From the NCBI GenBank assembly GCA_031281585.1, contig JAITFE010000062.1:1-52505 (forward strand): a DNA stretch of 52,505 nucleotides, given 5' to 3'. Position numbers and translations under genes: made by a program. Source of the DNA: Bifidobacteriaceae bacterium (GTDB taxonomy: Bacteria > Actinomycetota > Actinomycetes > Actinomycetales > WQXJ01). This document shows, one piece after another, positions 1 through 52,505 of the stretch (position 1 is the stretch's first letter; the number at the start of each line of letters is the position of its first letter). The notes beneath the pieces are model-generated. The model was not told the DNA's origin, did no database searches, and worked only from the letters and a program-made list of their open reading frames with translations.

Positions 1-267
1 CTCGCCGGCCACCCCAGGTTCCACATGCACTTCACCCCCACCTACTCCTCCTGGCTCAACCAGGTGGAAAGGTTCTTCGGGTTCGTCACCCAAGACCTCC
101 TCCAACGCTCCGACCACCGCTCCGTCCAAGCCCTCGAGAAGGACATCCGCGACTGGGTCGCCGCGTGGAACGAGAACCCGCGTCCGTTCATCTGGACCAA
201 GACCGCCGAGCAGATCCTCACCTCTATCGCAAGATTATTACAGCGAATTAACGGCGAGGGACACTAG
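1..267 (+). CDS. IS630-family transposase, C-terminal fragment (cut by window edge)
   Basis: This reading frame is open from the first base, so the 5' part lies outside the window. The visible 88 residues carry the end of a DDE transposase of the IS630/Tc1-like type. The HFTPTYSSWLNQVERFF block is the hallmark around the last acidic catalytic residue (the E of NQVE), and it is followed by the usual WVAAWNENPRPFIWTKTAEQIL tail, where the family helix ends. The gene ends at a TAG within the sequence GGGACACTAG, which could belong to the right terminal inverted repeat, but the left end is not visible to test this. It is the only mobile-element gene seen here and borders the lipoprotein pair. Confidence 0.9.
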   Translation, partial: LAGHPRFHMHFTPTYSSWLNQVERFFGFVTQDLLQRSDHRSVQALEKDIRDWVAAWNENPRPFIWTKTAEQILTSIARLLQRINGEGH

Positions 268-315
268 AACGCGTGAAACGCCGTTCGGGATGGGTGCGGT
301 GGCGGGTGTCGGCCG

Positions 316-1290
316 TTATGGGCCGGTCGGGTCTTGGCTGGCGTTGAGTTCCCGCAGGTAGCGGTTCTGTTCTTCCTCGAGCACTTGGTAAAGCGCGAGC
401 TCCCGGCCGAGAGTTGCCTCTTCGCAATTGCCGCTGGCCCCGTCCGGGCAGGGCAGTTCGAAAGCGATGTCCGGGTTCTGCCCGGCGATCCGCCAGTACT
501 CGTCTTCCGGCAGGTCGGGGTCTTCGGCTTGGGCGCGGTCCGCCTCGGCCCGCGCCGCGCTGTCGAAGGTTGGGCAGACGGCGACCAGCGTCCTCAACTG
601 GTCGGGCGTGATTTCGCCGGGCAGGACCGCCGAGGGGTATGTGTCCCAGTTGTCGGCCACGGGAGGGTCCGGGTCGCGGGCCGCCGGGTATCCGTTCTCC
701 CGTGCGCACGCCGCCCACTCGGCTCCCGCCGCCGCAGCGGCGGCCTTCTCCTGCAGTTCCTTGGTCGGGTCCGCCAAAGACTCCGGCCTGGAGTAGCCCG
801 TGTTGGCGGAGCATTCCAGCCAGGCGTCGGTGCGGTCCACGCCCTCAACGATCACCCACCGGACGTCGCCGGGGGCTGACCCGGCGGGCTCGCGGGCGGC
901 CCCCAACTCCTCGAACCCCATGACCGTCGAGCGGATCTCTTCCGAGGAGAGGTCCTGCCCGCCGCCGAGCGTGCAGCCGTCCACCCAGCACAGTTGCCAC
1001 AAGGGCCCACCCTCTTCGGGCAGGACCGTCAACTGGCGCGCGTCGTCCCCAAGCTCCCGCGTCTCCGCGGTCACATCAGCGTCGGCCAAGCACCCGACCA
1101 TCGCCTCCGCCGCAGCCCGCTGCGCCTGGGCGTCCGCCACGGGCGCCTCCGACCCGCCGCCCATTGAGGCGACGCGATCCTCCGACCCGGAGCACCCGCC
1201 GGCGACAGCCGCCACCAGGCAACAGGCCGCCCCCGCCAGCGTCCGGAAACGGCGCCGCCTGCCCCGGGGGGAATTGTTGACGCGGGTCAT
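316..1290 (-). CDS. Cys-rich lipoprotein, family A (left copy)
   Basis: A 324-residue predicted lipoprotein of unknown function. The N-terminus is Arg-rich, then hydrophobic, then a lipobox AVAGGC with the lipidated Cys at residue 33, so it should be anchored on the outer face of the membrane. I start it at the ATG at 1290 because this overlaps the upstream gene's stop as ATGA; the longer frame would run deep into that gene. After the lipobox come four Cys-centred blocks: AMVGCL, WLECSANTGY, WAACARENGYPA and LVAVCPTFDS, plus a DPDPP and an LPGEIT motif. The same blocks in the same order occur in the gene at 50661-51629, so the two are paralogues. It is translationally coupled to the family B lipoprotein upstream. 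The function is not known. Confidence 0.85.
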   Translation of the reverse strand: MTRVNNSPRGRRRRFRTLAGAACCLVAAVAGGCSGSEDRVASMGGGSEAPVADAQAQRAAAEAMVGCLADADVTAETRELGDDARQLTVLPEEGGPLWQLCWVDGCTLGGGQDLSSEEIRSTVMGFEELGAAREPAGSAPGDVRWVIVEGVDRTDAWLECSANTGYSRPESLADPTKELQEKAAAAAAGAEWAACARENGYPAARDPDPPVADNWDTYPSAVLPGEITPDQLRTLVAVCPTFDSAARAEADRAQAEDPDLPEDEYWRIAGQNPDIAFELPCPDGASGNCEEATLGRELALYQVLEEEQNRYLRELNASQDPTGP

Positions 1291-2285
1291 CCCGCCCCTC
1301 CCAAGCCTTCGACGTGCTTGACGGTCTCCGCCAGCAAAGCGTCCCAACGCGACAGCAGATCAGGCTCGGAGCGCCGCAGTTCCTCCCAGGTCGCCTCAGC
1401 CCGCGCCTTCGACCAAGCCCGCAACAGGCCCGACGAGTGCTTGCAATTCGCCGATGCGACCGCCGCCGCCTTCTCAGTCTCAGTGGGAGAGTCGCCGGGG
1501 AAGGCCTCAGCCATTGACCAGGGATCCGGGTAGTCGTACCCGGCCGCGGCCATGCACTCGCTCCACGCGGCATACCCGTCCCGCACCGCGCTGCCGTCTT
1601 CGACTTCGCTGGCAACCAGCAGCAACTGATAAGCCTTTTCGCGAAGGCCGTCCATGTCCGCCCAGTTCGGCGTAACCGAATCCAGGGCCGCACCCAAGCA
1701 CGAGTCCGGGTCGTAACTCCCCACGACCGCACCGTCCGAGTCCCGGACGTCAACTGTGGCCGCGCCGTTCAGAGCCGCCGTGTAGCCCTCATCAGGGGAC
1801 GGGAACTCGTGTTCCAACTGGTGCACGGACGCCATCCAAAGGGCCGATCTCACCCCGTTCGCCCGCGCCGAGTCCGGATCGGTCACGCCGTAAACATATT
1901 GGGCCTGCTCACGGACAAAAGCCCACGGGAAGGCCCCGCCCTGATATTCGTAACCACGCTCGGCCATGCACTGGGTGATCGCGGCCTCGCCCGCCTCCTG
2001 GATAAGGTTCGCCGCCGACTCGTCCGGATAAATGACGCGGTCCACCGGATTCGCCCACGCGCCCTCGATCAGCTCGGATTCGGTCAACTCCACCGAGTCA
2101 GCCGGCTCCGAACACCCGGCGGGGACCAGAGCCACGGCCGCAAGTCCGGCCAACGCCGCCAGCCCCCCGGCCGCAGTCCGCGGGCGCCCACGCGAGCCGT
2201 GCCGCCGTTGTTCCGTGAGGCGGCGGCCGAGGACCGCCTTCACACGGTTCGCTTCGGCCCCCGAACTCCCTTGTCGTCGCGCCAT
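1287..2285 (-). CDS. Cys-rich lipoprotein, family B (left copy)
   Basis: A predicted lipoprotein of about 332 residues with lipobox LVPAGC (Cys at residue 58 from the ATG at 2285; a GTG at 2327 would add 14 residues). The mature part has repeated Cys blocks: TQCMAERGYEY, DPDSCLGAAL, WSECMAAAGYDYPDPW and SANCKHSSG. The CM-x3-GY-x-Y/P pattern resembles a motif widespread in secreted actinobacterial proteins of unknown role. The gene at 49248-50531 shows the same four Cys blocks in order and is a paralogue. It is the first gene of a two-gene unit with the family A lipoprotein (4-bp ATGA overlap). Neither start has a convincing ribosome binding site. No function is claimed. Confidence 0.82.
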   Translation of the reverse strand: MARRQGSSGAEANRVKAVLGRRLTEQRRHGSRGRPRTAAGGLAALAGLAAVALVPAGCSEPADSVELTESELIEGAWANPVDRVIYPDESAANLIQEAGEAAITQCMAERGYEYQGGAFPWAFVREQAQYVYGVTDPDSARANGVRSALWMASVHQLEHEFPSPDEGYTAALNGAATVDVRDSDGAVVGSYDPDSCLGAALDSVTPNWADMDGLREKAYQLLLVASEVEDGSAVRDGYAAWSECMAAAGYDYPDPWSMAEAFPGDSPTETEKAAAVASANCKHSSGLLRAWSKARAEATWEELRRSEPDLLSRWDALLAETVKHVEGLGGAG

Positions 2286-2389
2286 TGGCCAAACGTAACG
2301 AGCCACCGCGCGAAGGGAGTCGTCCACCGGACCGATCGACAGCGGCCGGCGGTCCTACCCCAGCATGACGCTTTGCGAGCCCCTACCCA

Positions 2390-2436
2390 TCGACCACGCC
2401 GGTTTGCGCCCTACTGGGCGCAGATTGCGTGGTCGA
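2390..2436. terminator. Two-stage hairpin after gatB
   Basis: An outer 10-bp perfect stem (TCGACCACGC paired with GCGTGGTCGA) encloses a second 7-bp perfect stem (TGCGCCC/GGGCGCA) with a TACT loop; the two stems are separated by bulges of 5 and 4 bases. It lies 38 bases downstream of the gatB stop on the minus strand and about 105 bases upstream of the lipoprotein start. It most likely ends or stabilises the gatCAB transcript. There is no T-tract, so simple intrinsic termination is not certain. Confidence 0.55.
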
Positions 2437-2473
2437 CGGCCCGGACGGGAAATGGGGGGCGCCCCCGCGTCCG

Positions 2474-4000
2474 TCAGCTTTCGGCCGGGGTTAGCTTCGC
2501 CAGGATCAGGTCGCGGACGCGGGCCGCGTCCGCCTGGCCCCGCGTGGCCTTCATCACCGCGCCCACAATCGCGCCGGCGGCTTGGACCCGGCCGGCCCGG
2601 ATCTTGTCCGCCACGTCCGGCTGGGCCGCCAAAGCCGCGTCGATGGCCTCCGCCAGCGCCGCGTCGTCGGAGACGACCTCCAGGCCGCGCGCGGCCACCA
2701 CCTCCTCCGGGGAGCCCTCGCCCGCCAGAACCCCTTCCAGGACCTGGCGCGCCAGCTTGTCGGTGACGCGACCCGACCGGATCAGGCCCTCCAAGGCGGC
2801 CACATCGGCAGGGCCCACCGGCAACTCGGCCAAGCCGACCCCGCGCTCGTTGGCGGCCCGGGACAACTCCCCCATCCACCACTTCCGGGCGCCGGCCGGG
2901 GTGGCTCCCGCCGCCACGCTCGCGGCTATCAGGTCGAGCGCTCCGGCGTTGACGGCATCGCGCAACTCCAAGTCGGTGAAACCCAACTCGGCTTGCAACC
3001 GCTTCCGGCGCTCGGCCGGCGGCTCCGGCAACGTGCGGCGCAACTCCTCCACCCACGCCCGTGACGGCTTGATCGGCAGGAGGTCCGGCTCCGGGAAGTA
3101 GCGGTAGTCCTCGGCCTGCTCCTTGGAGCGGCCGGGCGAGGTCGACTCGCTGTCCTCGTGCCAATGCCTGGTCTCCTGGGCCACGGGCAGCCCGGCCGCT
3201 AGCAACCCCGCCTGGCGGCGGACCTCGTAGCGGACGGTCCTCTCAATGGAGCGCAGCGAGTTGACGTTCTTGGTCTCCGACCGCTTCCCGAATGGCACCT
3301 GCGCCTGTTCGGCGGGCGTGGCCGCCCTCGGCCGCAGCGACAGGTTCACGTCCGCCCGGATGGAGCCCTGCTCCATGCGCGCGTCGGAGACCCCCAAGGC
3401 GATGACCAATTCGCGCACAGCCGCCACATAGGCACGCGCCAACTCCGGCGCCCGGGCGCCCGCCCCCTCGATCGGCTTGGTGACGATCTCCACCAGCGGC
3501 GTCCCGCCCCGGTTGTAGTCCACCAAGGTGTAGTCAGCCCCCTGGATGCGCCCGGTGGCGCCCCCCACGTGCGTGTTCTTGGCGGCGTCCTCCTCCATGT
3601 GCGCCCGCTCGATCCCAATCCGGAAAACGGCGCCGTCAGCCAGTTCGACGTCCAAGAAACCGTCAAAGTCGATGGGATCCTCGTATTGCGAGATCTGATA
3701 GTCCTTGGACAGGTCCGGGTAGAAATAGTTCTTGCGGGCGAAGGTGGAGTGCTCGGCGATCTTGCAGTTCAGCGCCAGGCCCAGCCGGATGGCGGATTCG
3801 ACGGCCTTGTGGTTGACCGCCGGCATGGCGCCGGGCAGGCCCAGGCAGACCGGGCAGACCTGCGTGTTGGGCGGAGCGCCGAAGCGGTTGGCGCAGGCGC
3901 AGAACATCTTGGTCTTCGTGTTCAACTCCACGTGGATCTCAATCCCCATGACCGGGTCGAACCGCTCCATCGCCTGGTCGAAAGCCATCAACTCGCTCAT
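2474..4000 (-). CDS. gatB: Aspartyl/glutamyl-tRNA amidotransferase subunit B
   Basis: GatB, 508 residues, the usual length. With GatA and GatC it forms the amidotransferase that converts misacylated Glu-tRNA(Gln) and/or Asp-tRNA(Asn) to the amidated form. GatB binds tRNA and carries out the ATP-dependent phosphorylation. Recognisable blocks are [16 protein letters not shown] near residue 18, CANRF...[12 protein letters not shown] (Cys pairs of the zinc-like site), the [19 protein letters not shown] block, and a C-terminal helical plus YqeY-like domain ending at LAKLTPAES. The ATG at 4000 overlaps the gatA stop (ATGA); the open frame continues upstream into gatA but that part is only shadow. 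It is the last gene of gatCAB and is followed by a hairpin at 2390-2436. Confidence 0.98.
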
Positions 4001-5517
4001 TTGCGCGCACCTTCCGGGATGGCGGGCGCCCGGTCCAGCAGCGCCCCGCCCCATTTGTCCTCCAGCGCCGCCTCCAGCGCGCCCGCCACCTGGTACAGGA
4101 AGGCGTCCGCGCGGGCGGGGGCCAAAACCTGGAAGCCGACCGGCAACCCGTCCTCGGCCAGCCCGCACGGCACCGAGATGCCGGGCACGCCCGCCAGGTT
4201 CGCGGGGATGGTGGCGACGTCCGCCAGGTACATGGCGAGCGGGTCCTCCAGCTTCTCCCCCAGTTTGAACGCGGTGGTCGGAGAAGTGGGGCTGACCAGC
4301 ACGTCCACGTCCTCCCACGCGTTTTCGAAGTCCCGCTGGATCAACGTGCGGACCTTCTGCGCGCTGCCGTAGTACGCGTCGTAGTAACCCGCCGAAAGGG
4401 CGTAGGTCCCCAGAATGATCCGCCGTTTGACTTCCGGCCCGAAGCCCGCCTCGCGCGTGGCGCCCATCACCGACTCGGCCGTCACGGGCCCGGACTTGGG
4501 CTCCACGCGCAGGCCGTAGCGGATCGAGTCGAACCGCGCCAGGTTGGAGGACGCCTCCGAGGGCATGATCAGGTAATACGCCGGCAGAGCGTAGCGGAAG
4601 GACGGGCAGGAGATCTCCTGCACCGTGGCGCCCAGCCCCGTCAGCAGTTCCAGCGCCTCCCCGAACCGCTTGGTCACGCCCGGTTGGTAGCCGCGGCCGC
4701 CCAGTTCTTGCACGATGCCGACCCGCAACCCCTTTACCTCCCCCGCCAGTCCCAGCCGGGCCGCGCTGACAACCGGCGCCACCGGCTCGTTCAGGGACGT
4801 CATGTCCTTCGGGTCGTGGCCGGCTATGACGGCGTGCAGCAGGGCCGTGTCCAGCACGTTCCGCGCCACCGGCCCCACCTGGTCCAGGGAGGACGCCATG
4901 GCCACCAGGCCGTAGCGGCTGACCGCGCCGTAGGTCGGCTTGACGCCCACGGTGCCGGTGACGGCCGCCGGCTGGCGGATCGACCCGCCCGTGTCAGACC
5001 CAAGCGCCAAGGGGGCCTCGAAAGCGCCCACCGCCGCGGCCGAACCTCCGCCGGACCCGCCGGGAATGCGGTCCAGGTCCCAGGGGTTGTGGGTTGGGCC
5101 GTAGGCCGAGTGCTCGGTCGAGGAGCCCATGGCGAACTCGTCCATGTTCGTCTTTCCGAGCACCGGCAGCCGGGCCTCGCGGAGCTTGCGGACCACGGTG
5201 GCGTCATAGGCGGGAACCCAGTTCTGGAGGATCCTCGACCCGCAGGTGGTCGTCAGGCCCTTGGTCGCGAGCACGTCCTTGACCGCTATCGGCACCCCCG
5301 CCAACTCGGGGAGGTCCTCCCCGGCGGCGCGGGCGGCATCGGCGGCTTTGGCCTCGGCCAACGCGGCTTCCGGCAGGGTGCGGAGGAAGGCGTGGACGGC
5401 GCCGTCCACGGCTTCGATCCGGTTCAAATGCGCCTGGGCGAGCTCCACGGAGGAGACCTCGCGGCTGGCGAGCAGGCGCGCCATCGCGGCGGCGCTCAGG
5501 CGGGTGAGGTGGCTCAC
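3997..5517 (-). CDS. gatA: Aspartyl/glutamyl-tRNA amidotransferase subunit A
   Basis: GatA, 506 residues, the glutaminase subunit of GatCAB, which releases ammonia from glutamine and passes it to GatB. It has the full amidase-signature active site: Lys80 in PIAVKDVL, cis-Ser155 in GGSGGGSA and nucleophile Ser179 in [10 protein letters not shown]. The segment [20 protein letters not shown] is the standard GatA continuation. The start ATG at 5517 overlaps the gatC stop by 4 bp and the stop overlaps the gatB start by 4 bp, so the three subunits are translationally coupled in the order C-A-B, fitting their fixed stoichiometry. Confidence 0.98.
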
Positions 5518-5813
5518 GGCTCCTCCCCCAGGATTTGCGGGACCTTGAACTGGTCGGCCTCGCGGGCGGGCGCGGACTGGAGGGCCTCCTCGACGCTCAG
5601 CGAGGGGTGCACCACGTCCGGGCGGAAGACGTTGGCCAGCGGGATCGGGTGGGAGGTGGCCGGCACGTCGCCGCCGGCGGCTTCGCTGACCGTGCGCACG
5701 GCCTCGACAATGGAGTCGAGTTGGCTGGCGAAGTGGTCTAGCTCGTCGTCCGCCAGCGAAATGCGGGCGAGCGCGGCCACGCGCGCCACTTCGGCGCGTG
5801 AGATAGCAGGCAT
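5514..5813 (-). CDS. gatC: Aspartyl/glutamyl-tRNA amidotransferase subunit C
   Basis: GatC, 99 residues, the small subunit that wraps around GatA and joins it to GatB. The N-terminus ([19 protein letters not shown]) and the [21 protein letters not shown] tail are typical; the latter matches the conserved R-D-V/x-x-P-S-L/x region near the C-terminus of GatC. It is the first gene of the gatCAB operon. The 132 bases upstream to purE must hold the promoter, but I found no clear -35/-10 pair. Confidence 0.95.
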
Positions 5814-5945
5814 ACAGGCCAGTTTATGACCTCAAGGCGAAAACCACGCCTCCACCTGCGAATCGCCCAGCGGGCCCCGTTTGGCGGTCAGAGGTGCGCG
5901 CAAGGGTTCCGATCAGCGGCGCGCCGGCGGAACAGCGGCTGCCCG

Positions 5946-6455
5946 TCAGAGTTGCGCGCGCAGGCGCTCGGCCTTGGCCTGGACCTCGGCCGCCTGGGCC
6001 GCCTGGAACTGTTTCAACGCGGTCCGGGCGGCGGCGGCCTCGGGGCCGTCACCGGCGGCGATTATCCGCCCGGCCAGCAAGCCCGCGTTCTTGGCCCCCC
6101 CGATCGCCACCGTGGCGACCGGGACCCCGGCGGGCATCTGGGCTATCGACAGCAGCGAGTCCAAGCCGTCCAGCACCTTCAGGGCCACCGGGACGCCGAT
6201 CACCGGCAACTCGGTGACCGCCGCGAACATGCCGGGCAGCGCCGCCGCGCCGCCCGCCCCCGCGATGATCACCTTGAGCCCGCGGCCGGCCGCCTCGCGG
6301 CCGTAGCCGATGGTCTGGTCCGGCAGGCGGTGAGCCGAGATCACGTTCACCTCATAGCCAATGCCGAGCCCGGCCAGCGCCTCCGCCGCCGCTTTCATGA
6401 CGGGCCAATCGGAATCAGAGCCCATGACAATGCCGACGCGAATAGGGTTGTTCAC
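5946..6455 (-). CDS. purE: N5-carboxyaminoimidazole ribonucleotide mutase
   Basis: PurE class I, 169 residues, which converts N5-CAIR to CAIR in purine synthesis. It shows [13 protein letters not shown] at the N-terminus, the SAHR motif in VISAHRLP, and the [11 protein letters not shown] and PVIGVPV segments that build the active site and octamer core. I chose the GTG at 6455 ([16 protein letters not shown]) because the family has a few residues before the GSDSD motif; ATG at 6425 would cut them. A much longer open frame upstream is shadow over the opposite-strand GtrA gene. Its usual partner purK is not next to it. Confidence 0.95.
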
Positions 6456-6548
6456 GCCGTCAAGGATAGGCGACCGGCCGGCGGCGAACCCGCCGCGGCG
6501 GACGCCACGGCGGACCTGGCGGCCGGGATCGGTGGCTATAGTTGCCCG

Positions 6549-7031
6549 GTGAGTTTGATCGGACGCCTGGACGCCTGGGAGGCGAAGGTGGGCGGCCGGT
6601 TGCCCAAACTGGCGCGGCGCGCTTACGAGGCGGGCAAGTTCGGGGCGGTCGGAGCTGCCGCCTGGGTGGTGGACAACGGCGTTTTCCTGCTGCTCACCCA
6701 GGGCCCGTGCAAGCTCATGGCGGGCATCCCCGTCCGGGCGTCCGTGATCGGCAACCTGGTGGCGACGGGGTTCTCCTATATCGGCAACCGCTACTGGACC
6801 TTTTCCGGCAAGCGGGCCAAGATGCCCGCCAAAGAGCTGGCCGCGTTCGTGATCGCGAACATAGTGGGCATTGTCATCACCACCGCCTGCCTGTACTTTT
6901 CGCGGTGGGTGCTGGACTTCCACGGGGCCGGGCCGGACACCTTGGCCCGGAACATCGGGATTGTGCTCGGCACCATCTTCCGGTACCTGGCGTACAAGTT
7001 CTGGGTGTTCAAGGCGGAGCCGACCAAGTAG
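6549..7031 (+). CDS. GtrA-family membrane protein
   Basis: A 160-residue protein with four predicted membrane helices, matching the GtrA/DPMS family, which helps flip or present polyprenyl-linked sugars. Family features are the [19 protein letters not shown] first helix, the [17 protein letters not shown] block and the closing [12 protein letters not shown]. The GTG start at 6549 gives the family length; the frame is open further upstream but overlaps the start region of purE on the other strand. GtrA genes neighbour purE/purK in many actinobacteria (known context), here divergently arranged. The stop is followed within a few bases by a perfect REP-like hairpin. Confidence 0.9.
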
Positions 7032-7033
7032 GG

Positions 7034-7089
7034 AAAATGGGGACGGTACCTATTTCCGGCAAGCCGGAAATAGGTACCGTCCCCGTTTT
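7034..7089. repeat. REP-like palindrome between convergent genes (GGGGACGGTACC element)
   Basis: Two perfect 22-base arms (7039-7060 and 7063-7084) are separated by only two bases; the flanks add AAAA/TTTT pairing across one T:G position. The element begins two bases after the GtrA gene and reaches the stop codon of the kinase gene, so it can act as a terminator in both directions: each RNA ends the stem with a U-run. The arm starts GGGGACGGTACCTATTTCCG. Related half-elements are present at 18907-18933 and 19966-20045. The sequence resembles the REP-type palindromes dispersed in many bacteria together with Y1 (RAYT) transposases; no such transposase is present here. Confidence 0.85.
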
Positions 7090-8336
7090 CAGCGGGAGGA
7101 GGACAGGAAGACCGTGAACACCGGCGGCCGGCGTTTGCTCAACTCCAGGCGGCCGCCCTCGGCCGCGACCAGGTCCCGCGCCACCGCCAAGCCCAATCCG
7201 GTGGAGCCGCCGGTGGAGAAGGACCGCTCGAAGATCTTGGGCGCCAATTCGGCGCTCACGCCCTCGCCCTCGTCCTCCACCTCGATCGCCACGCCGCCCT
7301 GGACGCGGCGCCCGCGCAAGGTGGTGACCCCCGCGCCATGCGTCAGGGCGTTCTCCAACAAGGTGGCGATCACCTGGGAGAGCGTCCCCGGTGAGGCCGT
7401 GACCGTGAGCGACTCGTCGCTCTGGACCACCAGGGACCGGTCCGCCTCGGCGAAGATCGGGAGCCATTCCTCTTGCTGCTGCTGGAGCACCTCCGCGAGC
7501 CGCAGCCAGCGCCGGGGCGAACCGGAGCCGGACTTGGTCCGCCCCAACAGCTCGTCAATCGTGGAGGCCAGGCGCTCGATCTGCTCCAGCGAGATCCGTG
7601 CCTCCTCCTTCACGTCCTCCTGGGTGGTCAGGTACTCGATCTCCTCCAACCGCATGGCCAGGGCGGTCAAAGGCGTGCGGAGCTGGTGCGACGCGTCGGA
7701 GGCGAACTGCCGCTCCACCGCCAGCCGCTTGGCCATGCGGTCCCCTGAGCGCGCCAGCTCCTCCGCAACCAGGTCTATCTCCTCGATTCCCGCCTTCGGC
7801 GGCCGGATGCGGAGCTGGCCCGCGCCCAGTTGTTCGGCCGTCGCCGCCAGGTAAACCATGGGCGCCGACAGGCGCCTGGCCAGCCAGGCGGCGAAGACCA
7901 TCCCCACGGACATGGCCACCAGGCACGCCAACACCACCAAGCCGATCGCGGGGAGCGACCGCACCTGCAACGCCCACCACGAGACCTTGAAGTCAACGCT
8001 GGTGGCGGTCAGCGGCGACGCGCTGATGACGACAAGCTGGCCGGTGATCGGGCTGCCGGCGCTCATCACGGTGCCGTCCCGGAGTTCCACGTCGATGCGA
8101 ACCCGCAGTTGGCTGGACGAGCGGCTCAGATAGGAGTCCAACACCGACTGGGAGACAGGCAGCCGCACCGACTGGTAACTGTCCAACAAGGCCGCGAGAG
8201 CGTCAGCGCGGCTCTGGACCTCGGCCTTCGCCTCCGATTTCCCGAACTGCCCGGCGAACACCGTCAGCGGCACTCCCAGCAACATCACCGCCACCGCCAC
8301 CGCCATGGTGGTGGCGACCATCAAGCGTCGGCGCAC
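7089..8336 (-). CDS. Sensor histidine kinase
   Basis: A 415-residue membrane kinase. A first membrane helix (about residues 8-29) and a second (about 129-151) bracket an extracytoplasmic sensor of about 100 residues, which has no recognisable ligand fold. A HAMP linker follows, then the H-box with phospho-acceptor His217 (FASDASHQLRTPL), the N-box LLENALTHG and the G-boxes DEGEGVS and GLGLAVARDLV. It is read six bases after the response regulator gene, so the pair forms one operon with the regulator first. The signal sensed cannot be inferred from the sequence. The stop codon abuts the 7034-7089 hairpin. Confidence 0.93.
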   Translation of the reverse strand: MRRRLMVATTMAVAVAVMLLGVPLTVFAGQFGKSEAKAEVQSRADALAALLDSYQSVRLPVSQSVLDSYLSRSSSQLRVRIDVELRDGTVMSAGSPITGQLVVISASPLTATSVDFKVSWWALQVRSLPAIGLVVLACLVAMSVGMVFAAWLARRLSAPMVYLAATAEQLGAGQLRIRPPKAGIEEIDLVAEELARSGDRMAKRLAVERQFASDASHQLRTPLTALAMRLEEIEYLTTQEDVKEEARISLEQIERLASTIDELLGRTKSGSGSPRRWLRLAEVLQQQQEEWLPIFAEADRSLVVQSDESLTVTASPGTLSQVIATLLENALTHGAGVTTLRGRRVQGGVAIEVEDEGEGVSAELAPKIFERSFSTGGSTGLGLAVARDLVAAEGGRLELSKRRPPVFTVFLSSSR

Positions 8337-8342
8337 CGGGCC

Positions 8343-9026
8343 TCAACTGGCGGTCTCGAACCGGAATCCCATGCCCCGGATGGTGGTTATGTAGCGCGGC
8401 GAGGTCGCGTCGTCGCCCAGCTTCCGCCTAAGCCAGGAGACGTGCATGTCCAGGGTCTTGGTCGAACCGGCGGACGGTTCGGAGCCCCACACCTCGCGCA
8501 TCAAAGACTCCCGGCTGACCACGGAGCCGCTTTCCCGCACCAGCGCCTTCAGCAAGTCGAATTCCTTGGCGGTCAGATGAAGCTCGCGCTCGCCGTGGTA
8601 GGCGCGGTGGGCGGCGACCTCGACGCGGACGTCTTGGGCCCGCAGCTCGTCGCTGGAGCCCGCCTCCGCCCCGGAGCGGCGCAGCAGCGCCCGCACCCTG
8701 GCCAGCAGTTCGGCCAGCCGGAATGGCTTGGTGACGTAATCATCTGCCCCCGCGTCCAGGCCGACCACCAGGTCCACCTCGTCCGCCCGCGCGGTCAGGA
8801 TGAGGATGGGGGGTTGCGGCCCCCTGGACCGCAGCGCCCTCGCCACATCAAGGCCGTCCATGTCGGGGAGCCCAAGATCGAGGATCACCAGGTCGGGGCT
8901 TTCTGGTGCTTCGAGCACGGCCTGGCCGTTGTCGAAGACGGTTACGTCGTAGCCTTCGCGGGTAAGGGCTCGGGCCAAAGGATCGGCAATGGCCGAGTCA
9001 TCTTCCGCTAACTGAATGCGCGCCAT
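8343..9026 (-). CDS. OmpR/PhoB-family response regulator
   Basis: A 227-residue two-domain regulator. The receiver domain has the acidic pair Asp9/Asp10, phospho-acceptor Asp50 (LVILDLGLPDMDG), Thr78 and Lys100 (DYVTKPF). The C-terminal winged-helix DNA-binding domain ends with the classical KTLDMHVSWLRRKLGD and YITTIRGMGFRF segments. It is the partner of the kinase six bases downstream. A TACAAT hexamer at 9034-9039 on the minus strand ends seven bases before the ATG, so the mRNA might be leaderless, but no good -35 box is present. Confidence 0.94.
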   Translation of the reverse strand: MARIQLAEDDSAIADPLARALTREGYDVTVFDNGQAVLEAPESPDLVILDLGLPDMDGLDVARALRSRGPQPPILILTARADEVDLVVGLDAGADDYVTKPFRLAELLARVRALLRRSGAEAGSSDELRAQDVRVEVAAHRAYHGERELHLTAKEFDLLKALVRESGSVVSRESLMREVWGSEPSAGSTKTLDMHVSWLRRKLGDDATSPRYITTIRGMGFRFETAS

Positions 9027-9137
9027 AAGGGGAATTGTAGGGCACGAGAATCAAAATGTGGCAGACAATTGACCCAATCTTGACGTTTTTTCAGAATCTT
9101 CGGCTTTCACGGCCCGCCCCGTGCCCCGGCCTCCGCC

Positions 9138-9710
9138 CTAGCCCGCCATGGCGAGCCGCGCCTGCGCCCGCGCCCGGTGCAGCCGCGACCGCACCGTACC
9201 AAGACGCACTCCCAGCGCGTCCGCGATCTCCTGATAGCTCCTGCCCTCCACGTCGCACATCACCAAAGCCCTCCGCAAATCGGGGCTGAGCTGCGACAAC
9301 GCCTCGTTGAGGCGTTCATCCAAGGTCATCGACTCGACGACCCGCTCGGGCGTCGAGCCCGAGTCGACCACGTCCCCGGCCTCCTCCCCCAAGGACTCAA
9401 AACGCATCCGCGTCTCGCGTCTCTTCGCGTCCAAGAACAAGTTGGTGGTGATCCGGTGCAGCCAGCCTTCAAAGCTGCCCTCCGGGCGGTAGCTTTCCAA
9501 AGCGCGGAACACGCGCAAGAAGGTCTCCTGGGCCAAGTCTTCGGCATCGGGCGTGTTGCCCGTCAAACGGTAGGCGACCCGGTAGACCACCGGGTAGTGG
9601 CGCTCGGCGATTTCGGCCCAAGACGACCGGTCGAGGAACGGCGCCGGGGCTGCGTCGTCCGTCGGGGCAGGCTGCGTCGCCTGAGCAGCCGGTGCGGTTG
9701 CGGTTAGCAT
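9138..9710 (-). CDS. sigE: ECF sigma factor, SigE type
   Basis: A 190-residue ECF sigma factor. Region 2 is seen in RHYPVVYRVAYRLTG, DAEDLAQETFLRVFRAL and the SFEGWLHRITTNLFLD segment that binds -10 DNA; region 4 contains ALVMCDVEGRSYQEIADALG and LGTVRSRLHRARAQ. I place the start at ATG 9710 because a GGAGG box (9716-9720) lies five bases before it; the longer frame lacks such a site. The divergent neighbour is a Rv1220c-like O-methyltransferase, the arrangement known for mycobacterial sigE, which governs envelope stress. Unlike that locus there is no anti-sigma gene downstream: a 111-bp gap leads straight to the response regulator. Confidence 0.9.
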   Translation of the reverse strand: MLTATAPAAQATQPAPTDDAAPAPFLDRSSWAEIAERHYPVVYRVAYRLTGNTPDAEDLAQETFLRVFRALESYRPEGSFEGWLHRITTNLFLDAKRRETRMRFESLGEEAGDVVDSGSTPERVVESMTLDERLNEALSQLSPDLRRALVMCDVEGRSYQEIADALGVRLGTVRSRLHRARAQARLAMAG

Positions 9711-10043
9711 CCGAACCTCCCATCGGGGTGGGCGAGGCGGGTCCGTCGGCCGCCGCCAGGGGCCTTGGGGCACGGATCGGCCGGGTCAGGGTCAGCCGTT
9801 CCGCTAACCCAAATCGTAGCGCGTCACAACCGCAAAAAGGCTGATCAACGGCCTAAGTGTGACTAAAATCACAGTTCCGCGCAGTGTTTTCCACAGTTGC
9901 CCGATGCCGTCCCCCCACCGCCGCTCCCCCGCCCGGTTTCCGGCTTGGACCGGCCGCCCGCGCCCAGCGCCGCCCGATTTCGGGTCGGCCCGCTTGGGCC
10001 CGGCTTTGGCGGGGGCCCTGGCCAGGTCGGATAACATCAGAAC
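9711..10043. promoter_or_regulatory. Divergent control region sigE / O-methyltransferase
   Basis: This 333-base gene-free stretch separates two divergent genes and must contain both promoters. Its middle (about 9815-9900) is clearly more AT-rich than the surroundings and holds a perfect CRP-type palindrome (see 9858-9873). On the sigE side is the GGAGG box at 9716-9720. I could not identify convincing -35/-10 pairs for either gene. The part nearest the methyltransferase gene (9900-10020) is very GC-rich and shows nothing I can name. Confidence 0.6.
9858..9873. promoter_or_regulatory. Candidate CRP/GlxR operator
   Basis: The bases read TGTGACTAAAATCACA, a perfect TGTGA-N6-TCACA palindrome, which is the consensus of CRP-family regulators (GlxR/Cmr type in actinobacteria). 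It is 148 bases before the sigE start and 170 bases before the methyltransferase start, so it could affect either gene. This is a motif match only; binding is inferred. Confidence 0.6.
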
Positions 10044-10694
10044 ATGGGTGGAGGCGTCGACTACGTGGCGAACTGGGTTTTCGCCGAGGATTTCATTCCC
10101 GAGTCCGAAGCTCTGACGCACGCCCGGTCGCGTGCCCAAGAGTTGGGGATAGCCGCGCCGTCGCCGGGCGCGGGGGCCCTGCTCGGGGTGGTAGCGGGCG
10201 CGCTCAAAGCGGCGGCGGCCGTGGAGATCGGCACCAGCGCCGGGGTCGGCATCATCTACCTGCTCAGCGCCATGCCGCCGGGCGGGATTGTCACGTCCGT
10301 AGACGTCGAGGCCGAACACCAGCACGCCGCGCGCGAGGCGCTCCGGGAGGCCGCCATCCCGCTCAGCCAGGTGCGCCTGATCAACTCCCGCCCCGCCGAG
10401 GTCCTGCCCCGACTGGCTGACGGCGCCTACGACTTGGTGCTGTTGGGCGGCAACAAGCTTGACTACGCCGACCGGCTGGCTGACGCGATCCGGCTGCTGC
10501 GTCCCGGCGGCGTCTTGGCGATAGACGGCGCGCTGGCGGACGGCCGCGTCCCGGACCCGGCCCGCCGCGACCCGGTCACGGTCACCGTCCGGGAAGTGGG
10601 CCGCGAACTGCGGGAACGCGAAGACTTGACAGTGGCGCTGAACGCCGCCGGGGACGGGTTGATCCTGGCCGTCAAACGTCCCCGCACGCACTGA
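10044..10694 (+). CDS. Class I SAM-dependent O-methyltransferase family protein
   Basis: A 216-residue protein of the catechol/caffeoyl-CoA O-methyltransferase family (Methyltransf_3). The SAM-binding start is seen at AAVEIGTSAGVGIIYLL and the acidic strand end at IVTSVDVEAEH; the LRPGGVLAIDGAL strand follows. In typical members the metal is held by Asp in a VDADK motif and an Asp-Asn pair; here the first site reads LLGGNK and the second IDGA, so the metal ligands appear substituted. It may be metal-independent or act on another substrate. It diverges from sigE, as in mycobacteria. Its last 23 bases overlap the end of the convergent DUF6541 gene. Confidence 0.88.
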   Translation: MGGGVDYVANWVFAEDFIPESEALTHARSRAQELGIAAPSPGAGALLGVVAGALKAAAAVEIGTSAGVGIIYLLSAMPPGGIVTSVDVEAEHQHAAREALREAAIPLSQVRLINSRPAEVLPRLADGAYDLVLLGGNKLDYADRLADAIRLLRPGGVLAIDGALADGRVPDPARRDPVTVTVREVGRELREREDLTVALNAAGDGLILAVKRPRTH

Positions 10695-12831
10695 TCCGGT
10701 AGAGGCGGGCCGTGCCGCCGGCGTCGAGTTCTTCGAAGCTCTGGGTGAGATCCAGCCCCTTGGTCAGCGAGGCGAACTCCGTCGAGTTGTAGTAGACCGT
10801 CGAATCGGCGTAAAGGTAGCCGACCTTGAGTTGGCGCAGCGCGTCGCACACCTTCGGGTCTTCGTTGATCTGGGGGAAATGCTCCAGCAGGTAGCGGCGC
10901 GGCGCGTTCCAAGCCCCGTCGACGGCCCCGAAGACGACCTCCCGCCCGGTCAGGGCGTAGACCAGGGCCTCCCCGGTGTTCGGGTCGCCCAGGATGAGGC
11001 GGTCCGCCTCCGTCTTGGCGGGCAGCCGTTTGACCATGTCGATTTCGGCCGCGCTCAGGAAACGCGGCCGCTCCGGCCCTTGGTCAAGCGCGAACGCGTA
11101 GGCCTTGAACCGACCCGGCCGGACCGCCATCACGGCGGCCGTGGCGGCCAGACAGGCGACCAGGCCCGCGGCCACCAGCCCCCGCCCGCGGCCGCCGGGC
11201 CGCGCCTGCCTGGCTGGCCGGGCCGGGCCGGATGAACGCGCGGATCCAGGCGCGCCGGCCAACGCGGCCCGGTCGCCGGCTCCGGGCCGGGCCGGGCCGG
11301 TTGGAACATCCCCGCCGGGCGGGCTGGCCGAGGTCGGTCGGCCGGATGGACGTGCGGATCCGGGCAGGCCGGCCAACGCGGCCCGGTCGCGAGTTCCGGG
11401 CCAGCCGGCGGGCCGGGCCCGCGCCGCCCACATCGGGGGGCCGAACCGGTCCCAAAGGCGGGCCGATCCGACCGCCGCCAACGGCAGGGCGATCACCGTC
11501 AGGGCAACGCCCAGGCGCGCCCGGTCCACGTACCACAGACCCGTTAACCAGGTCATGAACCCCAGTTGGGCCGCAGCGGCGGCGTAGACGCAGTCGACGG
11601 CCGCGAAGGACGCGATCAGCCAGCGGTGGTGGCGATCACGCCAAATCACCGCCAAACCCGCGATCACCGCGACGGCCGCAAACGCGTTCGGCGCGTTCTG
11701 GAAGTTCGACGTCGAATCGGCCAGGCCGCCAGCCAACGCCAACGCCGGGTTGACCGCCTCCTGGGGGGAACGCACTTGCATGACCTGTTGCAGTTCGGGC
11801 AAAGACAAAGCCGCCGCCACCGCGAGTCCCGCCAACGCCGCGACCCCCGTCACACAGGCGATGGTGCCCGCCCGCCAGCCTCTGCGCCAGCCGCGCGCGG
11901 TCAGGGTCACCAAGATGTAGCCGGCCACGGGGCTGGCCAGCAGCAGGTAGGAGAACACCGCGATCGGGTGCGCCAGCCCCAACCCCGCCAACGCCACCGC
12001 CAACACCAGCAGGCGCCCCACCACGCCGCCTGAACGCTCCCGGATCAGGCGCGCTATCTGTACCGACCAGCCCAGCAGGGCCGGGAGGAGGGCCGCGCCG
12101 ACAGCGTAGGGCACTTGCAGCACCAGCGCGGACGGCGTGGACTGGAACACGGCCGCGAGCACCGCGCCAACCACCGCGAGGCGCGGCTCAGCTGGGAAAA
12201 GCACCCGCATCAGGTAGAGCACGCCCAACGTCCAAACCGTCGTCTCGGCCGCCAGCGCGGTCACGTTGAGGGCCGCGAACACGTCCACGCCTCGGGGGAT
12301 CAACCCGGCCGCCGCGTGCACCGCCGCCGGATAGTAGGCCGTGCCGACGTCCGGAAAATGGTTGACGTCCATAGCGAACGGCGAGGCGTCGCCGGTCTGG
12401 CGGATCAACTGGACCAGGTTGTAGTGCAGCACCAAGTCCCGCCGCTGGCCAATCGCGCCGGGCGAACCCATTCCGATCAGCGCGCTGGCCAGCGCCCAGG
12501 CCGCCGCGCCCAGGCCGGCCCCGCCCGCCAACGCCCACTGGCGCGCGCTCCAGCGCGGCAGCGCCCGCGGCGCTGTGACCAGCGGGAAGAACCGGCCGAC
12601 CAGGTAGGCGAAGCCGCTGGCCAGGGCGGTCCCGCCCGCCAGCGCCCACCAGGACCAGCGCAGTCCGGCCCACGGCGCGGCCAAGGCCGCGCACCCCACC
12701 ACCGCCAACGACAACGCGGGCGCCAACGCCGCCAGCGCCAGGCCCCGCAACCCGGCTATGCGGCCGACCACCGCTCCGGGCGCGAACAACACCACGCCCG
12801 CCACGGCGCCGGCCACCAGGAACGTGGTCAA
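10672..12831 (-). CDS. DUF6541-type multispanning membrane protein
   Basis: A 719-residue integral membrane protein with about a dozen hydrophobic helices through residue 460 and a C-terminal domain of about 150 residues outside the membrane. Layout and sequence (VDVFAALNVTALAAETTVWTLGV, VGYLYADS near the end) fit the actinobacterial DUF6541 family, which has the look of a large GT-C glycosyltransferase-like fold; the reaction is unknown. Between the last helices lies an Ala/Pro/Gly/Arg-rich linker of about 90 residues in which a block of about 18 residues (DRAALAG-L/A-PGSAR) occurs twice. It starts at a TTG overlapping the DUF2304 stop and is the last gene of the envelope operon. Likely role: assembly of a cell-surface glycan (inference from neighbours). 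Confidence 0.85.
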   Translation of the reverse strand: MTTFLVAGAVAGVVLFAPGAVVGRIAGLRGLALAALAPALSLAVVGCAALAAPWAGLRWSWWALAGGTALASGFAYLVGRFFPLVTAPRALPRWSARQWALAGGAGLGAAAWALASALIGMGSPGAIGQRRDLVLHYNLVQLIRQTGDASPFAMDVNHFPDVGTAYYPAAVHAAAGLIPRGVDVFAALNVTALAAETTVWTLGVLYLMRVLFPAEPRLAVVGAVLAAVFQSTPSALVLQVPYAVGAALLPALLGWSVQIARLIRERSGGVVGRLLVLAVALAGLGLAHPIAVFSYLLLASPVAGYILVTLTARGWRRGWRAGTIACVTGVAALAGLAVAAALSLPELQQVMQVRSPQEAVNPALALAGGLADSTSNFQNAPNAFAAVAVIAGLAVIWRDRHHRWLIASFAAVDCVYAAAAAQLGFMTWLTGLWYVDRARLGVALTVIALPLAAVGSARLWDRFGPPMWAARARPAGWPGTRDRAALAGLPGSARPSGRPTSASPPGGDVPTGPARPGAGDRAALAGAPGSARSSGPARPARQARPGGRGRGLVAAGLVACLAATAAVMAVRPGRFKAYAFALDQGPERPRFLSAAEIDMVKRLPAKTEADRLILGDPNTGEALVYALTGREVVFGAVDGAWNAPRRYLLEHFPQINEDPKVCDALRQLKVGYLYADSTVYYNSTEFASLTKGLDLTQSFEELDAGGTARLYRISACGDV

Positions 12832-13517
12832 CCGCTTGCCCGCTCCGACGCCGTCCGGCCGCCCCCCGCGCCCCCGCCCGCAGACGGGTCTGGCGCACTC
12901 TTAGCCGCGCCGGTGCCCGGCGTCGAAACCCCGGCGGAGCCTGCCACCGTTTCGGGGGCGGGCGGACCTGCCGCGCTCTTGGCCGCGCCGGCGTCGGCGT
13001 CCGGCGCCGAACCTGCGGCGGAGTCTGTCGCGCCCCCGCCCGCAGCGGAGCCCGCCACCGTCTCGGCGCCAGACGGGCCTGCCGCGCTTTCGGCCGCGCC
13101 GGTGCCCGGCGCCGAACCCCCGGCGGGGTCTGGCGCCGCCGCCGCGCTCGCGTTCGAGTTCGCGGTGTTTGGCAGAGGTTCCGCCTCCGGACGCGGGGGC
13201 GGGGCCTCGATCAGCGCGATCCGGCGCGCAAGCGCCGTCAACTGGCGCAAAGTCCGCTGGTCGCGGACGTAGCGGGTTGAGACGTAAGAGAAGAAGACCA
13301 CGATCAAGGCGTACAGCAGCAGGTCCGCGCCGCGGCCGACGCCCACCCTGCGGGCCAAGCCCGTCAGCATGTCAGGCTGCACAATCGAGGCGACCGCCAC
13401 CGCCGCAAACGCCAACAGGCCCAGGCGCCTGAGCGCCTGGCGCCGCTGGCCGTGGCCCCGCGCCAACGCCAGCGCCAGCGCCACCACCGCCGCTATCAGG
13501 ACAATCTTGATGACCAT
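12828..13517 (-). CDS. DUF2304 membrane protein with long Ala/Gly/Pro tail
   Basis: A 229-residue protein. The first 115 residues hold three membrane segments and the QPDMLTGLARRVGVGRGADLLLY...VSTRYVRDQRTLRQL pattern typical of DUF2304, a partner of DPM1-like glycosyltransferases. From residue 120 on it becomes a degenerate repeat of Ala/Gly/Ser/Pro (units such as SAAGP...ETVAGSA recur about four times), far longer than normal for the family. A GAGG box precedes the ATG. It sits seven bases after the GT2 gene and overlaps the DUF6541 start, so the three act together, probably in polyprenyl-linked sugar synthesis (inference). Confidence 0.85.
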   Translation of the reverse strand: MVIKIVLIAAVVALALALARGHGQRRQALRRLGLLAFAAVAVASIVQPDMLTGLARRVGVGRGADLLLYALIVVFFSYVSTRYVRDQRTLRQLTALARRIALIEAPPPRPEAEPLPNTANSNASAAAAPDPAGGSAPGTGAAESAAGPSGAETVAGSAAGGGATDSAAGSAPDADAGAAKSAAGPPAPETVAGSAGVSTPGTGAAKSAPDPSAGGGAGGGRTASERASG

Positions 13518-13524
13518 GGGAGCC

Positions 13525-14211
13525 TCACTTCACCAACAAGTCGACCAAGATGTTGACCGAGTTGAGCAGCGATTGGCCCTTCGACCGCGAGTAATCCGAG
13601 TAATGGATCTCCACCCCGGCCTCCGTGAAGGCCAACTTCTCCTGCTTGATCCGCTCAATCACCTCGGTGGCGTGCGCCATGCCCGGCTGGGTCAGATTCA
13701 TGGCCGCGACCGCGGCGCGGCTCATGGCCCGCAGCCCGTTGTGGGTGTCCGTCAGTTTCAGGCCCGTCGAAAAGTTTGTGTACGCCACGGCGGCCTTCAA
13801 CACCAGGCGCTTGAACCGGCCCATGTTCGGCGCGCGGCCCAACAAGCGCGACCCGAGCACCACGTCGAAACCTTCGCTTAGGCGGCGGGCCAGCTGGACG
13901 GCATCGGACACCAGGTGCTGGCCGTCCGCGTCAAAGGTGACCACGCGGGCCATCAGCGGGTCGCCCAAAACGTACTCGAAGCCGGTCTGCAGAGCCGCCC
14001 CCTGGCCCAAGTTGACGGGATGGCGGACGAGCCGCACGCCCTGGCCGAAGAACGCCTCGGCGATCAGGCGGGAGGGGTCGGTGGAGGCGTCGTCCACCAC
14101 GCACACGTGGGGGAAGCGCGCCGTCAGGTCCGCGAGCGTGCGCTCCAGGACGGGCGCCTCGTTGTAGACCGGCACCACCACCCACAGGTCGTCGAACTCG
14201 GGGCCGTCCAT
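13525..14211 (-). CDS. Family 2 glycosyltransferase, DPM1-like
   Basis: A 228-residue soluble GT-A glycosyltransferase. The nucleotide-binding start is VVVPVYNEAPVLERTL and the DxD metal motif is in VVTFDADGQH; the middle part HNGLRAMSRAA is typical of dolichol/polyprenyl-phosphate sugar transferases. There is no C-terminal membrane domain; the neighbouring DUF2304 protein probably supplies the membrane anchor, as is known for this pair in actinobacteria. It starts four bases after pepA. Donor and acceptor are not determined. Confidence 0.92.
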   Translation of the reverse strand: MDGPEFDDLWVVVPVYNEAPVLERTLADLTARFPHVCVVDDASTDPSRLIAEAFFGQGVRLVRHPVNLGQGAALQTGFEYVLGDPLMARVVTFDADGQHLVSDAVQLARRLSEGFDVVLGSRLLGRAPNMGRFKRLVLKAAVAYTNFSTGLKLTDTHNGLRAMSRAAVAAMNLTQPGMAHATEVIERIKQEKLAFTEAGVEIHYSDYSRSKGQSLLNSVNILVDLLVK

Positions 14212-14215
14212 GGCA

Positions 14216-15964
14216 TCAGGCTAGCCGCTCGACCAACGCGACCAGGGTGCGGACGCCGAACCCGGTGGCCCCCGGCGGCGTCCAATCCTGGCCGCCGCCC
14301 GCGCGGGCCGGGCCGGCGATGTCGAGGTGCGCCCAGCGGACCGCGCCCGCGAAACGCTCCAAGAACAGGCCCGCGGTGATGGCCCCGGCCCCCCAACCCG
14401 GAGCGCCGATCGAGTTCAGGTCGGCGTTCGGCGTCTCCAAAGCCTCGCGGTAGTCCTCCGCCAAGGGCAGGCGCCACCAGCGTTCGCCGTGTTGCAGGCC
14501 CGCCTCCTCGATCCAGGCCGCAAGCGTGTCGTCCCTGGTCATGACGGCGCCCAGATTCAAGCCCAACGCCACCTTGGCCGCGCCCGTGAGAGTCGCCACG
14601 TCGATCAGGCAGTCTGGCTTGAGGTTGGCCCGCGCGTAGGCCAGGGCGTCCGCCAGGACCAGGCGCCCCTCCGCGTCCGTGTCCCCGACTTCGACTTGGG
14701 CGCCGCCATCTTGAGTCTTGCCGCCGATTCCGATCACGTCGCCAGGCCTGTACGATCCGGCCCCTACGGAGTTTTGCGCCAACGGCACCACGGCCGTCAC
14801 TTGCGCTGGCAGCCCCAGGTCGGCCGCGGCCAGGACGGCGGCCACGGCCGTGGCCCCGCCCGCCATATCCGTCTTCATGGTCACCAGCCCGCTGTTGGGT
14901 TTCAGGTCCAAGCCGCCCGAATCGAACGTGATGCCCTTGCCGACAATGACTATGCGGGGAGCGCCTTTGACGTTCGGGGGCGTATGCGTGGCCACCACCA
15001 GCCTGGGCGCGCGGGATGGGTCTGCGGCCGGGCCCTGCCAGGCGGCGGCGCCCACGGCCAGAGTCGCGTTCAGACCTTGGCTGGCGAGTTCGTCCGGCCC
15101 GAGGACCTTGATTCGCAAAGTGTCGCGGCTGGCGGCCGCGGCGACCGCCTGGCTGGCGAAGGTCGCCGGCGTCTTGAGGTTTGAGGGCCAGTTGACCAGG
15201 TCGCGGGCCAGTGTCGTGGCGGCGGCGACCAGCCGGGCCCGGTCCACGGCCTGGCGGTCATGGCCCCCTATCAGGGTGAGGTCGCCGGTGACGTTGGCGT
15301 TTGCGTCGGGGGTTGGCCCCTCGGGTGGGATGACGGCATCGTCGGCTTGGGCGGCCTGGGCGCGGCCTGGCTGGTTGCGACCTGTTTGGGCGCGGCCTGG
15401 CTGGGCCAGGCTCGCGAGCGCGCGGGCCACAGGGAACGCCGGACCAGACTGGGACGCGGCCGCGCGGCCGTACCTGACCGGCCGGTACGCTCCCAGCAGG
15501 TAGCCCTCGACCAGCGCGCCGGTGGCCTTGGGCGACTCGGATCCGAACCCCGTCGCGACACTCCCCTTGCCGCGGGCGGTGCGGGCGAGCTTGGCGCCGG
15601 CCTTGCGGTGGTCCTCCGCCGTGCCGGCGCCGGTGCCGATCAGGATGACGGCTGGAGCCAGACCAGACCAGGGGCTTGCCTTGGCGTGCAATTCGGGCGA
15701 CTCCAGCACCAGGGCTTCGCCCGCTTTGCCCCTGAAACCGGCCCGTTCGGCGGTGGCGGCGAAGTCAATGCCGTAGCGGACGGCCGCGTCGGCGCTGCCC
15801 GGACCAGGTTCCAGGCCGTCGGGTCCGGCACCCACGCCAAGCGCCAACACCGCCGCATGCGGGGCCTTGACCTGGGCGCTCGTGGCGACGCGCCCCCGCA
15901 CCACGCGAATTGACGGCAGCACCCCGGCACCCCCGGGACCACCTGCGGGACCGTTCTGTTTCAA
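14216..15964 (-). CDS. pepA: Leucyl aminopeptidase (M17 family)
   Basis: A cytosolic di-metal aminopeptidase removing N-terminal residues from peptides. The catalytic C-terminal domain shows IVGKGITFDSGGLDLKP (metal-binding Lys and Asp), MKTDMAGGA and the signature DTDAEGRLVLADALAYA. With 582 residues it is about 80 longer than usual: between the N-terminal domain and the catalytic domain is an insert of about 55 residues rich in Gln/Pro/Ala with the repeated unit QPGRAQ. The TTG at 15964 overlaps the DUF3117 stop; GTG at 15922 (VLPSIRVV) is an alternative start. It is part of the envelope operon by position but is a housekeeping enzyme. Confidence 0.95.
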   Translation of the reverse strand: MKQNGPAGGPGGAGVLPSIRVVRGRVATSAQVKAPHAAVLALGVGAGPDGLEPGPGSADAAVRYGIDFAATAERAGFRGKAGEALVLESPELHAKASPWSGLAPAVILIGTGAGTAEDHRKAGAKLARTARGKGSVATGFGSESPKATGALVEGYLLGAYRPVRYGRAAASQSGPAFPVARALASLAQPGRAQTGRNQPGRAQAAQADDAVIPPEGPTPDANANVTGDLTLIGGHDRQAVDRARLVAAATTLARDLVNWPSNLKTPATFASQAVAAAASRDTLRIKVLGPDELASQGLNATLAVGAAAWQGPAADPSRAPRLVVATHTPPNVKGAPRIVIVGKGITFDSGGLDLKPNSGLVTMKTDMAGGATAVAAVLAAADLGLPAQVTAVVPLAQNSVGAGSYRPGDVIGIGGKTQDGGAQVEVGDTDAEGRLVLADALAYARANLKPDCLIDVATLTGAAKVALGLNLGAVMTRDDTLAAWIEEAGLQHGERWWRLPLAEDYREALETPNADLNSIGAPGWGAGAITAGLFLERFAGAVRWAHLDIAGPARAGGGQDWTPPGATGFGVRTLVALVERLA

Positions 15965-16128
15965 ACCAAGACAGCCTTGAGGCCGTCGTCGAGCGCTGTG
16001 GCTTCCTCCTGGTTCAACTCCACCACCAGGCGTCCGCCGCCTTCAAGCGGGACGCGGATGACAATTCCGCGACCTTCTTTGACCACTTCGAGGGGGCCAT
16101 CTCCAGTCCTCGGTTTCATGGCTGCCAT
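15961..16128 (-). CDS. DUF3117 small protein
   Basis: A 55-residue protein nearly invariant among actinobacteria: MAAMKPRTGDGPLEV, EGRGIVIRVPLEGGGRLVVEL. The family is of unknown function. I start it at ATG 16128 because an AAGGGGA box lies just upstream and family members begin exactly with MAAMKPRTG; ATG at 16155 would add nine unrelated residues. The gene is the first of the run that continues with pepA, a GT2 enzyme and two membrane proteins. In mycobacteria a homologue sits in the same broad neighbourhood as sigE and dapE, so the local order is ancient (known synteny). Confidence 0.95.
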   Translation of the reverse strand: MAAMKPRTGDGPLEVVKEGRGIVIRVPLEGGGRLVVELNQEEATALDDGLKAVLV

Positions 16129-16265
16129 GCTTGTCCCCTTCCCGGACTCCAACAAACAAACTCGTCACATTCTAATGCCCGCCTGCGCCATCCCTGGTCA
16201 GCGTGTCGAACCGCAAGTGAATCCCGGTCGGCTGACGGCGCCCCGCCACTTGGTGCCGGCAGACG

Positions 16266-17465
16266 TCAGAGCGTTTTCGCCTCCCGGCGCAGCTTGAAAA
16301 CCGCCGCGAAATACAAAGACCACCAAGCCATCCATGTTGGCCATTGGATTAGGACCATGAAAGCGACCATGGCGCTGGGAGAAGCGGACAGCGGCCGGTA
16401 CGGCAAAAGGGCTGCGGCGCCAAGGCAGGCCTGCGCCGCCAGGCCGGTCCAGCAGTACGCCAAAAGCAGCTTGCTCTGCTTGACCAGCGCCCAGACCCGA
16501 CGTGCCGCCGCCCCTCGGAACCGACGCAGATAGAACCCCACCCAGAGCCAGGACACCAAAGCGCAGGCGCCAACCAGAAGGTTGGGCGCAATCGCGCCGT
16601 CGAACCCAGGAAAGCCCGCCTTTGCCGCCCTGACGGCGACCAGCGACATCACCACACCGACCGCCATCGCCAATCCCAACGCGGCCACCGTCGAATTCAG
16701 CAGCAGAAACTGGTTGACCCGGTCAGTCGGGTCGTTGGCAAGCAGAGCGGAAGAGGCCCGAACGCCTTTGCCCGGCTTGGCCAGGCGGTTGGCGCAAACC
16801 GTCCGCCCAACCGTCGCCTCGTGGTTGACCGGATCAAGGGCTAGCGCGTGGGCGTACGCCTGGTCGGCCCGCCTCGCCTGGCCGTTGTGAAGATAAGCCA
16901 ACCCGAGAACCACGTGGGCGTCCGCCTCATGCGGCGCCAGCCCCACCGCGCGCTCGGCCAGCTCAACGTTCTTGATCCGCTCGACGGTCAAGGCGACGCC
17001 ATCCCATAACTCATCCGAGTGCACGCAGCGCACACGCGTGTAGAGCACCAGCTTGCTCCAGTCCGCCGGCGCGAGTTCCAGCGCGAAGGAAGCCGCGCGG
17101 TGCGCCAACTCCGCCTCGCCCGCCGCTGAGGCGACTTCCGCCACAGTCACATGCGCCTCCGGGTCCTCCGGCTCCGCAGCCACAAGCTGGCCGGCTGTCC
17201 CCACAGCCTCCTCGTGCCGATCCAAAGCGCTCAAAGCGTAGGCCATGGATCGCAGGGCCGCCGGATCGCCGGGGTGGGCGGCCAAATGCCGCCCCAGCAT
17301 TTCGACGGCCTCCCCTACAAGACCCGCCTCCAGCAACACACGAACCCGCCTCATCGAGAAGATCCCCGCCGGGTCGCCGAGGGCATTGGGGTCACCCTGC
17401 CGTCTTGTCGGCCCTGGGGCCGACCCAGGGCTTGGCGCGGGGCCGGGCGGCAGTCCGGCGCTCAC
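16266..17465 (-). CDS. TPR-repeat protein with C-terminal membrane helices
   Basis: A 399-residue protein. Residues 30-240 carry TPR-like helix pairs (for example DPAALRSMAYALSALDRHEEA and ADAHVVLGLAYLHNGQARRA), and the last 150 residues contain four membrane helices ending in a basic tail. This places a cytosolic protein-binding platform at the membrane. It begins at a GTG that overlaps the stop of the AAA ATPase gene (GTGA), so the two are translationally coupled and very likely form one device in which the ATPase works on a client at the membrane (inference). No named family is recognised. Confidence 0.85.
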   Translation of the reverse strand: MSAGLPPGPAPSPGSAPGPTRRQGDPNALGDPAGIFSMRRVRVLLEAGLVGEAVEMLGRHLAAHPGDPAALRSMAYALSALDRHEEAVGTAGQLVAAEPEDPEAHVTVAEVASAAGEAELAHRAASFALELAPADWSKLVLYTRVRCVHSDELWDGVALTVERIKNVELAERAVGLAPHEADAHVVLGLAYLHNGQARRADQAYAHALALDPVNHEATVGRTVCANRLAKPGKGVRASSALLANDPTDRVNQFLLLNSTVAALGLAMAVGVVMSLVAVRAAKAGFPGFDGAIAPNLLVGACALVSWLWVGFYLRRFRGAAARRVWALVKQSKLLLAYCWTGLAAQACLGAAALLPYRPLSASPSAMVAFMVLIQWPTWMAWWSLYFAAVFKLRREAKTL

Positions 17466-18760
17466 AGGCGTTTCGACGCCTTCAAGTAGGCGCGCAGTTC
17501 GGCGAACGTGCCGTCGTCTTCGCCAAACAGCACCACGTTCTTGACCGTCTCAAGCCATTGGCCCACCGACGGGCGCGCGGTCTCCAAAGCCGCCCGCAAA
17601 TCGGTCATCACGATCGGCCGCACCTGCCCGGTTCGGGCCGAATCCATCAGCGCCCGCTCGGCGGCGGCCTCGCACACATGGGCGATGTCGGCGCCGCTGA
17701 ACCCCTCCGTCGCTCCGGCGAGCGCTCTTAGATCGATCCCGGCCACCGGGCGACCCTCCAGATGGTGCCGGAAGATCGCCTCGCGCGCGCCTCGGTCCGG
17801 CGGCAACACCAGGACCGTGCGGTCAAACCGACCCGGCCTACGCAGAGCCGTGTCAACCTGCCACGGCTGGTTTGTCGCCGCCAGCGTGAACACGCCCTCA
17901 TTGTCGTGGGAAACGCCGTCCAATTCGGTCAACAGTTGGTTGACCACGTTTCTCAGGGTGTCGGAGGAAGACCCTCGCCGACCGCCCAAAGCGTCGAGTT
18001 CGTCAAGGAACACCACACATGGTGCCTCGCGGCGAGCCTCCATGAACAGGTGCCGGACGTTGCGCTCCGACGACCCGATCCACACATCCAGGACATCGGC
18101 TGCGGACACCGCCATGAACTTCGCGCCCAATTCCCCGGCCAGCGCCCGCGCGATAAAGGTCTTGCCGCAACCGGGCGGTCCGTACATCAGCAGCCCCCCG
18201 CGCAACGACTTGCCGTAGGCGGTCCGCAATTCGGGATTCCGCAACGGCGCCAAGAACGCGGCCGTCAGCCGCTCCTTGACTTGGTCTAGGCCGCCGACGT
18301 GCGCAAGTGTGATTTGCGGACGCTCCAGGCGGCCGACGCCCTCCGAGACGGCATCGGCGGCGGGTTCCGCGCCCCCCGCAAAAGGCGGCGGCAGCGAGAT
18401 GCCCAAATCGGACTCTGCGGCCGCCCAGTCGAACTGAGGGGGCTCCCCGTGCGCCACCGCGGGCGCCGGACTGCTCGGCCCGGCGCTCGAGCCGTCGGCG
18501 AATCCGGCCGACGGCTCCCCGGACCGCGCGCCGAGGGCCCGCAACATCATGGCGGCGGCCCGCTCGTTGTCCGGTTCGGCGGACAGCACCCCGGCGAGTG
18601 TTGTGACGGCTGCGGCCGCCTGCCCTTCGGCCAACTCGAGTTCGGCCAAATGAAGGCGCAACGCGGTGTCGCCGCCGTCTTGAACGGCGCGCCTCAACGC
18701 GGCGATCAACGCGTCCTGCGCCGACTCGCCGCCGTTAGAAGGTCGGGGGGCCGAGTTCAT
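17462..18760 (-). CDS. AAA ATPase, Cdc48/FtsH-like ATPase module with N-terminal TPR-like region
   Basis: A 432-residue ATPase. The N-terminal 75 residues look like a TPR-type helical hairpin pair (LHLAELELAEGQAAAAVTTL, AEPDNERAAAMML), followed by a flexible Ala/Pro/Ser linker and one AAA domain. The latter has Walker A GPPGCGKTF, Walker B VVFLDELDALGG, sensor 1 ATNQ and the Arg-finger region RRPGRFDRTV. There is one ATPase ring only, with no protease or membrane segment. I start it at ATG 18760; the frame is open 111 bases further but that lacks support. Its partner is the TPR membrane protein overlapping its stop. Function is unknown; remodelling of a membrane complex is a reasonable guess. 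Confidence 0.9.
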   Translation of the reverse strand: MNSAPRPSNGGESAQDALIAALRRAVQDGGDTALRLHLAELELAEGQAAAAVTTLAGVLSAEPDNERAAAMMLRALGARSGEPSAGFADGSSAGPSSPAPAVAHGEPPQFDWAAAESDLGISLPPPFAGGAEPAADAVSEGVGRLERPQITLAHVGGLDQVKERLTAAFLAPLRNPELRTAYGKSLRGGLLMYGPPGCGKTFIARALAGELGAKFMAVSAADVLDVWIGSSERNVRHLFMEARREAPCVVFLDELDALGGRRGSSSDTLRNVVNQLLTELDGVSHDNEGVFTLAATNQPWQVDTALRRPGRFDRTVLVLPPDRGAREAIFRHHLEGRPVAGIDLRALAGATEGFSGADIAHVCEAAAERALMDSARTGQVRPIVMTDLRAALETARPSVGQWLETVKNVVLFGEDDGTFAELRAYLKASKRL

Positions 18761-18906
18761 TTCCGCAAGGCTAGCGCAGTCGGCCCGGATTGCCGATGCC
18801 CGGGACCCATTCCGGTGCGGGGCAGCCAACACACCGCCGGCCGCACAACGACTTCCGACCGCAGGCCCCATGCGGGCCAGGTGTGTCCCCGTCGTTCGAA
18901 GAAATC

Positions 18907-18933
18907 ACCGTCCCCGTTTTGAGCGGTGGGGAC
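18907..18933. repeat. Degenerate GGGGACGG-type REP half-element
   Basis: The bases ACCGTCCCCGTTTT at 18907-18920 are identical to the right flank of the palindrome at 7034-7089, and are followed by GAGCGGTGGGGAC, giving a short stem GTCCCC/GGGGAC. It lies in the 198-base gap between the small membrane protein gene and the AAA ATPase start, which holds nothing else I can name. Confidence 0.55.
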
Positions 18934-18958
18934 AGACGTTGTTGGATGCCGGAGTTGC

Positions 18959-19162
18959 CTATTGCGGGGAGTTGGCACGTTCCTCGCGGCGGCGGCGGGC
19001 GGCGTCCCATTCGTGGCGGGCGACCGACTTGGGCATGCCGACGCTGATGCGGCCGTTTGCCACCGCCAGGGCCGCCAGCAGCGCGGCCACCATAAGCGCG
19101 ATCAAGATCAGGGGGACCGGGGCGATGAAGCCGCCGAAGAAGATACCCAGTTTCGCCAGCAT
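18959..19162 (-). CDS. Small single-helix membrane protein
   Basis: A 67-residue protein with one long hydrophobic N-terminal segment (residues about 5-36) and a charged, Arg/Glu-rich tail (SVARHEWDAARRRREE). Its ATG shares one base with the LOG gene stop (TGATG), so it is coupled to that gene. In other actinobacteria a DivIVA-domain protein often follows the LOG gene in this place; this could be a reduced version, but no DivIVA motif is visible. Function unknown. Confidence 0.75.
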   Translation of the reverse strand: MLAKLGIFFGGFIAPVPLILIALMVAALLAALAVANGRISVGMPKSVARHEWDAARRRREERANSPQ

Positions 19163-19926
19163 CAGTGCCTCCCCATCCCGCCTCGCCGCGGAGTCTCAGC
19201 CGCCGCCTCGATCACCGCCAGGGCCTCGGCCGGGGTGTCCACCACCGCGAACAAGCCAAGGTCCCGCGCCGACATGGCGCCGCGCTGGGCCACCACCTCC
19301 CGCAGCCAACCGGTCAGGCCGCCCCAATAGTCGGAGCCCATCAGCACAATCGGGAAGCCCTCGATCTTGTTTGTCTGGACCAAGGTCAAAGACTCGAACA
19401 ACTCGTCCAAGGTGCCCAGGCCGCCGGGGAAGGCGACAAAGCCCCGTGCGTACTTGACGAACATGACCTTGCGGGCGAAGAAATACCGGAAGTCCACTCC
19501 CAGGTCCACCCACGGGTTGATGCCCTGCTCGGCGGGCAGCTCAATGCCCAGCCCGATCGACAACCCGCCCGCCTCATGCGCTCCCCGGTTCGCGGCCTCC
19601 ATGATTCCGGGACCGCCCCCTGTGATAACGGCGTAACCGGCGGCGGCCAGCTGGCCCGCGAGCTCCCGAGCCGCCTGGTACCACCGGTCTTCCGGCTTGG
19701 TCCGGGCGGACCCGAACACGGAGATCGCCGGACCCACTCCGTCCAGGGCGTCGAACGCGGCGACCAACTCAGCCTGGATCCGCATGACCCGCCACGGGTC
19801 CGAATGACGCCAGGTCGAGTCGGTGGTCTCAGCCAAGAACGCCTGGTCGGTGGTCTGGCTCGGCACCCGAGAGCCCCGGTAAATCAACGGCCCAGTGCGG
19901 TAGACCTGCTGTTCACTCACCCGCAC
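19162..19926 (-). CDS. LOG-family protein (TIGR00730, cytokinin riboside monophosphate phosphoribohydrolase-like)
   Basis: A 254-residue Rossmann-fold protein with the family signatures ITGGGPGIMEAANRGAHEAGG and FPGGLGTLDELFE (PGGxGTxxE). Members hydrolyse nucleoside monophosphates to base and ribose phosphate; the mycobacterial homologue is reported to act on cytokinin precursors. The longer N-terminus before FGSAR (about 70 residues) is typical of the actinobacterial group. The start at GTG 19926 is uncertain; GTG 19920 is an alternative. It lies between dapE and the AAA/TPR unit, the same broad order as in mycobacteria. Confidence 0.93.
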   Translation of the reverse strand: MRVSEQQVYRTGPLIYRGSRVPSQTTDQAFLAETTDSTWRHSDPWRVMRIQAELVAAFDALDGVGPAISVFGSARTKPEDRWYQAARELAGQLAAAGYAVITGGGPGIMEAANRGAHEAGGLSIGLGIELPAEQGINPWVDLGVDFRYFFARKVMFVKYARGFVAFPGGLGTLDELFESLTLVQTNKIEGFPIVLMGSDYWGGLTGWLREVVAQRGAMSARDLGLFAVVDTPAEALAVIEAAAETPRRGGMGRH

Positions 19927-19965
19927 AGACTAGCGCGAAACCGCTCGCCTCCGGCGGCCGCCGAA

Positions 19966-20045
19966 TGGGGGCGGCACCGGTTGCGGCAGGCCGGAAACAG
20001 GTACCGTCCCCGTTTCCGCCGGAAATAGGTACCGTCCCCGTTTTT
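19966..20045. repeat. Imperfect GGGGACGGTACC REP cluster after dapE
   Basis: Three related half-units are found between the LOG gene start and the dapE stop. At 20018-20045 a half-unit reads CCGGAAATAGGTACCGTCCC and then CGTTTTT, identical to the arm at 7063-7084. At 19991-20014 a second half-unit has the single change AAACAGGTACC. At 19966-19987 an inverted degenerate copy GGGGGCGGCACCGG can pair with them. As at 7089, the element begins only a few bases after the stop codon of a minus-strand gene. Confidence 0.8.
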
Positions 20046-20048
20046 GGC

Positions 20049-21116
20049 TCACGAGAGGTACTCCATGAGGATTGACGCCACCCGGTCGATTTGCTCCGCC
20101 GGGCAGGCCTCCTGGTCCTGGTGGGCCAGGGCCGGGTCGCCCGGACCCAGGTTGACGCCCGGAATCCCAAGAGACGCGAACCGGGCCACGTCCGTCCAGC
20201 CCTGTTTCGCCTTCGGCGCGGCCCCGCCGCGCGCCTGGACTATTGATGCCAGCCGGGCCGCCGCCGGATTCGTCAACCCCGGCCGGGCGGCCGGGGCCGA
20301 GTCGACCACCTCGACCTCGAAGCCCGTGAACAGCGCCCGCAGGATTCGCACGGCCTGGGCCTCCGTCTTGTCCGGGGCGAAGCGGTAATTCACCGTCAAT
20401 GAAGCCCGGTCGGGGATGACGTTCGACGCGATCCCGCCCGCAATCCCGACCGCGTTGAGCGCCTCGCGGTAATCCAGCCCGTCAACGCGGATGGTGGCCG
20501 GCTCGAACTGGACCAGGCGGTCCAGGGCGGGCGCCAAAGCGTGGATGGCGTTGACGCCCATCCAGGGGCGGGCGGCGTGGGCCGCCTTCCCCAAAGCCGT
20601 CACCACGATCCGAACGGTGCCGTTGCAGCCTCCCTCTAACGACGCGTTGGTCGGCTCGCACAGGATGGCGAACTCCCCCTCGACCCAGTCGGGGTGGTTC
20701 CGGATGACCCGGCCCAGCCCCGATTTGACCAACGCGACCTCTTCGTTGTCGTAGAACACCCAGGTCACGTCGCACGCCGGGGCGGCCACGCCCGCCGCCG
20801 CTGACAGCATGGCCGCCAGCCCGCCCTTCATGTCGACCGAGCCCCGCCCCCACAAGACCCCGTCCTCCAGCCGTCCCGGCACGTTGGCGGCTATCGGCAC
20901 GGTGTCCAGGTGGCCCGCCACGATCACCCGGCGTACCCGACCCAAATCGGTGCGCGCCACAATCGCGTCCCCGTCACGCAGGCAACTGAGGTGCGGCAGG
21001 GCGGCCAAGGCGAGTTCGACGGCATCGGCCAACGTCTTCTCCCCGCCGGAAACGGAGGGGATGTCGACCAACGCGAGCGCCAAGTCCGCCGCCGGCTGGC
21101 GAAGATCAAGCGTCAT
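20049..21116 (-). CDS. dapE: Succinyl-diaminopimelate desuccinylase
   Basis: DapE, 355 residues, M20 metallopeptidase family. It removes succinate from N-succinyl-LL-DAP in lysine and peptidoglycan precursor synthesis. Metal site residues: His69 and Asp71 in [10 protein letters not shown], Asp95 in [10 protein letters not shown], then the catalytic Glu pair in YDNEEV (125-126) and the ILCEPTN segment. The length and the ATG at 21116 fit the actinobacterial form. It is divergent from dapD across a 62-base gap, which must carry both promoters. Together with dapC at 24698 the three succinylase-branch genes are within 6 kb. Confidence 0.95.
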
Positions 21117-21178
21117 CTTGGCAGCGTACCGCGCCAGACCGACCCGTCCGGGGGGTCCGGCGGCTAGTCTGTTGGCCC

Positions 21179-22198
21179 ATGAGCGAACGTCTTGCGTGGG
21201 GGGCGGGCCTGTCCTGGACCACCGCCGAAGGAGCCGCTTTGGACTTCTGGTGCCCCGAACCGCGACTCGGGCCGGCGCCCGAAGACGGCGGGCCGTGGCC
21301 GGGGGCAGCCGCGTTGGCCGAGCTGGCCGGCGAGGATCCCGACCGCGAACTAGACCGCCGGCTCGCGCTCACGGCCATCGACCTGGACGCCGCCCCGGTC
21401 ACCACCGAGGACGCCTACCTGCGCCTTCACCTCCTCTCGCACCGGCTGGTCCAACCGAACCAAGTCAACCTGGACGGCATCTTCGGCGTCCTGCCGAATG
21501 TGGTCTGGACCAACGCGGGGCCGTGCCAGCCGGCCGGTTTCGAACGCACCCGCGCCCGCCTGGAGCGGGCGGGACGCGGCCCGGTGCGGGTCCACGGGAT
21601 CGACAAGTTCCCGGCCATGACGGACTACGTGGTCCCCGCGGGCGTGCGGATCGCCGACGCGACAAGGGTCCGGCTGGGCGCCCACCTGGCACCCGGCACC
21701 ACCGTCATGCACGAGGGTTTCGTCAACTTCAACGCCGGCACCCTGGGCGAGTCCATGGTCGAGGGCCGCATCTCCCAAGGCGTGGTGGTGTCCGCCGCTG
21801 CGGACATCGGCGGTGGCGCCTCGATCATGGGCACCCTGTCCGGCGGCGGACGCGCCCGCATCACGGTGGGGCCGCGCTCCCTGATCGGCGCCAACGCCGG
21901 GATAGGCATCTCGCTCGGCGCGGATTGCGTGGTCGAAGCGGGCCTCTACGTCACCGCCGGCACCAAAGTGACGGTGGTCGCCCACACGGGTCAAACCCCC
22001 GCGCCCGATGCCGACCGGTCCATTTCCAGCCCCGCGGCCAGTCGCGTTTCGCCGGGCGACCGCGTGGTCAAAGCGGCCGAGCTGTCCGGCCAGGACGGGT
22101 GGCTGTTCCGGCGGAACTCCGTCACCGGCGCCGTCGAGGCGGTCCAGCGCGCCCACCTCCCAGGGGTCGAGCTCAACGCGGACTTGCATGCCAACTAG
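21179..22198 (+). CDS. dapD: Tetrahydrodipicolinate N-succinyltransferase
   Basis: DapD, 339 residues, of the longer actinobacterial type. It transfers succinyl from succinyl-CoA to tetrahydrodipicolinate. The C-terminal half has the left-handed beta-helix hexapeptide repeats ([44 protein letters not shown]) and the [20 protein letters not shown] turn of the family. The start ATG is 62 bases from the divergent dapE. The last 11 bases are shared with the start of the next gene, read in another frame. Confidence 0.95.
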
Positions 22199-23180
22199 GG
22201 CCAGGAGACGCCAACGCCCCGCGCATCGGCTGGCCCGCCCTCCCCGCCGCCGACCGCTGGCCGCCGCCCTAACGGTCCTGATCGCCGTGGCGATCCTCGG
22301 CGGAGGGGCCTACGCGGCCGTCAACCATTGGCTGACCGGGCAGGCGCCCGCCCCTATTCGGATCACGCCGCGCTGCACCGCCGTCACTGACGCCGGCTCC
22401 GCCGCGCTCGACCCGGAGCAGGCCGCCAACGCGGCGCTCATCGCGGCGGTGGGCCAGGCCCGCGGCATGAGCGCCCGCGCCGTCACGATCGCCCTGGCCA
22501 CAGCCATGCAGGAGTCGAAGCTCCGGAACTTGGACTACGGCGACCGCGATTCGCTCGGGCTGTTCCAGCAACGCCCCTCCCAGGACTGGGGCACGCCCGA
22601 ACAGATCATGGACCCCCTCTATTCCGCAGGCGAGTTCTACACGGAGCTAGCCAACGTGCCGGGCTTTGAGACCATGCCCATCACCGAGGCGGCCCAAGCC
22701 GTCCAGCGTTCCGCCTATCCCGACGCTTACGCCAACCACGAGGCCGCCGCGCGGTCTTTCGCCTCGACCCTGACCGGGCATTCGCCAGGCGGCCTGACCT
22801 GCACTCTTCGAGCCGCCAGCGAGCCCGAGAGCCCGCAGGCGTTCCTGGGCGTGTTCCGGTCCGAATGGGGCGATCTGGCCGCCGAACGCGCCACCTTCAC
22901 TTCGGGCGCCGCCGGCGCGGACGGCTCGGGTCCGGACGGCTCGGGCGAGGGCGGCGGCACCCCGGCGGCGGGGGGCGGCGTGACCTTGCGGGCCGAATCG
23001 AGTACCCGCGCGTGGGCTTATGCGCAGTGGGCGGTCGCCAAGGCCGAACAGCTTGGCGTCGAGTCGGTGGCCGTGGGCGGCTGGCTTTGGCAGCGGCCAA
23101 CCGGGACTTGGGAGCCGGCGCCGAGCCCCACTGCGGCAGCCGTAGGCACCACTGACAGCGTCACAGTGCGATTGGCCTGA
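22188..23180 (+). CDS. Secreted or membrane-anchored lysozyme-like protein
   Basis: A 330-residue protein starting inside the end of dapD (ATG 22188, 11-bp overlap). A very basic N-terminus leads to one membrane helix (about residues 26-47), so the rest lies outside the membrane. The core [26 protein letters not shown]-type segment (QES at its start) and the [19 protein letters not shown] segment are those of a conserved actinobacterial family with a lysozyme/transglycosylase-like fold; the Glu of QESK would be the catalytic acid. A Gly/Ser-rich linker precedes a C-terminal part of about 65 residues containing [18 protein letters not shown]. Coupling to dapD links it to wall metabolism (inference). 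Confidence 0.85.
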
Positions 23181-23201
23181 CGAGGCCTTTGCGCCGCCGG
23201 A

Positions 23202-24509
23202 CTAGGAGCGCTGGTTGACGGGCACGTAGTCGCGTTGCGGCTCGCCCACGTAAATCTGGCGCGGACGGCCGATCTTCCCGGCCGGGTCCTGGATCATCTC
23301 GCGCCACTGGGCGATCCATCCGGGGAGGCGGCCCAACGCGAATAGCGGGGTGAACATGGACGCCGGGAAACCCATCGCCCTGTAAATGATCCCGGTGTAG
23401 AAGTCGACGTTCGGGTAAAGACGGCGCTCGGCGAAGTAGTCGTCTGAGAGCGCGGCCTGCTCCACCTCGTGGGCTATGTCCAGCAACTCGTCTTTGACCC
23501 CAAGGGCCGCCAGCACCGCGTCGGCCTGCTTCTTGACGATGGCCGCGCGCGGGTCGTAACTCTTGTAGACGCGGTGGCCGAACCCCATCAGCTTCGCGCC
23601 GGAGCGCTTGTCCTTGACCCGCGCCATGAAATCCTTCGGCTCGATGTCGTTGTCGCGGATGTAGGACAGCATGTTCAGAACCGCCTCGTTGGCGCCGCCG
23701 TGGAGCGGGCCGGAGAGGGCGGAAACCCCGCCGGAGACGGACATGTACAAATTCGCCTGGGCCGACCCGATCATTCGGACCGAAGAGGTCGAGCAGTTCT
23801 GCTCATGGTCCGCGTGGAGGATCAGAAGAGTGTCGAGCGCCCGGTAGAACACGTCTGGCGCGTCGAACCGCTCGCCCGGCAATTGGAAAGTCATGCGGGC
23901 GAAGTTCTCAATATAGCTTTGCCCGTGTTTGGGGTAGAGCAGCGCGTTGCCTTGGGCTCGCCGGTAGATGTAGCTGATGATGGTGGGCATCTTTGCCAGC
24001 AGCAGCACGGTGGCGAGGCTCGCGGCGGACGGGTCCAGCGGGTCGAGCGACTCCGGGTAGAAGCCGGCCATCATGTTGATCGCGGCGCCCAGTGTGGCCA
24101 TGGGGTGGGCCCGGCGCGGCATCACGGAGAAGATCTGCCGGAAGTCGTCCGACAGGTACATATGCTTGTCGATCCGTGTCTCAAACGCCTCCAGGTCGTG
24201 AGCGCTGGGTAATTCTCCCCTGATTAACAGCAGCGCCACCTCAAGAAACGTCGATTTCTCCGCCAACTGCTCAATCGGGTAGCCGCGGTAGCGGAGGATC
24301 CCGGCGTCGCCGTCAATGAAGGTGATCTGCGAAGCGCATGGCGCCGTGTTGAGGTAGCCGGTGTCCAGTGAGATCAGCCCGGTTTCCTTCATCAGCGGGG
24401 TCATGACGATCCCGTGGTTGCCCTGGCTCGCGCGAACTGTGGCAAGTTCGATGGTGCGGTCGCCGACCTGCAGGGAGACTTGAGGCAGTTCGTGTTCGGT
24501 TGCCGTCAT
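23202..24509 (-). CDS. gltA: Citrate synthase (type II-like)
   Basis: Citrate synthase, 435 residues, first step of the TCA cycle. Catalytic residues are in place: His270 (SGPLHGGANE), His312 (GFGHRVYKSYDPRA) and Asp369 (NVDFYTG), with His235 in ADHEQN at the substrate site. The N-terminal beta-domain of 55 residues before GYLNTAP is that of the actinobacterial/Gram-negative long form. A strong GAGGAGG box (24517-24523) precedes the ATG. It is convergent with the lysozyme-like gene, 21 bases apart, and lies downstream of dapC on the same strand across a gap with an orphan repeat. Confidence 0.97.
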   Translation of the reverse strand: MTATEHELPQVSLQVGDRTIELATVRASQGNHGIVMTPLMKETGLISLDTGYLNTAPCASQITFIDGDAGILRYRGYPIEQLAEKSTFLEVALLLIRGELPSAHDLEAFETRIDKHMYLSDDFRQIFSVMPRRAHPMATLGAAINMMAGFYPESLDPLDPSAASLATVLLLAKMPTIISYIYRRAQGNALLYPKHGQSYIENFARMTFQLPGERFDAPDVFYRALDTLLILHADHEQNCSTSSVRMIGSAQANLYMSVSGGVSALSGPLHGGANEAVLNMLSYIRDNDIEPKDFMARVKDKRSGAKLMGFGHRVYKSYDPRAAIVKKQADAVLAALGVKDELLDIAHEVEQAALSDDYFAERRLYPNVDFYTGIIYRAMGFPASMFTPLFALGRLPGWIAQWREMIQDPAGKIGRPRQIYVGEPQRDYVPVNQRS

Positions 24510-24632
24510 GCGGTGACCTCCTCGTGTGCTGGGACGGATCGTGACCAGTCCTTTAGATAAGTTTTGGGGTAATTATGCCGGAAGGTTGCGGTGTTCGCTG
24601 TGGGCCCCGTTCCGGGACCCCAAGTGTGGGCG

Positions 24633-24681
24633 AAAACACGATCGTGATCCGCCGCCGGATCACGAAGAGCGTCTAGGTCGC
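24633..24681. repeat. Orphan copy of the 93-bp repeat core (hairpin)
   Basis: The bases AAACACGATCGTGATCC, then GCCGCC, then GGATCACGAAGAGC, and a GGTCGCA ending, match the core of the tandem array at 42150-42577. The centre is a perfect 8-bp stem CGTGATCC/GGATCACG (24643-24664) with a 6-base loop. It lies between the dapC stop and the gltA start; read on the minus strand the stem is followed by ATCGTGTTTT, so it might end the dapC transcript. The rest of the 188-base gap must hold the gltA promoter; no clear boxes seen. Confidence 0.75.
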
Positions 24682-24697
24682 ACTCGCTGCCCGCCGG

Positions 24698-25828
24698 TCA
24701 CGCCCCGGCCAGGCGGGCGGCCGCCTCCGCGACATCCCGGTCAGATCCCGTCAGGGCCATTCGCACGAACGCCTGCCCGGCCTCGCCGTAGAACGCGCCC
24801 GGCGCCACCAGGATGCCGAGCCCGGCCAGGTCCGCCACCGTCTGCCAGCAATCCTGGCGTTCCGGGGTGGTGAACCACAGGTAGAGGCCCGCGCCCGAGC
24901 CTTCAAGTTGGTAGCCCGCCTCCCTGACAGCGCCCATCAGGATTCGCCTGCGCCGCCCGTAGGCCTCGCGCTGTGCCGCGACATGCCCCTGGTCCTCCAA
25001 GGCCGCGACCATGGCCGCCTGAACGGGCGCGGGCATCATCATGCCCATGTGCTTGCGCAGGCCGGCAATCCGCGCGATCAGGGCCGGGTCGCCCGCCAGC
25101 CAAGCCGCCCGGTACCCGGCGGCGTTGGATTGCTTCGACAGCGAATACAGGGCCAGCAAGTTGGCGAGCGAGCCATCCCCCACACGCGGGTCCAACAGTG
25201 ACGGCACTCCGGCCGAAACCCACGGCTCTTCCCACGCCAGCGCCGCGTAGCATTCGTCGCTGGCGACCACGGCGCCCGCGTCGCGGGCCCATTCGACCCA
25301 CGCCGCCAATTCCGCCGGCCCGGCCACCCGCCCGTCGGGGTTGCCGGGGCTGTTCAGCCAGACCAACCTGACCTGGCCGCGCAGGTCGGCGGGGATTTCC
25401 CCGGGCGAGTTGGCTGGGACGGGCGTGGCCCCGGCCAGGCGAGCCCCCACGTCGTAGGTTGGATAGGCGACGCTCGGATGCGCCACCACGTCCCCGGACC
25501 GCAAGCCCAGCAGCGACGGCAACTGGGCGACCATTTCCTTGGAGCCGATGGTCGGCAGCACGCCCGAGGCGGGAAGGCCCGGCGCCCCCCGCCAAGTCGC
25601 GTAATGCCGCGCTATCGCCTCGCGCAAGTCCGGCGAGCCGATCGTGGCCGGGTACCCGGGCGCGTCCGCCGCCGCGCGCAAGGCTTCCCTAAGCACCTCC
25701 GGCGTCGGGTCCACCGGCGTGCCGACCGACAGGTCGATCAACCCGCCCGGATGCTCGCGGGCTCGGCGCTTGTAGGGCTCCAGCAGGTCCCATGGGAATG
25801 TCGGAAGGGCGGCGGCGTCGAATCCCAT
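24698..25828 (-). CDS. dapC: N-succinyldiaminopimelate aminotransferase
   Basis: A 376-residue fold-type I PLP aminotransferase. The PLP Lys is residue 232 in LYSLSKQSN; the WLNSPGNPDGR motif and ASDECYAALAW (Asp/Tyr contacts to PLP) are intact. The actinobacterial DapC N-terminus (FPWDLLEPYKRRAREHPGG) and its place next to the 7Fe ferredoxin gene identify it as DapC rather than a general aspartate aminotransferase; the same pair is adjacent in mycobacteria. It supplies N-succinyl-LL-DAP for DapE. The gap to the ferredoxin stop is 15 bases, so both are probably one transcript. Confidence 0.93.
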   Translation of the reverse strand: MGFDAAALPTFPWDLLEPYKRRAREHPGGLIDLSVGTPVDPTPEVLREALRAAADAPGYPATIGSPDLREAIARHYATWRGAPGLPASGVLPTIGSKEMVAQLPSLLGLRSGDVVAHPSVAYPTYDVGARLAGATPVPANSPGEIPADLRGQVRLVWLNSPGNPDGRVAGPAELAAWVEWARDAGAVVASDECYAALAWEEPWVSAGVPSLLDPRVGDGSLANLLALYSLSKQSNAAGYRAAWLAGDPALIARIAGLRKHMGMMMPAPVQAAMVAALEDQGHVAAQREAYGRRRRILMGAVREAGYQLEGSGAGLYLWFTTPERQDCWQTVADLAGLGILVAPGAFYGEAGQAFVRMALTGSDRDVAEAAARLAGA

Positions 25829-25843
25829 CGCGGCGCGCGCCTC

Positions 25844-26170
25844 TTACGCCTCGGGCGGCAGGGAAGCCACCAACGGGGCGTCATACGGCAACGGCCCCAC
25901 TTTGGCGGCGCCGCCCGGCGATCCAAGCTGCGTGAAGAACTGGGCGTTCGCCACGGTGAAAGCCGACCATTCCTCCGGCACGTCGTCTTCGTAGAAGATC
26001 GCCACCTCGGGGCAAACCGGCTCGCAGGCGCCGCAGTCGACGCACTCGTCGGGCTGAATGTAGAGCGACCTCAGCCCCTCGTAGATGCAGTCCACCGGGC
26101 ACTCGTCCACACAAGCCCCGTCCTTCACATCCACACACGGCTCTGCAATCACATACGTCACGGAAGTCAA
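25844..26170 (-). CDS. fdxA: 7Fe ferredoxin
   Basis: A 108-residue ferredoxin with eight Cys: 12, 20, 24 and 28 (C-x7-C-x3-C-P-x2-C) and 43, 46, 49 and 53 (CVDCGACEPVCP). This matches the 7Fe (3Fe-4S plus 4Fe-4S) ferredoxins of mycobacteria and streptomycetes, which carry electrons to oxidoreductases and P450s. The sequence TYVIAEPCVDVKDGACVDEC is nearly identical to that group. It is upstream of dapC. The 147-base gap to the divergent small gene should contain its promoter. Confidence 0.97.
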   Translation of the reverse strand: MTSVTYVIAEPCVDVKDGACVDECPVDCIYEGLRSLYIQPDECVDCGACEPVCPEVAIFYEDDVPEEWSAFTVANAQFFTQLGSPGGAAKVGPLPYDAPLVASLPPEA

Positions 26171-26317
26171 GCGTAACGCCGCCGCCCGCCACCCGCCGTT
26201 GCCCTGGCCGCCGCACGGGCGTCGACCGCCTCACAGCGTCCGACAGGCCCACAGCCGCCGTTTGCCGTCGGCTCGCGGGCATGGCGAGGTGCGCCCCGCC
26301 GCAACCGGTCGGGTTTA

Positions 26318-26602
26318 ATGCTGGGCATGGGCGAACCAATCTGGCTGGAGTGGCCGCTGGGCACCCGTGTGACCATCCGCCGCCGCCTGCCGGAAGGCGG
26401 CTACGCGGACACAGTAGGCGTTCTCGAGGCTGCCAGCCCAGACCATGTCGAGGTCCGTCACCGCAGCGGCGACCTGCGCCGAATTGACGCCTCAGTCATT
26501 GCGATAGCCCACCGCATCCCCGGACCGGCTGGCCGGTCAGCCCGCTCTTGGCTTGGGTCTTCCGGCCCCGCGCCAAGCGGGGGCGAGCGCCACAAGCACT
26601 AG
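26318..26602 (+). CDS. Small SH3-like domain protein, resembling the N-terminal part of a GNAT acetyltransferase
   Basis: A 94-residue protein. The core LEWPLGTRVTIRRRLPEGG...DTVGVLEAASPDHVEVRHRSGDLRRIDASVIAIAHRIP is the beta-rich domain that precedes a GNAT acetyltransferase in many actinobacteria, where the full gene lies next to the fdxA-dapC pair. Here it stands alone: after the domain comes only a Ser/Gly/Pro-rich tail of 25 residues and a stop, so the acetyltransferase half is missing. ATG at 26327 is an alternative start. Its stop TAG is interleaved with the stop of the convergent VanW gene within a single CTAG. Confidence 0.7.
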   Translation: MLGMGEPIWLEWPLGTRVTIRRRLPEGGYADTVGVLEAASPDHVEVRHRSGDLRRIDASVIAIAHRIPGPAGRSARSWLGSSGPAPSGGERHKH

Positions 26603-29505
26603 TTTTGGGTCGCGCCCGGCTTCTTGCAGACGATCGCGTTCATCGGGTCGTAGCGCCAGTGCCAGGTTTCTTTTGCCTGGGCGTTGCCGTCCGGGTCGGT
26701 CCTGATCCGCCAGTAGTCGACTTGGAATCCGGAGCTGCCCATGGATTGCGGCTCGCAGTCGGCCTTGGTCGACTCGATGGTGCGCGGCGCCACGTAGGCG
26801 TACGGCTGGTCGATCCCCGCCTCGACCGTCCAGTACTTGGTGGACCACAGTTCGACCCACACTTTGAGGGAGTCCGTCACGCCCGCCCGCAGCACCACCC
26901 CATACGGGGTGTCGTTTTTGAACTTGTTGTCAATCTGGCCTTCCCACAAGGTGGCCTCCCGACCCGTCGGGTAGCGCGAGAAGTAGTTGGCGTGGGGTTG
27001 GTGTTCCACGTCCACCATGCCCGCCAGGTGCGCCGCGTTGTAGAGGGTCGTTGAGAACTGCGACAAACCGCCGCCGATGCCGTCTTGGGACACCCCGGAA
27101 ACCACCACCCCGGCGTTGAACCAGCCGGTCTCCAGGCTGCGGTGGCCCAGCGCCTGGTCGAGGGAGAACGTCTCGCCCGGCCTGACCAGCATGCCGGTGA
27201 CGATCTCCGCCGCCTTCCGCAGATTCTTGGTCCGGTCCACGCTGTTGGTCGCCTGGGTCTCAAAGCGGCCGACGATTTCCTTTATGCCCATCTGCTCCAG
27301 TTCGGCCCGGCCCGCGGCCGGGTCCGCCTCGGCCAATTCGACTGCGGCGAGGCGCGCGCCGCCGCTGGCCAGCGCGGCGCTGGAGATGGCTTCAACCAGC
27401 CGGTCGGGATTGAGCTTGGAGCCCTTGCGGCCCTCCTCGATGACGGGTTGGCCGTCAACGAACACGAACCGGGCGTCCTCGGCCTGGGTTTCAAGCCCGG
27501 CTGGCAAGCGCTTCGAGACCGACGCCTCCAGCAGTTCCTTGTCCCAATCGAGGCTCAGCCGCTCGCTCCCGTCCGGATCGGGTCCGATCAGGGCCGCCGC
27601 TGCAATCTCCGCGGTTGGGAGTTCCACCGTCGCGTCCGCGACTACCAAGCTGACAGGGCCAGACAGGATCGGCTTGGCGAGCGTTTCGATCGCCTCGTCT
27701 AGCTGTTCCCGGCCTATCTTGGGGGCCAATTCCGACACCGGCAACTGCCACGGTCCGGCCTTCGCCAAGTAGTCCGCCTGAATCTGTTTGATCGCGGCGG
27801 CGGTGTCCAGGCTCAGTCCCGCCGATGGCTCGGTCGTGACGATTTCGCCGGTCGCGACAGCCAGGGTGCCGTCAACCGGTTCAACGCGCGTTTGGGCGGC
27901 CAGCGCCGCCACATGCGACTCCATAGCTTCTCGGTTGACCGTCAGGGAAGGCTTCACCGCTTCGATCCCCCCGATGTGATCCCACAGGCGGACCGGGTTG
28001 AAGGTCAGGCCCGTCACCTGGGCCACCGTGTCCTCCGGCGAAAAGCCGACTCCGGCTATCACCGGATCAAAGGCGGCCTCTTCTTCCCCGACAACCACGG
28101 CGACCGCCTCTTTGGCTTTGGCGTCCAATTCGGCTCGCAGCCGGTCGACTGCGGCGACGTCCGTCAGGCCGCCTATGTCCACGCCCACCACCGAGGCGCC
28201 TTTGGGCACACGGTTGGCGAAGTAGTAGCTGGCGCCCACATATCCAGCGGCCGCCAGCACCACAATGACCAGCGGAATGACCCAACGCGCGCGGCGCTTG
28301 CGGCGCCCTTGGATCTTGCCGGACTTGAGCGGCTTGCCCGATCTCCCGACCGGCAGCGGCATTGTGTCATTGTGTGTCCCGGCCCCCGCAGCTGCGACGA
28401 CTGGCAGTTCGCCGGTGTCAGCCTCCAATTCCGGCTGGGCGGCGGTGTCTGAGGCCGACGCGAGGACTGAGATCCGGCGCGGCGGCGAACTTGTCGGAGT
28501 CTGCGGAATCTGCGGCGATTCGGGCTCGACCGGTTCCTGCTCGCGGGTGTCGCCGATCGCGGAGAGCGAGCCCGCCGCCTCGTCGGGTTCAGCCGCCCCT
28601 TCGTCAGAACTGCCCGCCGCGAGGCCCTGCGCGGGCGGCCGTTCAGGCACCACTGGCTCCAGTTCACCGGTTTCGCCGGCCGCCCCAGGCAGGCTGGCCG
28701 GTTCGTCGAAGTCGGGTTCTCCCGGAGCGGGCTCGGCTTCGTCCATTGGGTCCGCCGCTGAGCTGGGCGTGGTCATTTCGGCATCCTCGTCCTGGTAGGG
28801 CGTCAGATCGGGATCCTCGCCCGCGCTGGGCGCCGGGTCGGCGTGATCGTGGACAGGCGACTGGGGCGGCGGCGTGAAGGCCGGGTCGAGAGATGACATC
28901 AGCGCGCGTTCGGCCAACAAGTCCAGCGGCGCCAGAAACGCCTCCCGGTAGAGCGCGTCACGCTCCAGGCGCTCAGTCTCCGCCATCCCCAGGTCGGCTG
29001 GGGCCGGGGCAACGGGGCCGGGCACGGCCGTGTCCGCCGGGTCCTCTGTCTGGTCTTCGGCGGCCTCGACCGGGGGCTCCCCGACCGACTCCTGGTCGGC
29101 CTCGTGCGGCCGCTGCTCGGCCGACGGCTGCTCGGCCTCGGCTGGGAGCGGGGAAACGGCATCGGGCACCGAGCTGTCGCCCGAGTCCCCGGGCTGGTCC
29201 TCGGCGACCTCGGCGGGGGACTCTCCGACCGACTCCTGGTCGGCCTCGTCCGGCCGCTCCCCGTCCGACCGCTGCTCGGCTTCGGCTGGGAGCGGGGAAA
29301 CGGCATCGGGCACCGAGGCGTCGCCCGAGTCCCCGGACTGGCCTTCGGCGACCTCGGTTGGGGGCTCGGCTTCGGAATCGTGGTCGTCCTGGGGCTCAGA
29401 GTCACGCTCCGGGTCGGATTCGGGAACGGGCGTCACTTCCGGCTCGTCGTTTTCGGAATCGATTTCCGGGTCGTTTTGCGGGGCTTCTTGCACTTCATCC
29501 GCCAC
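26599..29505 (-). CDS. VanW-family protein with PG-binding-type domain and long acidic cytosolic region
   Basis: A 968-residue bitopic membrane protein. Residues 1-400 are acidic, proline-rich and probably disordered, and contain a direct repeat of about 48 residues (VAE-x-QxGDSGD-SVPDAVSPLP, AEAEQ, EADQESVGE) in two clear copies and one decayed copy. A basic patch (GRRKRRAR) precedes one membrane helix at about 406-428. The outer part has two copies of a putative peptidoglycan-binding domain (DPVIAGVGFSPEDT; ARFVFVDGQPVIEEGRKG) and the VanW domain with RTKNLRKAAEIVTGM, RPGETFSLDQALG and GGGLSQFSTTLYNAA. Envelope role likely; reaction unknown. GTG start with GGAGG box at 29513-29517. Confidence 0.9.
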   Translation of the reverse strand: MADEVQEAPQNDPEIDSENDEPEVTPVPESDPERDSEPQDDHDSEAEPPTEVAEGQSGDSGDASVPDAVSPLPAEAEQRSDGERPDEADQESVGESPAEVAEDQPGDSGDSSVPDAVSPLPAEAEQPSAEQRPHEADQESVGEPPVEAAEDQTEDPADTAVPGPVAPAPADLGMAETERLERDALYREAFLAPLDLLAERALMSSLDPAFTPPPQSPVHDHADPAPSAGEDPDLTPYQDEDAEMTTPSSAADPMDEAEPAPGEPDFDEPASLPGAAGETGELEPVVPERPPAQGLAAGSSDEGAAEPDEAAGSLSAIGDTREQEPVEPESPQIPQTPTSSPPRRISVLASASDTAAQPELEADTGELPVVAAAGAGTHNDTMPLPVGRSGKPLKSGKIQGRRKRRARWVIPLVIVVLAAAGYVGASYYFANRVPKGASVVGVDIGGLTDVAAVDRLRAELDAKAKEAVAVVVGEEEAAFDPVIAGVGFSPEDTVAQVTGLTFNPVRLWDHIGGIEAVKPSLTVNREAMESHVAALAAQTRVEPVDGTLAVATGEIVTTEPSAGLSLDTAAAIKQIQADYLAKAGPWQLPVSELAPKIGREQLDEAIETLAKPILSGPVSLVVADATVELPTAEIAAAALIGPDPDGSERLSLDWDKELLEASVSKRLPAGLETQAEDARFVFVDGQPVIEEGRKGSKLNPDRLVEAISSAALASGGARLAAVELAEADPAAGRAELEQMGIKEIVGRFETQATNSVDRTKNLRKAAEIVTGMLVRPGETFSLDQALGHRSLETGWFNAGVVVSGVSQDGIGGGLSQFSTTLYNAAHLAGMVDVEHQPHANYFSRYPTGREATLWEGQIDNKFKNDTPYGVVLRAGVTDSLKVWVELWSTKYWTVEAGIDQPYAYVAPRTIESTKADCEPQSMGSSGFQVDYWRIRTDPDGNAQAKETWHWRYDPMNAIVCKKPGATQN

Positions 29506-29541
29506 CTAGTTACCTCCAGGTCTTGTGGGCCTCATGCAATT

Positions 29542-29907
29542 CTAAGATGCCCTGAACCACCGGCGGGGTAGGAAGGCCGCAGCCATGGTGACCAAGGGCG
29601 CCGCGACAGCCCAAGCGAAGCCAATCCAGTCGCCTTGGATGACCAGGTCGCCACCGGGTCCGGGCAGGGCGCTGGCCTGGGCGGCGGCGAAGGACCCGAC
29701 GGCCGCGCCGAACACTCCGGCCCAGCCCGCCAAGGCGCGCGCGGCGACCGCCCAGCCGAAAACGCCAACCACGGCCATGACCAGGCCCAGCGGAAACGCC
29801 TCCACGGGCCCCAGCGCGACGGACGCGCGGTGCCAGACGCCCAGCAGCAGCGTCACCACAGCGCTGGCCAAGCCGCAGCCCACCCCCTTGACCACGATCA
29901 CCGCCAT
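29542..29907 (-). CDS. Small actinobacterial membrane protein (DUF6113-like)
   Basis: A 121-residue protein with four predicted membrane helices (GVGCGLASAVVTLLLGVW, FPLGLVMAVVGVFGWAVAA, WAGVFGAAVGSFAAAQ and the last WAVAAPLVTMAAAFLP). Its ATG is one base after the typA stop, so it is translationally coupled to typA and is followed after 36 bases by the VanW gene. Position and topology match a conserved actinobacterial membrane family of unknown function; the family name is tentative. Confidence 0.8.
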   Translation of the reverse strand: MAVIVVKGVGCGLASAVVTLLLGVWHRASVALGPVEAFPLGLVMAVVGVFGWAVAARALAGWAGVFGAAVGSFAAAQASALPGPGGDLVIQGDWIGFAWAVAAPLVTMAAAFLPRRWFRAS

Positions 29908-29908
29908 G

Positions 29909-31888
29909 TCAGGCGTCCGGGCGGCTGTCGCGTTTGGCGCGGCCCCGTGCCTTGCCCCGCAGTTCGGCGGAGAGCTCCACCTTGCGGATCCGCGTGATCT
30001 CCGGGGTCACTTCGACGCATTCGTCTGTGGCCGCGAACTCGAGGGACTCCTCTAACGTCAGGCGGCGCGGCGGGGTCAGGCGCTCCAGTTCGTCCCCTGT
30101 CGAGGAACGCATGTTGGTGAGCTTCTTCTCGCGGGTGATGTTGACGTCCATGTCCTCGTTGCGCGGGTTCTCCCCCACCACCATGCCCTCGTAGACCTCC
30201 TCGGTCGGCGCGACGAAGAACGCCCCGCGCTCCTGGAGGGCCATGATGGCGTAGGGCGTGGCCACGCCGGGGCGGTCCGCCACCATGGAGCCCGTGACGC
30301 GCAATTCGATCGGCCCGGCCCACGGCTCGTAGCCGTCGAAGATCGAGGACGCGATCCCCGTGCCCCGTGTCTCCGTCAAGAATTGCGTCCGGAAGGAGAT
30401 CAACCCCCGCGCGGGCACCACGAACTCCATCCGCACCCAGCCGGAGCCGTGGTTCGCCATGGTGACCATGCGGCCCTTGCGGGCGGCCATCAACTGGGTG
30501 ATGGTCCCCAAGTATTCCTCGGGGGCGTCTATGGTCATGCGCTCCATCGGCTCCAACAGCCGGCCGTCCTCGGTCTTGGTGACCACCTGCGGCTTGCCCA
30601 CAGTCAGCTCGAAGCCCTCGCGCCGCATCTGCTCCACCAGCACGGCCAGCGCCAACTCGCCCCGCCCTTGGACCTCCCACACGTCCGGCCGCTCAGTCGG
30701 GAGCACCCGCAGCGACACGTTGCCGACCAATTCGCGCGCCAGGCGGTCTTTGACCTGCCGGGCCGTCAGCTTGTGGCCCTTGACTTTGCCCGCCAGCGGC
30801 GAGGTGTTGATGCCGATCGTCATGGAGATGGCGGGCTCGTCAACCGTGATGGTGGGCAGCGGCCTGGGGTCCTCCGGGTCCGTCAGCGTGTCGCCGATCA
30901 TGATGTCGCCGATCCCCGCCACCGCCACGATGTCCCCCGCCCGCGCCCGGTCGGTCGGCACGCGGTCCAACGCCTCCGTCGCCAGCAGTTCCGTGATCTT
31001 GACGTTCTTCAGCGACCCGTCCTGCCTGGCCCAGGCCACGATTTGGCCTTTGGCCAGTTCGCCGTTGTAAAGCCGCAGCAGGGCCAACCGGCCCAGGAAC
31101 GGGGAGGCGTCCAAGTTGGTGACGTGGGCCTGCAGCGGGGCTCCCGGGTCGTAGGTGGGCGCCGGAATGGTCTCCACTATGGCTTTGAACAAGGGCTCCA
31201 GGTCCGCCCCGTCCGGCATCTGCCCGTCCGGCGGCGCCGTCAGCGAGGCCCGCCCCGCCTTCGCCGCCGCGTAGATCACCGGGAAGTCCAGCACCGCGTC
31301 CAGATTCAGCGACGGGTCGTCCTCCGTCAAGTCGCTGGCCAGCGACAACAGCAGGTCCGTGGTCTCCGCCACGACCTCCTCGATCCGCGCGTCCGGCCGG
31401 TCGACCTTGTTCACAACAACGATCACCGGGAGTTCGGCCGCCAACGCCTTGCGCAGCACGAACCGCGTCTGCGGCAGCGGCCCCTCCGACGCGTCGACCA
31501 GCAGCACCACGCCGTCCACCATGGACAGGCCGCGCTCCACCTCGCCCCCGAAGTCGGCGTGCCCCGGCGTGTCCACCACGTTGATGGTGATCGCGTCCGC
31601 GTCGCCTTTCCCCGCACCCTGGGCGGTTCCCCCCGGCCCAGCCCCGCCGTCCGCCACGCTCGCGGCCGCCGGCCCCCGGTAGTGGACCGCCGTGTTCTTG
31701 GCGAGGATCGTGATGCCCTTCTCCCGCTCCAGGTCGCCGGAGTCGAGGGCGCGTTCGGCCACATGCTCATGCTGGCCGAAGGCGCCGGTCTGCCACAGCA
31801 TCGCGTCCACCAGAGTGGTCTTGCCGTGGTCGACGTGCGCCACAATGGCCACATTGCGCAGGTCTGGCCGGGACGCGAGTTTGGACAT
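29909..31888 (-). CDS. typA: Translational GTPase TypA/BipA
   Basis: TypA, about 659 residues from ATG 31888 ([20 protein letters not shown]); ATG 31918 would add ten residues that the family lacks. It is a ribosome-associated GTPase used in stress and low-temperature ribosome assembly. G1 [10 protein letters not shown]2 EKGITI, G3 [10 protein letters not shown] and G4 NKVDRPDAR are all intact, and the C-terminal domain has [18 protein letters not shown] and the [12 protein letters not shown] segment. Between G2 and G3 lies an insert of about 25 Gly/Ala-rich residues, longer than in relatives. The next gene starts one base after its stop. Confidence 0.96.
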
Positions 31889-31945
31889 GTATTTGACTGC
31901 TTTCTGCTGTGCGATCATCGACGCGGTTGGCCAGGCGCCGAGGTT

Positions 31946-32764
31946 TCATTCGGCCGCCGGCGGCCCCGCCATGATACCCGGCGCGGCCGAACCGTCTTTC
32001 CGCCCGCCGGCCAGGTCTGGGCGCATCCGCCCCGTACGCTCCAACGCCTGGTCGAGGCGCCACTGCGCGATCTTCCCGTGGTTGCCGGACGCCAGCACCT
32101 CCGGCACCGCGAGCCCCCGCCAGGTGGGCGGCTTGGTGTACACAGGGTATTCCAGCAGCCCAGGCCGCACGTGCGATTCCTCGGTCAGCGACTCCGCGTT
32201 CCCCAGCACGCCGGGCAGCAGGCGCGTGATCGCCTCGATCATCGCCAACGCCGCGACCTCTCCGCCCGCCAGCACGTAGTCCCCGATCGACAGTTCCTCC
32301 ACCGCCACATCCGCGCGCCCCCGGTAGTGTTCAGCCACCCGCGCGTCGATCCCCTCGTAGCGCCCGCACGCGAACACCAAGTGCCGCGCCTTAGCCAGCC
32401 GCCCGGCCACAGCCTGGTCAAACACCTTGCCCGATGCCGTCGTCACCACCAACGTCGCCCCCTCGCCGCCGAGGCCGTCCCCGCCGTCAGGCCCCTCCGC
32501 CGCGCCCGCGCCATCCCGCGCTTCGGGGGATGCCGGCCCGCCCAGGATTTCGTCCATGGCCAGGCCCCACGGCTCGGGTTTCATGACCATCCCGGCGCCG
32601 CCGCCGTACGGGGTGTCGTCAACGGTCCGGTGCCGGTCCGAGGTCCAATCGCGCAGGTCGTGGACTCGCAGTTGGACAATTCCCGCTTCGGCGGCTTTGC
32701 CCAGCAGCGACAACTGCGCCGGCGCCAGGTACTCCGGGAAGATGGTTATCACGTCGATCAACAC
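31946..32764 (-). CDS. trmD: tRNA (guanine-37-N1)-methyltransferase
   Basis: TrmD, 272 residues, SPOUT-class enzyme forming m1G37, which prevents frameshifting. The SAM-binding trefoil knot is seen in [13 protein letters not shown] and [22 protein letters not shown], followed by LLPGVLGN and [13 protein letters not shown]. The N-terminus [13 protein letters not shown] is standard. An insert of about 30 residues rich in Gly/Ala/Asp sits between [10 protein letters not shown] and [12 protein letters not shown], an exposed loop in known structures. The start is GTG 32764, six bases after rimM. It belongs to the conserved rpsP-khpA-rimM-trmD operon. Confidence 0.96.
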
Positions 32765-32770
32765 GGCCGC

Positions 32771-33313
32771 TCAGTCCTCCTCCGTCAGCGGCCTGGCCGC
32801 GACCAGCCCCCGGGGCGGGTCGACCACTATCCGCATCCGGTCCAGGTCGACTTCCAGCACCAGCGCCTTGACCAGCGGAACCAGAGCCTTGGAGCAGTCC
32901 GGCTGGTCGATCTCCAGCAGATCTTGACCCGGCATGGCGATCAAATCAGACACGGCGCCAACGGGAGTGCCGTCCGGGAGGAACACCTCCGCCCCGCGCA
33001 GTTGCGCGGGGTACCAGGCGTCCGGTTCCTCGGCCGGGTCCACTTCGGCCGCCAGCCGCACCCCCCGCAGCGCTTCGGCCGCGTCGCGGCCCTCGACCTC
33101 GGCGAAGCCCGCCACAGCCCTGCCGGAGTCTGCCCGGAACCGCAGCAATGTCAGCCGGGCGGGCGCGTCCCCCGCCCGGTCCGGTCCGTCCGGCTCCACC
33201 GTGTACACCGAACCGACTTGAAACCGCCGTTTGGGCTGGTCGGTGCGCAGTTCCAAGACCACGTCCCCTTTGACACCATGAGGCCGGGCGACCACGGCCA
33301 CGACTACTTCCAC
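32771..33313 (-). CDS. rimM: Ribosome maturation factor RimM
   Basis: RimM, 180 residues, which binds S19 and helps mature the head of the 30S subunit. It has the N-terminal RPHGVKGDVVLEL segment and a C-terminal PRC-barrel (WYPAQLRGAEVF, GAVSDLIAMPGQDLLEI, LVPLVKALV). I start it at GTG 33313 because a perfect GAGGAGG box at 33322-33328 lies eight bases before it; the open frame continues to 33568 but this part overlaps khpA and is only shadow. A 151-base gap to khpA is longer than usual in this operon. Confidence 0.95.
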   Translation of the reverse strand: MEVVVAVVARPHGVKGDVVLELRTDQPKRRFQVGSVYTVEPDGPDRAGDAPARLTLLRFRADSGRAVAGFAEVEGRDAAEALRGVRLAAEVDPAEEPDAWYPAQLRGAEVFLPDGTPVGAVSDLIAMPGQDLLEIDQPDCSKALVPLVKALVLEVDLDRMRIVVDPPRGLVAARPLTEED

Positions 33314-33464
33314 AACCCCCGCCTCCTCGTCGAGCGACCGCCCCGGGCGGCGTTGCCAAGAGGTCCGCCGATCACGGTGCCGACCACCCCCGCGACCCCC
33401 AACCGGGGTTCGCGCGTGACGGTCCGGACGGCATCGTGAACTGCGGAGGCGTTTGACCTCCGGG

Positions 33465-33704
33465 TCAACGCCGGTCGGTGTCGACCACGTCGACCCGCAC
33501 GTCGCCGCTCCGCGAGAGCGCGTTGGTGACGGTTCTGAGCGCTTTGGCCGTCCGGCCGTTGCGTCCAATCACCCGGCCAAGGTCGGTCGGCGCGACTCGG
33601 ATCTCGAGCATTTCGCCGCGGCGGTTGCGCCGCTCGCGCACGGTGACCGCGTCCGGGTCGTCGACGATTCCGCGAACCAGGTGTTCCAAAGCCCGCGCCA
33701 GCAT
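33465..33704 (-). CDS. khpA: KH-domain RNA-binding protein KhpA
   Basis: A 79-residue protein made of one KH domain, with the RNA-gripping GxxG loop in LGRVIGRNGRTAKALRTV. KhpA pairs with KhpB in Gram-positive bacteria to bind many RNAs and affect cell elongation; KhpB is not in this window. Its ATG shares one base with the rpsP stop (TGATG), so both are co-translated, as in most actinobacteria. Around its stop a short stem TTGACC/GGTCAA is seen, which may contribute to the gap before rimM. Confidence 0.95.
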   Translation of the reverse strand: MLARALEHLVRGIVDDPDAVTVRERRNRRGEMLEIRVAPTDLGRVIGRNGRTAKALRTVTNALSRSGDVRVDVVDTDRR

Positions 33705-34252
33705 CAGGCCTCCGGCGTTGCCGCGGCTTCGGATTCGGCGGCGGGCTCTGCGGGCTCGGCTGAATCCGTGGCCGGTTCGGCGGGATCGGCGGCCTGCGCC
33801 TCCGCCTCGGCGGCTTTGGCCTCTGCGGCCGCCTTCGCCTCGGCTGCCCTGGCTTCCGCCTCGGCTTTGGCCTTGGCCTCGGCTTGGGCGGTGACCTTCT
33901 TGAGGGCTTCGGCTTCGGCCTGCTCCACGGCGGCGGCCGCAGCCGCCTCAGCGGCCTGCCGGGCCGGAACCTTCAATGTGCCCTCCTTGTAGGGCAGGCC
34001 CTTGAACTTCTGCCAGTCGCCGGTCAGCTTCAACTGGGCCAGGACGGGCGCCGTGGGCTGGGCGCCCACCGACAGCCAGTACTGGACCCGATCGGATTTG
34101 ACCTCGATATACGAGGGATCCTCTGTCGGATGGTACTTGCCAATTTCCTCGATCACACGCCCGTCGCGCTTGGCGCGGGCGTCGACAACCACAATGCGGT
34201 AATAAGGTGCCCGGATCTTGCCCAGGCGCTTGAGCCGAATCTTTACAGCCAC
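33704..34252 (-). CDS. rpsP: 30S ribosomal protein S16
   Basis: S16, 182 residues from GTG 34252 ([19 protein letters not shown]). The first 85 residues are the standard fold with [19 protein letters not shown] and the [12 protein letters not shown] helix. The remaining part of about 95 residues is a charged Ala/Glu/Lys helix, probably a coiled coil, then an Ala/Pro/Glu tail. Such tails are known in actinobacterial S16 but this one doubles the protein. An AGGAAG box lies before the start. The frame is open far upstream but with no S16 homology. Confidence 0.95.
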
Positions 34253-34964
34253 AGCAGCGGTTACTTCCTTTGCGTTCTGAGATGGATATCCGTCGCAGGG
34301 ATGGCCCGTGGGGTGGGTCGCCTGGCCGACAAGCTGGACGCGCGCGTGATGGTTGAGAGGGTCCTTCAAGCGCACATACGAACAGTCATTGTGCCAGAAA
34401 CTACCCCGCCCCCTCAACGCGGCCCGCGCTTGGTGGCGCTTTGCGCCCAACGCCGACCCGCACGGCGGCCAACTTGAGGCCTGCGGGGACAACCCGACCC
34501 ACCGCGCAATGGACGAATGCCAGGGCCCAGCCGCCGAAAACGGTGCTCTGCGGCACCCTCGAACGACACCACCCTCGCGGTGGTGTCGACCAACGGCGTC
34601 CACCGCCACCCGCCCAAAACCACCCCAACCCCCTGGCCAGCCCAGACGCGGGCCACCCCAGACACGGCCCAAGAGCCGCCGCACCCGCCAACGACACCCC
34701 CCCCGCGGTGGTGTCGCCCAACGGTGCGGCGGGATGGGAAGGCGGCGGGCGGGCTGGGGCGGGCGGACGGCATCGGCACCAGGCGAACCGACCGCGTGGG
34801 GCGGGAAGGCGGGATCGGGCACCAGGCGAACCGGCGGGGCGGAAAGGCGGTGGCGGGCGGACGGCGCGGGGCGCGGGAAGGCACTCTTGGGCGACAACCG
34901 CGCACCGCCCGGGGCAGGGCACTGGCCAAAGTCGTTTGGAGGCCCCGCTCCCCGGGGGTGCCGC
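34253..34964. other. Gene-free region between the sugar transporter operon and rpsP
   Basis: 712 bases without a credible gene. All open frames on both strands are Pro/Arg/Gly-rich shadows without a start site. The stretch near rpsP (34260-34440) must contain the promoter of the rpsP-khpA-rimM-trmD operon. Further on are two similar hairpins (34564-34588 and 34692-34716) and, at 34750-34890, a GC-rich direct repeat in which GGCACCAGGCGAACCG and GGGCGGAAAGGCGG-like segments recur about 55 bases apart. This region marks one junction of the transporter genes with the conserved ribosomal operon. Confidence 0.6.
34564..34716. repeat. Pair of related hairpins (CGACACC...GGTGGTGTCG)
   Basis: The first hairpin (34564-34588) has two perfect 10-base arms CGACACCACC and GGTGGTGTCG with a CTCGC loop. 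The second (34692-34716) is the same with one mismatch in the stem. Both are preceded by AA and followed by a CCAACGG sequence, so the repeated unit is about 35 bases and the copies are 128 bases apart. They may be terminators or dispersed palindromes; no T-run follows. Confidence 0.7.
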
Positions 34965-35897
34965 CTAGCCCTTGACGGAGCCGGCCAGGAGGCCGCGGAC
35001 GAAGTAGCGCTGCAGGCTCAGGAAGACGGCCACCGGCACGATCATCGACACGAAGGCGCCGGCGGAGAGCAGGTGCCATTTGGCACCCAGCGAACCGGCC
35101 ATGTCGGAGAGGCGGGCGGTGATGGGCGCCAAATCCGGGGTGTTGCCGCCAAAAGCGAGCGCCACCAGGAGGTCGTTCCAGACCCACAGGAACTGGAAGA
35201 TCGCGAACGAGGCGATCGCCGGGACCATCAGCGGCAAGATGACGCGGAAGAAGATCGTGACATGGCCGGCGCCGTCAACGCGGGCGGCCTCCACCAGGGA
35301 GCGCGGGATGTCCTTCATGAAATTGTGCAGCAGGAAGATCGCCAGCGGCAGGCCGAACATGGCGTGCGACAGCCACAGCACCCAGAAGGAGGCGTTCAAA
35401 CCCAAGTTGACGTACTGGGTGAGCAGGGGCACCATCGCGACCTGGATCGGGACCACCTGCAACGCGAAAATGCCCACAAAGAGGATGTTCGAGCCCCGGA
35501 ACGGAATCCAGGCGAACGCGTAGGCCGCAAGGAGCGCCAGAAAGATCGGGATGACCACCGCCGGCAGCGTCATGACGATCGAATTGATGAAATAGTCGGC
35601 CAAATTCGCGGTGCCGCTGCCACTGAGCACCGTTTTGTAATGGTCCAGCGAGAAACCGCCCCAGTTGGACGGGTTCAGCGCCTCCCACCAACCCGTCCGC
35701 CGGATGTCCTTGACCGAGCCCCGGAAAGACGTCACCAGCAACCCGAACGTCGGCACGGACCAAAGCAGGCCGATCGCGATCGCGATGGCCGAAGCCGAAG
35801 ACGAGGTCAGCGCCCGTTTGGCCCGCGCCGCCCTGCCCCCGCCGGGCTTCGGTTGGCCGCCGGCGCGATTGCGGGTCGCGACTGCCACGCTGTTCAT
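34965..35897 (-). CDS. Sugar ABC transporter permease (MalG/AglG type)
   Basis: A 310-residue membrane protein, six predicted helices, binding-protein-dependent transport family. The cytoplasmic EAA loop reads [22 protein letters not shown], which contacts the ATPase. The segment [20 protein letters not shown] and the ending [15 protein letters not shown] are those of the second permease of sugar importers. The start ATG 35897 overlaps the stop of the first permease (ATGA). The protein closest in pattern is the alpha-glucoside (AglEFG) type; the sugar itself is an inference. No ATPase gene follows. Confidence 0.93.
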
Positions 35898-36883
35898 CGG
35901 ATGTCCTCCGCTTTCCTCAATTGGCTCACGTTGTAGGCGATCACGGGGACCACGATCACGAAAAGGAGCACCGCGAGCGCCGCGCCGACTCCTTTGTTGT
36001 GATTGTTGAACGACTGCGTGTAGAAGTCGTTCGCCACGACCGAGGCGTGGTAAAGCCGCCCCTGCATGGTTCTGACAATGTCGAAAGCCTTCAGGGCGGT
36101 CATAGCGACCGTTGTCATGACCACGACCAACGCGGGCCGGATCATGGGGACGGTCACGTAACGGAACAGTTTGACGCCGGTCAGCCCGTCCAGCCGGCCG
36201 GCCTCCACAATGTCGTCCGGGATGGCCTTGATGGAGGCGCTCAGCACCGTCATCGCAAAGCCCGCTTGGATCCAGATCATGACCACCATCAAGTAGAACG
36301 TGTTCCAAGGCGCGTTCATCAGCCACTGCGGGGCGGTGGCCTCATGGTCGCCGAACCAGCCAGCCACCGTCACATACAGGTGGGACAGCACGCCGACCTG
36401 GTTGTCATACACGAATTTCCAGATGATTGAGGCCCCGACCATGGAAATGGCCATGGGCAGGAAAATCAGCGTCTTGGCGAACTTCTCGACCTTGGCGCGG
36501 TCCACGAGGACGGCGTAGACCAGCCCGATCACTGTGGACAACAGCGGGACCAGCACCACCCACGCGAGGGTGTTGCGCAGGGTCGTCAAGAACTCGGCGT
36601 CACTCAGAATGGCGCCGAAGTTGGCCAGGCCGACAAAACTCGTTGACGTCTCGTCGAACACCGAGTTCTTGATGGTCACCAGGGCGGGGTAGATCAGCCC
36701 GAAGCACACGAGTCCCAGGGCGGGGAACAAGAAGATCAACGCGGTGACCCAACTGGGGAGCCGTTTCGGCAGTTGGGAAAGGAACAGAACCAGGGCCATG
36801 ACCAGCGCGAACAGCGCTATGGCGATGACCATCAGAAACAGTTTCCCCCCGATGGTGGTGGGGTGCAGCAACAAGGCGTCCAT
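35894..36883 (-). CDS. Sugar ABC transporter permease (MalF/AglF type)
   Basis: A 329-residue membrane protein, with two extra N-terminal helices and then the usual permease core. EAA loop: IVEAGRLDGLTGVKLFRYVTVPMIRP. Blocks LIFLPMAISMVGASIIWKFVYD and WIQAGFAMTVLSASIKAIP are typical of the AglF/alpha-glucoside group. An AGGAG-like box (GGAG, 36891-36894) lies before ATG 36883. It is 121 bases downstream of the binding-protein gene, with a strong hairpin in the gap, and overlaps the next permease by 4 bp. Confidence 0.94.
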   Translation of the reverse strand: MDALLLHPTTIGGKLFLMVIAIALFALVMALVLFLSQLPKRLPSWVTALIFLFPALGLVCFGLIYPALVTIKNSVFDETSTSFVGLANFGAILSDAEFLTTLRNTLAWVVLVPLLSTVIGLVYAVLVDRAKVEKFAKTLIFLPMAISMVGASIIWKFVYDNQVGVLSHLYVTVAGWFGDHEATAPQWLMNAPWNTFYLMVVMIWIQAGFAMTVLSASIKAIPDDIVEAGRLDGLTGVKLFRYVTVPMIRPALVVVMTTVAMTALKAFDIVRTMQGRLYHASVVANDFYTQSFNNHNKGVGAALAVLLFVIVVPVIAYNVSQLRKAEDIR

Positions 36884-36920
36884 TGTCTGGCTCCTTTGGC
36901 GTCCGGCCGGGGCGGGGCGG

Positions 36921-36964
36921 GGCGTTCCGGGGAACCGCCACGCTCGGCGGTTCCCCGGAACGCC
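36921..36964. terminator. Perfect 19-bp hairpin between binding-protein and permease genes
   Basis: Left arm 36921-36939 (GGCGTTCCGGGGAACCGCC) and right arm 36946-36964 are perfect inverse copies, with loop ACGCTC (plus strand). It is 40 bases after the binding-protein stop and 37 bases before the permease start. There is no T-run. A comparable structure separates malE from malF in enteric bacteria and raises the amount of binding protein over permease by protecting the upstream mRNA; the same role is inferred here. Confidence 0.75.
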
Positions 36965-37004
36965 TCCCGCCGACTGCCAAGCCGGGCTAGGAGAACGGTA
37001 CGGC

Positions 37005-38381
37005 TTACTTGGGCCAGGCCGCTTCGATGGCGTCCGCCACGGCCTGCTCCGACTTGCCTTCGGCGAAGTAGGCCGTCATTTCCTTCCAGAACGCGTCCGA
37101 ACCGACCGCCGCCGGCATCAGGTCGGAGCCGTCGAACCGGAACTCCGCCGACGGGTCGGCCAACAGGCCGAAAGCCAACTGGTCGACCGGCGACTTGAGG
37201 TTGCCCTTCTCCAAGCTGTTATTGGCCGTGGTCCAGCCGCCCTCGGTGGCCTTGGCCTTTTCGTTTGCCCACTCCGGGCTGGACAAGAAGGTCTGGAAAG
37301 CGACCACTTCCGGTCGGTCCGCGAACGCGGCGACGAAGTCGCCGCCGCCCAGGATCGGCTTGGTGGACGGATCCGACGAGGGCAGGTAGAAGGCCCAAAT
37401 GTCACCGTTCTCCGCCACGGTCGCTCCCTCGTCCGTGAAGTTGCCGCCGTAGAACGACGCCTGGCGGTGCATGAAGCACTGGCCGTCAAGGATGGGCGTG
37501 CCCGCATCCGTCCACGCGGTGGCGGCGATCGACTGGATGTCGCCAATCCCGGCGTTGACGTTCTTGTCGTCCCGCAGCACCTTCGACAACTCCTTCAGGG
37601 AGTCCACAATCTTGGGGTCGTTGAACGGAATCTCATGGTTCACCCACTGGTCGTAAGCCTCCGGCCCGGCCGACCGAAGAACCATGTCCTCAACCCAGTC
37701 GGTGGCCACCCAGCCGGTCGCCTCCCCGTCGGCTATGCCGGCGCACCAGGGCTTCGCCACGGCGTCTTCCGCCATCTGCTGAGTCAGCGCCAGCAGCTCG
37801 TCCCAAGATTCCGGCACCGCGTAGCCGTTCTCGTCGAAGGCCGAGGGCGAGAACCAGACCAGCGACTTGACCGAGGCCCCCAAAGGCGCCGCGTAAAGCT
37901 TCCCGTCAACCGATCCGTAATCCCGCCACGAGGCCGTCCAATACTGGTCCACATTGGCCGCCACGTCGGCCGGGGCCTCCAGCACCTTTCCGGTCGCCAC
38001 CGCCTGCTGCAGCAGTCCCGGCTGCGGGAACGCCACGATGTCCGCCACCGCCCCGGCCTCGATCCGAGTCAAAACGTCCGCGGTCAACGACTTGGAGCCC
38101 TCGTACTTGATGTCCGCGCCGGTGCACTCCTCAAAAGGTTTGAAGGACGCCTCGTAGCTGGCGCCCTCGATGTCCACGAAAGTGGTGTAGACGCTGATCG
38201 ACTTGCCGCTCAAGTCGCCGTACTTCTCATAGGCCGCGCAGTCGGCTTTGGCTTGATTGCCGCCGCCGTTTGAACCGCCGGTGTTGTTGTCTTTGTCGTC
38301 GCCCCCGCAGGCAGCCATGCCCGTGGCAAGGGCCAAGCCCAGGCCTGCTGCAATCGCGGCCTTGCCAATTGAACGCTTCAT
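37005..38381 (-). CDS. Sugar ABC transporter substrate-binding lipoprotein (AglE-like)
   Basis: A 458-residue secreted lipoprotein; signal peptide with lipobox GMAAC, lipidated Cys25, followed by a Gly/Asn linker. The mature part is a family 1 solute-binding protein: LTRIEAGAVADIVAFPQPG, the KLYAAPLGASVKSLVWF hinge region and VVAFQTFLSSPEWA near the C-terminus. Three further Cys occur (for example CAGIADGEA). It begins at ATG 38381 with a GAGGAG box; the open frame upstream has no signal peptide. It is the first gene of the importer operon; expression relative to the permeases may be set by the hairpin after its stop. Confidence 0.95.
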   Translation of the reverse strand: MKRSIGKAAIAAGLGLALATGMAACGGDDKDNNTGGSNGGGNQAKADCAAYEKYGDLSGKSISVYTTFVDIEGASYEASFKPFEECTGADIKYEGSKSLTADVLTRIEAGAVADIVAFPQPGLLQQAVATGKVLEAPADVAANVDQYWTASWRDYGSVDGKLYAAPLGASVKSLVWFSPSAFDENGYAVPESWDELLALTQQMAEDAVAKPWCAGIADGEATGWVATDWVEDMVLRSAGPEAYDQWVNHEIPFNDPKIVDSLKELSKVLRDDKNVNAGIGDIQSIAATAWTDAGTPILDGQCFMHRQASFYGGNFTDEGATVAENGDIWAFYLPSSDPSTKPILGGGDFVAAFADRPEVVAFQTFLSSPEWANEKAKATEGGWTTANNSLEKGNLKSPVDQLAFGLLADPSAEFRFDGSDLMPAAVGSDAFWKEMTAYFAEGKSEQAVADAIEAAWPK

Positions 38382-38956
38382 TGTCGCTCCTCGCTTATTG
38401 TGCTTGATCCGCCTCCGCACCTTCCATGTGCCTTGGCTCCGGTCCCCCAGCCCAGCCACAACGCCCGGTGGGCGGCCCGTTACGTTCATAAACTAAGCTT
38501 CCACCGCGCTGACCGCGACCGGGCGGCGGCGGCGTCCCAGATCACGCTTTGGTCACGGCGCCACGAATTCCGGCAGGTCAGCAGCGGTCCGGCGGGTTCC
38601 AGACCGCCGCCCGCGGCACCCGACAACTGTGGCCCAATAGCAATGCCAAATGCGGGGCCGTTACCATTTCGTGACCTTAATCTCCTCATGGCTGGGCTTG
38701 ACTGCCGGGGCGCATAGTCGGCACGCGGCCCCGAGCACGTCCTTGGCGAGGCAACCGAAGGGACTTGAAAAGCGGCTCGCTCGGAACGGCACTGCGCCTC
38801 CGATCGCCGCGACGCTTCGGGGGGCGCGGCGGACCGCGCGGCACTATGGCTTGGGCGCGCGGGCACCCGCTGCACGGGACGGTTCCCGGCCCCCGCCACA
38901 GCTCCCACGAGCACCGGCAAACGCGGCATTATGGCTTGGGCGCGCCGACACCCGCG
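38382..38956. other. Upstream region of the sugar importer with 3' echo of the amidohydrolase gene
   Basis: 575 bases without a gene. The half near the binding-protein gene (38382-38700) should contain its promoter and operator; a relatively AT-rich patch CGTTACGTTCATAAACTAAG is at about 38478-38500, but no convincing operator was found. The half near the amidohydrolase (about 38835-38956) consists of duplicated copies of that gene's 3' end (see repeat at 38835-39030). Confidence 0.6.
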
Positions 38957-39030
38957 CTACAGAACGGCTCCCGCCACGGTGCCGGCCAGCACGGCCCCGC
39001 GCAGCACTATGGCTTGGGGAGCGCGCAGCA
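38835..39030. repeat. Tandem copies of the amidohydrolase 3' end
   Basis: The segment GCACTATGGCTTGGGCGCGC at 38841-38860 recurs at 38926-38945 with one change and, inside the coding region, at 39004-39026 with a small insertion. Between them the intervening sequence also aligns (for example GCGGGTGTCG/GCGGGTGCCC and GGCGGGAGCCGTTCTG/GGCGGGGGCCGGGAAC on the minus strand). The unit is about 78-85 bases and includes the stop codon, so the gene's last 25 codons plus stop are repeated about 2.5 times downstream. Confidence 0.8.
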
Positions 39031-40081
39031 CGGCCACGCTTTGGCGCGGGTCGGACGCGTAAACCACCACGTCCGCGCTGGCCCCCTCTTCAATCCCCGG
39101 CACGCCCAGGTAGTCGCGCCCACCGTAGGTGGCGGCCTCAATGATGGCTTCGGCGGAGATCCCGGCCAGCGCCATCAAATCCGTCTCCGTGCAATACACA
39201 CCGTGGGGAATGGTGGTCGACTCGTCCGATCCGACCAGCAGCCTGACCCCTCTGTCATACAGCTCTTTCGCCTGCGCATAACGCGCCTCGTAGAGGTCAA
39301 GGAAGTGCCGCTCCCAGACCGGGTACTTGCCGCCGCCGCCAGCGGCGATCTCGGCGAAATGCTCGCGCTGGATCATGGTGGGAACAACCGCCACACCCTT
39401 GGCTCGCGCCTCCGCCATCATGGCGGCGTCCAGGCCGGTGCCGTGCTCAATGCAGTCAAGGCCGCAACGCAGGGCCTGGGCCGCCCCCTCAGCTGAGAAC
39501 ACATGCGTGGTGATCCTGGCGCCCAGTTCATGCGCCCGGTCAACCGCCTCGACCAGTTTGTCGTCCGGCCACAGCAGGGCCAGGTCCGGCTCCGGCATGG
39601 TGCGGTCAATCCAGTCGCCGACCAGCTTGACCCAGCCGTCGCCGGCGTGGGCCTCCTCCGCCACTGCGTCAGGCAACTGGTCAGGCACAATGTCTCGTGG
39701 CAGGTGGCGGATGTAGCGCTTGGCGATCGCCAGATGCTGGCCGGAACGGATGATCCTGGGTGCCCACGGCTCGCCGTCCAGCCACCTCGTGTTGTAGGGC
39801 TCGCGCGGGCAACCCGCGTCCCGCACCAGGAGGACGCCAGTGTCCCGGTCAAGAACCGCCTGCCGCTCCGCCTCGTCGGGCGGCACCGCGCCCATTGAGC
39901 CCAGTCCGATGTGGCAGTGCACGTCGACCAGCCCCGGCAGGACCACCCCGTCGATTCGCAAATCGGCCGCACGGGTCGGCCTTTCGAAAGTCAGCCGCCC
40001 ATCGACCGACCAAACATCGCCAACTTCCGTGTCGCCATCGACAACTATCGCCCCCGATAGGTGAATCACCTCGGTCGCCAT
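38957..40081 (-). CDS. Imidazolonepropionase-like amidohydrolase family protein
   Basis: A 374-residue metal-dependent hydrolase. The metal motif HxH is in LVDVHCHIGLGS; further ligand candidates are the His residues in TTHVFSAEG and CIEHGTG, and Asp in LLVGSDESTT. The C-terminal strand pair (ASADVVVYASDPRQSVAVL...AIVLRGAV) completes the composite beta domain of the superfamily. Substrate unknown; imidazolonepropionase- or prolidase-like members share this pattern. In actinobacteria such a gene often stands between ffh and rpsP (known context). Its 3' end is part of a tandem repeat. Confidence 0.9.
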   Translation of the reverse strand: MATEVIHLSGAIVVDGDTEVGDVWSVDGRLTFERPTRAADLRIDGVVLPGLVDVHCHIGLGSMGAVPPDEAERQAVLDRDTGVLLVRDAGCPREPYNTRWLDGEPWAPRIIRSGQHLAIAKRYIRHLPRDIVPDQLPDAVAEEAHAGDGWVKLVGDWIDRTMPEPDLALLWPDDKLVEAVDRAHELGARITTHVFSAEGAAQALRCGLDCIEHGTGLDAAMMAEARAKGVAVVPTMIQREHFAEIAAGGGGKYPVWERHFLDLYEARYAQAKELYDRGVRLLVGSDESTTIPHGVYCTETDLMALAGISAEAIIEAATYGGRDYLGVPGIEEGASADVVVYASDPRQSVAVLRAPQAIVLRGAVLAGTVAGAVL

Positions 40082-40514
40082 CAGGCGCCTCCTTTGTAGT
40101 TCTCAGGTTGCCGGATAGCGCCCGTCCCGGTACCAACCTGAAACGATGTGGCTGCGCGCCGCCCGTTACCCACCATTAAACGCCGGACACCGGCCACCGT
40201 CCAAAACCGACGCTCCCCGAGCGCCGCTGACTGTCGCCGCAGATCGACCCCGGCGGGCCAAGAGACCTTGCGTTCCGGCGGCACCGGGCGGACCCGGAAG
40301 GCGTTCGGCAAATTGGGCGGCCAGGTGCGCCACGAACCGAACAGCCCGGCCGGGCCGCGCCCCACCTCGACGCCGTGGGGTGCGCTACGAACCAAGCAGT
40401 GTCCGCGCGAGCCCCGCCCACTCCGGTCCGCCTCGGCGTTGCCGGGTGCGCTACGAACCGAACAGTCCGACCGAGCCGCTCCCACTCCAGTCCGCCTCGA
40501 CGCTGGCGGGTGCG
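40082..40514. other. Gene-free region between amidohydrolase and ffh
   Basis: 433 bases without a credible gene. The 3' portion (about 40324-40514) is filled by repeats derived from the end of ffh. The 5' portion (40082-40320) should contain the amidohydrolase promoter; no clear -35/-10 boxes seen. All open frames here are basic, Pro/Arg-rich shadows. Confidence 0.6.

Positions 40515-40535
<21 letters not shown>
40324..40535. repeat. Tandem copies of the ffh 3' end
   Basis: The sequence GGTGCGCTACGAACCGAACAG starts at 40324, 40379, 40445 and 40509 (with small changes), with intervals of 55, 66 and 64 bases. The last copy spans the ffh stop; the others are downstream. On the minus strand each unit reads ...GGACTGTTCGGTTCGTAGCG, which repeats the last codons (G-L-F-G-S-stop) of ffh. 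The rest of the unit (GCGTCGAGGCGGACTGGAGTG) is also shared between the copies. Confidence 0.88.
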
Positions 40536-42077
<1,542 letters not shown>

Positions 42078-42609
42078 AAGGCCTTAAGGCTACCCGGCCC
42101 CGCAGCGAAGCCCGCCATGAGAATTCCGCGAACGCCATGGACGCCGGTACAACCCAAAACGCGATCGTGATCCACCAACGGATCAGGAAGAGCCCGAAGG
42201 TCGCACCAGAGGCGATCTCGCCGGCCGCCACGCCGCCAAATGCAACCTAGAACACGATCTTGATCCGCCGCTGGATCACGAAGGGCCCGAAGGTTGCACC
42301 ACGGGCCACCCAGGCGGCCGCCACGGTGCCAAATGCAACCCAGAGCACGATCCTGATCCACCACTGGATCACGAAGAGCCCGGAGGTCGCATAGGGGGCC
42401 ACCTCGCCGGCCGCCACGGTGTCAAATGCAACCCAGAACACGATCCTGATCCACCGCTGGATCACGAAGAGCCCGAAGGTTGCACCACGGGCCGCCCAAG
42501 CGCCCGCCACGGAGCCAAATGCAACCTAGAACACGATCCTGATCCACCAGCGGATCACGAAGAGCCCGAAGATCGCATTGGTGCCCCGACATGGGCGTCC
42601 CAACCGCCC
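42078..42609. other. Gene-free region holding the 93-bp repeat array
   Basis: 532 bases between the ffh start and the stop of the nuclease-like gene. About 430 bases of it is the five-unit array (separate entry). The remaining 72 bases nearest ffh must hold the ffh promoter and binding site. Open frames that cross the array exist only because 93 is a multiple of three; they are interrupted by TAG in units 2 and 5. Confidence 0.75.
42150..42577. repeat. Tandem array of five 93-bp units with internal palindrome
   Basis: Units begin at 42150, 42243, 42336, 42429 and 42522 (the last is truncated after about 56 bases); the period is exactly 93 each time. A unit begins CAACCYAGAACACGATCCTG, contains the palindrome TGATCCA-CCGC-TGGATCA, continues with CGAAGAGCCCGAAGGTCGCA and ends with a more variable part GGCCGCCACGGTGCCAAATG. 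Differences between units are scattered single bases. An orphan core lies at 24633-24681. Units are contiguous without spacers, so it is not a CRISPR array. Confidence 0.95.
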
Positions 42610-43584
42610 TCAGGTTGGTGGCGGAAGCTTCACGCCTTCGATTCTTGCCAGCTCGGTCGCAACGCGCCGAACCAACCGATGCTGGTCGCGCAAGTCTTTG
42701 GCCCCTACCTCGATCATTGCGTGCCCAAGGCAGCGCAGTTGCTCGCGCCGCTCCATGTCCGCGTAGAACTGATCGACCGACTCGAAGTGGTAGCGGCCCT
42801 GATACTCAATGCCAGCCGGGTAATGCTCAAGACCCAAGTCTTCGTAGCGGACGATCTTGCCGCTGCCGTCCTTCACCGGGCGGTTGACCATCCCTCGCGG
42901 CAGGCCGCAATCGCGCAGAACCGGCCTGACCCAGGTCTCCGGATTGGAGTCCGTGCCCGGTTCGGCCAGCGCCACCACCAGGCGGGCGGTCTTGACGCCG
43001 GGACGAGCCCCGAGGCTCTCGACGCTCCCCAAGAGGTCGGCTTTGGTGACCCAGGCCGCCTCCCCGCGCATGAGAGCGTCTGCGGCCATCACCAGGCCGG
43101 CGAACGAGCGATGCGGCTCAACTGTGAAATCGGCCAGCGGCCATGGCAGGCCGCCCAGGCCCAGAATGGTCCGCAACCTGCGGGCTCTGCCATGTCGGCC
43201 CAGTTTGTCCCAGGATTGGCGCCGGGTCGGTGGAAAATAGTAGCCGGAGGGAAGATGGTTGGCGGCCAATTGCGCCAGCCAATCACCTGGCGGGGCCAAG
43301 GGGACCCCGCAGGTGAAGCGCCACGGCTGGGCTGGTTTGGCATGCCGGTGCGCTCGACCGCTGGCTGATCGCAGCCGTGCAACTCCTTGACTCACTTCCA
43401 CGGGCCCATTGAGCGCCTCGTCTTCAAGAGCTCTGGGCAAGTCGCACCCCGACAGGGCGAGCGCCGCCGCGCCGGTCACCATTCCGCCGGGGCTGTGATC
43501 AACGGCGTCATTGCAACGTTCGACCAGCGCGGAGAAGTGTTCGGTGTCGGTGATTGCCACGCTGCGATTATCGGACGTCTTCAA
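42610..43584 (-). CDS. AbiEi/DUF559-like protein with a putative PD-(D/E)XK nuclease domain
   Basis: A 324-residue soluble protein. The N-terminal segment MVTGAAALALSGCDLPRAL resembles the winged-helix start of AbiEi-like antitoxin proteins. The C-terminal part has the layout of Vsr/DUF559 nucleases: AGIEYQGRYHF (acidic residue on a strand), QFYADMERREQLRCLGHAMIEV (helix with D-x3-R and the closing strand). Many actinobacterial genomes have families of such genes of unknown role. No toxin partner is adjacent. The start is uncertain (TTG 43584 or GTG 43560). It lies 55 bases after glnD. Confidence 0.75.
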   Translation of the reverse strand: MKTSDNRSVAITDTEHFSALVERCNDAVDHSPGGMVTGAAALALSGCDLPRALEDEALNGPVEVSQGVARLRSASGRAHRHAKPAQPWRFTCGVPLAPPGDWLAQLAANHLPSGYYFPPTRRQSWDKLGRHGRARRLRTILGLGGLPWPLADFTVEPHRSFAGLVMAADALMRGEAAWVTKADLLGSVESLGARPGVKTARLVVALAEPGTDSNPETWVRPVLRDCGLPRGMVNRPVKDGSGKIVRYEDLGLEHYPAGIEYQGRYHFESVDQFYADMERREQLRCLGHAMIEVGAKDLRDQHRLVRRVATELARIEGVKLPPPT

Positions 43585-43639
43585 GAACCTAGTGGGTGCC
43601 GGGCGTCTTTGCTGTGGATAACCGCGGCGGCCGTTCTCC

Positions 43640-45802
43640 TCAACTGTTCGCCAAGGCGGCGCGGGCGCGGTCCGCCAGGCCCCGGATCAGGGAGGCTCGC
43701 AGTTTGGTCCAGGCCTTGGGGCCGGCGGCTTGGGCGTCCGCCTCGGTGAGGGCCGCCACGCCGTCCAGCAAGTCGAGCCGGTGGTCCACCGCGTCTAGAA
43801 GCGCCGCAACGGTCTCCGGGTCGTTGGGATCCCGTGAGGTCGCCAGAACCGGCAGCGTTAGGTGGTGGCGGATCAGGGCGACCATGAACTCGACCTGCTC
43901 CGGCTCATAGCCCATGCGGGCGAACAGCGGCCGGGCCAGCAGCGCGCCCAGCGCCGGGTGGTCGCGTTCGCCGGGGCGTTTGCCCAGGTCGTGGAACAGC
44001 GCCGCCACGGCGACCAGATCAGCCGGGGCGGACCCGAGGTTCAAGGAGGCGAGCCGGGCGACGGCCTCGACCTGATGACGGTCAACGGTGTGCCGGTGCA
44101 GCGCGTTGCGCTGCACCAGGTTTCGCACGCCGATCCATTCGGGCCAAAGGCGAACTATCACGCCCGCCTGGTCGAGGTCCTCCCAGACCCGCACTATCGC
44201 TTCCCCGCACGCCAGATAGGCCGCCAGTTCGGACCGCGCCTCCGCTGGCCACGGCTCCAGCAAGGCCGGGCAGTCGCGCAAAGACAGCAGCGTCAGCGGC
44301 TCGAAGGCGAAGCCCGTCTGCGCGGCCACTCGGGCCGCCCGGAGCGGCAGAGCCGGATCCGTTGGCACCGACAACGGCGCGGGGACCCCAGGCGCGCCCG
44401 ACCCTGCGGCCGCCCCAAGGCCGGTCCCGCCCGACTGAGACCCGGCGGCCGGACCAGACCCTCCGACCCATCCAGAAGTGGCGGCCTGCCCAGACGCGGC
44501 GCGCCCGGACACGGCGGCCGACCTAGGCCCCGCACCCCGCCCAGACCCGTCAACCGCCCCAGACCCGTCGACCGCCCCGGGACCGGCAGCCGACCCAGAC
44601 CCGGCAGCCAGCCCGTGCACGGCCCCGAAAGCCGGCGTTAGCGCCTGCCCAAATCCAGACGCGGTCCCGGGCCCGCTCCCGGATAGCACAATCTCCCCGC
44701 CCAGTTCCGCCAACCCCTGCGCCAGGGGCGTGAGCCGAGGCCCTTGCCGTCGGCTGCGCACAAACACGGCGGGGAGCACCTTGCGGCCGGGCAGGTTGCC
44801 AACCGCCCGCCTCATCGTTGTGTCAAGGGCATAGGTGATGGTCCGCCCCGCGCTGGCCAGGTTGGCGAGCAGCCGGTCGGCTGTCAAGTGTGGGTCCAGC
44901 GCGCGGGCCGTCACGTCCTGGTCGGCCATCAGCAGCAGGCTCGCGTTGCGCCGGGCCGCGCTGTGCGAGGCGTCCCGCACGTCCAGCAGGTACTCCCGTG
45001 CCCCGTCGAAGCCCAGTTCCCGGCGCGGCTTCTCCGCCAGCCAAGAGGCCACCAGCGCGTCCAGGGTGACGGCGTCCCGCAATCCGCCCCGCGCCTCCTT
45101 CAGGTCCGGCTCCAGCCGATAGGCCAAATGCCCGAACGCCTCTTCCCGCTCCGCCACCGAAGCGACCAGTTCCGGCAGCCGCTTGCGGGCCGCCGCCCGC
45201 CAGTCTGTCAACACCGCCGATGCCGCCCTGCCCGCCAGTTCCCTATCCCCGGCCAGCGGGGTCAACGACAGCAGTCCGGTCGCCGCGGGCAGGTCCGAGG
45301 ACGCGATCCGGCGGCATTCGGCCAACGACCGGAAGGACTGGTCCAAGTCAAAACCGGCGTCCCAGATTTGGTACCACAGCGCCCGCGCCAGCCGTTCCCG
45401 GCGGTCGTCGTTCCAGCCGTGGCCTTCGTAGACCACCACCAGGTCGAGATCGGACAGCGGGCCGATGTCGCCGCGCCCAAGCGAGCCAACCCCTCCGAGT
45501 GCAATGCCGCCGGCCGGGCCGCCTCCGCCGCCCAAACTCTCCCCGCCAGCCGAAAGCGCCCCGCCGAGAGCGCCAAGCGACCCGAGCGACCCACCCGAGC
45601 CTACCGCCCCATAATCGCCCAACCCCGCCGCAGACCCGAAGCCGGCGGAGCCGGCACCGGAGCCGCCCAGTGGGTCGCTGGCCGCCGCCTCGACCCACAG
45701 CCGCCGCAAGGCGGCCCGCAGCAACTGGGTCCGCAGGGCCCGTCCGCGCCGGCCGGGCATCCACCACACTGACGCGAACGGTCCTTGGCCTTTTCTGGCC
45801 AT
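43640..45802 (-). CDS. glnD: PII uridylyl/adenylyl-transferase GlnD, lacking ACT domains
   Basis: GlnD, 720 residues from ATG 45802; it modifies GlnB according to nitrogen state. The nucleotidyltransferase motif GVGSLGRGDIGPLSDLDL gives catalytic Asp118/Asp120. The central part (LEPDLKEARGGLRDAVTLDAL) and the HD domain (AALFHDLGKRPGERDHPALG) are intact. The protein ends about 60 residues after the HD domain, so the two C-terminal ACT domains that sense glutamine are absent. Two low-complexity Gly/Ser/Ala inserts are seen: residues about 44-98, just before the catalytic motif, and a longer one of about 100 residues before the HD domain. A perfect hairpin abuts the start codon. Confidence 0.92.
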   Translation of the reverse strand: MARKGQGPFASVWWMPGRRGRALRTQLLRAALRRLWVEAAASDPLGGSGAGSAGFGSAAGLGDYGAVGSGGSLGSLGALGGALSAGGESLGGGGGPAGGIALGGVGSLGRGDIGPLSDLDLVVVYEGHGWNDDRRERLARALWYQIWDAGFDLDQSFRSLAECRRIASSDLPAATGLLSLTPLAGDRELAGRAASAVLTDWRAAARKRLPELVASVAEREEAFGHLAYRLEPDLKEARGGLRDAVTLDALVASWLAEKPRRELGFDGAREYLLDVRDASHSAARRNASLLLMADQDVTARALDPHLTADRLLANLASAGRTITYALDTTMRRAVGNLPGRKVLPAVFVRSRRQGPRLTPLAQGLAELGGEIVLSGSGPGTASGFGQALTPAFGAVHGLAAGSGSAAGPGAVDGSGAVDGSGRGAGPRSAAVSGRAASGQAATSGWVGGSGPAAGSQSGGTGLGAAAGSGAPGVPAPLSVPTDPALPLRAARVAAQTGFAFEPLTLLSLRDCPALLEPWPAEARSELAAYLACGEAIVRVWEDLDQAGVIVRLWPEWIGVRNLVQRNALHRHTVDRHQVEAVARLASLNLGSAPADLVAVAALFHDLGKRPGERDHPALGALLARPLFARMGYEPEQVEFMVALIRHHLTLPVLATSRDPNDPETVAALLDAVDHRLDLLDGVAALTEADAQAAGPKAWTKLRASLIRGLADRARAALANS

Positions 45803-45847
45803 GCCGAGGTCCCGGAAGGCGGGGGCGCCGCCTTCCGGGACCTCGGC
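45803..45847. promoter_or_regulatory. Perfect 20-bp hairpin at the glnB-glnD junction
   Basis: Arms 45803-45822 and 45828-45847 are perfect inverse repeats of 20 bases (GCCGAGGTCCCGGAAGGCGG on the plus strand) with a five-base loop. It begins 46 bases after the glnB stop, and the last base of the stem touches the ATG of glnD. In the mRNA it would bury the ribosome binding region of glnD and could also halt transcription; either way GlnD should be made in lower amounts than GlnB and Amt (inference). Confidence 0.8.
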
Positions 45848-45893
45848 AGTCAACTGATCGGACGTCAGAGCGAAGCAGACTTGGCGAACGCGC

Positions 45894-47586
<1,693 letters not shown>

Positions 47587-47892
47587 CGTGATCCCTCCTA
47601 GTTTCGTCGGGGCTCGCTTATACCCAACGAGCTTGCGCCGGAAGGATTTCCGTTTGCCGCTCAGGCCTGTTACGGGCGCATGACGGCACCGCCGCCCAGG
47701 TAAACGTTATGTTGCCCGATGCCGTCCACCCGCCTCCCAGCCCCCAGCCACGCAGGGCCCGGCATCGGGCCGGTCAGAGCGGTCGGACCGCTCACGCGGT
47801 CAGGCCGGTCACGCGGTCAGGCGGTCACGCGGTCAGGCGGTCGGACCGGTCACGCGGTCGGGCCGATCAGGTGGTCGGGCCGATCAGGCCGG
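47587..47892. other. Gap between amt and ftsY: promoter of amt and tandem echo of the ftsY end
   Basis: 306 bases. The part nearest amt (47587-47720) carries the TAGGAGG box and a possible -10 TATAAG (minus strand, near 47620); no clear GlnR or AmtR operator was identified. The remaining part (about 47760-47892) is a simple tandem repeat that continues the end of ftsY (separate entry). Confidence 0.65.
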
Positions 47893-47910
47893 TCAGGCGA
47901 TCAGGCCGTC
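47766..47910. repeat. Short-unit tandem repeat derived from the ftsY end
   Basis: Read on the minus strand, the last codons of ftsY and its stop, GGCCTGATCGCCTGACC, are followed without a break by about 130 bases of variants: GGCCTGATCGGCCCGACC, CCTGATCGGCCCGACC, then alternating GCGTGACC and GCCTGACC units of 8-9 bases and GGTCCGACC. About a dozen units can be counted. The stop codon and gene end are thus part of the repeat. Confidence 0.85.
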
Positions 47911-49146
47911 CACGAAGGTTTCGGGGTCAAAGGGCGCCAGGTCGTCGGGGCCCTCCCCCAAGCCGACCAGTTTGACGGGCACGCCCAGTTCTCTTTGCAC
48001 CGCGATCACAATCCCGCCTTTGGCTGTGCCGTCCAGCTTGGTCAGCACAATCCCGGTCACGTCCACCGCCTCGGTGAAGACCCGCGCTTGGGTGAGCCCG
48101 TTCTGTCCAGTCGTCGCGTCAAGGACCAGCAGGGTTTCCGTGATGGGCACCCGCTTGGAGGCGACCCGCTTGATCTTCTCCAATTCCCCCATCAGGTTGG
48201 CCTTGTTGTGCAGGCGGCCGGCTGTGTCGATGATGACGGTGTCGACCTGGCGGTCAATCCCGGCAGCCACGGCGTCAAACGCGACCGAGGCCGGGTCGGA
48301 TCCCTCCGGGCCCCGCACCACTTCGACCCCGACCCGTTCGCCCCAGGTTGTGAGCTGTTCGGCGGCGGCGGCCCGGAAGGTGTCCGCCGCGCCCAGGATG
48401 ACTGTGTTGCCTTCCGCCACCTCGAGGCGGGCGAGGCGCCCGATCGTCGTGGTCTTCCCCGAACCGTTCACCCCGACCACAAGAATGACTCCCGGGTTGC
48501 CGTCCTCGCCTTGGTCGCGGATGGTGCGACTGGCCGGCGCGGCGACCGCCGCCAGCAACTCGCGCCTGAGGGTCGCTGCCGGGTCCGCGCCCGCGCCTTC
48601 GACCCGCATGGCCGCCCGGACGTTGTCCAGGATCTCCTCTGAGGCGGCCGCGCCCACGTCCGCCAACAGCAATGTCTCCTCGAATTCGTCCCAATCCGAT
48701 TCGGTCAACTGGTCGCGGCTCAGCACCGCCAGCAGCGCCCGGCCCAGCGCCGATTTGGACCCGGCCAGCCGTGCCCGCAAACGCTGCAGGCGGGAGGCGG
48801 GGGCTTCCGGAATCTCCAGTTCGACGCCCTGGGCTGCGGATTCGTCCCGCTCTTCGGGCGCGGGTTCACCCGGCTCTCCGGGCGCGGCCTCGGCGCCCGG
48901 CTCGGACGGGCCTTGGGCCTTAGGCCCGGCCTCCGGTTCGGCTCCGGTCGGCTCCAGCGGCGCCGCTGGAACTGGCGGCGGTGCGGCGGCTTTGGCGGAC
49001 GGCATCGGCGGCGTTGGCTGGACGGACGGCGCCGAACGTCCGCGCCGGCGGACCAACCAGAAGGCGAGCAGCCCAATTGCCGCCGCCGCGATCACAACGC
49101 AGGCGACGATCAGCCAAGTCATAGCATCTGAACCCATGCCCACCAT
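47893..49146 (-). CDS. ftsY: Signal recognition particle receptor FtsY
   Basis: FtsY, 417 residues, GTPase partner of Ffh at the membrane. It begins with a membrane helix (WLIVACVVIAAAAIGLLAFWL), then a Pro/Ala/Glu-rich A-region of about 80 residues, the N-domain, and the G-domain: G1 GVNGSGKTTTIGRLA, LGAADTFRAAAAEQL, IDTAGRLHNKANLM, LTKLDGTAKGG and the closing GEGPDDLAPFDPETFVDGLIA. The N-terminal helix makes it an integral membrane form, as is usual in actinobacteria. It lies upstream of amt with a repeat-filled gap. Confidence 0.98.
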   Translation of the reverse strand: MVGMGSDAMTWLIVACVVIAAAAIGLLAFWLVRRRGRSAPSVQPTPPMPSAKAAAPPPVPAAPLEPTGAEPEAGPKAQGPSEPGAEAAPGEPGEPAPEERDESAAQGVELEIPEAPASRLQRLRARLAGSKSALGRALLAVLSRDQLTESDWDEFEETLLLADVGAAASEEILDNVRAAMRVEGAGADPAATLRRELLAAVAAPASRTIRDQGEDGNPGVILVVGVNGSGKTTTIGRLARLEVAEGNTVILGAADTFRAAAAEQLTTWGERVGVEVVRGPEGSDPASVAFDAVAAGIDRQVDTVIIDTAGRLHNKANLMGELEKIKRVASKRVPITETLLVLDATTGQNGLTQARVFTEAVDVTGIVLTKLDGTAKGGIVIAVQRELGVPVKLVGLGEGPDDLAPFDPETFVDGLIA

Positions 49147-49247
49147 CTTCCCTCACTTGGGCGCAAGGGCGGGCTGACGGGCGGCCGGCGCCCGTGGAAC
49201 CGCCGCCCGAGGGCCGGCCACACCTGCGGCTGGAGGGCCGGAAGGGG

Positions 49248-50531
49248 TCATCCCTCGGCGATGTTGGCCTCGATGGCGGCGAGCAGTCCCTTCAAGGCTG
49301 GGCCGTTGGCCCGAACGAAGTCCTCTTCCATTTCGCGCTGCATCGCCGTCAGGCGGGACATGTAATCGGTCTGCTGGCGGCAATCGAAATCGGCCAGGGC
49401 GATGGCCTTCTCCGGCTCGGACTGGATCATGGACCGTTGATCCTTCGGCAGCGGCCCGTCGAGGTACCGGCCCCTGTCGGCGACCGTGCCGTCTGCGCCG
49501 GAGCGTATGGCCAGGTAGAACGCCAGCACCGGCCCGCTGGTGACCATTCTTATGCCGCTGTCGCCAACGCCCCATTCTTCGGGGAGGTCGTAGCCGAACT
49601 GCGCCATGCAGGCAGACCACTCGCGGTCCAGTTCCAGTGTGCGCGGGTCGTTGTCAATGTCCCAACTGATCTCGCCCATGGCGCCGACCAAGTCTTGCTG
49701 GGCGTAATGGGTCAGCGGGTCGGTGATGGCGGGGTCGGGAAGCGCTGTTTCTGCGCGGTCGCGGCAGCTGCCTATCTCTCCCGGTTTGGCGGTCGAGCTC
49801 ACCCACGTGTTTTCGCCCGCCGGCTCCAAGCCATCAAGAGCCTTGTGGTACGCGTCGAGGGCCGACTTCGACAGCGACTCCATGTACTGCGCGTTCCGGT
49901 CGTTGGCGTACTGCTCTTCGAGCGCCGCTTGGTCGGCTGGATCGTCCCAGTCCAACACCCCCTCCCCCAGTTCCTCCCAGCGACCGTAGCCGTGCTCGGC
50001 GACGTCCTGCCTGGTCTCGCCCAATTGCGGCACCGGCAAACGGTCCCACAGCCAGCCGAAATCTTGGTCAGAGGCCTGCGCCCGGGCGGAGGTGCCGTCG
50101 GAGGCGAAAGGCTCCGTGGGGTAGTAGACAAACCCGGCCGCGGCCATGCAGCGCGCGACTTCGGCCTCCACGTCGTTGTGGCGCTGGGCCGATCTCTGTT
50201 CCAGGCCGGGCCCCAGGATGGTGCGCTCATAGCGCAGCGCCTCAAAGTAGGGTTCCAGAGGCATGTCGGGGGGTGCCGCGCTGCTGAACATGGCCCAGCG
50301 AACCGAATCCTCGCCCTGGGCGGCATCGCCGGAGCCGATGGACGCTGAGGGATCCCCGCCGCCAGACGTGGGGGCGGCGGTGCCGCCGCCGTGGGTGCAC
50401 CCCGCCACCAGCGCGAGGGCGGTCAGCGCCCCGATGCAGGCCGGCCGGCTGGCGCGGCGCCGCGACCGCTTCGGCGGTCCCCCATCGGGGCGGCCCCAAT
50501 CCGACGCCCGCAGGGCGGTTGGTTCCGTCAT
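49248..50531 (-). CDS. Cys-rich lipoprotein, family B (right copy)
   Basis: A predicted lipoprotein of 427 residues with lipobox LVAGC (Cys45). Four Cys blocks follow: VARCMAAAGFVYYPTEPF, EIGSCRDRAE, WSACMAQFGYDLPEEW and DFDCRQQTDYMSRL, in the same order as in the gene at 1287-2285, so the two are paralogues; this one is longer in the middle and has an extra C-terminal helix. I choose ATG 50531 because AGGA lies seven bases before it; TTG 50537 is an alternative. Downstream on the same strand lies ftsY, 101 bases away. Function unknown. Confidence 0.83.
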   Translation of the reverse strand: MTEPTALRASDWGRPDGGPPKRSRRRASRPACIGALTALALVAGCTHGGGTAAPTSGGGDPSASIGSGDAAQGEDSVRWAMFSSAAPPDMPLEPYFEALRYERTILGPGLEQRSAQRHNDVEAEVARCMAAAGFVYYPTEPFASDGTSARAQASDQDFGWLWDRLPVPQLGETRQDVAEHGYGRWEELGEGVLDWDDPADQAALEEQYANDRNAQYMESLSKSALDAYHKALDGLEPAGENTWVSSTAKPGEIGSCRDRAETALPDPAITDPLTHYAQQDLVGAMGEISWDIDNDPRTLELDREWSACMAQFGYDLPEEWGVGDSGIRMVTSGPVLAFYLAIRSGADGTVADRGRYLDGPLPKDQRSMIQSEPEKAIALADFDCRQQTDYMSRLTAMQREMEEDFVRANGPALKGLLAAIEANIAEG

Positions 50532-50660
50532 ACTCAAATCCTGCCATGGGGACCGGCACCCTCAATCAGCTGCGAGCAGGAGGCCCGCACAAAAGGCCAG
50601 GCCGCGCCAATTCTCGGACCGCTGGCACCGGATGGAGCCCAAGTCGGCCGATGCCGTCCG

Positions 50661-51629
50661 TTAGTCCGCGCGTTCGGTGACGTACCGCCGCACGGGCGCC
50701 TCGATGATTTCGCGGAGTGAGCTTAGCCGGACCTGTTCGGCCTCTGAGAGACCGTCCATGGCGCCGTCGCGGTCGTCGCCGTTGAAACCGGGCACGTCGA
50801 AACCGATCACCGGGTCGACGCTGCTCGGATAGGCGCCCCAAATCGCCTCCGAACCGGACAGGGTTCCGTCCCACTCCATCTGGTCGGCGGCCTCGTGGGC
50901 CTCGCTGTCGAAGTTGGGGCACGCCTCCAGCAGTTTCCGCAATTCAGATTCGGTGATTTCTCCCGGCAGCAAAGCCATCGCCTGGGCGGCGGGATCCTCC
51001 GACCTGGGCGGATCGGGGTCCTTGAGGTCGGAGTAGCCGTTGGCCCGCGCGCACTTCAACCACTCCAAAGTCGCCTCCAGCGTGCGCTGCGCGAATCTGG
51101 CATCGAACTCCTCAGCTGCAGCGTTAGTGGGGTCGGCGTAGCCGGTCTCCCTCAGGCATTTCACCCACGATTTGGTGTGATCATCGGTGCCTATTATCAA
51201 GAACGGCTTTCCGGACACGTTGCCGCCTGAATCCAAGTACTTGGCCGCCAAGGATCTGACTTCTTCCCATTCGGCCTCCAGTTCCGCCTCGGAAATGCCC
51301 TCGCGGTAAGAGTCCTCCATCAAAACGATGCCGTCTGACAAATACTGCAGCTCATCGTCGGGGAAATCGACGATGACCTTGCCGTCCATGCCGTCGACAA
51401 TGCCGTCAAGGGGAAGCTCCAGCGCTGGCACTCCTGCGTTCTGAAGGCACTCCACCATGGCGCGGGCAATCTCGGGTTGCGTCCGCCCGTCTGCCGGGCC
51501 GCCGTTCAAGCTGGCCACACCGCCCCCGCTGGAGCATCCGCCAGCCGCCCACGCCCCCGCGGCCAATAGGACGATCGCCGCCAACCGCGCCTGATCGACT
51601 GCGCTCAAGTGGACCTGCGCGCCTTTCAT
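50661..51629 (-). CDS. Cys-rich lipoprotein, family A (right copy)
   Basis: A predicted lipoprotein of 322 residues, lipobox WAAGGC (Cys32), followed by SSGGGVASLNGG, which parallels VASMGGG in the left copy. The Cys blocks AMVECLQNAG, WVKCLRETGY, WLKCARANGYSDLKDPDPP and LLEACPNFDS and the LPGEIT motif are shared with the gene at 316-1290. A hydrophilic region of about 90 residues before the second Cys is better preserved here. ATG 51629 was chosen since the signal peptide begins there. It precedes the family B lipoprotein by 129 bases, the reverse of the order at the left end. Confidence 0.84.
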   Translation of the reverse strand: MKGAQVHLSAVDQARLAAIVLLAAGAWAAGGCSSGGGVASLNGGPADGRTQPEIARAMVECLQNAGVPALELPLDGIVDGMDGKVIVDFPDDELQYLSDGIVLMEDSYREGISEAELEAEWEEVRSLAAKYLDSGGNVSGKPFLIIGTDDHTKSWVKCLRETGYADPTNAAAEEFDARFAQRTLEATLEWLKCARANGYSDLKDPDPPRSEDPAAQAMALLPGEITESELRKLLEACPNFDSEAHEAADQMEWDGTLSGSEAIWGAYPSSVDPVIGFDVPGFNGDDRDGAMDGLSEAEQVRLSSLREIIEAPVRRYVTERAD

Positions 51630-51708
51630 TAGCTCGACCCCAAATCTGTTGGGCGCGTTCCGCGCTCTTGTGTCCAAGGCAAATCCATTGCGCGCCTTCC
51701 TCCCGCAG

Positions 51709-52505
51709 TCACAACGCGTCACGTAGCGCGGCAATCTCTCCATCGTCGGGAAACTGCTGCGCCAACAATCGAATCCGGCCGATGGTGGCCTTGCGCCCCG
51801 CCAAATCCTGGTCCACAGTCAGGTTGTATAGGGCCTTGGCGTGCTGGAGGGCGATGGCCGGGTCGGCGGCGAACCGGCCCGCCAACTCCCCAAGCCGCCC
51901 CACCGTCCCCTCGCGCCCCGCCAAATCCTGCTTGGCGGTCAGGTTGACCAAGGCCATGGCGTGCTGGAGGGCGATGGCCGGGTCGGCGGCGAACCGGCCC
52001 GCCAACTCCCCAAGCCGCCCCACCGTCACCTCGCGCCCCGCCAAATCCTGCTTGGCGGTCAGGTTGAACAAGGCCTTGGCGTGCTCGAGGGCGATGGCCG
52101 GGTCGGCGGCGAACCGGCCCGCCAACTCCCCAAGCCGCCCCACCGTCACCTCGCGCCCCGCCAAATCCTGCACCACAGTCAGGTTGACCAAGGCCATGGC
52201 GAGCGGGAGGGCGATGGCCGGGTCGGCGGCGAACCGGCCCGCCAACTCCCCAAGCCGCCCCACCGTCGCCTCGCACCCCGCCAAATCCTGCACCACCGTC
52301 AGGTTGTATAGGGCCTTGGCGAAGGCCAGGCGAACGGATGGCCCCTGTGCGAGGTCCCGGTTCGGGGGAAACCTGAGGAGGCGCTCACCGGTCCACAGGT
52401 CGCTGAAGGGTGTGGCATTGATGAAATCGCGGGCTGCGCGGCTCATGAAATCAGCGGTCTGCCATGGGCGGGTGGCCCAGGAGGCGTCAAGCAAGGATTC
52501 CAGCC
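51709..52505 (-). CDS. Solenoid protein of 40-residue repeats (5' end outside window)
   Basis: At least 264 residues, open to the window edge, so the N-terminus is probably missing. A leading part (RPWQTADFMSRAARDFINA...FPPNRDLAQ) is followed by five units of 40 residues with the pattern RFAADPAIAL-x-HAKAL-x-NLT-x2-QDLAG and then RE-x-TVGRLGELAG; the last unit is diverged. Each unit is probably two or three helices, as in TPR or ARM-type solenoids. At DNA level four units of exactly 120 bases (51841-52320) are almost identical. The differences fall on a few positions (helix residues around NLT). It is likely a binding scaffold; partner unknown. Confidence 0.85.
   Translation of the reverse strand, partial: LESLLDASWATRPWQTADFMSRAARDFINATPFSDLWTGERLLRFPPNRDLAQGPSVRLAFAKALYNLTVVQDLAGCEATVGRLGELAGRFAADPAIALPLAMALVNLTVVQDLAGREVTVGRLGELAGRFAADPAIALEHAKALFNLTAKQDLAGREVTVGRLGELAGRFAADPAIALQHAMALVNLTAKQDLAGREGTVGRLGELAGRFAADPAIALQHAKALYNLTVDQDLAGRKATIGRIRLLAQQFPDDGEIAALRDAL
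51841..52320. repeat. Four 120-bp direct repeats inside the solenoid gene
   Basis: Units begin at 51841, 51961, 52081 and 52201. The block from base 7 to 66 of each unit (GAGGGCGATGGCCGGGTCGG and onward to CCCCACCGTC) is identical in all four, while bases 67-68, 91-98, 107-110, 116 and the first six vary. Identity at third codon positions shows recent duplication or gene conversion rather than selection on protein alone. Confidence 0.95.

Follow-up and report, generated by a model that had tools for sequence, protein, structure and literature searches.

The gap between dapC and gltA in a Bifidobacteriaceae bacterium contains a short palindrome, and the question that it raises is whether this element acts through RNA, through a bound protein or as a piece of DNA in its own right. 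In the stretch of DNA that was analysed (52,505 nucleotides, contig JAITFE010000062.1; hereafter the window) both genes lie on the minus strand, the dapC-type aminotransferase gene at 24698–25828 (gene call and PF00155) and gltA, encoding citrate synthase, downstream of the palindrome at 23202–24509 (PF00285). An earlier note, made from the letters of the window alone, had placed the palindrome at 24633–24681 and taken it for an orphan copy of a 93-bp repeat, kept as an RNA hairpin or a dimeric binding site and perhaps serving as the terminator of dapC. The palindrome is real and far beyond chance, its exact span being 24643–24664 (CGTGATCC-GCCGCC-GGATCACG). The reading that we favour, and consider moderately probable, is that this hairpin belongs to a family of short palindromic repeats dispersed in the genome, and that the family has spread as mobile DNA of a non-autonomous kind.

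The unit between dapC and gltA and its copies in the genome

The palindrome lies within a single 74-nt repeat unit (24619–24692, plus strand; row 1 of alignment A1), recognised from BLAST and model matches in its own genome and separated by 5 bp from the called stop of dapC. With 24600–24720 as the query, 49 BLAST matches were found in the same genome at E <= 1e-3, self included, the best of the 48 non-self matches reaching 1.4e-16; against a covariance model that was built partly from this same copy the unit scores E = 2.3e-15. The claimed kinship with the array at 42142–42587, 17.5 kb off, is borne out, and this array consists of five units on the plus strand (42142–42215, 42235–42308, 42328–42401, 42421–42494 and 42514–42587), each 93 bp past the one before. 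The copy is not an orphan found once, since the genome (G000) holds 58 confident units at 23 places according to a weight-matrix scan of larger stretches, as well as one weak match, on contig C142, that stands outside every count of 58.

Alignment A1 comprises 53 own-genome copies from the places found by BLAST, aligned without gaps after one false match of 54 (L016:140) had been removed, and the covariance model made from it, which allows gaps, found further copies. The core TGATCC-N6-GGATCA is identical in all 53, in a collecting search that tolerated up to three core mismatches, and in the dapC–gltA unit it occupies 24645–24662 as TGATCC-GCCGCC-GGATCA. Around it the unit of about 74 bp has two different arms, the left type approximately CSAAAMCACGATC and the right type, read on the other strand, approximately CTTCRRGCTCTTC, followed by the outer half-sites GTGCRAC and GTYGCAC, which are equidistant from the unit centre; in the dapC–gltA copy the left half-site is degenerate (GTGTGGG). 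Scored by arm type, 53 of the 58 copies are left/right, four have two right-type arms and one has two left-type arms. The ‘compensated stem’ by which the earlier note set this copy apart is a mis-parse, because the core is identical in the copy and the array, TGATCC and GGATCA being the same in all five array units. The loop ends are G..C and the next outer left base G in the dapC–gltA copy; in the array units the loop ends are A..T (two), A..C (two) or G..T (one), and the outer base is C (three), T (one) or G (one).

Arrays run head to tail with a period of 93 bp, made up of the 74-bp unit and a 19-bp spacer. Exactly 93 bp separate 32 of the 33 same-direction neighbours and 94 bp the remaining pair, the two opposite-direction pairs are 96 and 97 bp apart, and in another genome of the genus, G007, all six counted steps are 93 bp, with another such pair among its matches. 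Spacers from one array are 56% alike and those from different arrays 36%, against 31% for shuffled letters, and whole units are 69% alike between arrays, a difference of about 30%. Under a leave-one-locus-out matrix the in-array spacers score 1.5 versus −1.3, −1.8 and −5.1 for array flanks and random stretches, so that they share some descent or composition with little sequence kept. That the 93-bp step is held and the spacer letters are not is the feature of this family most deserving attention. One bold interpretation, which seems to us distinctly unlikely, is that the step is measured: the unit would bind a protein dimer, contacts between neighbours would fix the 19-bp gap, and the arrays would be a genus-specific scaffold or insulator that has spread patchily together with its protein. 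Were this true, it would account for spacers of constant length and nearly random sequence. A coding repeat was considered and rejected, stops being present in all six frames of the unit in numbers not far from the column expectation.

Arm symmetry, covariation and folding

The idea that the arms change together, so that the hairpin rather than its letters is kept, came with a proposal to look for covariation, and among the 53 own-genome copies there is no excess of compensatory changes. The covariation score is 0.124 versus 0.124 in shuffled alignments, with 239 of 500 shuffles as high, and the RNAalifold covariation term is −0.14. At arm position 10/61 the mismatch A-C leads with 22 copies, ahead of G-C (12), G-U (10) and A-U (9), and the loop ends of the 58 copies (A..C in 28, G..T in 16, A..T in 11 and G..C in 3) are the opposite of pairing. 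The half-sites are conserved yet vary independently within the genome, the combinations A-C, G-C, A-T and G-T being found in 25, 15, 9 and 9 of 58 copies (P = 0.37). An arm-match permutation, which compares the likeness of arms within and between copies, gave P = 0.86 in G000 and P = 0.885 in G007, and P = 0.052 in G002, where the inner part (P = 0.014) provides a hint; it took in eight copies from G002 and 17 from G007, with those of G006 left out.

Because the covariation equals that of shuffles, a selection-kept RNA hairpin is unsupported in this genome, and with A-C as the commonest state at 10/61 and an arm-match P of 0.86 we reject it for the own-genome copies. The broader proposal that the unit is a structured RNA, with tandem hairpins that selection for base pairing maintains, has in its favour that eight tested units, folded as single strands, are more stable than their shuffles (z from −2.7 to −11.5 with DNA parameters; −2.4 for the dapC–gltA copy as RNA) and that pairs co-change between species, but no Rfam family was found for the unit in the window or at eight further loci, and we regard it as scarcely credible. 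At the gathering score, the window yielded no family and the eight loci none except a tRNA; at a relaxed threshold, five loci gave three chance-level matches only.

Between species the picture is different in part. Alignment A2 (33 rows from four genomes) gives a covariation of 0.210 versus 0.154, with none of 500 shuffles as high, a figure inflated by relatedness, given that related sequences can beat every shuffle without any structure, as the covariation tool itself cautions. Its rows are 10 drawn from the 53 of A1, 5 own-genome rows added later and 18 from G002, G006 and G007; the weaker rows (L039, L048 and L052) and copies found subsequently are not among them. The co-changes include C-G to G-C at 12/59 and T-A to C-G at 27/44. 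Joint change of the arms thus stands in part between species (0.210 versus 0.154) and falls within the genome, and a symmetric protein site, a hairpin and copying from arm to arm each predict such co-change.

The dimeric DNA site, which the earlier note had put beside the RNA hairpin, fares better than the hairpin does in this genome, as the half-sites are conserved and the change between species is symmetric. In such a reading the units would be binding sites for a host protein that grips both half-sites as a dimer, and tandem units, by placing several dimers a constant 93 bp apart, would serve chromosome folding, insulation or local regulation. Conservation within the genome is of sequence and not of pairing, the half-sites are symmetric about the centre, the 93-bp step is kept in 32 of 33 cases (six of six in G007), and symmetric co-change between species would fit a shifting dimer specificity. 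A plain dimer site has no need, however, of arms between core and half-sites that clearly differ, as they do in 53 of 58 copies; the flanking genes have no function in common, and the unit is absent from six of the ten genomes of the genus, the nearest included. We judge this reading unlikely.

A further possibility, on which we are doubtful, is that the partial symmetry and the co-change between species come from arm-to-arm copying, through template switching during replication, rather than from selection, with the loop sometimes inverted. Arm homogenisation and spacer inversion are described as marks of template switching between inverted repeats (PMC8604942). Homogenised arms would be seen in the five of 58 copies with two arms of one type, and in a G002 copy whose arms are identical over 21 letters reaching to the loop, the one with the fold z of −11.5. 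The two commonest loops, ACCAGC (15 copies) and GCTGGT (9), are reverse complements of one another on arms of unchanged direction, and such cross pairs number 143, where column shuffles give 24.8 (0 of 5000 as high), or 51 against 10.8 (again 0 of 5000) after repeats within a place are collapsed; we count this signal only as suggestive because the column shuffle breaks up common loops, a milder count of copies with a reverse-complement loop partner giving P = 0.013. Against copying, the arms are no more alike within than between copies in either G000 or G007 (P = 0.86 and P = 0.885). As a claim about how the sequence changes, arm-to-arm copying is compatible with a spread as mobile DNA.

Genomic settings and distribution among relatives

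The genes beside the arrays are unrelated, among them SRP54, RsmB, a proteasomal ATPase, ferrochelatase and dihydrodipicolinate synthase, and several are without a family. GlnR and the proteasomal ATPase point to an actinobacterium. By the first gene calls the 23 places comprise eight convergent, nine co-directional and five divergent gaps and one position within a gene. At a stricter gene threshold, convergent gaps account for 9 of 22 arrays versus 6 of 71 other gaps of at least 100 bp (P = 0.001), a test that used the gene caller of this analysis, a background from the same neighbourhoods and 22 of the 23 arrays. At the 23 places 46 neighbouring genes were called; a Pfam scan of 45 of them detected no transposase, the one left out of the scan being an 80-aa call that overlaps the array in L104. 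The intragenic case is a pair of 93-bp units (L107:17749–17915) in frame in the linker of a 619-aa PspC-domain gene (L107:16772–18628), where they form a 31-residue repeat; the gene in three aligned relatives has different, variable linkers without the unit.

The family is restricted to one genus, and patchy within it, among the genomes searched. Among the 10 genomes of the genus, model R2 matched 4 (G000, G002, G006 and G007); it matched 4 of 18 of the family, all in this genus, and 4 of 297 of the order, in 1 of 95 genera, the carriers being the same four throughout. G004, the nearest relative by dapC (84% identity), has no unit according to R2, which does not confirm a single match at 8e-4 obtained there with model R1. 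A dapC tree of ten rows, some of them partial, places G004 as the sister of our genome with support of 100/99, so the carriers do not form one clade in it and three changes are needed. No match to the unit was found in plasmid and phage records, and the 34 genome and two viral stretches returned by a collection-wide exact scan were taken as chance, none scoring as a full-length unit. A literature search for repetitive extragenic palindromic intergenic repeats in Actinobacteria found no paper; the phrase ‘93-bp repeat’ reportedly occurs in a Klebsiella paper.

Both dapC and gltA could be placed in five of nine relatives (G002, G003, G004, G005 and G008), and in all five the order is kept and the spacer is without the unit, as judged from the first 260 bases of each and, where the spacer is longer (G003 and G004), from the whole-genome search. 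Neither a target duplication nor a clean empty site could be made out at the dapC–gltA place, the spacers of the relatives being too diverged to be aligned there. The spacer of G004 (L135) holds a different short tandem repeat.

These settings bear on the suggestion that the unit is a transcription terminator or a 3′ stabiliser of mRNA, here of dapC. A weak terminator-like stem on the strand of dapC and gltA (24642–24665, minus strand) is indeed followed, some bases later, by a run of four T, the T-run of the earlier note, and by a simple rule this copy yields one terminator site on that strand versus 0.3 in shuffles. Its position 5 bp past the dapC stop and the excess of convergent gaps point the same way. 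The rule, however, picks out only 7 of the 58 units on the dapC-equivalent strand and none of 58 on the other, and 6 of the 23 arrays are situated either between diverging genes or within a gene. Because five of five relatives with dapC–gltA in place are without the unit, it is not a conserved terminator of dapC; we give the terminator reading little credence.

Comparison with known repeats and the favoured reading

Repetitive extragenic palindromes (REP) and their clusters (BIME) are high-copy intergenic palindromes with regular spacing in clusters, often between converging genes and in some cases inside genes (PMC3733652, PMC2817692), and they are marked by a GTAG or CGTC tag that is left unpaired at one palindrome end (PMC3733652). 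The 93-bp family resembles these as an intergenic, multi-copy palindrome (58 units at 23 places, one inside a gene), but its unit is 74 bp rather than 20–40 bp and its neighbours stand head to tail rather than in alternating directions. Neither tag is conserved in the 58 units, GTAG occurring once forward and three times in reverse and CGTC 6 and 10 times. A link to a REP-associated transposase (RAYT) was also rejected: both Y1 transposase (Y1_Tnp, PF01797) genes of G000 were scanned and no unit lies beside either, unit scores there being below −30. In searches PF01797 was absent from the carriers G006 and G007 (the latter 73% complete) and present in G001, G004, G005 and G009, all without R2 units, so the transposase and the unit do not go together in this genus. 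With the tags absent and the transposase test failing, we do not file the family as REP, though it lives much like one.

Rickettsia palindromic elements (RPE) are palindromic repeats of about 150 bp that can sit in frame inside genes, and miniature inverted-repeat elements (MITE) are short, non-coding and mostly intergenic with inverted ends (PMC10969869). The in-frame pair in the PspC gene recalls RPE in one case, a likeness by description; the family differs in having one clear intragenic case among 23 places and tandem arrays at a fixed 93-bp step. With MITE it shares its short, non-coding, mostly intergenic nature and inverted ends, and it differs in forming tandem arrays instead of single insertions; no parent transposon was found among the scanned neighbours. 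In MIRU and similar actinobacterial repeats, units of tens of bp follow one another head to tail in many intergenic regions, and MIRU are not known to be palindromic. Again by description, the 93-bp family is like them in its tandem, head-to-tail arrangement at many intergenic loci and unlike them in being palindromic. The family is best read as new and confined to one genus, its palindromic repeats being of a generally known kind.

We favour spread as mobile DNA because of what is directly observed, namely the copy number and positions (58 units at 23 places), the invariant core, the spacing, the patchy distribution, the dapC–gltA spacers of five relatives without the unit, the unrelated neighbours with convergent gaps enriched, and the one in-frame PspC pair that the relatives’ linkers do not have. 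An enzyme acting in trans, which may read the conserved core and half-sites, would copy units as DNA into fresh sites, mostly between genes. Slippage or unequal exchange would afterwards lengthen or shorten the arrays, and copies would persist where harm is small, between converging gene ends more than expected. The hairpin would serve as a DNA signal or fold and not as a kept RNA structure, and any effect on dapC or gltA, such as weak termination after dapC, would be incidental. Several observations go against this: no transposase stands beside any scanned array and no unit at either Y1 gene, neither an empty site nor a duplicated target could be made out at dapC–gltA, and 6 of the 23 places fall between diverging genes or within one. 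Copies from different arrays are about 30% apart and so give no sign of a recent jump, and the exact 93-bp step with spacers 36% alike exceeds the regularity expected from decay, which argues against a mere passenger.

A supposed one-off RNA hairpin thus becomes a genome-wide repeat family, with none in Rfam or in plasmid and phage records, or beyond four genomes of one genus among those searched. It also provides a caution, in that arms seemingly compensated between two copies may owe nothing to selection on RNA. The strict step with decayed spacers and the in-frame copies are handles for finding the copying or binding factor, no REP-type transposase being linked to the family.

The window contains other repeats. 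A tandem and palindromic GCCGGAAACAGGTACCGTCCCC.. repeat lies at 19990–20043, and the same letters form a 30-bp perfect palindrome adjoining a Y1_Tnp (PF01797) gene on contig C137 of G000 (L127:2309–2370), which points to a second, REP-like family with a likely transposase in this genome. A 144-bp tandem repeat of 2.6 copies (28994–29367) lies within a 968-aa open frame, and one of 64 bp with 2.7 copies (40365–40541) lies between genes at 38957–40081 and 40515–42077, just entering the latter. Finally, a 120-bp tandem repeat of 4.4 copies with 92% matches (51789–52321) falls in a minus-strand open frame, where it makes 40-residue repeats.
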